Part shown: in pieces, positions 1 through 51,071 of the stretch
How positions within the stretch are numbered: the stretch's first letter is position 1
Layout of the letters: each line of letters starts with the position of its first letter
Translations under genes and position numbers: made by a program
Assembly: GCF_001592225.1 (NCBI RefSeq)
Contig: NZ_BCWN01000025.1
Coordinates: 1 to 51,071 of the forward strand
Source of the DNA: Castellaniella caeni NBRC 101664
GTDB lineage: Bacteria; Pseudomonadota; Gammaproteobacteria; Burkholderiales; Burkholderiaceae_B
Direction: 5' to 3'
Length of the DNA: 51,071 bases
Notes under the pieces: generated by a model
The model's input: the letters and a program-made list of their open reading frames with translations, nothing else
Told to the model about the DNA's origin: nothing
The model's database searches: none

Positions 1-400
1 GGGCGCCGCGCGGGTGGGCATAAATGGCCGCATAAATCGTTTCGTGGCTGATCTGACGCGACGCGTCGTTTGGATGCATCTTGTGCAGCTTAGCGGCAAT
101 CTGCTGCGGCGACCAGCACCAATCAACCAGGCGGCTACGCACGTAGTCGTAAAGCCAACTACCAGGCGTCATCTTCGTGTGGCGCACCGAATGCTTTCTT
201 CTGGCACGGTACGCCATACCCGCAGATCGGGCGCTATAGGTCGCAGTTCCGCTCACGCGGCTGCGGGCCAGTTCCCGGCTGATGGAGGATGGACATCGAC
301 CAAGGCTACTGGCTATCGCCCTCAGACTCATGTGCTCGCTCATGCCTACCTGAATCACTGCCCGCTCCTCAGGGCTCAAATGGCTGTACTGAATTCCCAT
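1..400 (-). CDS. IS30-family transposase, N-terminal part
   Basis: The reverse strand is open from ATG at 400 to the window edge (133 codons). It begins MGIQYSHLSPEERAVIQVGM and continues through MSLRAIASSLGRCPSSISRE, the helix-turn-helix that recognises the terminal repeats in IS30 transposases. It ends in ISHETIYAAIYAHPRGA, the conserved SxxTIYxxIY block that precedes the DDE catalytic core. The core itself lies outside the window. No frameshift is visible, so the gene may be intact. Identification rests on these family motifs. Confidence 0.88.
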   Translation of the reverse strand, partial: MGIQYSHLSPEERAVIQVGMSEHMSLRAIASSLGRCPSSISRELARSRVSGTATYSARSAGMAYRARRKHSVRHTKMTPGSWLYDYVRSRLVDWCWSPQQIAAKLHKMHPNDASRQISHETIYAAIYAHPRGA

Positions 401-460
401 TGCAACACCTCTGATCTCACCTTAGATCCCGGGGTGTTGCACTTGCAAGTTGAGTTTGCC
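1..460 (-). mobile_element. IS30-family insertion sequence, one end (cut by window edge)
   Basis: The left edge cuts an insertion sequence whose transposase reads leftward out of the window. Outside the transposase start, 431-460 carries a GGTGTTGCACTTGCAAG-type sequence. From memory of IS30-family elements this resembles a terminal inverted repeat, so the element probably ends near 460. The matching end lies outside the window, so neither the repeat pair nor a target duplication can be confirmed. Confidence 0.6.
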
Positions 461-540
461 TAGCTCAAAACGCGGTAAGAGCACACCGAGGCCGAAATCT
501 GGCCTAACCTATTGCCCCACAAGACCTTTCGTACCGTTGC

Positions 541-579
541 ATGTCCGCACTAACGACTTGACAGCGGACATTTTTTATT
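541..579 (+). terminator. Rho-independent terminator, + strand
   Basis: Perfect 8-bp inverted repeat ATGTCCGC / GCGGACAT around a 15-nt loop, followed directly by TTTTTTATT. No gene now ends upstream on the + strand, because the IS30 element occupies that position. The terminator is probably a relic of a gene displaced or deleted when the element arrived. Confidence 0.6.
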
Positions 580-702
580 GCACCAAGCCCTCCGATACCG
601 ACCTTCGCTGGACTGCGCCATACTTTCCCATCGTAGTCCGTCGGCAGGCCTGTCCAGTTGACCGTTGGCCAATAGGTACAGCATCGCTATGCCCCGCCAC
701 GC

Positions 703-879
703 CTACTCCAGGCCGTTGTTTCTGCGAATGTTTGCCCATTTCACATACAAGGTGCTGCGCGAAATACCCAGCAGGCGTGCGGCGGCCGCCATGTTGTGAT
801 GAGATTTTTCGATGCTGTCGAAAATGGCCTGCGCCTCGACATCCGCCAAGCGGCCAGAAGGGTTGGTAGAAGCCAAGAA
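703..879 (-). pseudogene. C-terminal Fis-type HTH remnant of a sigma-54-dependent regulator
   Basis: Reverse-strand open frame of 58 codons, bounded upstream by TAA (880-882) and ending at TAG (703-705), with no start codon at its beginning. It contains DVEAQAIFDSIEKSHHNMAA followed by ARLLGISRSTLYVKW. This is the classic Fis-type helix-turn-helix at the C-terminus of NtrC/AcoR-class enhancer-binding proteins. The GAF/PAS and AAA+ domains that should precede it are absent, so this is the tail of a deleted regulator. It may once have controlled the adjacent molybdoenzyme genes; that is inference. Confidence 0.7.
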
Positions 880-950
880 TTAACCCCCGCACGCCGAGTC
901 CGACGCCGGGCCAGGCGTGCCATACGGTTCATTGCGCCACATCAAAAAGC

Positions 951-973
951 CGCTTTTGAAAGCGCATTTTTTT
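951..973. terminator. Short bidirectional hairpin terminator
   Basis: CGCTTT-TG-AAAGCG hairpin followed by CATTTTTTT on the + strand and preceded by an A-run, so it could act in both directions. It lies between the regulator remnant and the cytochrome c gene, about 65 bp before the latter, and may insulate the downstream operon. Confidence 0.45.
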
Positions 974-1038
974 CAGGTCTATTTCAGCCAGTTCACGCCA
1001 TTCTGGGTACGTGTCAAAACACTACGAGAAATAAGGTT

Positions 1039-1710
1039 ATGAGCTTTTCTCCTGACCTCAACCGCAACAAAACGCGGCAGCTCGCATGGCTTCTGGCCAG
1101 GCTCCTACTTCTCATTGGCACGCAGGCCGCCTGTGCACAGCCCGGCGGCACGGCCGGGCAAGCGACCAGCGGCGCACAGCAGCCCGACCAGGCCCGATAC
1201 GCCGAACAACCGACGCCCATCTATGCCGATGCCGGCCACACCCAGACATTGGGCATGCTGACCCCCGGCACCAAGCTGTACCTGGAAAGAAACCCCAACG
1301 CCCCCGCACAAGGGGCGTTCTTTCTGGACGGCTGGACGCAACAAGGCAACGACACGGCCGTCTTTCTGCAACAGGGCAAACGCACCCTGGCCGCTTCCAT
1401 GAACGGCAAGAGCTGGCGTTTTCAGAAACTGGGAGAAATCAAAGACGACTACGACAACCTCTGGACGCACATCCGCCTGAACGGCTACGTCGATACGAAA
1501 ACCCTGACCGCCAGCCAGGACACCGTCTGGCACGCCGCCATCACGCTCTACAGCGCACGCTGCAGCGCCTGCCATGCCCTGCACAAACCCACCGAATTCA
1601 CGGCCAATCAATGGCCCGGCATTCTAGAGATCATGGCGAAAAATGCCGCGCTGCAGCCGCCGGAAAAAGCATTGATCACCCAATACTTGCAAACACACGC
1701 CAAGCCGTAA
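1039..1710 (+). CDS. Exported monohaem cytochrome c, electron donor to the downstream molybdoenzyme
   Basis: A 223-aa protein. The frame is open further upstream, but ATG at 1039 begins a Sec-type signal (KTRQLAWLLARLLLLIGTQA, then an ACA cleavage region) and is the best start. After the signal, about residues 55-165 resemble the SH3-like segment found in TorC/TorY-type cytochromes. The C-terminal third carries one haem site, RCSACHALHKPTEFTANQWP, followed by a helix ending YLQTHAKP, typical of the C-terminal haem domain of TorC/TorY. The pentahaem NapC-like quinol-oxidising part is absent, so this is a soluble periplasmic mediator needing another donor. Its stop is 11 bp before the molybdoenzyme start, implying one operon. 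Confidence 0.82.
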   Translation: MSFSPDLNRNKTRQLAWLLARLLLLIGTQAACAQPGGTAGQATSGAQQPDQARYAEQPTPIYADAGHTQTLGMLTPGTKLYLERNPNAPAQGAFFLDGWTQQGNDTAVFLQQGKRTLAASMNGKSWRFQKLGEIKDDYDNLWTHIRLNGYVDTKTLTASQDTVWHAAITLYSARCSACHALHKPTEFTANQWPGILEIMAKNAALQPPEKALITQYLQTHAKP

Positions 1711-1721
1711 GGAGCCGAACG

Positions 1722-4172
1722 ATGAAAGCCCCCAAAGACAATCAACCTGGCACAGACCCATTGGGCTTTGCCATTTCCAGGCGCCAGTTCGTCGGCACCA
1801 TCGGCGCCGTGGCGGGTGCGCTGAACGCGCCAGGCCTGGCACTGGCGGCCGGCAAGCAGCAGGAAATCCTCACCGCCAGCCACTGGGGCATGGTGCGGGC
1901 CATCGTGCAGGACGGCCGACTCGTCCGGGTTGAGCCCTTTGAGAAAGACCCGCACCCCACCAAAATGCTGAAGGCATTCCACGACCGGGTCTATTCTTCC
2001 AGCCGCATTGCCCACCCCATGGTACGCAAAGGATTTCTAGACCCGGCCACGCGCCACGACACCAGCCGCCGGGGGGCCGACGCCTTCGTCCGCGTCAGTT
2101 GGGATCAGGCGCTCGACCTGGTCGCGGGCGAACTCAAACGCGTCAAAGAGAAATATGGCAACTCCGCCCTTTTCCCGGGTTCGGCCGATTGGCAATCCGC
2201 CGGGCTGCTGCACAGCGCATCGACACTGACACGCCGAATGCTTGGGCTGTACGGCGGGTTTACCGACTGCTCGGGCGACCCGAGCATCGCCGCTGCCATG
2301 GTGATCCTGCCACACGTCCTCGGAGAACTCGAAGTCTACGGCCAGCAAACCGCCTGGCCCGCCATTCTGGACAACGCGAAAAACGTCGTGCTCTGGGGCT
2401 GCTGTATCTTGAAGGACGACCAGATCGGCACCCACCCCGCCGACCACGCCGCGTACCCGGCAATGGAGCAACTGCGCGCAAAAGTGGCCCGCAAGGAAAT
2501 CAAGGTCATTTCCATCGACCCCCGCATCACCGATACGGCGCAGTATGTTCAGGCCGACTGGGTCGCACCACGCCCCAATACCGATACGGCCCTGATGCTC
2601 GCCTTGATGCATGTCCTCTATACGGAAAAACGCTACGACGCCGATTTCATCCAGAAATACTGTTATGGCTTCGACCAGTTCCTGCCCTATCTGCTCGGCA
2701 CACCGGACGGCCTGCCCAAGACCCCCGAATGGGCGCAGCACATCACGGGGATCCCGGCGGCAAAGATCACGCAACTGGCCCGCACGCTGGCCTCGGGACG
2801 AACCATGCTGATCACCGGCTACGCCATACAGCGCGCCGACCACGGTGAACAGCCTTACTGGGCCCTGGTCGCCCTGGGCGCCATGCTGGGACACATCGGC
2901 CTGCCCGGCGGCGGGCTGGGATTCAGCTACCACTATGACAACGGGGGCTCACTCAGCGCGCGCGCCCCCGGCATCGTCGGCATCCCGGCGGGCAGCAATG
3001 CCATCGAGGCGGCCCTGCCATTCGAGCGCGTCACGGACATGCTGCTCCACCCCGGACAGACCGTGAACTACAACGGCGAAACGATCAAATACCCCGACGT
3101 CAAGATGATCTACTGGGCCGGGGGCAACCCGCTGACCCACCTCTGGCAAACATCCAAGGTGATCGAAGCGTGGCGGCGCCCCGAAACGATCGTCGTTGCC
3201 GACCCGTTCTGGACCCCCACGGCACGCTTTGCCGACATCGTACTGCCCGCGACAACGACCTTCGAGCGCAACGATCTGGAAGTCTGTGGCGCATACTCAC
3301 AAAAATATATCGTCGGCATGCACCAGGCAATTGCGCCTGTGGGAGAATCGCGCAACGATTACGACATCATGGCGGGCCTGGCCAAGCGGCTGGGGTTTGA
3401 AGACCAGTTCACCGAAAAAAAATCCGAGATCGACTGGCTGCGCGAGTTCTACGACAGGGCCCGCACGGCCAGCAAGGCCATGGGAACCGCGCTGCCCGAC
3501 TTTGATGCGTTCTGGAAAGGCAAAGGCTACGTAGAATTTCCATTAGAGCCAGGCGCCGACACCTACACCAAACACGTCGAGTTCCGCCAAGACCCGCAGA
3601 ACAACCCGCTGGGCACGCCGTCGGGCAAGATCGAAATCTACTCAAAAACCATCGCGGCCTTCAACTATAGCGACTGCCCGGGCCACCCCACGTGGCTGGA
3701 ACCCATCGAATGGCTGGGCAGCGAACTTGCAAAACAGTACCCCCTGCATGTCGTCTCTCCCCATCCCCAATTCCGGCTGCACTCGCAGCTGGACAACACC
3801 ATCCTGCGCAAAGCATACGAAGTAGCGGATCGCGAACCCGTCTGGATCAGCGAGGTAGATGCCAAAAAGCGCAAAATCGCCTCGGGCGACGTGGTGCGCC
3901 TGTATAACGGACGCGGCAGCGTCCTGGCGGGGGCTGTCGTTACCAACCGGATTCGACCGGGGGTCATCATGCTGCAAGAAGGCGCCTGGTACGATCCCGA
4001 CAAGCCCGGCGACCCCAGTGCGCAGTGCAAGCATGGCCTGATCAACGTGCTGACGATCAACAAGGGAACCTCGCAACTAGCCCAAGGCAATATTGCCAAT
4101 ACGTGTCTGGTGGAAGTCGAGCGCTACGCGAAAACCCCTCCGGCGGTAACGGCCTTCACCGCCCCGGCCTGA
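1722..4172 (+). CDS. Periplasmic molybdopterin oxidoreductase, TMAO/DMSO/biotin-sulfoxide reductase family
   Basis: An 816-aa protein whose start at 1722 follows an AAGGAG sequence. The N-terminus carries a Tat signal (SRRQFVG, residues 19-25), so it is exported folded. The body follows BisC/TorZ/TorA throughout: LYGGFTDCSGDPS places the Mo-ligand serine at about residue 188, followed by IDPR, the LGHIGLPGGG block and the C-terminal molybdopterin-guanine-dinucleotide binding domain with HPQFRLHSQLDN. No N-terminal 4Fe-4S cysteines are present, as expected for the DMSO-reductase subfamily. The length is close to E. coli TorA (848 aa). The true substrate (TMAO, DMSO, methionine or biotin sulfoxide) cannot be told from sequence. 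The preceding cytochrome c is its likely electron donor. Confidence 0.88.
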   Translation: MKAPKDNQPGTDPLGFAISRRQFVGTIGAVAGALNAPGLALAAGKQQEILTASHWGMVRAIVQDGRLVRVEPFEKDPHPTKMLKAFHDRVYSSSRIAHPMVRKGFLDPATRHDTSRRGADAFVRVSWDQALDLVAGELKRVKEKYGNSALFPGSADWQSAGLLHSASTLTRRMLGLYGGFTDCSGDPSIAAAMVILPHVLGELEVYGQQTAWPAILDNAKNVVLWGCCILKDDQIGTHPADHAAYPAMEQLRAKVARKEIKVISIDPRITDTAQYVQADWVAPRPNTDTALMLALMHVLYTEKRYDADFIQKYCYGFDQFLPYLLGTPDGLPKTPEWAQHITGIPAAKITQLARTLASGRTMLITGYAIQRADHGEQPYWALVALGAMLGHIGLPGGGLGFSYHYDNGGSLSARAPGIVGIPAGSNAIEAALPFERVTDMLLHPGQTVNYNGETIKYPDVKMIYWAGGNPLTHLWQTSKVIEAWRRPETIVVADPFWTPTARFADIVLPATTTFERNDLEVCGAYSQKYIVGMHQAIAPVGESRNDYDIMAGLAKRLGFEDQFTEKKSEIDWLREFYDRARTASKAMGTALPDFDAFWKGKGYVEFPLEPGADTYTKHVEFRQDPQNNPLGTPSGKIEIYSKTIAAFNYSDCPGHPTWLEPIEWLGSELAKQYPLHVVSPHPQFRLHSQLDNTILRKAYEVADREPVWISEVDAKKRKIASGDVVRLYNGRGSVLAGAVVTNRIRPGVIMLQEGAWYDPDKPGDPSAQCKHGLINVLTINKGTSQLAQGNIANTCLVEVERYAKTPPAVTAFTAPA

Positions 4173-4214
4173 ACGCCGCCAGCAGCCCGCCCCCCGCTTG
4201 CGACAGCGCTGCGC

Positions 4215-4242
4215 CTGGCCTCGTCCCCACGGACGAGGCCAG
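4215..4242 (+). terminator. Strong hairpin after the molybdoenzyme gene
   Basis: Perfect 12-bp stem CTGGCCTCGTCC / GGACGAGGCCAG with a CCAC loop, 43 bp after the molybdoenzyme stop. There is no long T-run, but the stem is very stable. It separates the molybdoenzyme operon from the nrdD promoter. Confidence 0.65.
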
Positions 4243-4294
4243 TGCTTTCGGGGACAGGCAAACACCCCTGATTACACCTTTTACCCAAGCAGAA

Positions 4295-4308
4295 TTAACC
4301 CAGATCAA
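4295..4308. promoter_or_regulatory. FNR/ANR-type box upstream of nrdD
   Basis: TTAAC-CCAG-ATCAA matches the FNR consensus TTGAT-N4-ATCAA at 8 of 10 positions. It lies about 100 bp before the nrdD start, suited to a class II activator position for a promoter overlapping the NrdR boxes. Anaerobic activation of nrdD by FNR-type regulators is well known in other bacteria; here it is inferred from the site. Confidence 0.55.
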
Positions 4309-4341
4309 GCCTATGAAAAACAGGATAGAAATCGCTTGATC

Positions 4342-4357
4342 ACACTATATATTGTGT
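4342..4357. promoter_or_regulatory. NrdR box 1
   Basis: ACACTATATATTGTGT is a full match to the 16-bp NrdR palindrome (consensus acaCwAtATaTwGtgt), the operator of the zinc-finger/ATP-cone repressor of ribonucleotide reductase genes. It is AT-rich and probably overlaps the -10 region. It pairs with box 2, 31 bp downstream. Confidence 0.85.
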
Positions 4358-4372
4358 TTATGATTCATCGAA

Positions 4373-4388
4373 ACACAACATATAGAGA
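4373..4388. promoter_or_regulatory. NrdR box 2
   Basis: ACACAACATATAGAGA is a weaker NrdR box, exactly 31 bp (about three helical turns) from box 1 and ending 7 bp before the nrdD ATG. Paired boxes about 31-32 bp apart are the known hallmark of NrdR-regulated nrd promoters. The spacing supports the call although the right half-site is degenerate. Confidence 0.75.
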
Positions 4389-4395
4389 ATCCAGC

Positions 4396-6225
4396 ATGCA
4401 CTCACTTGCCACCGCAACCGCTGCCGCGATCCCCGATACGGCCACAGGCATCCCTACCCTTCCAGCCGTATACGCAGCCCCGCGCACTGGCTCGCAGGCC
4501 GAATCCCGCCCCATCCCGCAGGTGGACGTGATCCGCTCCATCGACGAATACCTGCAGCAGCAAGACTGGCGCGTCAACGCCAACGCCAACCAGGGTTATT
4601 CGCTGGGCGGGCTCATCCTGAACACCTCGGGCAAGATGATTGCCAACTACTGGCTCAGTCATGTCTACCCTGAAGCCATCGGCCAGGCCCACCGCCAGGG
4701 CGACCTGCACATCCACGACCTGGACATGCTCTCGGGCTATTGCGCGGGCTGGTCGCTGCGCACCCTGCTCACCGAAGGCCTGAACGGCGTGCCTGGCAAG
4801 GTTGAATCCGCCCCGCCCAGGCACATGTCCAGCGCCGTGGGCCAGATCGTCAACTTTCTGGGCACCCTGCAAAACGAATGGGCCGGCGCCCAGGCCTTCA
4901 GCTCGTTCGACACCTATATGGCGCCCTTCATCCGCAAGGACGCCATGTCGTACGCCGACGTGCGTCAATGCATGCAAGAGCTGATCTACAACCTCAACGT
5001 GCCTTCGCGCTGGGGCACGCAGACGCCCTTCACGAATCTCACCTTCGACTGGGTCTGCCCTGAAGACCTGCGCGAACAAGTGCCCGTGATCGCGGGCTGC
5101 GAAATGCCGTTCTCGTACGGCGAACTGCAAACCGAGATGGACTGGATCAACCAGGCCTACATCGAAGTCATGATGGCGGGCGACGCGCGCGGGCGCGCCT
5201 TCACTTTCCCCATCCCCACCTATAACATCACCCCGGACTTCGACTGGCACAGCCCCAATGCCGAGCGTCTGTTCGAGATGACCGCCAAGTACGGCCTGCC
5301 CTACTTCCAGAACTTCATCAACTCAGAGCTCAAGCCCAACATGATCCGCTCGATGTGCTGCCGCCTGCAGCTGGATTTGCGCGAGCTGCTCAAGCGCGGC
5401 AACGGTCTGTTCGGCTCGGCTGAACAGACCGGGTCGCTGGGGGTGGTGACCATCAACTGCGCCCGACTGGGCTACCTGCACCGGGGCGACGAAGCCGCCC
5501 TGCTCGCCCGGCTCGACACACTGCTGGCGCTGGGCCGCGACAGCCTCGAAATCAAGCGCCAGGTGATCCAGGGCTACATGGACAACGGCCTGTTCCCCTA
5601 CACCCGCCGCTACCTGGGCACCTTGCGCAACCACTTCTCCACCCTGGGGGTGAACGGCATCAACGAAATGATCCGCAACTTCACCGCCGACGCGCACGAC
5701 CTCACCAGCCCCTGGGGCCACGCCTTTGCCGTGCGCCTGCTGGATCACGTGCGTGCCCGCATGGTCGAATTTCAAGAAGCCACCGGCCACCTGTACAACC
5801 TCGAAGCCACGCCCGCCGAAGGCACTACCTATCGCTTCGCCAAGGAAGACCGCGCCCGCTGGCCCGACATCCTGCAGGCGGGCACGGCAGACATGCCCTA
5901 CTACACCAACTCGTCGCAGCTGCCCGTGGGTTTTACCGACGACCCTTTCGAAGCGCTCGAACGACAAGACGAACTGCAGCGCAAATACACCGGGGGCACC
6001 GTGCTGCACCTGTACATGACCGAGCCCTTGTCCAGTGCCGACGCCTGCCGCACCCTGGTGCGCCGCACGCTGGGCCGCTTCTCGCTGCCCTACATCACCA
6101 TCACCCCAACGTTTTCCATCTGCCCCAAGCACGGCTATCTGCCCGGGCGCCACGATTTCTGCCCGCACTGCGACGACGACCTCATCGCCTGCAAGCGTGC
6201 CCAGGCGCTTTCGGACGTCCACTGA
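4396..6225 (+). CDS. nrdD: Class III (anaerobic) ribonucleotide reductase catalytic polypeptide, lacking its glycyl-radical domain
   Basis: A 609-aa protein starting at 4396, downstream of two NrdR boxes. It reduces ribonucleoside triphosphates in the absence of O2. Visible blocks are HIHDLDMLSGYCAGW (upper-face Cys about 116), RSMCCRLQLD (active-site cysteines 321-322), the FSTLGVNGINEM finger region, and a C-terminal zinc site CPKHGYLPGRHDFCPHC (about 576-592). Family members normally continue from this zinc site into the glycyl-radical loop in the same chain. Here the protein stops 17 residues later with LSDVH, and the radical loop is encoded by the next cistron. The N-terminal ATP-cone seen in many NrdDs is also missing. 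The MCC motif may indicate a redoxin-dependent rather than formate-dependent subtype (inference). Confidence 0.9.
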   Translation: MHSLATATAAAIPDTATGIPTLPAVYAAPRTGSQAESRPIPQVDVIRSIDEYLQQQDWRVNANANQGYSLGGLILNTSGKMIANYWLSHVYPEAIGQAHRQGDLHIHDLDMLSGYCAGWSLRTLLTEGLNGVPGKVESAPPRHMSSAVGQIVNFLGTLQNEWAGAQAFSSFDTYMAPFIRKDAMSYADVRQCMQELIYNLNVPSRWGTQTPFTNLTFDWVCPEDLREQVPVIAGCEMPFSYGELQTEMDWINQAYIEVMMAGDARGRAFTFPIPTYNITPDFDWHSPNAERLFEMTAKYGLPYFQNFINSELKPNMIRSMCCRLQLDLRELLKRGNGLFGSAEQTGSLGVVTINCARLGYLHRGDEAALLARLDTLLALGRDSLEIKRQVIQGYMDNGLFPYTRRYLGTLRNHFSTLGVNGINEMIRNFTADAHDLTSPWGHAFAVRLLDHVRARMVEFQEATGHLYNLEATPAEGTTYRFAKEDRARWPDILQAGTADMPYYTNSSQLPVGFTDDPFEALERQDELQRKYTGGTVLHLYMTEPLSSADACRTLVRRTLGRFSLPYITITPTFSICPKHGYLPGRHDFCPHCDDDLIACKRAQALSDVH

Positions 6226-6230
6226 TACCT

Positions 6231-6275
6231 GGGCTGCCGGGCTCCGGTCTCCGAAAGTTCAACTTGCGGCAGCCC
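6231..6275 (+). repeat. Inverted repeat between nrdD core and glycyl-radical cistron
   Basis: GGGCTGCCG (6231-6239) and CGGCAGCCC (6267-6275) form a perfect 9-bp stem with a 27-nt loop, 5 bp after the nrdD stop. There is no T-run, so an mRNA processing, stability or partial-attenuation hairpin is more likely than a full terminator. Confidence 0.5.
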
Positions 6276-6382
6276 GATCCAGTCCTTGGCAAGGATGCAT
6301 CAACGATGCATCAACGCCGCACCAAGGCGCCCAAGCCACGGCCAAGCAGCACTTTCCCTCAACGCCTCAACAGGAGTTCATC

Positions 6383-6565
6383 ATGACCAACACCACCATC
6401 ACCCTGCACGACAGCGAACGCCAAGCGTGCGAAATCTGGACGCGCGTCATGGGCTATCACCGCCCGGTATCGTCCTTCAACACAGGCAAGAAGGGCGAAT
6501 TCCACGAACGCAAATTCTTCGTCGAACGCCACAGCGGCCAGGCGCCCGCTGCGCACACCGCCTGA
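6383..6565 (+). CDS. Stand-alone glycyl-radical domain of class III ribonucleotide reductase
   Basis: A 60-aa ORF with its own ATG and an AGGAG ribosome site 7 bp upstream. Almost the whole protein is the terminal block of NrdD: CEIWTRVMGYHRPVSSFN, with the radical glycine at residue 24 in RVMGY, then TGKKGEFHERKFF. In usual NrdDs this sequence follows the zinc site on the same chain. Here 157 nt, its own Met and its own ribosome site intervene, and the reading frame differs. It presumably docks into the NrdD core after NrdG forms the Gly radical, as the autonomous cofactor GrcA/YfiD does for pyruvate formate-lyase. Whether it forms a stable subunit is unknown. The conserved motif and clean start argue against a pseudogene. 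Confidence 0.85.
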   Translation: MTNTTITLHDSERQACEIWTRVMGYHRPVSSFNTGKKGEFHERKFFVERHSGQAPAAHTA

Positions 6566-6594
6566 TACCGGCACGGAGCAATATCTCGCCGACC

Positions 6595-6648
6595 AGATGG
6601 CTCGGATTCCAGGGCAGGAAACTCACAGTCCTTCCATCCGAGCCATCT
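6595..6648 (+). repeat. Long inverted repeat between glycyl-radical cistron and nrdG
   Basis: AGATGGCTCGGAT (6595-6607) and ATCCGAGCCATCT (6636-6648) form a perfect 13-bp stem with a 28-nt loop. It begins 29 bp after the glycyl-radical ORF and ends 63 bp before nrdG. It lacks a T-run. It could be a processing or attenuation element that sets a lower level of nrdG than of the radical subunit (inference). Confidence 0.55.
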
Positions 6649-6711
6649 ATTCGCCCACCGAAGCTCCGAACAGGGCAACAACAGAGATCAGACCAAAGCG
6701 GAACACAGCAG

Positions 6712-7422
6712 ATGCCCCAGCACACCCTCAAAGTAGGCGGCCTCGTCCCCTTCACCGCCACCGACTACCCGGGCCTGCTGGCCGCCGTCGTCTTCGTGCA
6801 AGGCTGCCCCTGGCGCTGCGGCTACTGCCACAACCCGCACCTGCAGCCGCGCACCGCCGACAGCCCCATGCCCTGGGGCGACGTCCACGCATTTCTGCAG
6901 CGCCGGGTGGGGCTCATCGACGGTGTTGTCTTCAGCGGCGGCGAGCCCACCATGGATCCGGGCCTGCCCCACGCCATCAAACAAGCCAAGGCACTGGGCT
7001 ACCGCATCGGCCTGCACACCGGCGGCACGCACCCGCGCCGCCTGGCGCAAGTGCTGCCCGACATCGACTGGGTGGGCCTGGACATCAAGGCCCATTTCGC
7101 CGATTACGAACGGGTCACCCAGGTGGCCCACAGCGGCAAACCCGCGCGCGAAAGCCTGCAGGCGGTGCTGGACAGCGGCGTGGCCTTCGAGTGCCGCACC
7201 ACGGCGCACCCCGACCTGATCAGCGCCACCGCGCTGATCAGCCTGGGCCAGGCGCTGGCCGACGCGGGCGTACAGCATTATGCCGTGCAGGTCTTCCGCC
7301 CCCAGGGCTGCACCGATGACACCCTGAACGCGCACGGCCAGTCGCTGCGCGAATGGCCTGGTGCAACGACCAGCGACGCGCTGGCCGCTATGTTTCCGTC
7401 ATTTACGCTTCGACGTGCGTAG
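6712..7422 (+). CDS. nrdG: Anaerobic ribonucleotide reductase activating protein (radical SAM)
   Basis: A 236-aa protein with start ATG at 6712. The frame is open upstream, but homologous sequence begins at LKVGGLVPFTATDYPG. It binds a 4Fe-4S cluster through CPWRCGYC (residues 33-40, CxxxCxxC) and uses S-adenosylmethionine to generate the glycyl radical. FSGGEPTMD is the SAM-binding GGE motif. This is the longer NrdG form found in proteobacteria with P. aeruginosa-like NrdD. Here its target glycine sits on the separate 60-aa protein encoded just upstream. It ends 50 bp from the convergent sox operon. Confidence 0.93.
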   Translation: MPQHTLKVGGLVPFTATDYPGLLAAVVFVQGCPWRCGYCHNPHLQPRTADSPMPWGDVHAFLQRRVGLIDGVVFSGGEPTMDPGLPHAIKQAKALGYRIGLHTGGTHPRRLAQVLPDIDWVGLDIKAHFADYERVTQVAHSGKPARESLQAVLDSGVAFECRTTAHPDLISATALISLGQALADAGVQHYAVQVFRPQGCTDDTLNAHGQSLREWPGATTSDALAAMFPSFTLRRA

Positions 7423-7426
7423 AAGC

Positions 7427-7459
7427 CGAAACGCTTCAGCCAACAGCCCAAGCGTTTCG
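7427..7459. terminator. Bidirectional terminator-like hairpin between nrdG and soxG
   Basis: CGAAACGCTT / AAGCGTTTCG, a perfect 10-bp stem with a 13-nt loop, fills most of the 50-bp gap between two convergent genes. It is placed to end both transcripts. Confidence 0.6.
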
Positions 7460-7472
7460 CAAGCAATGGCCA

Positions 7473-8066
7473 TCAGCTTGCCATCGCATCCAGCAACATG
7501 CGCGCAGTGTAATCCGCAAAGCTGCGCCGCACGATCAACTCCCAGCCGCCACCTCCGTCGTCGAGCGGGCGCAACAAGACGCTGGTCTTGAAGAAATGCG
7601 TCTGGGCGCAACGGCCAAACGGCAAGACACGCGGGTGCAAGTCGAGCGGGCAACCGGCGTTGAGCACATCGCGCGCCCCAGGCCCATGCAACTGAATCAC
7701 CGAGTAGCCACTGGTCTGGTCGGTAACTGCAAACCAGTGATTCGCCAATGCACGTTCAACCCGAGACACCATGCTATCCAGGCCATCAGTCTGCGCACGC
7801 AACAACCACTCGTCAGGCGCCAACCAGAAGACCACTAGTGATTCGTTGCAAGCCACGGTATTGGGGGTCAAAGGCAGTGCCAGCCCCAGGCATGCCTGAA
7901 CAGCCTCCAGGGCAGCGTGATTGGATGTGTCTACACGCAAATTGGCCAGGCTAATCAAAGGCCGCTCGCTCAGAGCCACCCGATCAGGGGTGCCGTGCCG
8001 CAACGGCAGGCCAAAGTCAGTGTGCAGCCCTGTCAGCGGGCTCTGCTGTTTGATTTCAGTCAACAT
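7473..8066 (-). CDS. soxG: Sarcosine oxidase gamma subunit
   Basis: A 197-aa protein and the last gene of the soxBDAG operon. The ATG at 8066 overlaps the 3' end of soxA by 11 bp, which fixes the start. The sequence (for example VALSERPLISLANLRVD and LAPDEWLL...) is typical of the small gamma subunit of heterotetrameric sarcosine oxidase, which resembles the GcvT/YgfZ fold and has a structural role in the alpha-beta-gamma-delta complex. Identity rests mainly on operon position together with these blocks. Confidence 0.88.
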   Translation of the reverse strand: MLTEIKQQSPLTGLHTDFGLPLRHGTPDRVALSERPLISLANLRVDTSNHAALEAVQACLGLALPLTPNTVACNESLVVFWLAPDEWLLRAQTDGLDSMVSRVERALANHWFAVTDQTSGYSVIQLHGPGARDVLNAGCPLDLHPRVLPFGRCAQTHFFKTSVLLRPLDDGGGGWELIVRRSFADYTARMLLDAMAS

Positions 8067-11055
8067 TTTGGCGGGCTCCTTCGGGATCGTAGAACACCGG
8101 GCTGCATACGCGCGCCGGCATGAATTGGCCATCGGCTGTGGCTACCGTGACTTCATGGCCCATCTGCGCCTGGCCGTCCTTGAGCATGGCAAGCGCAATC
8201 GAACGGCCCAGAACCGGGCTCATGTAGCTGGAAGTAACGTGACCAAACATGGGGGCGATAGCCGCCCGAGTCGGGCCCTGCAGAATCTGGCCACCCTCGG
8301 GCAGCACGCAGGTGGGATCATTGGCCAGCAGACCCACAAACTGCTTGCGCCCCGAACCGCTGGTATGGCTGCGCCCAAGCGAGCGCTTGCCCAGGCAGTC
8401 TTTGGTTTTGGCCAACATGCCGCCCATCCCCAGATCCATCGGAGTCACCGACCCGTCTGTATCTTGGCCGACGATGATGTACCCCTTTTCCCCTCGCAAC
8501 ACGTGCATGGTCTCGGTGCCATAGGGCGTGATGTCATAGGGTTTGCCAGCCTGCATCAGCCGCTCGGCGACATGGCGACCCATATTGGCGGGCACATAGA
8601 CTTCGTAGGACAGCTCGCCCGAGAAGCTCACCCGCAGCACGCGAGCAAAGACGCCATCAATGGTGCCTTCCTGAAAACTCATGAAAGGAAAGGCGCCGTT
8701 GCTGAAATCGATATCTTTGCAAACAGCGGACAACACCTTGCGGGCGTTGGGGCCGGCGATGGTCGTCACCGCGTATTGGTCGGTTACCGAGGTGAGGTAC
8801 ACCCGCAAATCGGGCCATTCGGTCTGCAGCCAGCGTTCCATCCAGCTCATGATGCGGGCCGCACCGCTGGTGGTCGTGGTCAACAGAAAGTGGTCTTCGG
8901 CCAAGCGGATGCTCACGCCATCGTCCATGACCATGCCGTTTTCATCGAGCAGCAGGCCATAGCGGCAGCGCCCAGGCTGCAACTTGGTCCAGGAGTTGAT
9001 GTACAGCCGGTTGAGAAATTCAACCGCATCAGGGCCGCGCACATCGATCTTGCCTAAGGTGCTGTAATCCAGAATACCCACGCTGTTGCGTACGGCCAGA
9101 CACTCGCGCCGTACGGCCGCATGCATGTCTTCACCCGATTTGGGGTAGTAATGGGCGCGCTTCCAGTTGCCCACATCTTCAAAGATTGCGCCCTGTTCGA
9201 GGTTCCAATCGTGCAAGCAAGTGCGGCGGATGGGATCGAACCAGTCGCCCAGTTCGCGCCCGGCCATCGCACCGAAGCTCACTGGCGTGTAGTTGGGACG
9301 AAACGTCGTGGTGCCGGTTGCCGGAATGCTTTGCTTTAGAGCCTCGGCCAGCACCCCCATGCCGTTGATATTGCCCAGCTTGCCCTGGTCGGTACCAAAC
9401 CCCATGGCCGTATACCGCTTGACGTGCTCGACCGAGTGATAGCCTTCGCTGACCGCCAGCAAGATGTCCGACACCGAAACATCATTCTGGTAATCAATGA
9501 ACTGTTTTGAGCCACGGGTAGCATCTTTACCCTTGTTCACCGCCCACAGCGGCAACAATGGGGTGGCCTCGACCGAGTTGGCCGACCAGGCCGGAAGCTC
9601 GGCTGGCCGCGTAGACACAGCACCTTGTGCAGCTCGCAGACCTGCCTGCACACCGCCATCCAGGGCGGCCTTCAAACTGAAGTCACCATTGGCAGCGCCC
9701 GCGCTGCTTTGGGGCTGCGCCGACACATCCGGCACGAAGCATGCGCGTGCGTCGCACCAACGCAGCTTGCCGCGCGATTGGGCGTACAGATGCACCACCG
9801 GGTTCCAGCCGCCCGACATCACCAGCAGATCACAAGCCAAGGAATCAACACCGTCGCGCAGGCTGGCCCCGTGCCCGCGCAGACGCACACCGCTGACATG
9901 TTTGCGGCCGCGCGCCTCGGCCACCACGGTCTGATGGATAACCCGGATGCCCAGGTGCTCAGCCAGGGTCGGCAAGGTGCCGTGGCTGAGCACACGCGGG
10001 TCAACCACGGTGACATCAGCGCCATGCTGCTTCAAGTCGATTGCGGTCTGGTACGCACTGTCATTATTGGTGAACACGACCGCACGATGCCCCGGCAACA
10101 CACCATACCGATGGATATAGGCAGACACGGCAGCCGCCATCATGACGCCTGGGATATCGTTGTTACCAAACACCAGCGGCCGCTCATGTGCACCGGTGGC
10201 CAGCACCACGTGCCGCGCCCGAATCTTCCAGATGCGTTCGCGCACGCCGCTGCGCTGCATGATCGGCAGATGATCGTGCAAACGCTCGCAAGCAGTCAGC
10301 AAATTGTGATCCTGATAGCCAAATGCAGTGGTGCGCTGCAGCACCTGAGTTTCCGGCTGGGCGGCCAGCTCTGCCACGCGTTGCGCCACCCAAGCTAGCG
10401 CCGACTGACCATCGATGGTCTCTTGAGTACGCAGCAGGCTACCGCCGGCCTCACTGCCATCGTCCACCAGAATGACACGCGCCCCGGTACGGCCGGCCGC
10501 GCACGCCGCCGCCAGCCCAGCTGGCCCCGCCCCCACCACCAGCACATCGCAATGGGCGTAGCGCTTTTCGTAGCGAGCCGGGTCTTGCTCGTCGGGAACA
10601 GAACCCAGGCCGGCCGCATCGCGGATGCGCTCTTCATACTTGCCCCACCAGCTGCGCGGCCACATGAAGGTCTTATAGTAGAACCCCGCTGGAATAAAGC
10701 GCGCAAAGCGTTGCATGACTGCCAGACGGTCGCGCTCGATATCGGGCTTGGCATTGACGCTGGTGGCACTCAAGCCCTCATAGAGTTCGACCTCGGTGGC
10801 ACGGGCATTGGGTACGGTATAAGGGCCGCTTTCCAGCTGCACCAGCGCATTGGGCTCTTCGACGCCCGCTGTCATAATGCCGCGCGGACGGTGATACTTA
10901 AAGCTGCGCGCTACGAAATGCACGCCATTGGCCAGCAAGGCAGACGCCAGCGTGTCACCCTGCAGACCGACATAAGCCTTGCCATTGAAGGTAAAACGCA
11001 CCGATGCGCCACGCTGCACACGCCCCCCCTGAGGCAGACGATTGGTCTGGTTCAT
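8056..11055 (-). CDS. soxA: Sarcosine oxidase alpha subunit
   Basis: A 999-aa protein, the full family length. The N-terminal 100 residues form the ferredoxin-like fold (FKYHRPRGIMTAG). An NAD-binding Rossmann fold follows (VVGAGPAGLAAACAAG, about 172-187, and VLATGAHERPLVFGNNDIPG). From about 620 to the end lies a GcvT-like aminomethyltransferase domain that takes the methylene released from sarcosine onto tetrahydrofolate (VEFLNRLYINSW, FSGELSYEVYVP). The complex converts sarcosine, O2 and THF to glycine, H2O2 and 5,10-methylene-THF in the cytoplasm. It overlaps soxD by 4 bp upstream and soxG downstream. Confidence 0.96.
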   Translation of the reverse strand: MNQTNRLPQGGRVQRGASVRFTFNGKAYVGLQGDTLASALLANGVHFVARSFKYHRPRGIMTAGVEEPNALVQLESGPYTVPNARATEVELYEGLSATSVNAKPDIERDRLAVMQRFARFIPAGFYYKTFMWPRSWWGKYEERIRDAAGLGSVPDEQDPARYEKRYAHCDVLVVGAGPAGLAAACAAGRTGARVILVDDGSEAGGSLLRTQETIDGQSALAWVAQRVAELAAQPETQVLQRTTAFGYQDHNLLTACERLHDHLPIMQRSGVRERIWKIRARHVVLATGAHERPLVFGNNDIPGVMMAAAVSAYIHRYGVLPGHRAVVFTNNDSAYQTAIDLKQHGADVTVVDPRVLSHGTLPTLAEHLGIRVIHQTVVAEARGRKHVSGVRLRGHGASLRDGVDSLACDLLVMSGGWNPVVHLYAQSRGKLRWCDARACFVPDVSAQPQSSAGAANGDFSLKAALDGGVQAGLRAAQGAVSTRPAELPAWSANSVEATPLLPLWAVNKGKDATRGSKQFIDYQNDVSVSDILLAVSEGYHSVEHVKRYTAMGFGTDQGKLGNINGMGVLAEALKQSIPATGTTTFRPNYTPVSFGAMAGRELGDWFDPIRRTCLHDWNLEQGAIFEDVGNWKRAHYYPKSGEDMHAAVRRECLAVRNSVGILDYSTLGKIDVRGPDAVEFLNRLYINSWTKLQPGRCRYGLLLDENGMVMDDGVSIRLAEDHFLLTTTTSGAARIMSWMERWLQTEWPDLRVYLTSVTDQYAVTTIAGPNARKVLSAVCKDIDFSNGAFPFMSFQEGTIDGVFARVLRVSFSGELSYEVYVPANMGRHVAERLMQAGKPYDITPYGTETMHVLRGEKGYIIVGQDTDGSVTPMDLGMGGMLAKTKDCLGKRSLGRSHTSGSGRKQFVGLLANDPTCVLPEGGQILQGPTRAAIAPMFGHVTSSYMSPVLGRSIALAMLKDGQAQMGHEVTVATADGQFMPARVCSPVFYDPEGARQNVD

Positions 11056-11351
11056 ATGGCCTCCCGCACAGGTTCGGCGGCATCCCGGCTTTGGCCGCCA
11101 AAGGTTTCATAGCTCTGGATGTCGTAGGTTCGGGTATCGCGCTCAGCGATGAACCAGCGACGACAACCATGGGCATGAACCCACTGCTCGCGAAACAGCC
11201 CGAAGGTATTTCGGCGCATGAACACGTAATCCCCCCACTCGCGATCATTCATCGCAGCGTTGTCCACGGGGCGCACGATGCCGGCTTCTCCCCCATAACT
11301 GAATTCAGTTTCGGCGCGATCCCCGCACCAGGGGCATTTGATCTGCAACAT
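11052..11351 (-). CDS. soxD: Sarcosine oxidase delta subunit
   Basis: A 99-aa protein. It shows all four zinc ligands known for SoxD: Cys6 and Cys9 in CPWCG, and His59 and Cys63 in WVHAHGC. It overlaps soxA by 4 bp (ATGA) and begins 10 bp after soxB, so translation is coupled. It has a structural zinc-binding role in the heterotetramer. Confidence 0.95.
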   Translation of the reverse strand: MLQIKCPWCGDRAETEFSYGGEAGIVRPVDNAAMNDREWGDYVFMRRNTFGLFREQWVHAHGCRRWFIAERDTRTYDIQSYETFGGQSRDAAEPVREAI

Positions 11352-11361
11352 GATGTCTCCT

Positions 11362-12609
11362 TCAGTGGGCGACGGCGGCCGCGCCGTGCTCGTCGATCAG
11401 GTGGCCGCTGTAGAAGCGGTCAACAGAAAAGGCCTTGTTCAGCGGATGCGGCTCGTCGTGCGCCACGGTATGCGCAAAGACCCAGCCAGAGCCCGGCGTG
11501 GCCTTGAAGCCCCCGGTTCCCCACCCGCAATTGAAATACAGCCCCTTGATGTCGGTCTTGGTGATGATCGGGCACGCGTCGGGCGACACGTCTACGATGC
11601 CGCCCCACTGACGATTCATGCGCACGCGGCTCAGGGACGGGAACATCTCGACGATGGCCTGCAGCGTGTGCTCGATGCTCTGGAAGCTGCCGCGCTGGCC
11701 GTATCCCAGGTATTGATCGATGCCCGCGCCGATCACCAGATCGCCCTTGTCAGACTGGCTGATATAGGCATGTACGGCATTGGACATGATGACGGTATGG
11801 ATGCAGGGCTTGACCGGCTCGGAAACCAGTGCCTGCAAAGGATGGCTCTCGATGGGCAGACGGATGCCTGCCATATCCGCCAGCACGCTGGAATGCCCCG
11901 CCACCACCACGGCCACCTTCTTGGCCCTGATGAAACCTTTGCCCGTATCCACGCCTTCGATCGCACCGTCTTTCTTGCGAATGTTGGTGACCGGACAGTT
12001 CTGGATAATGTGCACCCCCAAACTATCTGCCGCACGGGCAAAGCCCCAGGCCACCGCATCATGGCGGGCCACGCCACCACGCCGCTGAAACGACCCGCCC
12101 AGCACGGGATAGCGGCTGCCCAGATTGATGTTGGGCACGATCTCCTTGATCTGCGCCGGTGTCAACCACTCGCCATCGACGCCGTTGTAGCGGTTGGCAT
12201 TGATGCGCCGCTGGGTATCGCGCACTTCTTGCAGATTGTGTGCCAGGTTCATGACGCCGCGCTGGCTGAACATAACGTTGTAGTTCAGATCCTGCGACAA
12301 GCCCTCCCAGAGCTGCATCGCCTTTTCGTACAGCTGGGCGGATTCGTCCCAGAGATAGTTCGAACGCACAATGGTGGTGTTGCGTGCCGTGTTTCCACCG
12401 CCCAGCCAGCCTTTCTCCAGCACAGCGACGTTATGGATGCCGTGCACCTTGGCCAGGTAATAGGCCGTGGCCAAGCCATGCCCACCCGCACCGATCACGA
12501 CGACATCGTATTCCCGCTTGGGCTCGGGGCTATGCCATGCCCTTCCCCAGTTTTCATTGTGACTCAGCCCGTTGCGGATCAGGCTAAAGATCGAGTAGCG
12601 ATTACTCAT
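11362..12609 (-). CDS. soxB: Sarcosine oxidase beta subunit
   Basis: A 415-aa protein. The start ATG at 12609 is preceded by GAGGAGACC; a longer open frame exists but lacks such a site. It has an FAD-binding Rossmann motif [17 protein letters not shown] (about 36-52). His183 in [11 protein letters not shown] aligns with the histidine that covalently carries FMN in heterotetrameric sarcosine oxidases. The C-terminus ends [14 protein letters not shown] as in the Corynebacterium enzyme. It catalyses oxidation of the sarcosine N-methyl group. As the first gene of soxBDAG, its promoter must lie in the 115-bp gap to the regulator gene. Confidence 0.96.
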
Positions 12610-12636
12610 GGTCTCCTCGCTTGGATGATGGCGCAC

Positions 12637-12647
12637 CACCATTGGTG
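12637..12647. promoter_or_regulatory. Palindrome in the soxB promoter gap
   Basis: CACCATTGGTG is a perfect short palindrome 28 bp upstream of the soxB ATG. It is a weak operator candidate for the neighbouring GlxA-type regulator. Short palindromes occur by chance and AraC-type sites are usually direct repeats, so confidence is low. Confidence 0.22.
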
Positions 12648-12724
12648 TCATGGGTGCAGTACATCAAAAGCGAACCCGACCCGATAGAATTATTTCGCCG
12701 TACCGGTGGAAGATTTCAGCTGCG

Positions 12725-13777
12725 TCAGAAGAACTCGCTGCGCTCCGGAAATACCTCGCTGATGTAATCGGTCACGGGCGTGGATGGCGACAACAGCGTA
12801 TCGGGCAACTGCGCACGGCCACGCCATGCGCTGGGCGGCATCCCAAAAGCGCCACGAAATTCGCGTCCCAGATGCGACGCATCGGCAAAGCCACACTCTG
12901 AGGCGATGGCAGCAATGGTCTTTTTGGTATGGGTCAGCATCCAGGCAGCCAAACGCAGCCGCATGCCGCGAGCATACGCCTGGGGCCCCTGCCCGGTAGC
13001 TTCCTTGAAGAGCCGCTCCAGGTGGCGCACTGAAATACCCAGCTTGCCGCTCAGTTCATCCAGGCTCAGGGCTCGGCCCACGTGCTGTTCCATCAACAAA
13101 ACAGCACGCCGTACAGCAGGGTGCGTCGTGGGCTGAATGCCAGGTGGCAAGGGCTGAGCGGCACTGGCTCGGCCCGCATCCTCGACCTGCAGGATGCGCA
13201 GCGCCTTTTGCACAATAGACTGATCGATATGACGCCGCAGGATCTCGGCGGCAACATCGATCGAGGCCCGCCCACCCGAACAGGTGATCCGGCGCCGATC
13301 GAAAACGTACAAGCGATCAGCCACCACCTGTGCCGGGTCAACGCTGGGAAAACGCTCGAGAAAATCCCAGTAATGAAACCAGCTGATGCAGATACGATGC
13401 TGATCGAGCACCCCCGCCTGCATCAAGGTAAACACCCCCGTGCACAGCCCCACCAGATGCACGTCTTTGTGTGCGGCCTCGCGAATGAATTCGAGTACCC
13501 CTGGGCTGACGGGCGGGCGCTGCAACAGGCCACCAACCACCACCACGTAATCAAAGCGGGTGGGGTCTCCGAGAGACTCCGAGGGTACCACCTGGATACC
13601 ACTGCTGGAGCGCACCGGTGCCAGCGTCTCATCGACCACCTGCCAGGCGCACCGCACCGGGCGGCTATGGTCGCCTTCGTCACTGGCCAAACGCAACACG
13701 TCCAGCATGCCTGAAAAGGCCGTCAAGGTGAAATGCGGCAACAAAACAAAGCCAAAACGCACAGGTTCCACACTCAT
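12725..13777 (-). CDS. GlxA-family (DJ-1/PfpI plus AraC HTH) regulator next to soxBDAG
   Basis: A 350-aa protein starting at 13777. Residues about 8-190 form a class I glutamine-amidotransferase-like sensor domain (FGFVLLPHFTLTAFSGMLDV; VGLCTGVFTLMQAGVLD). Residues about 220-320 are an AraC-type double helix-turn-helix (LSLDELSGKLGISVRHLERLF; TIAAIASECGFADASHLGREF). Family relatives sense quaternary amines and their products, for example GbdR for glycine betaine and SouR for sarcosine in Pseudomonas. Position directly upstream of soxB and divergent from purU suggests a sarcosine-responsive activator. It reads in the same direction as soxB with a 115-bp gap, so it may or may not share a transcript. 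Confidence 0.85.
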   Translation of the reverse strand: MSVEPVRFGFVLLPHFTLTAFSGMLDVLRLASDEGDHSRPVRCAWQVVDETLAPVRSSSGIQVVPSESLGDPTRFDYVVVVGGLLQRPPVSPGVLEFIREAAHKDVHLVGLCTGVFTLMQAGVLDQHRICISWFHYWDFLERFPSVDPAQVVADRLYVFDRRRITCSGGRASIDVAAEILRRHIDQSIVQKALRILQVEDAGRASAAQPLPPGIQPTTHPAVRRAVLLMEQHVGRALSLDELSGKLGISVRHLERLFKEATGQGPQAYARGMRLRLAAWMLTHTKKTIAAIASECGFADASHLGREFRGAFGMPPSAWRGRAQLPDTLLSPSTPVTDYISEVFPERSEFF

Positions 13778-13915
13778 ATGATCTCGCCTCTTCGTGCCCG
13801 AGCATTCAGGCGCCACGTCGTTTCCATTCTAGGCACACATTTCTCCTCATGCTGTAGTGGGCGCAAACACAGGGCCGTGCCACGTTGGCCACCAGCCCCA
13901 AACCGGAGACACACC

Positions 13916-14803
13916 ATGCAGCAGCCCCCATCGTCCACACCATCAGCCGCCAACACACTGTTTTGCCTGACGGTGTCCTGCCCCAGCAAGGCGGGCCAAG
14001 TCGCCGCCATCATCTCGTTTCTAGATCAGCGGCAGGGCTACATCGACGAGTTCACCGTCTTCGACGAAAAAAGTACGCAACAATTCTTTGTGCGCTGCGT
14101 CTTCCACACCGAAGGGCCTCAAGCACTGGACACCGCTCCCCTGAACCGCGATTTTGCTGAACTGGCCCGGCGGTTTTCCATGCGCTGGACCATTCACGAC
14201 ATGTCGCAACGCCCCAAGGTACTGATTCTGGTTTCCAAGCTGGAGCACTGCCTGGCAGACCTGCTGTTTCGCACCAGAATGGGCGAGCTACCGATGGACA
14301 TCATCGCCATTGCATCAAACCACGACACCTTGCGCGGCCACGCCGACGCCGCAGGCATCGCGTTTCACCACCTGCCTGTTACCATCGACACACGCCCCCA
14401 ACAAGAAACCGCCATCCTGAATCTGACGCAAACCACCGGTGCCGAACTGGTCATCCTGGCCCGCTACATGCAGATTTTGAGCTCCGAAACCAGCAAGACC
14501 CTGGCGGGACGCGCCATCAATATCCACCATTCGTTTCTGCCCGGCTTCAAAGGCGCTCGCCCGTACCATCAGGCATACGAGCGCGGCGTCAAGGTGATCG
14601 GCGCCACCGCCCACTTCGTGACTGACGATCTGGACGAAGGCCCGATCATCACCCAGTCGGTCGAGCCGGTTGACCACACGCAAACCCCCGACCAACTGCT
14701 GGCCACCGGCCGCAACCTGGAATGCCGCGCCCTGGCACAGGCCGTACGCGACTACCTGGAGCGCCGGGTATTCATCAGCGGGCATCGGACAGTGGTGTTG
14801 TAG
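13916..14803 (+). CDS. purU: Formyltetrahydrofolate deformylase
   Basis: A 295-aa protein starting at ATG 13916, after a CGGAGAC ribosome site. It has an N-terminal ACT domain (LTVSCPSKAGQVAAIISFLD, about 18-37) and a C-terminal formyltransferase-like domain with INIHHSFLPGFKGARPYHQA and GATAHFVTDDLDEGPII, which carry the catalytic His and Asp. It hydrolyses 10-formyl-THF to THF and formate. It is commonly found beside sox operons, where it regenerates THF for sarcosine oxidase by discarding excess C1 units as formate. It is transcribed divergently from the GlxA-type regulator across a 138-bp gap. Confidence 0.95.
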   Translation: MQQPPSSTPSAANTLFCLTVSCPSKAGQVAAIISFLDQRQGYIDEFTVFDEKSTQQFFVRCVFHTEGPQALDTAPLNRDFAELARRFSMRWTIHDMSQRPKVLILVSKLEHCLADLLFRTRMGELPMDIIAIASNHDTLRGHADAAGIAFHHLPVTIDTRPQQETAILNLTQTTGAELVILARYMQILSSETSKTLAGRAINIHHSFLPGFKGARPYHQAYERGVKVIGATAHFVTDDLDEGPIITQSVEPVDHTQTPDQLLATGRNLECRALAQAVRDYLERRVFISGHRTVVL

Positions 14804-14832
14804 GCTGCCGGTGGACAGGTGGCAGACACCAC
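14792..14832. terminator. Possible bipartite hairpin between purU and ABC permease
   Basis: GTGGTGT (14792-14798) pairs with ACACCAC (14826-14832), and inside it CTGCC (14805-14809) pairs with GGCAG (14821-14825). It lies at the 3' ends of two convergent genes. The stem is interrupted, so the call is tentative. Confidence 0.35.
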
Positions 14833-14866
14833 GCTGGCCACCGCGACACGGCCAAAACCCAAACAT

Positions 14867-15685
14867 CTACGCCCGGACCGTCGGCTGCTGCCGCGTCAGC
14901 AAAGCAAGCGCAACGAACAACAAAATGGACAACACCAGCAACAGCGTGGCGGCTGCCATGATCGTCGGATTGATCTGATCGCGAATGCCAGAAAACATCT
15001 GCACGGGCAGCGTGCGCTGCTCAGCGGCCGTCATGAACAATGCCACCACAACCTCATCAAATGAGATCGCAAAGGCAAAGATCCCGCCGGACACCACCCC
15101 AGGAAGAATGCTGGGCAAGGTCACCCGAAAAAACGTCGACAAAGGAGACGCACCCAGGCTTGACGCAGCCCGCGTCAGGTTGGTGTCGTAAGTAGACAGG
15201 GTTGCGCTCACCGTAATGACGACGAAAGGCGTTGCGAGTGCCGTGTGCGCCAGCACCAGACCCGTACGTGTATTAGTCAGGCCAAACTGTCCGAAAAACA
15301 GATAGCTACCCACCGCGACAATGACCACCGGAACGATCATGGGTGAAATAAGCAAAGCCATGATCCACCGACGCGCTGGAAAATCAGGCCGTGAAATACC
15401 CAATGCAGCCAATGTCCCGAGTGCCGTGGCCAGTATCGTAGTCAATACCGCCGTAATGGCACTATTAGTGATGGCATTCATCCAACGAGCATTGCCAAAA
15501 AAATCAGCATACCAGCGCAAAGAATACTCTTGCACAGGCAAGGTGAAGAAAGGGTCTCTTGAAAAAGACAACGGCACAATGATAAAGAGCGGTGCAATCA
15601 GAAACAACAGCACCGCGACCGCGAACGACACCACGAAGATGCGCGGCAAACGCTCTGCAGACGTTGCATAGGAAGGTAGCCACAT
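14867..15685 (-). CDS. ABC transporter permease, PotC-like
   Basis: A 272-aa inner-membrane protein with about six membrane segments. It carries the cytoplasmic ATPase-contact (EAA) loop TRAASSLGASPLSTFFRVTLPSILPG, typical of the PotC subunit of spermidine/putrescine-type importers (COG1177). It starts 4 bp after the PotB-like gene and is the last gene of the operon. The substrate is not evident from sequence. The setting in a creatine/sarcosine island suggests creatine or a related guanidino or methylamine compound. Confidence 0.88.
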   Translation of the reverse strand: MWLPSYATSAERLPRIFVVSFAVAVLLFLIAPLFIIVPLSFSRDPFFTLPVQEYSLRWYADFFGNARWMNAITNSAITAVLTTILATALGTLAALGISRPDFPARRWIMALLISPMIVPVVIVAVGSYLFFGQFGLTNTRTGLVLAHTALATPFVVITVSATLSTYDTNLTRAASSLGASPLSTFFRVTLPSILPGVVSGGIFAFAISFDEVVVALFMTAAEQRTLPVQMFSGIRDQINPTIMAAATLLLVLSILLFVALALLTRQQPTVRA

Positions 15686-15689
15686 GACG

Positions 15690-16925
15690 TTACCCCATCT
15701 TGATCTTGTCCGCGCCGCCCACCAGGCGCAGAAAGACGATATAAATCACCAGTGTCGCAACCAACAGTACCACCCCCAACCCAGAGGCCAGGCCCCAGTT
15801 GAGGTCACGGTTGATGAAGTCGGCGATGAAATTGGACACCATCTGGTCACGGGATCCACCCACCAAAGCCGGTGTGATGTAATATCCCAAAGACAAAATA
15901 AAAGTCATGAGGCAACCCGCAACGACGCCCGGTAAAGTCTGGGGGGCATAAATGCGCCAGAATGCACCAAGAGGTGATGCCCCCAACGAACGGGCCGCTC
16001 GCAGCTGTGTAGTCGAAATCGAGCGCATGACGCTGTAGATCGGCAAAATGGTGAAAGGTAATTGAATATGGGTCATAGCCGTCACCGTACCTACCCGGGT
16101 AAAGATCAACTGCACCCGCTCACCGACCAAGTGCAAAGACAGCAGTACATCATTGATGACGCCGTTAGACTGCAGCAAAACCACCCAGGCGGTCGTACGC
16201 ACCAGCAATGACGTCCACAGCGGCAGCAATACCATCAGCATCATGAGGGCGGCAACGCCCCTGGGCGCAATCGTCAATACATAAGCAACGGGATAACCCA
16301 GAATCAGAGTCAATAGGGTGACCAGCGCAGCAATATAGAAGGTTCGCCCGAGAATGTCGACAAATACGGCCTGGCTGCCAGCCACCCGGCCAACCGACGC
16401 ATCGGGGTTTTGCTGCAAGTCCAGTGCGCGCAACAGATAGTAAGGCGTGAAAACAGAACCACTGCGCTTGATGACAGCCCATACGGTCGGTGAACCCCAG
16501 TCTTTACTAAGCGCCAGAAACTTCTCTTTATATGGCCCTGTTTCGTCTCGCTCGACCATCCGCGCAGCCGCCAGCACACGACTGCGCATTCCCGGAATCT
16601 CATAATTAAGACGCTTGCCAAGCAAGGCAGCCGTACTGTCGTTTTGTGCGGCCCTGAGATCGATGGCGAGCGCATCATAGACAGATTCGTCGGGCACCGA
16701 AACCCCATCCCACTTATCTAGAACCGCCAGTGTGTGAGGCAACACCTGACGGCTCTCGGGATTGGCAACGGCTGTGGCCAACAAATACAAGATAGGCACC
16801 ACAAAGACAATCACCAAAAAAACGATCAAAGGCAAAGCCAAAGACAGCGCTGCACGGCGCGCGGGCCGTTCGGCGCGTCGCACAGCCTTCGATACATCCA
16901 GAGGGGCAAGGACGGCGGCTGTCAT
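15690..16925 (-). CDS. ABC transporter permease, PotB-like, with long periplasmic insertion
   Basis: A 411-aa protein starting at ATG 16925, overlapped by nothing and 4 bp after the ATPase stop. Its C-terminal half is a normal PotB-type permease with the ATPase-contact loop RAARSLGASPLGAFWRIYAP. TM1 (about 27-50) is followed by an extra stretch of roughly 120 residues before the second membrane segment. The extra stretch is predicted to be periplasmic, hydrophilic and helix-rich (for example AALLGKRLNYEIPGMRSRVL). PotB itself is about 285 aa. Longer relatives exist in other proteobacteria, so the insertion is probably a subfamily trait involved in docking of the binding protein. Confidence 0.87.
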   Translation of the reverse strand: MTAAVLAPLDVSKAVRRAERPARRAALSLALPLIVFLVIVFVVPILYLLATAVANPESRQVLPHTLAVLDKWDGVSVPDESVYDALAIDLRAAQNDSTAALLGKRLNYEIPGMRSRVLAAARMVERDETGPYKEKFLALSKDWGSPTVWAVIKRSGSVFTPYYLLRALDLQQNPDASVGRVAGSQAVFVDILGRTFYIAALVTLLTLILGYPVAYVLTIAPRGVAALMMLMVLLPLWTSLLVRTTAWVVLLQSNGVINDVLLSLHLVGERVQLIFTRVGTVTAMTHIQLPFTILPIYSVMRSISTTQLRAARSLGASPLGAFWRIYAPQTLPGVVAGCLMTFILSLGYYITPALVGGSRDQMVSNFIADFINRDLNWGLASGLGVVLLVATLVIYIVFLRLVGGADKIKMG

Positions 16926-16929
16926 GACA

Positions 16930-18054
16930 TCAGGCCTCCAACAGCTGACAATCGGCAACGCCGCAATCAAGAGCGACACGTTCTCCGGGCGCAAAATGGC
17001 GGGCCTCGCGCGTCGGAATGCGGGCAATCAACACCTGGCTACCAAAGGCCTTGATGGACAGCCGCATGTGGTCACCCAAGAAGAAGACCTCATGCGCCTC
17101 TCCGACAATTCGGTTGCCGCTCTCGCGCGGTTCGCCACTGGCTAGCGTGAGGCTTTCCGGGCGCACAGACAGGCTGACATCATGAGTGCCCCCCGTCAGC
17201 CCGTGTCCCAGGCCCTTCAGAACCGTGCCATCCGGCATCCGCACCACGGCCACCTCACCCTCACGAGCAAGCAGTGAGCAGGCCAAGGTATTGTTCTCAC
17301 CAATGAATGAGGCGACAAAGCGGTTCGACGGCCGCTTATAGAGCATTTCCGGCTCTGCCAATTGCTGGATGTGACCGTCATGAAAGACCGCGATCCGATC
17401 CGACATGGTCAGTGCTTCGGACTGGTCATGCGTGACATACACCATTGTGATGCCAAGCGACACCTGAAGCCGCTTGATTTCGACTTGCATATGCTCGCGC
17501 AGCTGTTTGTCGAGCGCACCCAAAGGCTCATCCATCAAGACCAGCGAGGGCTCGAACACCAAGGCCCGCGCCAGGGCCACTCTTTGCTGCTGCCCCCCAG
17601 AAAGCTGCGCGGGCCTGCGGCCTCCCAGATTGCCAAGGCTGACACGATCGAGCGCCTGGCGCACCTTGACAGCGGCTGCCGCACCCTTGATACCGCGATA
17701 GCGCAAGGGAAACGCAACGTTTTCCGCGACCGTCATATGCGGGAAAAGCGCATAGTTCTGGAACACAAAGCCTATATTGCGTTTTTCTGGCGGAAGCCGC
17801 TCGACGGGTTTCCCGTCGAGCAAGATACGCCCAAGTGTCGGGCGCTCGAACCCACCCAGCATCATCAGCGTGGTGGTCTTGCCAGAGCCCGAAGGCCCCA
17901 GCATGGTCAGAAATTCTCCGCGGCGTACAGACAGATTCAAACCCGTGACGACAAAGTTGGCGCCGTCATAAGACTTTTTCACGTCCTCGAATCGAACCAG
18001 AGCATCAGCCGACGCGTTCGACGTCACTGATTTCATTTTTTCAGAATGCCCCAT
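16930..18054 (-). CDS. ABC transporter ATP-binding protein, PotA-like
   Basis: A 374-aa cytoplasmic ATPase. ATG at 18054 is chosen because GGAGG lies 7 bp upstream; a second Met six codons later lacks such a site. It has Walker A GPSGSGKTT (about 62-70), Q-loop FQNYALFPH, signature LSGGQQQR, Walker B LVLMDEP and an H-loop YVTHDQ. A C-terminal TOBE-like domain runs from about 270 on. It powers the importer formed with the two permeases and the binding protein encoded on either side, in the order binding protein, ATPase, PotB, PotC. Confidence 0.92.
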   Translation of the reverse strand: MGHSEKMKSVTSNASADALVRFEDVKKSYDGANFVVTGLNLSVRRGEFLTMLGPSGSGKTTTLMMLGGFERPTLGRILLDGKPVERLPPEKRNIGFVFQNYALFPHMTVAENVAFPLRYRGIKGAAAAVKVRQALDRVSLGNLGGRRPAQLSGGQQQRVALARALVFEPSLVLMDEPLGALDKQLREHMQVEIKRLQVSLGITMVYVTHDQSEALTMSDRIAVFHDGHIQQLAEPEMLYKRPSNRFVASFIGENNTLACSLLAREGEVAVVRMPDGTVLKGLGHGLTGGTHDVSLSVRPESLTLASGEPRESGNRIVGEAHEVFFLGDHMRLSIKAFGSQVLIARIPTREARHFAPGERVALDCGVADCQLLEA

Positions 18055-18079
18055 GGCCAGCCTCCATCGATCAACAGCA

Positions 18080-19132
18080 TCATTGTGCAATCCACGTCGT
18101 GAAACGTCGCCGGATTTCATCCCCGTGGTCAGCCCAGAAGCCGTTATCGAGCGTCAAGGCGCCGGTCATGTTTCGAGGGCTCGTAGGCAGGTTCGGGGCA
18201 ACTTCTCTTTGTACGAACCGGGCAGCAGACTTACGCACCGGGCCATAGGGGATATACTGCGAAACGCCCGCAAGCTCTTTTGGTGCAATCGCGTATTTGA
18301 TGAAGGCCATCGCAGCCGCCTGGTTTTTCGCCCCCTTCGGAATGACCCAGTAATTGGAATCCAGGATTTCATGATCCCAGACGATCTTGAAATTCTTGCC
18401 TTCCTTGTTGGCGTTATAGATGCGCCCATTCCATGCCGTGGTCATGACCACTTCACCAGAAGCCAGCAACTGTGGTGCCTGAGCACCGGCCTCCCACCAG
18501 ACGATATTGCTTTTGATCGTGTCAAGTTTGGCGAACGCCCGATCAACACCCCCTGGTGTGGCCAATACCTGATAGACCTGCCCAGGCTCAACGCCATCGG
18601 CAAGCAATGCAAACTCAAGGTTGGTTGCTGGTTTTTTCCACAAGCCACGCTTACCTGGAAACTTGCCGGTATCGAAAAGATCTTTAATGGTCGTCGGCCC
18701 ATTGGCCAACTGGGCACCGTCATACGCCAGGGTCGTTGCATAGACAATGGTTCCAACCCCGCACTTGGACGTGGTGCCATCGAGCCAATCGTCTTTCGGG
18801 CCGATTTGCGTCCAATCGATTTTCTCGAAAATGCCTTCATCACACCCTTGCAACAGCGTCGGGGCATCGACGTCAACGGCGTTGAGCGTCACATTGCCCG
18901 ACTCGATCATGGCCTTGATCTTGGCGATCTCGCCACCGTATTCCTGTTCGATGATTTTGATACCGGTCTTGACGGTATACGGTTCAAAGACCGCCTTCCT
19001 CCAGGCTTGCTGATACGCGCCACCAAAACTCATCACCGCAATCTCTTCCTGCGCCAGTGCCGGCTTTGCACCGATCGCGGCCAGTGTCACCAGGGAAAGG
19101 ACCAATAGACTGCCTGTAAAGCGATATTTCAT
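18080..19132 (-). CDS. ABC transporter periplasmic substrate-binding protein, PotD-like
   Basis: A 350-aa protein. ATG at 19132 follows AGGAGTG and starts a Sec signal (LLVLSLVTLAAIGAKPALA, cleavage before QEE). The mature part is a COG0687 (PotD/PotF-like) binding protein: AVMSFGGAYQQAWRKAVFEP near the N-terminus and the DSNYWVIPKGAKNQAAAMAFIKYA block near the C-terminus. It is the first gene of the four-gene importer operon. Relatives bind polyamines, opines and other cationic or zwitterionic amines. Creatine is plausible here given the shared upstream motif with creatinase, but this is inference. Confidence 0.9.
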   Translation of the reverse strand: MKYRFTGSLLVLSLVTLAAIGAKPALAQEEIAVMSFGGAYQQAWRKAVFEPYTVKTGIKIIEQEYGGEIAKIKAMIESGNVTLNAVDVDAPTLLQGCDEGIFEKIDWTQIGPKDDWLDGTTSKCGVGTIVYATTLAYDGAQLANGPTTIKDLFDTGKFPGKRGLWKKPATNLEFALLADGVEPGQVYQVLATPGGVDRAFAKLDTIKSNIVWWEAGAQAPQLLASGEVVMTTAWNGRIYNANKEGKNFKIVWDHEILDSNYWVIPKGAKNQAAAMAFIKYAIAPKELAGVSQYIPYGPVRKSAARFVQREVAPNLPTSPRNMTGALTLDNGFWADHGDEIRRRFTTWIAQ

Positions 19133-19433
19133 CTTCACACTCCTAACAGCAGTTGAAATGAGCACCGGACATCCGGCGCAGCATATGGATGTGCATCTCG
19201 ACGAAGATGGTGTTGCGCCATCTCCAAGGTCAAGCGGGGACTTTCGTCAGAAGATCAATACGTTGATGCAGTGCAGAAGAACTGGGAATAAGCCACTTTG
19301 TCTCCGTATCTTTTAAATAATTATATTTATCTGCAACAACCATCCTACGGACTTCGGCAACCGGACGAGTTGCCAGAAACGACATTAAATTGTCTGAAAA
19401 CGAACTATTTTTTATTGAATACGACGTGAAAAA
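19133..19433. other. 301-bp gene-free leader of the ABC importer operon
   Basis: Between the dsdA stop and the binding-protein start there is no coding signal. The part from 19300 to 19433 is clearly more AT-rich than its neighbours (TTTTAAATAATTATATTTAT at 19312-19331). It holds the 19380-19404 motif shared with the creatinase promoter. This is most likely a regulated promoter with an upstream operator. Confidence 0.6.
19380..19404. promoter_or_regulatory. Shared operator-like motif, copy 1 (ABC importer)
   Basis: The 25-bp sequence begins CGACATTA and continues AATTGTCTGAAAACGAA. It matches 23 of 25 bases of the copy at 24503-24527 in front of creatinase. Both copies are in the same orientation relative to the genes they precede. 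This one lies about 250 bp upstream of the binding-protein start, in an otherwise unshared AT-rich leader, so common descent of coding sequence cannot explain it. Confidence 0.65.
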
Positions 19434-20765
19434 TCATTCAGCGGCAGAACTGGATGCCACACGAGATCCTCTTTCTCTAAACTCGCGACGGATGTCTTCA
19501 GGCACCAACGACCCACCGGTACTCCAGATGACATGGCTCGCCCGGCTCATGACAGTTTCCAGGCCGTGGCGCCGAAGGTAAGCTTGGCCCATAGGCGAGC
19601 TCAGAACCCATGTCGGCCCGCGTAAGCCGGTTGCCGCAGAGGGTTCTACATAGATGCTCTCGGCAGCTTCCAGACGCCAGGCATCGCCGTAGAAAATCGG
19701 CTCATCCGTGGTGAACACCCCGGACAACAAAGACTTCATCAGCGGTGCCACCAATGGCGACGCAAGGCCCACCGCCAGGCCATCAGCCTCGGTGCGATTA
19801 TCCAGCCCCACGTCATAAACAGACACAGGGTGCTGTACGCCACACGCCAACTGCACGAGCATGCACGGCGACGCAGTTGGCTCAACGAAGAAGCCATGCA
19901 CATGGCGTCCAAACAGACGCTTCAAGCCGTACAAAATGCCGCCAGGCGCCCCACCCACCCCACATGGCAAGTAGACGAACAAAGGATGCTCGGCATCGAC
20001 GGGCCGGCCGGCTGCTCGCAACTGCACCTGCAACTCATGAGCAGCCGCTGCATACCCTAGAAACAAGGCTTCAGAGTGCTCATCGTCTATGAAATGCATC
20101 ATTGGATCGGCCTGCGCGATCGCACGGCCTGCCGCTACCGCAGCCGCGTAATCACCAGAATGCTCTACCACGTCGATACCATGCTTGCGCAAGCGTTGCT
20201 TTTTCCACTCTTTGGCATCGGCAGACATATGCACCACGGCACGCAAGCCCAGACCAGCCCCGATCAGGCCAATTCCCAGGCCCAGATTGCCAGTACTGCC
20301 CACAGCCAAGGTATGGCGTCCTAGAATGGCGCGCACACGCGGATCGGCCAGGACACGGCGATCGGTATCATCCTGCAAAAACCCCGCCTCGGTGCCGATC
20401 TGTTCGACCAACGACAGAACCTCGTGAAAGCCACCGCGTGCCTTGACAGAGCCTGCCACAGGCAGTGCATCATCTCGCTTCAACAACCAAGTTCCGGCCG
20501 ACTCGCCAGGAAATATCAAATCTTTGAAGTGAGGAATGGCGGTCAAGGGCGACTCCAGGCGGCCCACACTGGCCTGCAGTTCGGGAAACACATCTTCCAA
20601 CAGAGCCGCGCAACGGGCAAAACGGGCCTCGGCCACAGCCGGGTCTGGCGCACCAGCCGCCCTGTGGCCCCCGGCGCCGTAGCCCGGATTCAGCCACAAC
20701 AAGGGTTGCCGCTGTGCCACACCTTCGGGCAAATCGGGATATCGGTCTGTTTGGGTCTCGCTCAT
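19434..20765 (-). CDS. dsdA: D-serine ammonia-lyase (DsdA-type PLP enzyme)
   Basis: A 443-aa protein, the length of E. coli DsdA. The PLP lysine is at about 108 in LPVAGSVKARGG. Other blocks are GSTGNLGLGIGLIGA and the PLP-phosphate loop PCGVGGAPGG. DsdA converts D-serine to pyruvate and ammonia, and family members also act slowly on L-serine and threonine. Its start overlaps the folE2 stop by 4 bp, so the two are translationally coupled. In this island it could drain serine made by GlyA into central metabolism. No serine racemase is visible, so the physiological substrate is open. Confidence 0.87.
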   Translation of the reverse strand: MSETQTDRYPDLPEGVAQRQPLLWLNPGYGAGGHRAAGAPDPAVAEARFARCAALLEDVFPELQASVGRLESPLTAIPHFKDLIFPGESAGTWLLKRDDALPVAGSVKARGGFHEVLSLVEQIGTEAGFLQDDTDRRVLADPRVRAILGRHTLAVGSTGNLGLGIGLIGAGLGLRAVVHMSADAKEWKKQRLRKHGIDVVEHSGDYAAAVAAGRAIAQADPMMHFIDDEHSEALFLGYAAAAHELQVQLRAAGRPVDAEHPLFVYLPCGVGGAPGGILYGLKRLFGRHVHGFFVEPTASPCMLVQLACGVQHPVSVYDVGLDNRTEADGLAVGLASPLVAPLMKSLLSGVFTTDEPIFYGDAWRLEAAESIYVEPSAATGLRGPTWVLSSPMGQAYLRRHGLETVMSRASHVIWSTGGSLVPEDIRREFRERGSRVASSSAAE

Positions 20766-21583
20766 CGTTCATTCCCGTTGTTCACCATGGCATAGGCGGA
20801 ATGGTTATGGATAGACTCGAAGTTTTCAGCCTCTACCTGGTAGAAAGTCACACCTGACATTCGCTGCAACAGAACGGCTACATCACGTACCAGGTCTTCG
20901 ACAAATTTCGGATTTTCATAGGCGTGCTCGGTGACGTATTTCTCATCCTCGCGCTTGAGCAGGCCCCATAGCTGCGTGGATGCCTGCGCCTCCACCCCGC
21001 GGATCAATGCATTCAAGTCGGCGGCGGCCGGGGTTTCGTAGTCGAGCCTGACCAACACGTGTGAACGCTGGTTGTGCGCCCCATACTCGGATATCGCTTT
21101 AGAACAAGGGCACAGACTGGTCACCGGAACCTGAACACGCTGCGAAAAGCAAGGCGGCGCCCCCCTTGAAGCACTGACCTCCCAGACGACCTGATAGTCC
21201 ATGAGGCTGCGCAAGCCAGATACCGGGGCCGCTTTTTCCAGAAAATAAGGGAAGTGGGCCGTCAAATCAGCGCGTTCGGCCCCCAGGTGCTCGCGCACAG
21301 ACAACGCCATTCGACAAAAAGCTTCTGGGGATAACGGCATTTCACGCGAGGACTCCAGGATCTCGATGAAGCGCGACATGTGGGTGCCTTTTTCTTGTGC
21401 AGACAGGGCGACTGTCATATCCCAATATGCGACGACCTGTTGAGACACAGCCTGAGAGACAAGCAACGTCAGAGGATAATGTACGCCTCGCACACCCACT
21501 TTCTGAATGGCAATGCCACGGGTTTCCAGACTACTTTGAATATCCGGCATCGAAGCCACGACGGGATCAAAAAGCGTATTCAT
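20762..21583 (-). CDS. folE2: GTP cyclohydrolase I, type IB (FolE2)
   Basis: A 273-aa protein with the FolE2 landmarks EKGTHMSRFIE (about 64-74) and the metal/active-site stretch TSLCPCSKAISEYGAHNQRS (Cys158, His170 region). It converts GTP to dihydroneopterin triphosphate, the first step of folate synthesis. Unlike zinc-dependent FolE it can work with other metals. It lies between the MHS permease and dsdA on one strand. Its role here is probably to boost the THF supply needed by sarcosine oxidase and GlyA. It could equally be the main enzyme of this organism, since many betaproteobacteria rely on FolE2. Confidence 0.93.
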   Translation of the reverse strand: MNTLFDPVVASMPDIQSSLETRGIAIQKVGVRGVHYPLTLLVSQAVSQQVVAYWDMTVALSAQEKGTHMSRFIEILESSREMPLSPEAFCRMALSVREHLGAERADLTAHFPYFLEKAAPVSGLRSLMDYQVVWEVSASRGAPPCFSQRVQVPVTSLCPCSKAISEYGAHNQRSHVLVRLDYETPAAADLNALIRGVEAQASTQLWGLLKREDEKYVTEHAYENPKFVEDLVRDVAVLLQRMSGVTFYQVEAENFESIHNHSAYAMVNNGNER

Positions 21584-21677
21584 GGACTTCCTCTCTGACG
21601 ATGGATCAGAACCAACTCAAGGCTCTGACGGCCACCCAGTGTGACCCCATGGGGCCACGAATTGATAAAAAATACAT

Positions 21678-22991
21678 TCAATCTGCAAGTGGGTCACGCG
21701 AGGTTTCCTCGCTCGCAACCATCGCAACCAAAGCGATACAGGCCGCCACCACGAGGTACCAGGCAGGCGCCAGCTTACTGCCCGTCAACTGAATCAGCCA
21801 AGTTGCAATGAATGGCGCAGTGCCACCAAAGATCGCGTTGGCCAAGTTAAAGCTCAGGGCGAAGCCGCTGTAGCGCACTCGAGTTGGAAAGATTTCTGAT
21901 AAAAAGCAAGGCAAGGTACCGTCGTTCATGGTCAACATGGCGCCAAACATGATCTGAATCAGAACCATACCCAAAAAGCCCACGGCCCCCAGACCATTGA
22001 ACAGCGGCACAGTCAGCCCAATAAAGGTAACCGAAGCAAGGATCAGCATCGTCTTACGACCCAGCCGATCTGACAAAATCCCCATCAGGAAAATGAATCC
22101 GATATAAGCAACCAAGGCGATCGTGGTTGCCATGAACGACTCTGTTTCACCGACCCCCAGTTCGACGGCCAGATACGTCGGCATATAGCTCAGAATGATG
22201 TAAAAGCCCACGGCATTCAGCATGGTGACCCCAACCGCGATCACCAAGGCACGGCGGTGCTTGGACAACAGCAGACTCACAGGCGCATGCGACACCTCAC
22301 GAGACTCTTCCATTTCACGAAACTTAGGAGAATCTTCGAGGTGAATACGGATATAACGCCCGATATAGCCCAGCGGCGCCGCCAACAAAAATGGCAAGCG
22401 CCAGCCGTAGGACTGCATCTGATCTGGGGTCAAGAACAAATGCATGCCCGAGACCATCAATGAGCCCAGCAGCAAACCGGAAGCGGTGCTGGCCGGCACG
22501 ATGCTGGCGTACAGCCCCCGCTTGTGGGATGGCGCGTACTCGACCAAAAACGCCGACGCACCGGCATACTCGCCCGAGGCCGAGAAGCCCTGCACCAAAC
22601 GCAAGACCAGCAACAACAGCGGCGCCCATACGCCGATCTGGTTGAAGTCCGGCAACAAGGCAATGGCGAACGTGGCCAGGGACATGATGATGATCGACAG
22701 CGACAGGGCATGCTTGCGGCCAATTTTGTCGCCGTAGTGCCCCCAAAATACGCCCCCAATAGGCCGGACGATGAACGACAGCGCAAATACACCGAATGTG
22801 GCCATCAAACCGGCAGTCGGTGAAATATCAGGGAAAAAGACGGCGGCGATGATGGTTGCCAGATAAGCGTAAGACGCATAATCAAACCATTCGACAAAGT
22901 TGCCGATAAAGCCGGCAGCGGCAACTTTACTGATGACGCGGCGTTCACCAACGCCAGGCACGATGCCTGCGCGGACGGTGGCAGAATTCAT
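21678..22991 (-). CDS. MHS-family (ProP-like) MFS permease
   Basis: A 437-aa, 12-segment inner-membrane symporter. It shows the MHS-family N-terminus GFIGNFVEWFDYASYAYLAT, the MFS loop GHYGDKIGRKHAL after TM2, and RLVQGFSASGEYAGASAFLVEYAP around TM4-5. The family moves osmolytes and organic acids (betaine, shikimate, alpha-ketoglutarate) with protons. It sits 151 bp downstream of creatinase on the same strand, which makes it a candidate creatine or sarcosine importer alongside the ABC system. The substrate is not shown by sequence. Confidence 0.87.
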   Translation of the reverse strand: MNSATVRAGIVPGVGERRVISKVAAAGFIGNFVEWFDYASYAYLATIIAAVFFPDISPTAGLMATFGVFALSFIVRPIGGVFWGHYGDKIGRKHALSLSIIIMSLATFAIALLPDFNQIGVWAPLLLLVLRLVQGFSASGEYAGASAFLVEYAPSHKRGLYASIVPASTASGLLLGSLMVSGMHLFLTPDQMQSYGWRLPFLLAAPLGYIGRYIRIHLEDSPKFREMEESREVSHAPVSLLLSKHRRALVIAVGVTMLNAVGFYIILSYMPTYLAVELGVGETESFMATTIALVAYIGFIFLMGILSDRLGRKTMLILASVTFIGLTVPLFNGLGAVGFLGMVLIQIMFGAMLTMNDGTLPCFLSEIFPTRVRYSGFALSFNLANAIFGGTAPFIATWLIQLTGSKLAPAWYLVVAACIALVAMVASEETSRDPLAD

Positions 22992-23142
22992 TGCTTGTCT
23001 CCGTGGGCCTCCTGACCGGCAGCGCCCGCCTGGGGCGTGCTGACCAGAAGTGCTCCTTATATTGGTATAGTGGCAAATCGGGTGAATTCATGAGACGCTG
23101 ACCCGGAGCATGCTGGGAGTGGCATGTCTCATGCGATCCAGA

Positions 23143-24396
23143 TCAGCGTTTCACGATATTGTGTTCCGGGCCATACGGAAACTTGGTAATGTTTTCGGCA
23201 CCGTCGGCTGTCAAGACCAGGATGTCGTGCTCGCGGTAGCCACCAGCCCCAGGCAGGCCTTCGGGCAACATCAGCATCGGCTCCATCGAAACCACCATAT
23301 TGGGTACCAGCACCGTCTCGATGTCTTCCCGCAGCTCGAGCCCGGCCTCACGGCCATAATAGTGGGACAGCACACCAAACGAGTGGCCATAGCCAAAAGT
23401 GCGGTACTTCAAGACGTCATGCCGGTGGAAAATCTCGTTCAGTTCCGCCGCGATATCGCAGCAACGGGCACCCGGACGAATCAGCTTTTGCCCCGCCTCG
23501 TGCACCTCGACGTTGATTTCCCAAATGCGGCGATGGTCATCCGAGCACTCTTCAGCAAACAGGGTGCGCTCAAGCGCCGTGTAATAGCCGGAGATCATCG
23601 GAAAGCAGTTCAGGCTGAGAATGTCGCCACGCTGAATGCGACGCGACGTGACTGGGTTGTGCGCCCCATCGGTGTTCAATCCCGACTGAAACCACGTCCA
23701 CGTGTCCATCAGTTCAGAGTCCGGGTAGGTGCGGGCGATTTCGCGCACCATGGCCTGGGTCGACGCCAACGCCACTTCGTGCTCAGGCACGCCCACGGCA
23801 ATGGCATCACGGCAGGCGGCCCCGCCGATATCAGCGATGCGCGCCCCTTGCTTAATCACAGCAATTTCCTCGTCGGACTTGATCATGCGCAGCCGCATGC
23901 AGGCCTTGCTGATGTCCACGAACTCACTGCCTGGCAGAGCTGTGCGCAGCTTGTCCAAGTTCTCTGCGGTGATGTGATCCAGCTCTACTCCAACCCGCCG
24001 CTTGCCCTTCAGCAAGGTCTGAACGGCATAAAAATAGTTGTCACGCTGCCAATCGGTGTAGACGACGTTGTCGCCAAAGCTTCGGCGGCCCGGCTGGCCC
24101 GCGTCGATGTTCGCACTGATGGTCGTATGCTTGTCTTGCGTCAGCGCCAGACCGTAGAAGCGGCCAAAATGGCAAAATAGAAAGTCGGCGTAATAATTGA
24201 TATTGTGGTACGAAGTGAACAGAACAGCATCGATGTCGTTGGCGGCCATGTGCTCACGCACGGCATCGACGCGCCGTTGCATTTCAGCAGCCGAAAAGGT
24301 TGGCTTGGCATGCGGCCCATTAGGGATGTTCAGCAGACGCGTCTCGCGCATTTGCTGGGCTGCCGTGGCGGCGTTCGAAAATTGCAGGCTGCTCAT
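23143..24396 (-). CDS. Creatinase (creatine amidinohydrolase)
   Basis: A 417-aa protein starting at ATG 24396, with AGGAGA 8 bp upstream. It hydrolyses creatine to sarcosine and urea. The fold is that of a metal-free M24 (pita-bread) peptidase. The catalytic residues known from Pseudomonas putida creatinase (His232, Glu262, Glu358) appear as His246 in DGAHNPVT, Glu276 in LERTLF and Glu372 in SMEPM, each with the same offset of 14. Long identical stretches such as DTWTWFQSG and YRTFGYGHSF make creatinase far more likely than Xaa-Pro peptidase. It is divergent from a GlxA-type regulator. No creatininase or urease is in the window. Confidence 0.96.
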   Translation of the reverse strand: MSSLQFSNAATAAQQMRETRLLNIPNGPHAKPTFSAAEMQRRVDAVREHMAANDIDAVLFTSYHNINYYADFLFCHFGRFYGLALTQDKHTTISANIDAGQPGRRSFGDNVVYTDWQRDNYFYAVQTLLKGKRRVGVELDHITAENLDKLRTALPGSEFVDISKACMRLRMIKSDEEIAVIKQGARIADIGGAACRDAIAVGVPEHEVALASTQAMVREIARTYPDSELMDTWTWFQSGLNTDGAHNPVTSRRIQRGDILSLNCFPMISGYYTALERTLFAEECSDDHRRIWEINVEVHEAGQKLIRPGARCCDIAAELNEIFHRHDVLKYRTFGYGHSFGVLSHYYGREAGLELREDIETVLVPNMVVSMEPMLMLPEGLPGAGGYREHDILVLTADGAENITKFPYGPEHNIVKR

Positions 24397-24502
24397 GGGA
24401 ATGTCTCCTGTGATTGGTATCAGCTTTTGAAGTAACTTCGCGGTTGCCCGTGTTCGTGAAGACCATCTTAGAGACTCGCCGTTACACACCTTTTTTCAAA
24501 AG

Positions 24503-24527
24503 CGACCTTTAATTGTCTGAAAACGAA
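24503..24527. promoter_or_regulatory. Shared operator-like motif, copy 2 (creatinase/regulator)
   Basis: CGACCTTT followed by AATTGTCTGAAAACGAA, 23/25 identical to 19380-19404. It lies in the 217-bp divergent gap, 107 bp upstream of creatinase and about 87 bp upstream of the regulator start. The partial symmetry GAC...GTC in its left half resembles a protein-binding site. The adjacent GlxA-type protein is the obvious candidate binder. Confidence 0.68.
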
Positions 24528-24613
24528 GACCTGCGACAAACAAGACAGGTTGGCAAGACAAACAGCTTTTCAGCTTGAATGCAGATGTATTTTTCCGAAT
24601 GGAGACAAGCAGG

Positions 24614-25663
24614 ATGGATGCCCCTTCAGTACAGGACGCCTCGCACGGACGGCCATTTCCTGCCACACAGCACTATGGTTTTTTGCTGGTTCCGGGGTTC
24701 ACCCTGATCGGGTTTTCGTCCGCGGTAGAGCCCCTGCGCATGGCCAACCTGGCCAATGGTCACCCTTTGTTTCGCTGGTCTACGATCAGCCTGGATGGCG
24801 CACCCGTGCGGGCCAGCAACGACGTCCCGATCCAGCCGGATCACGCGCTAGACCAGACCCCGGCACTCGACGCCCTTTTCGTGTGCGGATCAAACCCAAT
24901 CCCGTCTCGCATCGACTCGCACTGCCTCAACTGGCTGCGCCACCGGGCGCGCCACGGAACCGTGCTGGGCGGCATCTGCACGGGCAGCTATTGGCTGGCA
25001 CGCGCCGGGCTGCTCAATGGGTATCGCTGCACCCTGCACTGGGAAGACACCGAACGGCTGCTGTCAGATTTCCCAGAGATCATCGTCTCCAAGCGCATCT
25101 ACGAAATCGACCGGGATCGCTATACCTGCAGCGGCGGGATTGCCCCGGTAGACCTGATGGTTGCTCTCATTGGCTTGCGCACCGGCAGCAACGAGATTGC
25201 GGCCAAGGTCTCCGAGCTGATGGTCTGCGAGCGCATCCGCTCTACCCAAGACCCCCAGCGCATTCCACTGCGCCAGCAACTGGGCACCAGCCAGCCCAAA
25301 CTGACCGAAATCGTGACCCTGATGGAAAACAACCTCGAAGAACCGCTCACAAAAGAAGAGCTAGCGCAGTTCATCCAGGTTTCGGTGCGTCAGCTCGAGC
25401 GCCTGTTTCAAGAGCACCTGAAATGCACGCCCAACGCCTACTACCTCGAGCTGCGACTGCGCCGGGCACGGCAGCTGCTGCTGAGTTCAGAGCAATCCAT
25501 CATCGACGTGGCAGCTGCCTGCGGTTTCGTGTCGGTCACGCACTTCACCCATCGCTACCGAGATTACTTCGGCACCACGCCCGGGCGCGAGCGCCGCGTC
25601 GTACCGTTTCCAAACTTGTCGACCGACACCGTTTCGGTACGTGCGCCCGACCAACACCACTAA
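24614..25663 (+). CDS. GlxA-family (DJ-1/PfpI plus AraC HTH) regulator divergent from creatinase
   Basis: A 349-aa protein. Three in-frame ATGs exist (24575, 24599, 24614); the last has GGAGA 8 bp upstream and is preferred. The sensor domain ([39 protein letters not shown]) is followed by an AraC-type HTH pair ([42 protein letters not shown]) at about 250-330. It belongs to the amidotransferase-like transcriptional regulators that control catabolism of betaine, carnitine, sarcosine and creatine. By position it should activate creatinase, probably through the 24503-24527 motif. It may also act at the distant ABC importer that carries the same motif. Confidence 0.87.
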
Positions 25664-25863
25664 GCACACAAAGCGCAGCATCGTCTGCGGCCTTTGCGTC
25701 CCAGCACTATGGCGCGAACATACAAGCAGAAAACCTCGTGCTCCCTAGAATAGGCATCTGGCAGGCTAAGCCGATCACGGCAAAAGGGCTTGCCAGCCAC
25801 GGCCGACTTTGCAAGGCGCACCCCAACGCGCACGGCGACACCAGACCCATCACAGGAGACACC

Positions 25864-27138
25864 ATGTTTTTAGAAAACGAACAAATTCAGGGCTTTGACG
25901 ACGAGCTATGGGCAGCCATCGAAGCCGAAAACCAACGCCAGGAACAGCACATCGAGCTCATCGCCTCAGAAAACTATACCAGCCCCCGGGTGATGCAAGC
26001 CCAAGGCACCAAGCTGACCAACAAGTACGCCGAGGGGTACCCCCAAAAACGCTACTACGGTGGCTGCGAGCACGTGGATGTGGTCGAGCAGCTGGCCATC
26101 GACCGCACCTGCGAACTGTTCGGCGCGGCCTGGGCGAACGTGCAGCCTCATTCGGGCTCTCAAGCCAACGCGGCGGTTTACCTAGCCCTGCTACAACCCG
26201 GCGACACGCTGCTGGGCATGAGCCTGGCACACGGCGGGCACCTGACCCACGGCGCCAAAGTAAGCTCTTCGGGCCGCCTGTACAACGCAGTGCAATATGG
26301 CCTGGATAAAAACGATCTGATCGACTACGACGAAGTCGAGCGCCTGGCTCTGGAACACAAGCCAAAAATGATCGTAGCCGGGTTTTCCGCCTACTCGCAG
26401 GTGCTCGATTTTCCTCGTTTCCGCCAAATCGCCGATCGGGTTGGTGCGCTGTTCATGGTCGATATGGCGCACTTCGCCGGGCTGGTCGCCGCGGGGCTGT
26501 ACCCCAACCCGGTGCCCCATGCCGACATCGTCACGACCACCACGCACAAGACCCTGCGCGGCCCGCGCGGCGGGCTCATCATGGGCCGCGCCAACCCCGA
26601 CATCTACAAGAAGATTCAGTCGGCCGTGTTTCCTGGTGCACAAGGCGGCCCCCTGATGCACGTCATCGCCGCCAAGGCGGTTGCCCTCAAAGAAGCCATG
26701 CAGCCGGCATTTCGTGAGTACCAGCAGCAGGTGCTGCACAACGCCAAGGCCATGGCCGAGGTCTTCGTTGCCCACGGCCTGCGCATCGTGTCGGGCGGCA
26801 CACATGACCATCTGTTTTTGGTAGACCTGTCTGCCAAGGGCATCACCGGCAAGGCAGCGGACGCCGCGCTGGGCGCCGCTCATATTACGGTCAATAAAAA
26901 CGCGGTTCCCAACGACCCACAGCCGCCGTTCGTCACCAGCGGCATCCGGGTTGGCTCGCCCGCCATCACCACACGCGGCTTGCGGGCCCAAGAGGCCCGT
27001 CAGCTGGCTGGCTGGATGTGCGAAATTCTGGACGATCTGGATAACCAGGAAACCATCGCTCGTGTCCGTGAACAGGTGATCGCACTATGTCAGCGCTTCC
27101 CGGTGTATCGCGCAGCCACCGAGACCGTCACGGCATGA
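25864..27138 (+). CDS. glyA: Serine hydroxymethyltransferase
   Basis: A 424-aa protein starting at ATG 25864 (CAGGAGAC upstream). The frame is open far upstream, but that part is non-coding. The PLP lysine is Lys229 in [14 protein letters not shown], the same number as in E. coli Gly[15 protein letters not shown] and the [11 protein letters not shown]-like block ([15 protein letters not shown]) are also typical. It converts glycine and 5,10-methylene-THF to serine and THF, so it uses both products of sarcosine oxidase. This is likely a dedicated catabolic copy. The 200-bp leader shows no glycine riboswitch, only a bulged hairpin (TGGC...AAGCC / GGCTTGCCA near 25760-25800). Confidence 0.95.
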
Positions 27139-27145
27139 TGCCATC

Positions 27146-28387
27146 ATGACCCTCAGCCCGGCCGACCCGATCGACCAGCCCTGCAGCGCCGGTACACAGA
27201 CGCTGTTGTGTCTGGCTCTGTTCGGGGCGGCCTACACGGCACAGACAGTCTCGCCGGTGATGCTGTTCTACACCATTCACCTGCACTTATCGACGACCGA
27301 TCTGACGCTGTTCTTCACGGTCTATGCCATGGGTCTGATGCTGGCTTTCCTGGTGGGGGGCCCCCAATCTGATCGGCGCGGCCGCAAGGCCGTGGTTTTG
27401 CCTTCGGCGAGCCTGCTGCTGTTGGCGGTACTGGCCCTGATGGGTGCGGCGGTGTGGGGCAAGCCGATGATTTTGGCGGCGCGGTTCATCCAGGGCATCG
27501 CCAGCGGCGCCATCTTCACCGTCGGCACCGTCTGGCTGCGTGAAATGGCAGGCAGCAGCAACGCCACACGCGCCTCAATGCTGGCCAGTGGCGTCATGGC
27601 ATTTGGCTTTGCCGTCGGCCCCTTTGCCTCGGGCATCCTGGTTCAATGGCTGCCCTGGCCGCAGCTGCTGTCGTTCATGATTGCGCTGATCATGGTGGCG
27701 GGCGCCATCCTGATTCTTCGTACCTTGCCCGAGACGTTGACGCTGGGCCGGGCTTCTCGGGTTCAGATCGGCCTGCCGCCAGGAACTGCTGCGGGCTTCT
27801 TTTGCTATCTCGTCCCGTGCGGGCTCTTGGTCTACACCTTTACGATGCTGTCGCTGATCGCCTTCCCAATCCAGTTAGGCAAGGCAGGGTTCGTGCAGAT
27901 TTACTTCGTGCTGGGGCTGAGCGCCTTGCTCGTACAAGGATTTGCCGCGGCAGCCACATTCTGGGCAATGCGGCTTGGGCCTGCTCGGGCCGGCTGGGTG
28001 GCAGGCCTGTGCGGTGCAGCGGGCTGCATCCTGGGCTACTTGTCGGTTCAACCCGGCGGCTGGCTCTGGGTGCTTCCGGCCTCTGCAGCCATCGGCCTGG
28101 CCAATGGCCTGTCGATGGCGTCAGGCGTGGCCGTGTCAGACCGTCTGGCACCTGCGGGCCAGCGAGGGGCATTGATTTCGATGTTCTATGTCGTTGTCTA
28201 CCTGGGCTACTCAAGTCCGACGCTCTTGTCATTGGTCTGGGGCAGGCACACCATGGAGCGCGATGAAACTCTGATGACACTGAGCCTCTTTGCTTTGACG
28301 ATGACGGCCGTCATCGCCACGGCAGGCCGACGCGCCATGGCACAGCCTTATTCGGCCAAGGCGGCAGATCAAGCCGAACACACCTAA
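27146..28387 (+). CDS. MFS transporter, DHA1-like
   Basis: A 413-aa, about 12-segment membrane protein beginning 7 bp after the glyA stop, so probably cotranscribed. The MFS loop GGPQSDRRGRKAVVLPSA lies after TM2, and RFIQGIASGAIFTVGTVWLRE is in TM4-5 as in drug:H+ antiporter-1 members. The substrate is unknown. Coupling with glyA suggests export of an overflow amino acid such as glycine or serine, or of a toxic intermediate; this is inference. Its 3' end overlaps the convergent alanine racemase gene by 4 bp. Confidence 0.8.
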   Translation: MTLSPADPIDQPCSAGTQTLLCLALFGAAYTAQTVSPVMLFYTIHLHLSTTDLTLFFTVYAMGLMLAFLVGGPQSDRRGRKAVVLPSASLLLLAVLALMGAAVWGKPMILAARFIQGIASGAIFTVGTVWLREMAGSSNATRASMLASGVMAFGFAVGPFASGILVQWLPWPQLLSFMIALIMVAGAILILRTLPETLTLGRASRVQIGLPPGTAAGFFCYLVPCGLLVYTFTMLSLIAFPIQLGKAGFVQIYFVLGLSALLVQGFAAAATFWAMRLGPARAGWVAGLCGAAGCILGYLSVQPGGWLWVLPASAAIGLANGLSMASGVAVSDRLAPAGQRGALISMFYVVVYLGYSSPTLLSLVWGRHTMERDETLMTLSLFALTMTAVIATAGRRAMAQPYSAKAADQAEHT

Positions 28388-29508
28388 TCCGCCACATCCA
28401 CGCGACGCGGTACGCGGTGGGTCAGGCCCGCCAGCAGGTCATTGGCGATGGTGCTGGACGACCAGGAGATTTCGTCCACCGACGGCCCGCCCTCGCCCCA
28501 CAGGATCACGCGCGAGCCGATGTCGGCCAGCGGCACGGGGTCGAGATCGACCGAGAGCATGTCCATCGACACCCGCCCCACCAGTCGGGTGCGCACCCCC
28601 GCCACCGTGACGGGCGTCCCCGTGATCGCGTGCCGGGGATAGCCATCGGCATAGCCGCACGCCACGATCCCCACCCGCATGTCGTGATCGGTACGGAAGG
28701 CATAGCCGTAGCCAATGGCTTCACCGGCGGGCAGCACGTGGGTGCTGATGATTTCGGAGTGCAAGGTCATCGCGGGGCGCAGGTTCAGCGCGGTGGCATC
28801 GCGCCCCACGTAGGGCGACGCCCCATACAGGCAGATGCCGGGGCGCACCCACTGTTCGTCCCCGGGCACGGCGGCCACCAGCCCCGGAGAAAGCACCGCC
28901 GCCGAATTGCAGACGCTGACGGGCCCGGGCAAACCGGCGGTGACGCGCGCAAAGCAATCGAGCTGCGCGCGGGTGACGGCCAGGTCGTCGTCGGCACGGG
29001 CGAAGTGCGTCATCTTGCCCACCACCGACAGCTTGCCCGCCGCCAGCAAGGCCTGCGCCCGGGCAAACGCCGCCGCGTACTCGCCGGGCTGAAACCCCAG
29101 ACGGTGCATGCCCGAATTGAGCATGACGTGCGCGGCAATAGGGGCATGCGCCGACGCGGCTTCAAGCATGGCCAGCTGCGCGTGGCTGTGCACCACGGTG
29201 CTGATGTGGTAGCGCGCCAGCACGTCGATGTCGCCCGGCTTGAAGAAGCCCTCGAGCAGCAAAATGGGCCGCTGCCAGCCCAGCTCGCGGCAGCGCACGG
29301 CTTCGGGCACTTCGAGCAGGGCCAGACCGTCCGCCGCGGCAAAACCGCGCACGGCCGCATCGAGCCCATGCCCATAGCCATTGGCCTTGACCACCGCCCA
29401 GACATGCACTGCGGCGCGGGCCTTTTCGGACGCCACATGCTTGCTGACCTGTGCCAGGTTATGCGCCAGCGCTCGTGGATGGACGACAGCAAGAATAGGA
29501 CGCGACAT
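28384..29508 (-). CDS. alr: Alanine racemase
   Basis: A 374-aa PLP enzyme that interconverts L- and D-alanine for peptidoglycan or D-alanine catabolism. The start is ATG 29508, because GGGGGA lies just upstream; an in-frame ATG five codons earlier has none. The PLP lysine is in WAVVKANGYGHG (about 42-53). The second catalytic residue is the tyrosine of the GYADGYPR region (about 269). LNSGMHRLGF and the C-terminal HRVPRR are typical. Whether it is the biosynthetic (alr) or catabolic (dadX) copy cannot be told; no dadA is adjacent. Confidence 0.93.
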   Translation of the reverse strand: MSRPILAVVHPRALAHNLAQVSKHVASEKARAAVHVWAVVKANGYGHGLDAAVRGFAAADGLALLEVPEAVRCRELGWQRPILLLEGFFKPGDIDVLARYHISTVVHSHAQLAMLEAASAHAPIAAHVMLNSGMHRLGFQPGEYAAAFARAQALLAAGKLSVVGKMTHFARADDDLAVTRAQLDCFARVTAGLPGPVSVCNSAAVLSPGLVAAVPGDEQWVRPGICLYGASPYVGRDATALNLRPAMTLHSEIISTHVLPAGEAIGYGYAFRTDHDMRVGIVACGYADGYPRHAITGTPVTVAGVRTRLVGRVSMDMLSVDLDPVPLADIGSRVILWGEGGPSVDEISWSSSTIANDLLAGLTHRVPRRVDVAD

Positions 29509-29545
29509 GGTTCCCCCAGGCAATGGCGGGCACGCCGGATGAAGC

Positions 29546-29569
29546 GGCCCATGCCACCCGGCATGGGCC
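29546..29569 (-). terminator. Hairpin downstream of ubiUVT
   Basis: GGCCCATGCC / GGCATGGGCC, a perfect 10-bp stem with an ACCC loop, lies in the gap between the ubiT stop and the alr start. It has no T-run, but it is placed to end the ubiU-ubiV-ubiT transcript before alr. Confidence 0.5.
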
Positions 29570-29654
29570 CGAAGGCCCGCTCTCGTGTTGCTCAGGATGC
29601 CACATCAGACTGAGGCGGCAAAGGGCAGCCCCATCGCGGGCAAGGTCTTGGTAC

Positions 29655-30158
29655 TTACGCGGAATGCCCGCGCGGCTGGGGGGCGAGCCGCGACTTCAGG
29701 CCCTGGGTCAGATCGCGCAGCACCGCCTTGGGATGAAAGACCGCCATGTCGATGGCGTCGAGCGTGTTCTTGACCATGAGGCCCAGCTCGGTATCGCCCT
29801 CGATGACCAGACGGCGGCTGAAAAACAGTGTATCGGGGTCTTCGCGGCGCTGGATCAGCTGGTAGAAATCATGCACGTCGGCGCGGATGGTGAGGTCGGG
29901 CTCGGCATCCCCATGCTGTGCGGCCCGGAAAGCCCCCTGGCGCCAGGTGTAGTCGAAGCGCAGGCGGGCATCGGCCACGTGGATGCGCAGCGAGCGGCCT
30001 TCCAGCAGGTGCAGGGTGTCGGGGTGCAGGTGGCGTGCCAGCATGAGGTTCAGGCCGGCGACAAAGAGCAACGAACCGGGGTAGCGTGGCAGGCGCTCCA
30101 GCACCTGGGCCACGGTCTCGGGCACGCGAAAGGAAGAGGAAGATGAGGAAGTTTGCAT
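29655..30158 (-). CDS. ubiT: O2-independent ubiquinone biosynthesis accessory factor UbiT (SCP2 domain)
   Basis: A 167-aa protein; ATG 30158 begins MQTSSSSSSFRVPE. It has an SCP2/sterol-carrier-like lipid-binding domain (residues about 15-150) with YTWRQGAFRAAQHGDAEPDL and the conserved FFSRRLVIEGDTELGLMVKN. UbiT (formerly YhbT) is needed with UbiU and UbiV to make ubiquinone without O2, probably by binding the isoprenoid intermediates. It lies 41 bp after ubiV in the same direction. Confidence 0.9.
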   Translation of the reverse strand: MQTSSSSSSFRVPETVAQVLERLPRYPGSLLFVAGLNLMLARHLHPDTLHLLEGRSLRIHVADARLRFDYTWRQGAFRAAQHGDAEPDLTIRADVHDFYQLIQRREDPDTLFFSRRLVIEGDTELGLMVKNTLDAIDMAVFHPKAVLRDLTQGLKSRLAPQPRGHSA

Positions 30159-30199
30159 CGATAAGGTTCCGGATAATAGGGGTCGAACGGAACGACACA

Positions 30200-31216
30200 C
30201 TAGGCGCTTCGCGCGACCTGGACGCGCGGGCGCACCCCCGGCGCCCCGGAGGCCGCCTGGGCCTGCGCGGCGGATGCCGCCATGCCGCCGGCCGCCTGAC
30301 CCGCGTCGCCCGCGGCCTCCATGGCCATACCCGGCAGGATCATGTCCAGGCCCGGGCGCCCATGCCAATAACCATTGCAGGGCCCGGCCGGCATCAGGGG
30401 CACGAGGCGCGCATGGGCGCTTTCGGGTGATTCCTGCCCGTCGAGCACGGCCCGGAAGGCCGCCACGACCTGATCCATGTGCTGCGACTGCGGGCTCAGG
30501 CGGATGACGTCCACCCCCAGGTCACGCAGCTCGTCGAGCTCGTGGATGAGGGTATTGACCAGTGCCGATTGCGTCTGAATGCCGTTGATGGTGAGAAAAG
30601 CCTGCGATTCTTTGGTTTCGAGCAGCAGGCCGTCGGGGTATTCCATGCAGACGTACTGGCAGTTGTCCTTGGGAAAATTGCGGTTGCGCGCGGTAAAGCA
30701 GCGCGCCGAAAACGCCAGCGGCATGCGGCCATAGGCAAAGACCTCGGTCTGCAGGCCCGCCGGGCGATCCTGCTGCAGCTGGGTCAGGCCCGCGCGTCCC
30801 ATTTCGAGCGGCATCACCCAGCGCGTGGCGCCCTGGGCGGCCACGACGTCGAGCGTGGGCTTGCTGTAGATATTGAGAAACGGCCCGGCAATGAAAGGGC
30901 GCCCCTGCATGCGATGCACGGCCCCCATGTCGTTGGCCTCGATGGCGTACTGCGTGTTTTCGGTGATCTTGCGCAGTGTGTTGAGGTCGTTGCCCGATTC
31001 GAGCAACACCTGGGTAGAGAGCACCGGCGTCTTGCCCGCCTGCGCGAGCAGGTCGGCCACCTCGATCCAGTCGGGCAGGCGCAGTTCGTGGCGCCGCGAA
31101 CAGACGGTTTCACCCAGGTAGACGATGTCGACTGGCCAGTCGCACACCGCTGCGTAGAATTCGAGTGTGGTGACGCGCGGCCAGTAGTACTGCAAAGGGC
31201 CCAAAGCGATTTTCAT
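30200..31216 (-). CDS. ubiV: O2-independent ubiquinone hydroxylation protein UbiV (4Fe-4S, U32 peptidase-like)
   Basis: A 338-aa protein. Four cysteines match the 4Fe-4S ligands of E. coli UbiV in spacing: Cys39 in GETVCSRR, then Cys173, Cys186 and Cys190 in ARCFTARNRNFPKDNCQYVC (E. coli 39/180/193/197). It acts with UbiU in the O2-independent hydroxylation steps of ubiquinone synthesis. The C-terminus beyond about 295 is an Ala/Gly-rich low-complexity tail (GMAASAAQAQAASGAPG) not expected in the family. It starts 17 bp after ubiU. Confidence 0.94.
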   Translation of the reverse strand: MKIALGPLQYYWPRVTTLEFYAAVCDWPVDIVYLGETVCSRRHELRLPDWIEVADLLAQAGKTPVLSTQVLLESGNDLNTLRKITENTQYAIEANDMGAVHRMQGRPFIAGPFLNIYSKPTLDVVAAQGATRWVMPLEMGRAGLTQLQQDRPAGLQTEVFAYGRMPLAFSARCFTARNRNFPKDNCQYVCMEYPDGLLLETKESQAFLTINGIQTQSALVNTLIHELDELRDLGVDVIRLSPQSQHMDQVVAAFRAVLDGQESPESAHARLVPLMPAGPCNGYWHGRPGLDMILPGMAMEAAGDAGQAAGGMAASAAQAQAASGAPGVRPRVQVARSA

Positions 31217-31233
31217 GATGTGTTCCTAAAAAC

Positions 31234-32286
31234 TTATTTCCAGGGCCGGTGGTAGGCGCCCAGCGTGTGCTGCTGGCCTTCGGCCACCTTGTTGAGTTCG
31301 GCCATCCACGCGGGGTGCACCGAATAACGGGCCGCGTTGCCGCGCGCCTGGTCGATGGCCTGGCGCCACACGCGGGTGACCTGCGCCACGTAGGCGGGGC
31401 TGCGCTGGCGGCCCTCGATCTTGATGGCGCGCACCCCCATGGCCATGAGCTTGGGCAGCAGTTCGAGCGTATTGAGGCTGGTGGGTTCTTCGAGGGCGTA
31501 ATAGTTTTCACCCGCCACGTCGAAGCGCCCCTTGCACAAGGTGGGGTAGCCCGCGTTCTCGCCCGCGTCGTAGCGGTCGATGAGCACACCGTTCAGGCGC
31601 GATTCGAGCCCCTGATCGGTCTGTTGCCAGCGCACGTGCTTGGCGGGCGAGCAGACCCCGTGCGTATTGGGCGATTCGCCCGTCGCGTAGGACGACAGAG
31701 CACAACGCCCTTCGACCATGACGCACAGGCTGCCAAAGCCGAAGACTTCGATCTCGACTGGCGTGTTTTCGCAGACCTGCTGCACCTGGGCCACCGACAG
31801 CACGCGCGGCAGCACGGCGCGCGCCACGCCAAAGCGTTCGTGGTAGAACTGGATGGCCTCGTAGTTGGTGGCCGAGCCCTGCACCGACAGGTGCAGGCGC
31901 AGCTGCGGGTGCGTGGCGTTGGTGTAGGCCATGAGCCCGGGGTCGGCCATGATGATGGCATCGACCCCGGCGTCGGCGGCCCGATCGACGGAGTCTTGCC
32001 ACAAGCGCCAGGCATCGGGCTGAGGGTACGTGTTGAGTGCAAGCAGCACCTTGCGCTGGCGGTCGTGCGCATAACGGATGCCCTCGGCAATGGCCTTGGC
32101 ATCGAAATTGAGGCCCGCAAAGTTGCGCGCATTGGTGGCGTCGCGAAAACCCAGATAGACGCAATCGGCGCCTTCATCGACGGCGGCTTTCAGGGCGGGC
32201 AGGCTGCCCGCGGGGCACACGAGTTCAAAGGTGGCGGGGTCGTGGTGAGGCACCACGCGGGGGCGGGAGGGGGGAGCAGATGACAT
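31234..32286 (-). CDS. ubiU: O2-independent ubiquinone hydroxylation protein UbiU (U32 peptidase-like)
   Basis: A 350-aa protein. ATG 32286 follows AGGA; the longer open frame upstream lacks family sequence. ELVCPAGSLPALKAAVDEGADCVYLG is the U32 N-terminal signature. The Fe-S cysteines lie in GRCALSSYATGESPNTHGVCSPAKH and in the later PTLCKGRF. The partner is UbiV, with which it forms a heterodimer. It is the first gene of ubiUVT, with an FNR-type box 165 bp upstream. Together these genes let the cell make ubiquinone for respiration, such as denitrification, without O2. Confidence 0.94.
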   Translation of the reverse strand: MSSAPPSRPRVVPHHDPATFELVCPAGSLPALKAAVDEGADCVYLGFRDATNARNFAGLNFDAKAIAEGIRYAHDRQRKVLLALNTYPQPDAWRLWQDSVDRAADAGVDAIIMADPGLMAYTNATHPQLRLHLSVQGSATNYEAIQFYHERFGVARAVLPRVLSVAQVQQVCENTPVEIEVFGFGSLCVMVEGRCALSSYATGESPNTHGVCSPAKHVRWQQTDQGLESRLNGVLIDRYDAGENAGYPTLCKGRFDVAGENYYALEEPTSLNTLELLPKLMAMGVRAIKIEGRQRSPAYVAQVTRVWRQAIDQARGNAARYSVHPAWMAELNKVAEGQQHTLGAYHRPWK

Positions 32287-32450
32287 GAGGAATCCTGGCA
32301 GTTCTAGCGAGAGGGCGGGGCTTGCCGCCGGGCCCTGCCTGTGCAATGGCCGCGTACGCGCAGCCCGCCGCCCTGCCCGGCAAACGCCGCTGAGCGCGAT
32401 GTCGTCGGCAGGGCCGACGTTCACTATGCGCGAGTGCGCAATAAAATGCC

Positions 32451-32464
32451 TTAACGCGGATCAA
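32451..32464. promoter_or_regulatory. FNR/Dnr-type box between ubiU and the DUF2249 gene
   Basis: TTAAC-GCGG-ATCAA has the same two half-sites as the nrdD box (TTAAC-N4-ATCAA). It lies in the 380-bp divergent gap, 165 bp before ubiU and 203 bp before the DUF2249 gene, so it may serve either. No coding signal is seen elsewhere in this gap (32287-32666). Confidence 0.55.
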
Positions 32465-32666
32465 GAATCGTCAAGATCACCCCGGTTTCCGTATGCCGCG
32501 ACCGCAACGGCTGCACAGCTGCGGCAAGCAACGGGGGCCGTCACACCCGAGGCGATCCACGCCGCAACCTGCCTGCCCAAGCAGAACCGCCACGCGACAC
32601 GCGGTTTTCGGGTGCGTTCGAGGCAGAATCGTGTAAGGTAGCGCCTGCATCCCAAGGACACCCGCC

Positions 32667-32888
32667 ATGCCCCCTACCGACATCACGCTCGACGTGCGCG
32701 GCCTGCCGCCGCCCGAACCGCTGGAACACTGCCTCGAGGCCCTGGCCGACCTGAAACCCGGCGAACGCCTGTGCCTGATGATCGACCGCGAGCCCTACCC
32801 GCTGTACGCCATGCTCGACCGCGACGGTTTCGCGCACGACTGCACGTTTGAAGATACGCACTTCCTGGTCACCATCTGGATCGACTGA
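32667..32888 (+). CDS. DUF2249 (TusA-like fold) small protein
   Basis: A 73-aa protein, ATG 32667 after AAGGA. LDVRGLPPPEPLEHCLEALADLKPGERLCLMIDREPYPLYAMLDRDG follows the DUF2249 pattern, a TusA/SirA-like two-layer fold with the conserved RGLPPPEP loop. DUF2249 genes are often found in denitrification and anaerobic-respiration clusters; their biochemical role is not established. It is followed after 2 bp by a membrane-protein gene, so the two form an operon. Confidence 0.8.
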   Translation: MPPTDITLDVRGLPPPEPLEHCLEALADLKPGERLCLMIDREPYPLYAMLDRDGFAHDCTFEDTHFLVTIWID

Positions 32889-32890
32889 AC

Positions 32891-34258
32891 ATGCAGCGCG
32901 CGCTGGATTTCGACAAGACCCCGGCCCTGGGCGTGCCCCTGCCCTTTCTGCTCAACGTGCCGTTGTTCGGCCTGCTGGCGGGCCTGCTGGCCACCTGGGC
33001 CGGGCCGCAGGCCTTTTTGTCGCGCTGGGATGCCGCCACGCTGGCGCTCACGCACCTGTGGACACTCGGCATTCTGGGCAGTGCCATGCTGGGCGCCTCC
33101 ATCCAGATTCTGGCGGTGGCCTGCAACGTGCCCATCGCCGCCGCACGCCCCGTCGCCCGCACCACGCATGCCCTGCTGACACTGGGCACGCTGGCCCTGG
33201 CGGGCGGCTTTCTCTGGTGGTCGCCCACGGCCTGGCTGGGCGCTATCGGGCTGCTCGCGGCGGCCTTCGCGCTGTACTTGCTCTCCGTTGGCGTGGCGCT
33301 GTGGCGGCACCGCAAGACGGTCTACAAAGGGGCCAAAGAGATTTTGGTGCCGGTGCGCGGCGCCCTGGCGGCACTGGGGCTTACCGTTCTGATGGGGCTG
33401 GTGATGGCCGGCTCTCTGGGCCTGGGCTTGAGCCTGCCCGCCTGGGTGGGCAGCCACATCCTGTGGGGGCTGCTGGGCTGGGGCGGGCTGCTGCTGATGG
33501 CCATGTCGTTTCAGCTGCTGCCCATCTTCCAGCTCACCGAGCTCTACCCGAAATCGCTCACGCGCTGGTTGCCCTTGCTCGTGCCCGGTCTGCTGGTGGC
33601 CTGGAGCGCGCTCGATGCCTCCAGCGGCCTGCCGCACCTGATGCGCGAGACGGTCGAATTGCTGCTTGTGGGCGCTTACCTTGCCTGGATCGGCACCTCG
33701 CTGCAGCGGCTTTGGGCGCGCAAACGCCCCACGGCGGAAGCCACCACGCTGTTCTGGTTCACCAGCCTGACCTGCCTGCTGGCCTGCGCGCCCGCCTGGG
33801 TCTGGCTGCGCCACGGACAGGCGCTGCAGGCACCCATGGTGCTGGGGGTGTTGCTGATCGTCGGCGGCCTGGGCGCCGTGGTGCACGGCATGCTCTACAA
33901 GATCGTGCCTTTTCTGCTCTGGAAGCACGCGCAGGACGCCATCATCATCCCCGACCGCGACCCTGCCCAGGTGCGCGTCTATCTCAAGGTGCTGCCCAAG
34001 ATGGCTGAATACATCCCAGTGCGCGCCGCCCAGGCCCACTGGGCGTGCTACACGCTGATGACGGCCAGCTGGCTGCTGGCGGCGGCAGGCTGGGCACCCG
34101 CCACGCGCGCCGCCGGGCCACTGCTGCTGCTATCCGCCGCGCTGCTGGCCTGGAACCTGGGCTGCGCGCTGCGACGCTACCGCAAGGCGCTGCGCGACGC
34201 GGCGGCGCTGCCGCATCATCAAATCACCCCTTATATTCCCGTAGTCCCTGGGCGCTGA
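32891..34258 (+). CDS. Polytopic membrane protein of unknown function, distantly haem-copper-oxidase/NnrS-like
   Basis: A 455-aa protein with about 12 membrane segments. It has recurring patterns of the type HxxxG...QLLP: THLWTLGILGSAMLGASIQI (about 54-73), SHILWGLLGWGGLLLMAMSF...QLLPIF (about 192-215), and VVHGMLYKIVPFLLWKHAQ near 330. These recall subunit I of cbb3/NO-reductase-like proteins and NnrS, but the full set of metal-binding histidines is not clear, so enzymatic activity is not claimed. It is translationally coupled to the DUF2249 gene. Its last 35 bp overlap the convergent Crp/Fnr gene. The context (Dnr-like regulator, hemN, ubiUVT) suggests a role in nitrogen-oxide or low-oxygen physiology. 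Confidence 0.6.
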   Translation: MQRALDFDKTPALGVPLPFLLNVPLFGLLAGLLATWAGPQAFLSRWDAATLALTHLWTLGILGSAMLGASIQILAVACNVPIAAARPVARTTHALLTLGTLALAGGFLWWSPTAWLGAIGLLAAAFALYLLSVGVALWRHRKTVYKGAKEILVPVRGALAALGLTVLMGLVMAGSLGLGLSLPAWVGSHILWGLLGWGGLLLMAMSFQLLPIFQLTELYPKSLTRWLPLLVPGLLVAWSALDASSGLPHLMRETVELLLVGAYLAWIGTSLQRLWARKRPTAEATTLFWFTSLTCLLACAPAWVWLRHGQALQAPMVLGVLLIVGGLGAVVHGMLYKIVPFLLWKHAQDAIIIPDRDPAQVRVYLKVLPKMAEYIPVRAAQAHWACYTLMTASWLLAAAGWAPATRAAGPLLLLSAALLAWNLGCALRRYRKALRDAAALPHHQITPYIPVVPGR

Positions 34259-34880
34259 GGATGGTGAATTCGCGACCGCGCACGCGGATGAGGCCGCGTT
34301 CGCTCAGTTCGCGCAGCACGCGCGAGAAGTGTTCGGGGGTGAGATTCAGCCGCGAGGCGATCACCGACTTGGTGATCTCGATGCGAAAGGGCATGCCTTC
34401 TTCGCCGCGCCACTGGCGAAACAAAAACGCCACCAGGCGCTGCGCGCCGGTGTGCAGGGTATAGGCCTCGACGTCACCCATCAGGGAATACAGACGGCGG
34501 CTCAGGCCCGCCAGCATCTTGCGCGCCACGCCGGGGTGGCGGTCGATCTGCTCGAACAAGGCGTCGCGTCCCACGTGCAGCAGCAGCGTGTCCTGCAAGG
34601 TTTCGGCGGTGACGATGTAATTTTGCCCCATGAACATCAGCGCCTCGCCAAAGCCGTCGCCCGGCCCGATGAGACGCACCACGCGCTCGACCCCCGAGGC
34701 CGACACGAACACCAGCTTCACCTGGCCGTACACCACCACGTGAAAGCCCACGCAGGGGTCGCCACGGTGAAAGATGATCTGGCCGCGTGGCGCCATGATT
34801 TCGTGGGTGCCGCGCGCGATGGGCGCCAGCTCGTCGGGCGGCAGCTCGTTGAACAGCGGCACACCGGCCAGAAGATCCAT
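34224..34880 (-). CDS. Crp/Fnr-family regulator, Dnr-like
   Basis: A 218-aa protein from ATG 34880. GTG codons at 34937 and nearby are possible alternative starts, and the frame is open further but overlaps the DUF454 gene. It has an N-terminal cyclic-nucleotide-binding-like sensor (VPLFNELPPDELAPIARGTH; GFGEALMFMGQNYIVTA) and a C-terminal winged HTH (TKSVIASRLNLTPEHFSRVLRELSERGL). No N-terminal FNR cysteine cluster exists, so it is not an O2-sensing FNR. It most resembles Dnr, which senses NO through haem and binds FNR-type boxes. Candidate targets are the boxes at 32451, 36973 and 4295. Confidence 0.82.
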   Translation of the reverse strand: MDLLAGVPLFNELPPDELAPIARGTHEIMAPRGQIIFHRGDPCVGFHVVVYGQVKLVFVSASGVERVVRLIGPGDGFGEALMFMGQNYIVTAETLQDTLLLHVGRDALFEQIDRHPGVARKMLAGLSRRLYSLMGDVEAYTLHTGAQRLVAFLFRQWRGEEGMPFRIEITKSVIASRLNLTPEHFSRVLRELSERGLIRVRGREFTILSAQGLREYKG

Positions 34881-34961
34881 CACCTTGGCGTCGGGGGCCA
34901 GTTCCTGCGCGCCACGGCGCGTCACCACGCGCCCCACCCAGGGCTTGCTAGAATCGTCGGC

Positions 34962-35354
34962 ATGATCCGCGCCTTGTTCACCGTCCTGGGAACCCTTGCC
35001 CTGGCGCTGGGCGTCCTGGGGATTTTCCTGCCCCTGCTGCCCACGACGCCCTTTCTGCTGCTGGCGGCCTTCTGCTACCTGCGCGGCTCCGCGCGCGCGC
35101 ATGCCTGGCTCATGTCCCATCGCATCCTCGGTCCATATATCCGCGACTTTCAATCAGGGCGCGGCATCCCCCTGCGCAGCAAATGCATCGCCCTGGCACT
35201 GATGTGGCCATCCCTGGCCGTGTCGGCCTGGGTCATGCCAGTGCCCTGGGCGCGCTGGCTGCTGCTCATCCCCGGCATCGGGGTCACTGTGTACCTGTGG
35301 CGCCTGCCCACGCGCACCCGCGCGCCTGCAAGCGCGGATTCAGATCAGCTTTGA
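34962..35354 (+). CDS. DUF454 (YbaN-like) inner-membrane protein
   Basis: A 130-aa protein with ATG 34962. It begins with a hydrophobic hairpin (LFTVLGTLALALGVLGIFLPLLPTTPF) bearing the DUF454 hallmark GIFLPLLPTTPFLLLAAFCY, then the cytoplasmic stretch LMSHRILGPYIRDFQSGRGIP, and one or two further segments. Its function is unknown, but it is often found beside hem and respiratory genes. Its last 15 bp overlap the convergent hemN. Confidence 0.85.
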   Translation: MIRALFTVLGTLALALGVLGIFLPLLPTTPFLLLAAFCYLRGSARAHAWLMSHRILGPYIRDFQSGRGIPLRSKCIALALMWPSLAVSAWVMPVPWARWLLLIPGIGVTVYLWRLPTRTRAPASADSDQL

Positions 35355-36806
35355 ATACGTCGCCACCCGCGGCTTGCGGATGAACTGATCGAACACCATC
35401 GAAAACGCCCGCACGAACACGCGCCCCTTGGGCAGCACCCGCAGGCCCTGCGCATCGAGCGCCAGCAGCCCGGCATCCGCGTAGGGCCGCAAGCGTTGCA
35501 GCTCGTCGGCGAAGAGACTGGCAAACGACTGCCCGTGGCGCGCCTCGAACTGGGCGAAGTCGAGCGGCATGCTGCACATGATGGTCATGATGACTTCGCG
35601 CCGGATGGCGTCTTCGCGGCTGAGCGTGTAGCCCTTGGCCGTGGGCAGCTCGTTGCGTTCGAGTGCCGCCGTGTAGGCATTGAGCGAGTGCTGGTTCTGG
35701 ATGTAGGCATCGCCCACCTTGCCGATGGCCGAAATGCCGAAGCCAATCAGGTCGCACTCGGCGCGCGTGGTGTAGCCCTGGAAATTGCGGTGCAGGCTGC
35801 GGTCGAGCCGCGCGCGGTTGAGTTCGTCGTCGGGCTTGGCGAAGTGATCCAGCCCGATGTACACGTAGCCCGCCGCCAGCAGTCGCTGCACCGACATGAG
35901 AAAAATCTGCAGGCGCGCCTCGGCCGAGGGCAGGTCTTCGGCGCGGATGAGGCGCTGCGACTTGAAGCGATCCGGCAGGTGCGCATAGTTGTAGAGCGCG
36001 ATGCGGTCGGGGGACAGTTCGATCAGCTGATCGAGCGTGCGGCTGAAACTGGCCAGCGTCTGCTTGGGCAGGCCGTAGATGAGGTCGGCGTTGATCGACT
36101 GGAAGCCGTTGTCGCGGCTGGCCTGCAAGGCCGTGCGCACCATGTCGTAGGGCTGGATGCGGTTGACCGCGGCCTGCACGTCGGGGTCGAAGTCTTGCAC
36201 CCCGAAGCTGGTGCGATTGAAGCCCAGCCCGGCCAGCATGGCCAGCGACGCCGGGCTGACGGTGCGCGGATCGATCTCGACCCCCAGCTCGGCATCGGGC
36301 GTGAATTCAAAATAGCGGCGGATGTGTTCCATCAGCAAGGTGAGTTCGGCGGCGCTCAGGAAGGTGGGCGTGCCGCCCCCCAGGTGCAGCTGCACCGTCT
36401 GGCGCTGGTTGCCCAGGTGCTGGCTGACCAGCGCCATCTCGTGAAAAACGATGTCCAGATACTGCGCCGAGCGGCTGTGGTCTTGCGTGATGATCTTGTT
36501 GCAGCCACAGAAATAGCACAGGGACTCGCAGAACGGCAGGTGCACGTAGACCGACAGCGGCGCCGGGCTTGGCTGCGCGCTGCGTCGCTCGAGGTGCTGG
36601 ATGTAGGTGGCCGCCGGGTAGTCGCGCTCGAAGCGATCCGCCGTGGGATACGAGGTATAGCGTGGGCCCGACTGATCGAAGCGGCGGATCAGGGCTTCGG
36701 AGATTTCGAGATCGGGAACTGCGATGACGGGGGCCGAGGCGGGCGCCCTGGCGGTGCCGGGTGCGTCGGCACAGGCGTGGGTGTCGGATACTGCGTGGGA
36801 TGTCAT
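35340..36806 (-). CDS. hemN: Oxygen-independent coproporphyrinogen III dehydrogenase
   Basis: A 488-aa radical-SAM enzyme. ATG 36806 has AGGAG 8 bp upstream. The 4Fe-4S motif is CESLCYFCGC (about 92-101). The N-terminal block RRFDQSGPRYTSYPTADRF and the LHLGGGTPTFLS SAM motif distinguish true HemN from HemW. It decarboxylates coproporphyrinogen III to protoporphyrinogen IX for haem synthesis without O2. It is preceded by an FNR-type box at 36973-36986. The N-terminal 35 residues are a low-complexity extension. Confidence 0.95.
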   Translation of the reverse strand: MTSHAVSDTHACADAPGTARAPASAPVIAVPDLEISEALIRRFDQSGPRYTSYPTADRFERDYPAATYIQHLERRSAQPSPAPLSVYVHLPFCESLCYFCGCNKIITQDHSRSAQYLDIVFHEMALVSQHLGNQRQTVQLHLGGGTPTFLSAAELTLLMEHIRRYFEFTPDAELGVEIDPRTVSPASLAMLAGLGFNRTSFGVQDFDPDVQAAVNRIQPYDMVRTALQASRDNGFQSINADLIYGLPKQTLASFSRTLDQLIELSPDRIALYNYAHLPDRFKSQRLIRAEDLPSAEARLQIFLMSVQRLLAAGYVYIGLDHFAKPDDELNRARLDRSLHRNFQGYTTRAECDLIGFGISAIGKVGDAYIQNQHSLNAYTAALERNELPTAKGYTLSREDAIRREVIMTIMCSMPLDFAQFEARHGQSFASLFADELQRLRPYADAGLLALDAQGLRVLPKGRVFVRAFSMVFDQFIRKPRVATYSKLI

Positions 36807-36972
36807 GCCATGGCTCCTGAGGCGGGACGGCGGCCAGGCGCGAGGGCGTACCGGTCAGTTTGCGCGGCACCCACTGGCGCCCAGCTCGTCTGGCACAACC
36901 CCGGCCTTGGCGGCAAGAGGCCTCATTGTTCAATATTTGCGTTCATTGTCTGGCGAATCTTCGTTTTCAGGC

Positions 36973-36986
36973 TTGATTCAGGTCAA
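36973..36986. promoter_or_regulatory. FNR/Dnr-type box upstream of hemN
   Basis: TTGAT-TCAG-GTCAA matches the FNR consensus at 9 of 10 positions. It lies 167 bp before hemN and 60 bp before mnhA, in the divergent gap 36807-37045. Regulation of hemN by FNR/Dnr is well established in Pseudomonas, so hemN is the likelier target. The rest of the gap shows no other feature. Confidence 0.68.
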
Positions 36987-37045
36987 GTCTTCACTTCGCG
37001 TATCATGAGCACTTGGTTTCACCCTGAATCTTCATTCAAAAACGC

Positions 37046-39943
37046 ATGCTCCTGACACTGATCCTCGCGATCCCATTTGCCGGCAGCCTGGGGGCCGCGC
37101 TGTTGCCGGCCACGGCGCGCAGGGCCGGCGCCTGGATCGCGGGGGGCTGTGCCCTGGCATGCCTGATGCTCACGCTGGCGCTCACCGCCGAAGTCGCCAG
37201 CCAGGGCGTGGTAAAGCTGGCCATCCCCTGGATTCCCGCGCAAGGGGTGGACATCACCTTGCGCATGGACGGCTATGCCTGGCTGTTTGCCATCATCGTC
37301 TCGGCCATGGGCGCGCTGATCGCCCTCTACGCGCATTATTACCTGTCACGCCAAGACCCCGTCCCGCGCTTCTTCGCCTTTCTGCTCAGTTTCATGGGCG
37401 CCATGCTGGGCGTGGTGCTGGCGGGCAACCTCATCCAGCTGCTGGTGTTCTGGGAACTCACCAGCCTGTCGTCATTCATGCTCATCGGTTACTGGCAGCA
37501 CCGCGTCGATGCGCGCCGGGGCGCACGCATGGCGCTGCTCATCACCGGGGGCGGCGGCTTTTGCCTCTTGGCCAGCATGCTCATCATCGGCCACATCGTG
37601 GGCAGCTACGACTTCGACGCCGTGCTCGCCTCGGCCCAGGCCATCCGCGAGCACCACTGGTATCCCATCCTGCTGGTGCTGCTCGCCCTGGGGGCGCTGA
37701 CCAAAAGCGCCCAGTTTCCCTTTCACTTCTGGCTGCCCAACGCCATGGCCGCCCCCACGCCGGTGTCGGCCTACCTGCACTCGGCCACCATGGTCAAGGC
37801 GGGGGTTTTTCTGCTGGCGCGCTTCTGGCCGATTTTCTCGGGCACCGACTGGTGGACCTACCTGATCGGCGGCGCGGGGCTCTGTTCGCTCTTGCTGGGC
37901 GCCTATGCCGCCACCTTCCAGCGCGACATGAAGGGCGTGCTGGCCTATTCCACCATCAGCCACCTGGGCCTCATCACCCTGCTGCTGGGCATGAACAGCC
38001 GCCTGGCGCTGGTCGCCGCCGTGTTCCACATGATCAACCACGCCACCTTCAAGGCGTCGCTGTTCATGGCGGCGGGCATCGTCGATCACGAAAGCGGCAC
38101 GCGCGACCTCGTGCGCCTCTCGGGCCTGCGCCACCTGATGCCGCTCACCGCCACGCTGGCCATGGTCTCGGCGGCGGCTATGGCGGGGGTGCCGCTGCTC
38201 AACGGCTTCATTTCCAAAGAAATGTTCTTCGCCGAAACCGTGTTCATCAGCGGCCACTGGTTCACCCGCTGGGGCCTGCCCGCCGCCGCCGTCATCGCCG
38301 GGGCCTTCAGCGTCAGCTATTCGCTGCGCCTGATCATGCAGGTGTTCTTCGGCCCGCGCGCTTACCACCTGCCGCGCACGCCGCACGACCCGGCGCGCAT
38401 GATGCTCATCCCCTGCACCATCCTGGTCATCATCTGCCTGGCGGTGGGCATCTTTCCGGGGCTGACCCTGGGGCCCATCCTCGACATGGTGATGCGCGGC
38501 CTGCTGGGCCCGCGCACGCCGCACTTCGACCTGCAGCTGTGGCACGGCTTCAACCTGCCGCTGCTGATGAGCTTCATCGCCCTGTTCGCCGGCATTGCCA
38601 TCTACCTCGCCCTGCGCGAACGCGACCGCCGCAAGCCCGGCCAGGCACCGCTCATCTACCGGCTCGACGGCCGACAAAGCTTCGAGTCGGCCCTCGAAGC
38701 GCTGGACAGCGGCGCCATCGGGCTGCTGCACTGGCTGCAGACCCAGCGGCTGCAGCCGCAAGCGCTGCTGCTCATCCTCTGCACCCTGGGGGTGGCCCTG
38801 CTGCCGCTGCTGGCGGGCGGCTGGTGGCCCGTGGCCGCGCGGCAAACCCCGCTGCAGTGGTCGTTCGCGCTGATGTGGCTGGCGGGCGGCGCCTGCGCCG
38901 TGGCCGCCGCCTACCAGGCCAAATACCACCGTACAGCTTCGCTGATGCTGGCCGGGGCCGTCGGCCTCATCACCGGCATCACCTTTGCCTGGCTGTCGGC
39001 GCCCGACCTCGCCCTCACCCAGCTGGCCGTCGAAGTGGTCACCACGGTGCTCATCCTGCTGGGCCTGCGCTGGCTGCCCAAGCGCATCGAAGAGTTTCCC
39101 GGCCCCACGCGCTCGCGCACCCTGTGGCGGCGCTGGCGCGACTTCATCGTGGCCGTCGCGGGCGGCACGGGCCTGGCCGCGCTGGCCTACGTCATGATGA
39201 CGCGTCCCGCCAGCCACGACAGCATTTCGCGCTTTTTCGTGCAGCAAGCCTGGCCGCTGGGGGGCGGGGCCAACGTGGTCAACGTCATCCTGGTGGACTT
39301 CCGCGCCTTCGACACCTTCGGCGAAATCACCGTGCTCGCCATCGTGGCGCTCAGCGTCTACGCCCTCTTGCGGCGCTTCCGCCCGCCCGCCGAAGCCCTC
39401 ATCGTGCTGCCCTACCAGCGCGCCGCCAGCGGCCCGGCGCCCGACGCCGAAGCGCGCCTGCAGGCGCCGCTGCCCGAAGGGCTGCTGCGCATCCCGGCGG
39501 TGCTGGTGCGCCTGCTGCTGCCGGTCTCCACCCTCATTTCGCTGTACTTCCTGCTGCGCGGCCACAACCTGCCCGGCGGCGGCTTCGTGGGCGGCCTGGT
39601 GATGGCCACCGGCATCCTCCTGCAGTACATGGTGGGCGGCATCCTGTGGGTCGAAGCGCGCCCCCTCATCCGCCCGCAGATCTGGATCGGCCTGGGCCTG
39701 CTGGTCGCCGGCACGGCGGCCATGGCCGTCTGGTGGGCGGGCCAGCCGCTGCTGTCGGCCTACACGCTCGACCTGGTGCTGCCGCTCATCGGCGCCCTGC
39801 ACCTGTCCAGCGTGCTGCTGTTCGACATCGGCGTCTACATGCTGGTCGTCGGCGCCACCATGCTGTTTCTCATTGCGCTGGCGCACCAGTCGCTGCGCTT
39901 CCACCGCAAACTCACCGAGCCCGCCGACGGGCTGGAGGCCTGA
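37046..39943 (+). CDS. mnhA: Mrp-type Na+/H+ (or K+/H+) antiporter subunit A fused to subunit B
   Basis: A 965-aa polytopic protein. Residues about 1-500 are the NADH-dehydrogenase-subunit-5-like core (LLVFWELTSLSSFMLIGYW, TKSAQFPFHFWLPNAMAAPTPVSAYLHSATMVKAG, VFHMINHATFKASLFMAAG). Residues about 600-770 form the MrpA C-terminal region. The last 150 (LRGHNLPGGGFVGGLVMATG onward) are the MrpB domain. Fused MrpAB is the usual arrangement in proteobacteria (PhaAB). It forms the complex with subunits C-G encoded next, exporting cations for pH and salt homeostasis. No Shine-Dalgarno is evident at 37046. Confidence 0.93.
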   Translation: MLLTLILAIPFAGSLGAALLPATARRAGAWIAGGCALACLMLTLALTAEVASQGVVKLAIPWIPAQGVDITLRMDGYAWLFAIIVSAMGALIALYAHYYLSRQDPVPRFFAFLLSFMGAMLGVVLAGNLIQLLVFWELTSLSSFMLIGYWQHRVDARRGARMALLITGGGGFCLLASMLIIGHIVGSYDFDAVLASAQAIREHHWYPILLVLLALGALTKSAQFPFHFWLPNAMAAPTPVSAYLHSATMVKAGVFLLARFWPIFSGTDWWTYLIGGAGLCSLLLGAYAATFQRDMKGVLAYSTISHLGLITLLLGMNSRLALVAAVFHMINHATFKASLFMAAGIVDHESGTRDLVRLSGLRHLMPLTATLAMVSAAAMAGVPLLNGFISKEMFFAETVFISGHWFTRWGLPAAAVIAGAFSVSYSLRLIMQVFFGPRAYHLPRTPHDPARMMLIPCTILVIICLAVGIFPGLTLGPILDMVMRGLLGPRTPHFDLQLWHGFNLPLLMSFIALFAGIAIYLALRERDRRKPGQAPLIYRLDGRQSFESALEALDSGAIGLLHWLQTQRLQPQALLLILCTLGVALLPLLAGGWWPVAARQTPLQWSFALMWLAGGACAVAAAYQAKYHRTASLMLAGAVGLITGITFAWLSAPDLALTQLAVEVVTTVLILLGLRWLPKRIEEFPGPTRSRTLWRRWRDFIVAVAGGTGLAALAYVMMTRPASHDSISRFFVQQAWPLGGGANVVNVILVDFRAFDTFGEITVLAIVALSVYALLRRFRPPAEALIVLPYQRAASGPAPDAEARLQAPLPEGLLRIPAVLVRLLLPVSTLISLYFLLRGHNLPGGGFVGGLVMATGILLQYMVGGILWVEARPLIRPQIWIGLGLLVAGTAAMAVWWAGQPLLSAYTLDLVLPLIGALHLSSVLLFDIGVYMLVVGATMLFLIALAHQSLRFHRKLTEPADGLEA

Positions 39944-39945
39944 AC

Positions 39946-40287
39946 ATGGAATGGGTACTGGCACTGGCCATCGGCGTGCTGGCCGGCTCGGGCATCTGGC
40001 TGCTGCTGCGCCCGCGCACCTTCCAGTTCATCATGGGGCTGTCCCTGCTCACCTATGCGGTCAACCTGTTCATCTTCGCCATGGGGCGCGTCAAGCTCGA
40101 CGCGCCGCCCGTCATCGACCCACACTGGGCCGACCCGGTGCGCTACGCCGACCCCCTGCCCCAGGCCCTGGTGCTCACCGCCATCGTCATCGGCTTTGCC
40201 ACCACGGCGCTCTTTCTGGTGGTGCTGCTGGCTTCGCGCGGCATGAGCGACACCGACCACGTCGATGGCGAGGAACACCGTCCATGA
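39946..40287 (+). CDS. mnhC: Mrp antiporter subunit C
   Basis: A 113-aa, three-segment membrane protein homologous to NuoK: RTFQFIMGLSLLTYAVNLFIFAMG, then DPLPQALVLTAIVIGFATTAL. It starts 2 bp after subunit AB and overlaps subunit D by 4 bp. Confidence 0.93.
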   Translation: MEWVLALAIGVLAGSGIWLLLRPRTFQFIMGLSLLTYAVNLFIFAMGRVKLDAPPVIDPHWADPVRYADPLPQALVLTAIVIGFATTALFLVVLLASRGMSDTDHVDGEEHRP

Positions 40288-41906
40288 GCGCCTGGATGCA
40301 CCATCTGCCGGTTTTGCCCATTCTGGTGCCGCTGCTCGCCAGCGCCCTGATGCTGCTCTTCAAAGACAGCCAACGCCCCGTGCGCATCGCCCTGGGCAGC
40401 GTCTCGATTGCGCTGCAATTGCTGGCCGCGCTTGCCCTGGTGCGCGCCACCCAGGGCATCGGCGGCTCGATCTGGCCCGACGACATCGGCGTCTATCATC
40501 TGGGCAACTGGCCCGCCCCCTTTGGCATCGTGCTGGTGGCCGACCGCCTCTCGGCCCTGATGCTGGGGCTCACCGCCGTCCTGGGCCTGTGCGCCTGGAC
40601 GTACGCCACGGCGCACTGGGATCGCGCGGGCAGCCACTTCCACGCGCAGTTCCAGCTGCTGCTCATGGGCCTGAACGGCGCCTTCCTGGCGGGCGATCTG
40701 TTCAACCTCTTCGTCTTCTTCGAGATCCTGCTCACGGCTTCGTACGGCCTGATGCTGCACGGCTCGGGCAAGCGCCGCGTGGGCGCCGCCCTGCACTACA
40801 TCGGCATCAACCTCATCGCCTCGTTTCTGCTGCTCATCGCCATCGCCATGCTCTACGGGCTCACCGGTACGCTCAACCTGGCCGACCTGGCCGCGCGCGC
40901 CCGCGTACTCACCGGGGCCGACCGGCAGCTGTTCGACAGTGCGGCGGCCATCCTCGGCATCGCCTTTCTCATCAAGGCGGCGGCCTGGCCGCTGAACTTC
41001 TGGCTGCCCAACACCTACAGCGAAGCCAGCGCGCCGGTGGCCGCCCTTTTTGCCATCATGACCAAGGTCGGCATCTACGCGCTGCTGCGCATCGGCTCGC
41101 TGCTGCTGCCCGCTGGCGCGCCCGCCGCCTTTGGCGGGGCCTGGATGTTTCCGGCCGGCATCGCCACCCTCGCCTTCGGCACCCTGGGCATGCTGGCCAG
41201 CAGCCAGCCACGGCGCATCGCCTCTTATGCCATCATCACTTCGTCGGGCACGCTGTTTGCCGCCCTGGGCATGCCGGGCGTCACTCTCACGGGCCCCGCC
41301 CTGTATTACCTGCTGAACTCGGTGCTGGCGCTGGGCGCGCTGTTCCTGTTGCTCGAACTCACCGAGCGCAGCCAGTCTTTCGGGGCAGACATCCTCGCCA
41401 TCACCCAAGAAGCCTATGAACAAGACGAACCCGAGGCGCGCAGCCTGTCCGAACAAGCCGTGGGCAGCCCCCTGCCCGCCACCATGGCCTTCCTGGGCCT
41501 GAGCTTTTTCGCCTGCGCGCTGCTCATCATCGGCCTGCCGCCGCTCTCGGGCTTCGTCGCCAAGTTCTCGCTACTGTCGGCAGCGTTGCAAACCGCCGAA
41601 CAAGGCGCGCCCACGCTCAATGTCTGGCTGCTGGTGGGCGTGATGCTGGTCTCGGGGCTCATCGGCCTCATGGCCCTGGGGCGCTGCGGCATCCGCCTGT
41701 TCTGGGTGCCCGAGCAGCTGCACGTACCCACCCTGCGCCTGAGCGAAGTCACCCCCATTCTGGTGCTGCTGCTGGCCTGCGCCTTGCTGACCATCCAGGC
41801 CGGGCCCGTGATGGACTACCTGCAGGATACGGCCCACTATCTGGATCAACCGGGCCGCTACACCCAGGCGGTGCTCAAGCCCGCTCTGCCGGGATCACTG
41901 CCATGA
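40284..41906 (+). CDS. mnhD: Mrp antiporter subunit D
   Basis: A 540-aa, about 14-segment protein homologous to NuoM/NuoN. LFNLFVFFEILLTASYGLML (about 140-160) and AFLIKAAAWPLNFWLPNTYSEASAPVAALFA carry the conserved membrane Glu and Lys used in cation translocation. The start ATG 40284 lies inside the ATGA overlap with mnhC, and its stop overlaps mnhE in the same way. Confidence 0.94.
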   Translation: MSAWMHHLPVLPILVPLLASALMLLFKDSQRPVRIALGSVSIALQLLAALALVRATQGIGGSIWPDDIGVYHLGNWPAPFGIVLVADRLSALMLGLTAVLGLCAWTYATAHWDRAGSHFHAQFQLLLMGLNGAFLAGDLFNLFVFFEILLTASYGLMLHGSGKRRVGAALHYIGINLIASFLLLIAIAMLYGLTGTLNLADLAARARVLTGADRQLFDSAAAILGIAFLIKAAAWPLNFWLPNTYSEASAPVAALFAIMTKVGIYALLRIGSLLLPAGAPAAFGGAWMFPAGIATLAFGTLGMLASSQPRRIASYAIITSSGTLFAALGMPGVTLTGPALYYLLNSVLALGALFLLLELTERSQSFGADILAITQEAYEQDEPEARSLSEQAVGSPLPATMAFLGLSFFACALLIIGLPPLSGFVAKFSLLSAALQTAEQGAPTLNVWLLVGVMLVSGLIGLMALGRCGIRLFWVPEQLHVPTLRLSEVTPILVLLLACALLTIQAGPVMDYLQDTAHYLDQPGRYTQAVLKPALPGSLP

Positions 41907-42391
41907 AGCGCCTGCTAGGCTTTTTGCCGCTGCCCTGCCTGCTGCTGGCCCTGTGGCTGCTGCTCAATGACAGCGTGTCCGCCGACCAGGTCATCCTGGG
42001 CCTGGCCATCGCGCTCGTCCTGAGCGCACTGGCGCCCATCTTGCGACCCGTGCGCGCCCACCCGCGCCACCCACTCACGGCGCTGCGCCTGCTGGGGCAC
42101 GTGGCTCGGGACATCGCGCACTCCAACTACCAGGTGGGCCTGCGCATCGTGCTCGGGCCGCGCGCCCGGGCCCGGCCCGGTTTCCTGGACATCCCCCTGC
42201 GCATCCGCGACCCCCACGGCCTGGCCGCGCTGGCCTGCATCGTCACGTTTACACCCGGCACCGTCTGGGCCGGGCACGATACGCAGCGCAACGTGCTGAC
42301 CCTGCACGTGCTCGACCTGCAAGACCCCGTCGGCCTCACCCGCGTCATCCAGCAGCGCTACGAAACCCCGCTCATGGAGATTTTCGAATGA
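41903..42391 (+). CDS. mnhE: Mrp antiporter subunit E
   Basis: A 162-aa protein with two N-terminal membrane segments and a cytoplasmic tail. The DIAHSNYQVGLRIVLGP and TFTPGTVWAGHD motifs are typical of MnhE/PhaE. It is coupled by 4-bp overlaps on both sides. Confidence 0.92.
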   Translation: MKRLLGFLPLPCLLLALWLLLNDSVSADQVILGLAIALVLSALAPILRPVRAHPRHPLTALRLLGHVARDIAHSNYQVGLRIVLGPRARARPGFLDIPLRIRDPHGLAALACIVTFTPGTVWAGHDTQRNVLTLHVLDLQDPVGLTRVIQQRYETPLMEIFE

Positions 42392-42672
42392 GTACCTTGA
42401 TCCTGAACGCCGCCGTGGGCTTCGCCCTGCTGTGCTTCACCCTGGGGCTGGCCTGCGCGGCCATCCGTCTCGTGCGCGGGCCGCGCGCCGAAGACCGCGT
42501 GCTGGCCCTGGACACCATCTACATCAACGGCATGCTGATCCTGCTGGTGCTGGGGTTGCGCTTCGAGGCCGGCCTGTATTTCGACATCGCCCTGCTGATC
42601 GCCCTGTTCGGCTTCGTCGGCTCTGCCGCACTGGCCAAATTTCTGCTGCGCGGCGAGGTGATCGAACCATGA
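42388..42672 (+). CDS. mnhF: Mrp antiporter subunit F
   Basis: A 94-aa, three-segment protein. RLVRGPRAEDRVLALDTIYINGMLILLVLG is the MnhF signature region. 4-bp overlaps with mnhE and mnhG keep it in one translational unit. Confidence 0.92.
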   Translation: MSTLILNAAVGFALLCFTLGLACAAIRLVRGPRAEDRVLALDTIYINGMLILLVLGLRFEAGLYFDIALLIALFGFVGSAALAKFLLRGEVIEP

Positions 42673-42971
42673 ACGAGCTGCCACTATGGGCCGCCATCTT
42701 GGTGGCCGCCCTGCTGATCCTGGCGGGGGTCGTCACGCTGATCGGCTCGGTGGGGCTATTGCGCCTGCAGCGCTTCTACGAGCGCATGCACGCCCCCACC
42801 ATGGGCATGACCCTGGGCGTCTTCTGCGTGGCTCTGGCCTCGACCCTGATGGCCAGCCTGCTGCAGGGGCGCCCCATCCTGCACGAATGGCTGATCTGCC
42901 TGTTTCTCTTCATCACCGCGCCGGTGACCGCGATTTTGCTGATGCAAAGCGCCATCCAGCGGCACGAGTGA
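42669..42971 (+). CDS. mnhG: Mrp antiporter subunit G
   Basis: A 100-aa, three-segment protein. IGSVGLLRLQRFYERMHAPTMGMTLGVF is the MnhG/PhaG motif. It is the last gene of the operon. The following 92 bp contain only the ribosome site of the next gene. Confidence 0.92.
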   Translation: MNELPLWAAILVAALLILAGVVTLIGSVGLLRLQRFYERMHAPTMGMTLGVFCVALASTLMASLLQGRPILHEWLICLFLFITAPVTAILLMQSAIQRHE

Positions 42972-43063
42972 TTTTGTAACAACTGTCTAGGGGAGAACCC
43001 GTACACTAGATTCAACCCCAAGACGGGCGGGGATACGCCCGAACTGTTCCAAGGAGTGCCATT

Positions 43064-43462
43064 ATGCGTCATGCATTACAGATGTCCCTGCGTGCCAGCC
43101 TGCTGGCAGCCGGGCTCGGCTGCGCCTTTCTGTTTGCGCCAGCCGCCCAGGCCGCTGGCCCGCAAACCCAGTACCAACGCGACGTTGAACACTGCAACAC
43201 CACCCCGGGCATCGACAAGAAAGCCTGCCTGCGTGAAGCCGGTGCCGCCGCCCAGGCCGCCCGCCAAGACTCGCTCACCACGCCATCCACCCAGGCTGAA
43301 GACCAGAATCGCACACGACGCTGCGACGGCTTGCCCGCCGGTCAGCGTGAAGACTGCATGAAGCTCATGGATCAAGGCGACACGCGCGTGCAAGGCTCGG
43401 TGCAATCGGGCGGCATCCTGCGCGAAACCACCATCACCATCCCGGCCACCACGGGTTCGTAA
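43064..43462 (+). CDS. Small secreted periplasmic protein with two Cys-x10-Cys units, function unknown
   Basis: A 132-aa protein, ATG 43064 with AAGGAG upstream. It has a clear Sec signal (residues 1-31, ending APAAQA). The mature part has four cysteines in two equally spaced pairs, Cys44-x10-Cys55 (HCNTTPGIDKKAC) and Cys87-x10-Cys98 (RCDGLPAGQREDC). This suggests an internal duplication with two disulfides. I do not recognise a named family. It lies 92 bp after the Mrp operon and ends in a strong terminator, so it could be transcribed alone or as its tail. Confidence 0.75.
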   Translation: MRHALQMSLRASLLAAGLGCAFLFAPAAQAAGPQTQYQRDVEHCNTTPGIDKKACLREAGAAAQAARQDSLTTPSTQAEDQNRTRRCDGLPAGQREDCMKLMDQGDTRVQGSVQSGGILRETTITIPATTGS

Positions 43463-43489
43463 CCGTCCCGTCTCAACGACGCACCGATC

Positions 43490-43534
43490 CGGCAGCGCAC
43501 GGTTCAGCTGATGCAACCGGCGCTGCCGTTTTTT
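43490..43534 (+). terminator. Rho-independent terminator
   Basis: CGGCAGCGC / GCGCTGCCG, a 9-bp stem with a 21-nt loop, followed by TTTTTT. It ends the transcript of the small secreted protein and abuts the 3' end of convergent kup. Confidence 0.75.
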
Positions 43535-43535
43535 C

Positions 43536-45422
43536 TCATAGTTCCATCTGCATGCCCATTTCCACCACGCGGTTGGGCGGTATCTTGTAGAACCGCGTGG
43601 TGCGGCTGGCATTGCGCGCCATGAAAGCAAACAGATGGCGACGCCAGCTTTGGTGCCAGGGCAGGCGCCGCACCACGATCACCGTCTGGCGCGACAAGAA
43701 ATACGACGTCTGCATGGGTTCGAGATTGAGCTCGGCCACCTCTTGCGCAATCTGCTCGACCACCTGCGGCACGTTGGGCTCTTGCTTGAAGCCCCAGCGC
43801 GCCACCGCCTGCCAGCTGCTGCGGCTGACGCGCTCGACCTTCACCCGCTCGTTGAACGGCACATAGGGCTCGTCGGCCACCTCGATCGTGAGAAACAGCG
43901 CCTGTTCGTGCAGCACTTTATTGTGTTTCAGATTGTGTAACAAGGCGGGCGGCACCGTGCCCACGATCATGCTCATGAAGACCGCCGTGCCCGGCACCCG
44001 GGTGGGCGGATAGGCTTCGAGCGACTCCATGAAGCTGAGCAGCGACTGGTGGTCGCCCGCCAGCGTGTCGTGTATCTGCTGGCGCCCCTGCTTCCAGGTG
44101 ACCATCAGGGTCAACAGGCAGATGCCCACCACCAGCGGCAGCCAGCCGCCCTCGTGCAGCTTGAGCGTATTCGACAGAAACAGCAGCACGTCGATGACCA
44201 GAAACAGGCTGATGAGCATGAGCCAGCCCGCGCGCCTGGCGCCGCGCGTGTTGCGCGGCAGGACGGCAAAGGCCAGCGTGGACGTCATCAGCATGGTGCC
44301 GGTGACGGCAAAACCATAGGCGTGGGCCAGGCGGTCGGACGAGCCGAAGGCCAGGATCAGTACCAGCACGGCCCCCAGCAGCAGCCAGTTGACGCGCGGC
44401 AGGTAGATTTGCCCTTCTTCGCGCGCCGAGGTGTGCTGGATCACCATGCGCGGCCAGTAGCCCAGCTGCACGGCCTGGCGCGTCATGGAGAACGCTCCGG
44501 AGATCACCGACTGCGAGGCGATCACCGTGGCGATCGTGGCCAGGCCCACCAGCGGGATGAGACCCCATTCGGGCGCCAGCAGAAAGAAGGGGTTGCGGAT
44601 GGCCGAAGGGTCGCTGAGCAGCAGCGCCCCCTGACCAAAGTAGCACAGCACGAGCGCGGGCAGCACCATGGCGAACCACGCCCGGCGTATCGTGGGGCCG
44701 CCAAAGTGCCCCATGTCGGCGTACAGGGCCTCGGCCCCCGTGAGCGCCAGCACCAGCGCACCCAGGGCCAGGAAGGTTTCCCAGGGGGCGTCGGCGATGA
44801 AGCGCACCGCCCAGATGGGGTTGATGGCCGCCAAGACCTGCGGCTGTTCGACGACGCGCCAGGCCCCCAGCACCCCCAGGGTGAGAAACCAGACGAACAT
44901 CACCGGGCCAAAGAGCTTGCCCACGGTGCCGGTGCCGCGCGACTGCACCATGAAGAGCGCGAGCAGCACAACGATGGAGATGGGCACCACCCAGGCATCG
45001 AGCCGGTGCGACACCACGCCGATGCCTTCGACGGCCGACAGCACGGAAATGGCCGGTGTGATCATGCTGTCGCCATAGAACAGGCTGGCGCCAATCAGGC
45101 CCAGGATCGCCAGGCGCCAGCGCGTGCGCCCCGGGCGTCCGCGCATGGCCAGCTCCATCAGCGCCAGCGTGCCGCCCTCGCCGCGGTTGTCGGCGCGCAA
45201 AATACAGGTGACGTACTTGATCGACACCACCACGATCAGCATCCAGAAGAGAATCGACAGCATGCCCAGCACGTGCTCGACGTCGGGGTTGCCCGTCATG
45301 GACAGCGCCACCTTGACGGTATAAAGCGGGCTCGTGCCGATGTCGCCATAGACCACGCCCAGGGCGCCGATCAACATGGCGGCCTGCGGGCTGCGCGCGC
45401 CCGCCTCTTTCTGTGTACTCAT
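43536..45422 (-). CDS. kup: K+ uptake permease Kup (KUP/HAK/KT family)
   Basis: A 628-aa inner-membrane protein, full family length, with about 12 membrane segments and a cytoplasmic C-terminal domain. The N-terminus GALGVVYGDIGTSPLYTVK is the Kup signature, followed by DNRGEGGTLALMELA and GDSMITPAISVLSAVEG. It imports K+ with H+. The ATG lies 2 bp after the stop of the histidine-kinase gene, so kinase and transporter are translationally coupled, an arrangement suggesting a K+ or turgor circuit. Confidence 0.95.
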   Translation of the reverse strand: MSTQKEAGARSPQAAMLIGALGVVYGDIGTSPLYTVKVALSMTGNPDVEHVLGMLSILFWMLIVVVSIKYVTCILRADNRGEGGTLALMELAMRGRPGRTRWRLAILGLIGASLFYGDSMITPAISVLSAVEGIGVVSHRLDAWVVPISIVVLLALFMVQSRGTGTVGKLFGPVMFVWFLTLGVLGAWRVVEQPQVLAAINPIWAVRFIADAPWETFLALGALVLALTGAEALYADMGHFGGPTIRRAWFAMVLPALVLCYFGQGALLLSDPSAIRNPFFLLAPEWGLIPLVGLATIATVIASQSVISGAFSMTRQAVQLGYWPRMVIQHTSAREEGQIYLPRVNWLLLGAVLVLILAFGSSDRLAHAYGFAVTGTMLMTSTLAFAVLPRNTRGARRAGWLMLISLFLVIDVLLFLSNTLKLHEGGWLPLVVGICLLTLMVTWKQGRQQIHDTLAGDHQSLLSFMESLEAYPPTRVPGTAVFMSMIVGTVPPALLHNLKHNKVLHEQALFLTIEVADEPYVPFNERVKVERVSRSSWQAVARWGFKQEPNVPQVVEQIAQEVAELNLEPMQTSYFLSRQTVIVVRRLPWHQSWRRHLFAFMARNASRTTRFYKIPPNRVVEMGMQMEL

Positions 45423-45424
45423 AC

Positions 45425-46483
45425 TTATTCAGCCCGTGTCAGGCAGGCCCCTCGCCAGGGGCCGGGAAAAATCAGGGTGATACGCGTGCCGGCAAACGCC
45501 GGGCGGCTGACGACCTTCCACCAGGCGCCATGCGCCCGGGCGATCTCGCGCACGATGGCCAGCCCCAGGCCGGAGCCGCCGGGGCCCGCGTCCGACGCCC
45601 GGTAGAAGGCCTCGAAGACGTGTTCGACGTCGTCGCCCTGGATGCCGACGCCATCGTCTTCCACCGAAAACGAGGGCGGATTGGCGATGACGCGCAGCTG
45701 GATGACGTGCGCGCCTTCGCCGTAGCGCAAGGCGTTGTCGATCAGATTGCCCAGCAGTTCGCCCAGCAGCACCGGGTCGCCGTCCACCCACACCGGGGTG
45801 TCGGGCGCCGCCAGCCGAAGCTCGACCCCCTGGTCGTGCGCCTTGTCCAGCCACTCGGCCCCCGACTGGCGCATCCATTCGCAGAGATCCAGGCGCACGA
45901 AGCTGTCTTGCGGACGCGAGGCGTGGTCGGCGCGCGCCAGCACCAGCAGCTGCTGGCCCATGCGGATCATGTGGTCGGTGACCGACTTGATGCGCCCGGC
46001 GCGGGTGCGGATGTCGTCCGACAAGGGCTGCGCCAGCATGAGCTCGGATTCGAGCTTGAGCCCCGCCAGCGGCGTGCGCAGCTGGTGCGCCGCATGGCCG
46101 ACGAAGCGGCGCTGCGCCTGCACGGAATCGTCCAGGCGCAGCAGCAGGTCGTTGAAGTGCAGCACGAGCGGCGCCACCTCGCTGGGCAGCCCGGCCAGGT
46201 CGAGCGGCTGCAGGTCTTCGATGGAACGCTGGCGGATCTGGTCGGCCAGGCGGTTGATGGACATGAGCTCGAAGCGGATGCCAGAAATCAGCACCCAGAC
46301 GAACAGCACCACCAGCAGGCCCTGAGTGAGCAGCATGACCCAGAACAGATCGCGCAGAACCCAGGGCTGCGGGCTGATGACCCCGGTCATGAACCAGGTG
46401 GCGAGCAGATCGATGGCCACCAGGATGGAGAAGGCCGGCAGCAGGCGCCGCACCAGGCGGCGCGCCAGAGAATCTTGTGGCAT
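45425..46483 (-). CDS. Two-component sensor histidine kinase (TctE/QseC-like), short sensor
   Basis: A 352-aa protein from ATG 46483; the frame is open upstream, but that part overlaps the regulator gene in another frame. Two membrane segments (about 14-36 and 46-68) enclose a periplasmic loop of only about ten residues, so sensing is probably in or near the membrane. The H-box is RRFVGHAAHQLRTPLAG with phospho-His at about 133; the N-box is LLGNLIDNALRYG; the G-boxes are DDGVGI and GSGLGLAIVREI. It follows its response regulator by 58 bp and precedes kup by 2 bp. Confidence 0.88.
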   Translation of the reverse strand: MPQDSLARRLVRRLLPAFSILVAIDLLATWFMTGVISPQPWVLRDLFWVMLLTQGLLVVLFVWVLISGIRFELMSINRLADQIRQRSIEDLQPLDLAGLPSEVAPLVLHFNDLLLRLDDSVQAQRRFVGHAAHQLRTPLAGLKLESELMLAQPLSDDIRTRAGRIKSVTDHMIRMGQQLLVLARADHASRPQDSFVRLDLCEWMRQSGAEWLDKAHDQGVELRLAAPDTPVWVDGDPVLLGELLGNLIDNALRYGEGAHVIQLRVIANPPSFSVEDDGVGIQGDDVEHVFEAFYRASDAGPGGSGLGLAIVREIARAHGAWWKVVSRPAFAGTRITLIFPGPWRGACLTRAE

Positions 46484-46541
46484 CAGACGCTCGAACAGGC
46501 CCAAGGCATGGCGATCCTGGCGGGCGTCGGCGGCGGTCGGC

Positions 46542-47216
46542 CTACTGGGCGCTTTCAACGTCAAGCAGGTAACCGAAGCCGCGCACGGTCTGGATGCTGG
46601 CGCCGGTTCCATCGAGGCGTTTACGCAGGCGGTAGACATAGACTTCAACCGCGTTCTCGCTGAAATCGGCATCCCAGGCCGACAGCGAATTGACGATCTG
46701 CTGCTTGGTGACCACCCGGCCCGGGCGCGCCATGAGCATTTCGAGGACGGACAGTTCGCGCACTGAGAGGGAAATACGCTTGCCGTCCACCCGAATCTGG
46801 CGGCCGACGGTGTCGAAGGTGAGCGGCCCGCATTCGAGCGTGGTCTGCGCCTGCCCCGCATGGCGCCGCGCCAGGGCGCGCACGCGGGCGGCCAGTTCGG
46901 CCAGTTCGAAGGGTTTGGTGACGTAGTCGTCGGCCCCGGCGTCCAGCCCGGCCACCCGGTCTTCGAGGCCATCGCGCGCCGTGAGGATGAGCACAGGAAT
47001 CTGTGAGCCCGCCGCGCGCAGGCGCTGCAGCACCTGCAGGCCGCTCAGGCCGGGCAGATTGAGGTCGAGCAGAAGGAGGTCGTACGACTGGCCCGCCACG
47101 GCGCCCTCGGCCCGGTCGCCCGTCTGCAGCCAATCGACCGCATAGCCCTGGCTACCGAGAAATTCTTGCAGGGCGTGGCCCAGAGTGGTGTCGTCTTCAA
47201 TGACTAGAACTCGCAT
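46542..47216 (-). CDS. OmpR/PhoB-family response regulator (TctD/QseB-like)
   Basis: A 224-aa protein with a receiver domain: acidic pair Asp8-Asp9, phospho-acceptor Asp51 in LLLLDLNLPG, and Lys101 in DYVTKPF. A winged-helix output domain follows from about 128 to the end (SVRELSVLEMLM...ENAVEVYVYRLRKRL...VRGFGYLL). It is the first gene of the regulator-kinase-kup unit, and its promoter lies in the 128-bp gap to exbD. The closest named relatives are TctD and QseB; the signal cannot be deduced. Confidence 0.92.
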   Translation of the reverse strand: MRVLVIEDDTTLGHALQEFLGSQGYAVDWLQTGDRAEGAVAGQSYDLLLLDLNLPGLSGLQVLQRLRAAGSQIPVLILTARDGLEDRVAGLDAGADDYVTKPFELAELAARVRALARRHAGQAQTTLECGPLTFDTVGRQIRVDGKRISLSVRELSVLEMLMARPGRVVTKQQIVNSLSAWDADFSENAVEVYVYRLRKRLDGTGASIQTVRGFGYLLDVESAQ

Positions 47217-47344
47217 GGGGTGATTCTAGCCTGAAGACGATGCAATCTGACAGGGAACCCAGCCACACGTTACATAGCTGACCGGCAGATGAACGTTGCA
47301 CGGAAAAATGGCCCACCTGGAAGCTTTTCAGGCAGACCAAGGGC

Positions 47345-47803
47345 TTATTGCGTCACGGCAGGGGCCGCAGGCGCAGCGGGCGCACCCGTCGGTGCCGGGT
47401 GGGTGACAAAGCCCAGACGCTTCATGCCTGCGCGCCGCGCGGCCCCCATGATCTCGGCCAACTCACCGTAGCGCGTATCGACGTCGGCGCGGATGCGCAC
47501 TTCGGGCTGCGGGTCGGCCCCCGCTTCGGCGGCAAAGCGCGCCTGCAGCTCGTCCAGCGCCACCGGCTGTTCGTTCCAGAACACCGCGCCGCTGGTATCG
47601 ATGGCCAAGTCGATCACCTTGGGCTGCTGCTCGATCGGCTGCGTGGTCACCTGCGGCACGTTGATCTTGATGGAGTGGCTGAGCAAGGGCGCCGTGATGA
47701 TGAAAATCACCAGCAGCACCAGCATCACGTCGATGAGCGGCACCATGTTGATCTCGGACATGGTCGAGCCCGCCGGCTTGGAATCGAAGCTGCCAAAGGC
47801 CAT
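47345..47803 (-). CDS. exbD: Biopolymer transport protein ExbD
   Basis: A 152-aa protein with one membrane segment carrying the essential aspartate: MSEINMVPLIDVMLVLLVIFIITAPLL split across about residues 15-42. A periplasmic domain follows. The C-terminus is an Ala/Pro-rich tail. With ExbB it uses the proton gradient to energise TonB. It begins 2 bp after exbB. Confidence 0.93.
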   Translation of the reverse strand: MAFGSFDSKPAGSTMSEINMVPLIDVMLVLLVIFIITAPLLSHSIKINVPQVTTQPIEQQPKVIDLAIDTSGAVFWNEQPVALDELQARFAAEAGADPQPEVRIRADVDTRYGELAEIMGAARRAGMKRLGFVTHPAPTGAPAAPAAPAVTQ

Positions 47804-47805
47804 GA

Positions 47806-48750
47806 TCAGGACACCTCGCGGCTGCTGGCCAGGCTGATGTGGCCATGGCGCCCGTGCTTCTCGTGGCTGCCGTCAACCACTTGCTGGCCCGTGGACAGGA
47901 AGGTGAAAAGGTCGTGGGCAAAGGCGTCCAGCTGCGCCAGGTACACCCGATTGAGGCGCACGAAGGCGTTATAGGCCAGCACCGCCGGAATCGCCACGGC
48001 CAGCCCCAGCCCCGTCATGATGAGCGCCTCGCCCACCGGGCCGGCGATGCGGTTGATGGTGACGCCATCGGCCATGCTGATGCTGAGCAGCGCGTGATAC
48101 ACCCCCCACACGGTGCCGAACAGGCCCACGAAAGGCGCCGTGGAGCCCACCGAGGCCAGCACGGTCAGGCCGTTTTCCAGCCGCGCCGTTTCCTCGTCGA
48201 TCACCTTGCGGATGATGCGCGTGACAAATGCCGCCGTCGAGCCGGTTTCTTCAAGCTTGAGCGCGCCATACTTGGCATGATGCTTCTGCGCATGAATGGC
48301 ATGGCTGGCCAGGTGCGCAAACGGTTCTTCGGCGCCGTGCGTGGAAATCTCGTTTTCCACCTGTTCCAGCGAACTGGCCGCCCAGAATTCAGACAAAAAT
48401 TTCTTCGAGCGCTGGCGAATGCGCAGATGGGTAAAGCCCTTGACCAGGATCAGATACCAGCTGGCCAGCGACATCAGCATCAGAAACACGAACAGCGACT
48501 TGCCCACGGCGTCGCTCTGGCCCACGAAGTGCAAGACGCCGCGCGACTCGGCCCCCAGTTCGATGGCGGCGGCCGCCGCAGGCAACGTCACCGCCCCTTG
48601 AGCCGCAGCGGCAGCCCCCTGGGTCGCAACCGCCGCCCCTTGAGCCAGCGCCGGAGCCGTGCCCGCCACGGCATGGGCCGCCTGCGCAGTGTCCGGCCCG
48701 GCCACCTGGGCCAGCGTCAGCGCCGCGTTCGAGATCAGATCGATCAACAT
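47806..48750 (-). CDS. exbB: Biopolymer transport protein ExbB
   Basis: A 314-aa MotA/TolQ/ExbB-family protein with three membrane segments. The N-terminal part is extended and Ala-rich (AGTAPALAQGAAVATQGAAA). The conserved core includes LASVGSTAPFVGLFGTVWGVYHAL and AGPVGEALIMTGLGLAVAIPAVLAYNAF. It forms the proton channel with ExbD. It lies 29 bp after tonB in the same direction. Confidence 0.94.
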   Translation of the reverse strand: MLIDLISNAALTLAQVAGPDTAQAAHAVAGTAPALAQGAAVATQGAAAAAQGAVTLPAAAAAIELGAESRGVLHFVGQSDAVGKSLFVFLMLMSLASWYLILVKGFTHLRIRQRSKKFLSEFWAASSLEQVENEISTHGAEEPFAHLASHAIHAQKHHAKYGALKLEETGSTAAFVTRIIRKVIDEETARLENGLTVLASVGSTAPFVGLFGTVWGVYHALLSISMADGVTINRIAGPVGEALIMTGLGLAVAIPAVLAYNAFVRLNRVYLAQLDAFAHDLFTFLSTGQQVVDGSHEKHGRHGHISLASSREVS

Positions 48751-48779
48751 GTGCTTGAAACTCCTGTCAGGTCAACGAC

Positions 48780-49610
48780 CTATAAGACAAAATCGAAGGG
48801 AATATCCACCAACGCCTTGTAGGCCACGCCGTTTTCGGTATACGGGCGAAAGCGCGCCGACTGCATGGCCAGCACGGCAGCATCATCCAGGCGCTCGTAG
48901 CCGGACGATTTCTGCACCTTGACGTGGGCCACGCGACCCTCGGGGGAAATCAACACCCGCAAGACCACACGGCCCTGCTCGCCACGGCGCTGCGACAGCC
49001 GCGGATACACCGGATTGGGGCGCCGACCCAGATAATCCACCCGCCCGATGGTGCGTGGACGGTCGGGGTCTTGCGCCGTACGTTCGCCCTGCGACGCCGC
49101 CGATTGCTGGCTGCCACCAGCGGCCGACGCCACCTGGCTGGCGGTGCTGGGCGTCGGCTGCGGAGCTGGCTTGGCCGACACCTTGGGCTCGGGCCTGGGC
49201 CGCGGCTTAGGCTTCGGTTCGGGCTTGGGTTTCGGTTCGGGCTTGGGCTTTGGTTTGGGGGGGGGCGGTGGCGGCTGTGTGATGGCCTCGGGTTCGGGCG
49301 TGTCCACGACAGGCTCGGGTTCCGGTTCCGGGTCGGGCTGCTCTTCGGGAATCGGCTCGGGTTCGACTTCGGGTTCCGGGATGGGGGGCAGTTCTTCGGC
49401 CTCTGGCGGCTGCGTCTCGGCCACCGGGCCGGGTTCTTGCGCCGGGCCCAGCTCGACGAACTGCACGTCAAGCGCATCGGGTTCGCCCAGGGCCACCTGG
49501 GCAACGGGCGCTGACAGAATCATGGCCAGCACGCCCACGTGCAGCCCCAAAGCCGCGCCGCCCGCTGCCAGCTTCAACCAGGGAAAGCGTGAGGATGAAC
49601 CCGAACCCAT
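48780..49610 (-). CDS. tonB: Energy transducer TonB
   Basis: A 276-aa protein from ATG 49610; a GTG five codons upstream (49625) is an alternative start. It has one N-terminal membrane anchor (LAAGGAALGLHVGVLAMILSA). A long periplasmic Pro-rich spacer of Glu-Pro then Lys-Pro repeats (about 70-155) follows, then the TonB C-terminal domain with GRVDYLGRRPNPVYPRLSQRRGEQGRVVLRV split over the last 90 residues. It transmits energy to outer-membrane siderophore or haem receptors. It is the first gene of tonB-exbB-exbD, preceded by a Fur box. Confidence 0.94.
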   Translation of the reverse strand: MGSGSSSRFPWLKLAAGGAALGLHVGVLAMILSAPVAQVALGEPDALDVQFVELGPAQEPGPVAETQPPEAEELPPIPEPEVEPEPIPEEQPDPEPEPEPVVDTPEPEAITQPPPPPPKPKPKPEPKPKPEPKPKPRPRPEPKVSAKPAPQPTPSTASQVASAAGGSQQSAASQGERTAQDPDRPRTIGRVDYLGRRPNPVYPRLSQRRGEQGRVVLRVLISPEGRVAHVKVQKSSGYERLDDAAVLAMQSARFRPYTENGVAYKALVDIPFDFVL

Positions 49611-49651
49611 GAATCGGAATGCCACTTCAGTGAAAATGGAATGTTAGCAGG

Positions 49652-49670
49652 AATGGGAATTGTTCTCAAT
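49652..49670. promoter_or_regulatory. Fur box upstream of tonB
   Basis: AATGGGAATTGTTCTCAAT; read on the minus strand it is ATTGAGAAC-A-ATTCCCATT, a near-perfect 9-1-9 match to the Fur operator pattern. It starts 42 bp upstream of the tonB ATG, consistent with iron-dependent repression of tonB-exbB-exbD. The remainder of the 266-bp gap to the lipoprotein gene shows nothing else clear. Confidence 0.78.
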
Positions 49671-49876
49671 ATCCACATTCACATATCTGCCCCCGAAATT
49701 CGTCATGGATCTGGATGTTGGCAAACCACGACAGCCCGCGCCCACATCTTGTGTCCATCCGTGTATGCCGCAGGCAAGCATGGAGAACCTGGGGATCTCT
49801 GTAACCACAGGCAATATCGGCCGCCCGGGCGCAAAAAACATGCGCATACTGAGCCCATGGAAAAACCGAGCTTCTC

Positions 49877-50146
49877 ATGAAAAACGCCCTCTTCCACCGA
49901 GCCTGTCGGCTCGCGATTGCACTGGCCGCCGTGTCCGCCCTGGGCGGGTGCGCCGTCTACGAACCCGCCCCCGCCTACTATGGTGACGGTGGTGGCGTCG
50001 TGTACGCCGGGCCGTCCGTCTACGTCGCCCCGCCCGTCTACGTGGCGCCCCCCAGCCTTTACTTCGGTTTCAGTTCCGGGGGCTGGGGCCATCGCGGGTA
50101 TCACCGCGGATACTACGGCGGACGCGGATGGCACGGCAGGCATTGA
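49877..50146 (+). CDS. Small lipoprotein, Tyr/Gly/His-rich
   Basis: An 89-aa protein with a lipoprotein signal: LALAAVSALGGC-type lipobox with acylated Cys25. The mature part is rich in Tyr, Pro and Val repeats (VYVAPPVYVAPPSLYFGF) and ends in a Gly/His/Arg/Tyr-rich tail (HRGYHRGYYGGRGWHGRH) that could bind metals. Such short envelope lipoproteins are common in Burkholderiales and lack a defined function. Confidence 0.8.
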   Translation: MKNALFHRACRLAIALAAVSALGGCAVYEPAPAYYGDGGGVVYAGPSVYVAPPVYVAPPSLYFGFSSGGWGHRGYHRGYYGGRGWHGRH

Positions 50147-50216
50147 TCCGGTGCGCAGCAAGCACACCGGCATCCAGGCGCAGCCCTGCAAAGCAAACCA
50201 TGCGTAGTATTGAAGC

Positions 50217-50248
50217 AGTACTTTCTCAGTATATATTGAGAAAGTACT
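50217..50248. repeat. Perfect 12-bp inverted repeat near higA
   Basis: AGTACTTTCTCA / TGAGAAAGTACT flank an 8-bp AT-only-rich centre (GTATATAT). It lies 18 bp beyond the higA stop and 70 bp after the lipoprotein gene. It may be a bidirectional terminator for these convergent genes or a protein-binding site; there is no T-run. Confidence 0.6.
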
Positions 50249-50266
50249 TGGATTTCCACCAAGCCC

Positions 50267-50554
50267 TCAGCTGAAGCGGATCTCCAGCTTCTTGCCCAGT
50301 GCGGCCGCGTATTTTTTCAGGGTTGAGATGGATGGAGAGTGTTTACCGGTAATGAGCGAGTTTTCCAGTCGTGCGACGGCCGGAGCCTTGGTTCCCATAC
50401 GCTCGGCAACCTGCGCCTGGGTGAGCCCCGCTTCACGGCGGGCTTGCAGAATAGCGTCCAGCATGGGCATTTCTTCGCGTTCGATGCGCTCGTACTCAGC
50501 TCGAACTTCGGGGTCTTCCAGCATTTTCTTGACCAATTCATCGTGTGTCAGCAT
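50267..50554 (-). CDS. HigA-like XRE-family antitoxin
   Basis: A 95-aa protein; ATG 50554 follows AAGGAGATC, and an in-frame ATG ten codons earlier lacks a site. It has a central Cro/C1-type HTH (LTQAQVAERMGTKAPAVARLENSL, about 44-67). The N-terminus EDPEVRAEYERIEREEMPML is typical of antitoxins paired with Gp49-like HigB toxins. The toxin gene just upstream is truncated, so this antitoxin appears orphaned. It is intact and could still act as a repressor. Confidence 0.87.
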   Translation of the reverse strand: MLTHDELVKKMLEDPEVRAEYERIEREEMPMLDAILQARREAGLTQAQVAERMGTKAPAVARLENSLITGKHSPSISTLKKYAAALGKKLEIRFS

Positions 50555-50723
50555 GTTTGATCTCCTTGAGTCTGTCCTCGGCAATCTTGCGTTCTGCGGG
50601 GGGCGTTTTGTCTGTTTTCTTCACAAAGCTGTGGAGCATCACAATATTGCGCCCTATCTGAGAGCAATAGAACACTCTGGCAATTCCCTCGGCACCTTTT
50701 AGTCGGAGCTCGAATAAGCTGGC
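50538..50723 (-). pseudogene. 5'-truncated HigB/Gp49-like toxin
   Basis: A reverse-strand frame of 61 codons, bounded by TGA at 50724-50726 and lacking a start codon. It contains SLFELRLKGAEGIARVFYCS and MLHSFVKKTDKTPPAERKIA, the C-terminal half of Gp49-like (RelE-superfamily) toxins, which are normally about 110-120 aa. It overlaps higA by 17 bp as in intact higBA operons. The N-terminal half has been replaced by an IS256-family fragment, so the toxin should be inactive. Confidence 0.82.
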
Positions 50724-50875
50724 TCAGCAGACCTCCGGGTCAATCGCCTTGAATATTCGGAGCGTGAGGATGCGATCGCGGTAGCCGTTCCTATACGTCA
50801 GGCGCTCGCCGCTACGCTCATGACGCCCGGCGCCGATCTGGTTGCCGATCTCGTAGTTCATGAGCCCCGAGCTTC
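50724..50875 (-). pseudogene. IS256 (Mutator)-family transposase fragment
   Basis: The reverse strand encodes GLMNYEIGNQIGAGRHERSG followed by ERLTYRNGYRDR. This is the conserved N-terminal block of IS256-family transposases (IGAxRHERSGERxxYRNGYR). The DDE core is missing. The frame ends at TGA 50724-50726, immediately before the truncated higB frame. The upstream limit is unclear. This is mobile-element debris that probably caused loss of the toxin's 5' half. Confidence 0.7.
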
Positions 50876-50941
50876 CCCTGACTCTATCGAGACTGAGCCG
50901 CTGCCGTCACCACCCGCTCTCGTGCAATGCTCTGAGATACT

Positions 50942-51071
50942 TTATCGGCCAGAAGCTTTATCGGCCTGCCGCCTGAACGCCGCGGCCTCATCCGGTCTGC
51001 CGGTGTTTTCGTACAGGACAGCCAGGTTTTGCGCGGCCAGATAGCTGCCCCGCCCCGCTACCGAATCCGAT
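50942..51071 (-). CDS. C-terminal end of a TPR-repeat protein (cut by window edge)
   Basis: A reverse-strand frame entering at the right edge and ending at TAA 50942-50944. The visible 42 residues include GSYLAAQNLAVLYENTGRPD followed by EAAAFRRQAD, a tetratricopeptide-repeat helix pair. The rest lies outside the window. Function is unknown. Its closeness to IS debris means it may be the truncated tail of a longer gene. Confidence 0.6.
   Translation of the reverse strand, partial: SDSVAGRGSYLAAQNLAVLYENTGRPDEAAAFRRQADKASGR

Follow-up and report, generated by a model that had tools for sequence, protein, structure and literature searches.

We describe here a class III ribonucleotide reductase (RNR) of Castellaniella caeni NBRC 101664 that, judged from its sequence, very probably consists of two subunits: a core with the barrel, the active-site cysteines and the zinc site, and a separately translated 60-aa chain that would carry the glycyl radical made by NrdG. 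The locus lies in contig NZ_BCWN01000025.1, positions 1 to 51,071 of which were analysed and are called the window below. Its features are as follows:

4342..4357, + strand: NrdR box, exact match to ACACWATATATWGTGT
4373-4388: weaker second NrdR box, three mismatches
4396..6225, + strand: nrdD core (catalytic chain), 609 aa, ATG at 4396, stop ending at 6225; no glycyl-radical loop and no ATP-cone match
4741..4743, + strand: C116, invariant core cysteine, C in 150/150 rows
5356..5361, + strand: C321-C322 of the core, CCR motif, 150/150 rows
6121..6171, + strand: zinc site C576, H579, C589 and C592 of the core, each in 150/150 rows; putative ligands by comparison with T. maritima NrdD
6372..6376, + strand: AGGAG ribosome-binding site of the small gene, six bases 5' of its ATG
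6383..6565, + strand: stand-alone glycyl-radical protein (small gene), 60 aa, frame differing from that of the core
6452..6454, + strand: Gly24 of the small protein, presumed radical glycine (WTRVMGY) by homology to known NrdD
6712..7422, + strand: nrdG, radical-SAM activase, TIGR02495 NrdG2, 183.8 bits (cut-off 131.15)

The reading frame of the core is open from a TTG at 4198, and the chain of 609 aa results from the ATG at 4396. A preliminary description of this DNA had placed the end of the core 17 residues past the zinc site, and the radical loop 157 nt further on, in another frame, within a 60-aa ORF with its own ATG and AGGAG site; coordinates and translation bear this out, since the last zinc cysteine is C592 of 609 and the gap between the core stop and the small-gene ATG spans 6226-6382. 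As the NrdR box consensus we take ACACWATATATWGTGT; the pattern gives three matches in the window (two of them overlapping) against a mean of 0.04 expected in shuffles. An FNR/Dnr box candidate at 4295-4308, with two mismatches, was dropped, as the window contains 27 such matches where 9.8 are expected.

The core clearly belongs to the NrdD barrel family. It reaches 1038 bits against NF006126/PRK08270 (cut-off 548), 447 bits against TIGR02487 (cut-off 326) and 569 bits against PF13597 (cut-off 26.2), the last over columns 2-532 of 562, and the small protein matches columns 531-562 of the same PF13597 profile with 33.1 bits (cut-off 26.2) and an E-value of 3.4e-8. The core also possesses the active-site cysteines and zinc ligands of a class III RNR, and an NrdG activase adjoins it; the radical glycine, which in a class III RNR is expected in the same chain, lies on the separate ORF, at a position (Gly24) that we take from known NrdD. 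In the residue alignment, composed of the first 150 of the split-type rows, C355 of the core is likewise kept in 150/150 rows. We infer the roles of the active-site cysteines from comparison with T. maritima NrdD, which carries an SCCR motif according to the accessible text of PMC4493059. The match of the core to NF006126 starts at profile position 97 (window 4396-4513); many relatives match from position 3 or 4. With a match from position 97 only, the ATP-cone appears to be missing, so that dATP may not control the overall activity of this enzyme.

The preliminary description had named a second intact nrdD in the genome as a reason to abandon its reading. Searched with the PF13597 and TIGR02487 profiles, the 3.28 Mb assembly (60 contigs, 99.95% complete) yielded no such gene, the core and the small piece being the only matches. 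Since the sole other RNR found in the genome is of class I, with one large and one small subunit, the split NrdD looks like its only O2-independent RNR. The class I NrdA of this genome (locus L337, 1322-3937, contig C9) has an apparent insert of some 55 residues with a GTGAIETRRGMVYLEDLVAGD motif reminiscent of Hint/intein modules.

The same layout is widespread in the Burkholderiales. PF13597 was matched in 24 of the 61 genomes of a search among relatives, the window's genome included, and in 126 of 399 genomes of the order. Among 113 Burkholderiales genomes with the small piece in the fetched locus, 106 are split, six are fused and one (G189) is unclear, with a contig end between core and small piece. 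Left out of the 113 were two other NrdD types that end in loops of their own (L003, L033, L034, L045, L046 and L048; L024, L026 and L138), loci with no small piece in the stretch (L005, L047, L121, L023 and L025), and partial or other-type matches in unfetched genomes, e.g., G297, G355 and G381; G043 and G008 enter the count via other loci. Hence, the two-gene layout is a clade trait, common in related bacteria, as the preliminary description had supposed; the search it proposed, for related cores that end at the zinc site and are accompanied by an ORF of about 60 aa, returns these 106 of 113 genomes. All six fused genomes belong to one genus (g65), which indicates that the split is not required for function. 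In the split genomes, the distance from the core stop to the small-gene start ranges from -29 to 376 nt (104/106; the exceptions are G100, with 2,322 nt, and G043, where the genes are unlinked), an ATG lies at most 32 codons from the loop in 104/106, and a ribosome site of five or more bases precedes it in 95/106. Moreover, relative to the core, the small ORF occupies the three frames in a near-even share (34/40/32; chi-square about 1).

These data bear on two readings in which the two ORFs would be parts of one chain. In the window, the frame of the small ORF has no stop upstream as far as 6035 and so overlaps the last part of the core, which would suit a sequencing error or a decayed nrdD, i.e., a frame change in this assembly that hides a single chain. 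We consider this practically out of the question, given that the same split recurs in 106/113 genomes and in the complete plasmid record pHG1 of Cupriavidus necator, and that unlinked copies of the small gene exist. A frame error had also been named in the preliminary description as a possible undoing of its reading; the occurrence of the small ORF in all three frames among the 106 split genomes argues against it, and equally against a programmed frameshift or stop readthrough that would yield a fused NrdD. The latter gains something from relatives in which both parts share one frame with a single stop between them, but the varying gaps, the ATG and ribosome site of the small gene's own and, again, the unlinked copies make it highly improbable. 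Taken with the clade-wide split, these starts and ribosome sites support the earlier suggestion that NrdD is encoded by two genes, one for a small glycyl-radical protein.

A chance ORF was rejected as an explanation of the small gene by its PF13597 match, by pN/pS and by a shuffle test, in which a degenerate DNA pattern for WTRVMGYHR, present once in the window (6437-6462), occurred 0 times in 100 shuffles. Over 34 codons, pN/pS was 0.25 in the viral set (64 distinct copies) and 0.26 in the cellular one (60 copies sampled from 204 distinct ones). All 64 viral copies agree at the loop residues W, T, R, V, M, G, Y, R, P and N, G, K, E, R, and Gly24 is fixed in all copies compared for pN/pS; this conservation is partly built in, because parts of the same motif served to find and select the copies. 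As for the history of the split, a careful tree of 49 rows, the bootstrap of which had not settled, groups the fused g65 rows with split rows in one clade (98/87) and implies several state changes; in a quick tree, the fused rows are likewise nested among split rows. A constrained tree that keeps the split rows together is 109 log units higher than the quick tree and was not rejected (p-AU 0.972). Fused relatives inside split clades are thus suggested, and switching between the split and fused states is likely, its direction and number not being fixed by the trees.

In a Sutterella-like family (f19), the small gene is not always found beside its core. Matches occur in 37 of its 61 genomes, and 35 genomes hold a split-type core: the small gene adjoins it in 32, and in three (G842, G853 and G871) the sole small gene found lies elsewhere. 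In G871 (three contigs, 99% complete), core and small gene share a contig but are separated by 1.3 Mb and lie on opposite strands. The fetched 9 kb core stretches of all three genomes show core and nrdG side by side and contain no small gene; in G842 and G853 the neighbours of the lone small gene are ordinary genes (helicase, efflux protein, M20 peptidase, SbcD-like protein). The three genomes also hold a fused NrdD of another type, the loop of which, as in L026 of G054, is unlike the small protein. In G043, the small gene lies beside nrdG, 9.5 kb from the core. Since the sole small gene is unlinked in three genomes, the small protein should act in trans, as far as gene arrangement can tell. 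A further unlinked copy is present in 11 of the 32 f19 genomes with an adjoining small gene (11/35 with a split-type core); ten were seen in fetched loci, and the eleventh (G885) may be an assembly duplicate. At four loci from f19 genomes and a Sutterella MAG (L134, L212, L372 and L371), a second or sole small gene lies near an M20 peptidase gene and is a candidate spare-part gene.

A split NrdD is also found in relatives among the alpha- and gammaproteobacteria, the Campylobacterota and the Omnitrophota. A scan of named genomes gave at least 577 relatives; in the best 80 of these at least 577 loci, ranked by likeness to the window, the small piece and the core sequence are in different ORFs in 78, the small gene stands alone in two and none is fused. 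Some of the 78 cores are partial or interrupted (e.g., L206, L210, L219, L232, L241 and L254), and among the best 80 are Omnitrophota as well as single MAGs titled Geobacteraceae and Verrucomicrobiota. The small protein has matches (E up to 1) in 29 of the 72,556 records of a plasmid collection; among the records inspected, the annotation shows a split for C. necator, Paracoccus, Bradyrhizobium, Shinella and Sulfuricurvum, and a single gene for Acidiphilium, Actinomyces and Geoalkalibacter. In a phylum sample, 16 of 398 genomes, the window's included, exceed the PRK08270 cut-off; three of their loci are fused (L149, L153 and L154), one (L140) lacks a small piece within the stretch, and the remaining 12 have it as a separate ORF. 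Locus L150, from a 0.9 Mb genome, holds a highly divergent split NrdD (CEVFSRSMGFIRP) whose match contains two in-frame TAA codons. The NrdD of P. aeruginosa is about 675 aa long, a length that would fit a split. C. necator H16 shows the same split on pHG1, where the small gene, H16_RS32675, is labelled nrdD and the core merely ribonucleoside triphosphate reductase; according to the accessible text of PMC2864759, which cites Siedow 1999, NrdDG was reported to be essential for complete denitrification in this strain. In the accessible portions of the openly licensed literature, we found no description of a split NrdD or of phage copies; Siedow 1999, on the H16 enzyme, may discuss the split.

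The small gene is also found in viral sequences. A scan of IMG/VR, the records of which may be fragments or wrongly called viral, gave 139 relatives, and the best 80 of these 139 were fetched with at most 5 kb on each side of the small gene; the small ORF is present in 80/80 stretches, and no core or nrdG was found in any of the 80. Fifty of the 80 were searched as whole viral records (12.5 to 212 kb) with PF13597: each has a single match, the small piece (49 over the cut-off), and no core was found. Such stand-alone small genes in viral stretches in which no core or nrdG was found are new here. Among 20 neighbours at seven viral loci, four have no PHROG match, and the others include integrase, holin, tail and replication families. 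In L298 and L318 the viral small gene adjoins a replication-initiator gene, and in L298 also a helicase gene, neighbours consistent with a function in supplying DNA precursors. Over 5,140 and 3,508 bases, two viral contigs show full identity to segments of G365 and G845, genomes that each carry a split NrdD; an extra small gene lies by lysis genes in G365 and in G278, in the latter with an integrase also nearby, and the second copy in G289 adjoins an AcaB regulator. On plasmids of Allochromatium vinosum and A. tepidum (L061 and L174), the small gene has no core or nrdG annotated nearby, and a similarity search of the A. vinosum stretch found neither. Neither the unlinked copies nor these copies on phages, plasmids and other mobile elements had been anticipated in the preliminary description. 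For the six small proteins compared, the nearest PHROG is 4132, a family without an assigned function. Among the annotated phages of INPHARED no clear stand-alone small gene was found, which counts against generality: the window query matches two records (E up to 1) and a viral query ten (E up to 10), all below 60% identity, and of these ten, seven are annotated as NrdD-type reductases, one is unannotated and two Gordonia phage records have a hypothetical protein at the match. On balance, we lean slightly towards the view that class III RNR has its radical site on a subunit that is mobile and interchangeable, and that phages, plasmids and conjugative elements carry only this protein of roughly 50 residues, which would plug into the core and NrdG of the host so that dNTP synthesis at low oxygen is raised or restored.

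In core sequence, cysteines, zinc site and NrdG partner, the enzyme resembles NrdD of the PRK08270/NF006126 type, and its nearest solved relatives by sequence are those of T. maritima (4coi) and then P. copri (8p23). In solved NrdD enzymes the radical loop ends the same chain, whereas here it is on a separate gene; residues 616-644 of 4coi match the small-protein profile weakly (E 0.66). P. aeruginosa NrdJab is also a ribonucleotide reductase made of two chains, but it is a B12-dependent class II enzyme split at another domain (PMC4520616 and PMC9669993, accessible text). GrcA/YfiD and T4 Y06I are likewise small, separate glycyl-radical-loop proteins, one of them phage-borne; they repair O2-cut pyruvate formate-lyase, which itself has a loop, whereas the small protein described here has an NrdD-type sequence and a partner devoid of the loop. 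In the accessible text of PMC8683613, such spare-part proteins are proven only for pyruvate formate-lyase, and are speculated to exist for other enzymes. The small protein of the window has no pyruvate formate-lyase-type glycyl-radical sequence: PF13597 is its only Pfam match at E up to 1, its NCBIfam matches are all NrdD, and its best PHROG is again 4132, followed by the NrdD-like 487.

We picture a core that would supply the barrel with its active-site cysteines, together with the zinc site, and a 60-aa chain whose RVMGY loop would enter the barrel bearing the glycyl radical made by NrdG; by known class III RNR chemistry, as given in the accessible text of PMC4493059 and PMC11226230, the loop must sit in the barrel. 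In the simplest reading, NrdG would activate the small chain while it is docked on the core or lies next to it, the radical would pass to a core cysteine and start ribonucleotide reduction, and a free radical chain could replace one cut by O2. We infer docking, installation of the radical on the small chain and swapping of an O2-cut chain alike. In the predicted fold of a tethered relative (input alignment of 17 tethered rows and 23 cores), the small chain (671-727) is not confident, with pLDDT near 80 for 681-690 only, 49 for 691-700 and 32-35 beyond; a Foldseek search with a tethered model of a relative gave class III RNRs in its first 36 rows, which bears on the fold class, not on docking. 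The small protein could alternatively be a mere spare part for an otherwise active enzyme, as GrcA is for pyruvate formate-lyase, and the extra copies in 11/35 split f19 genomes and the viral stretches with the small gene alone would fit this. We regard it as very unlikely: this core lacks a radical loop, and the genome search revealed no intact NrdD, so that the enzyme must depend on the small protein as a working part. Additional copies may serve as spares besides.

As a two-subunit enzyme, a naturally split class III RNR would offer a ready system for testing the installation and exchange of a radical on a free small protein. The annotation of such loci is affected as well, as seen in the names of the small gene and the core in the H16 record. 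Moreover, the split NrdD gives the phage family phrog_4132 a likely function, and suggests that phages may feed anaerobic DNA synthesis through a one-gene part.
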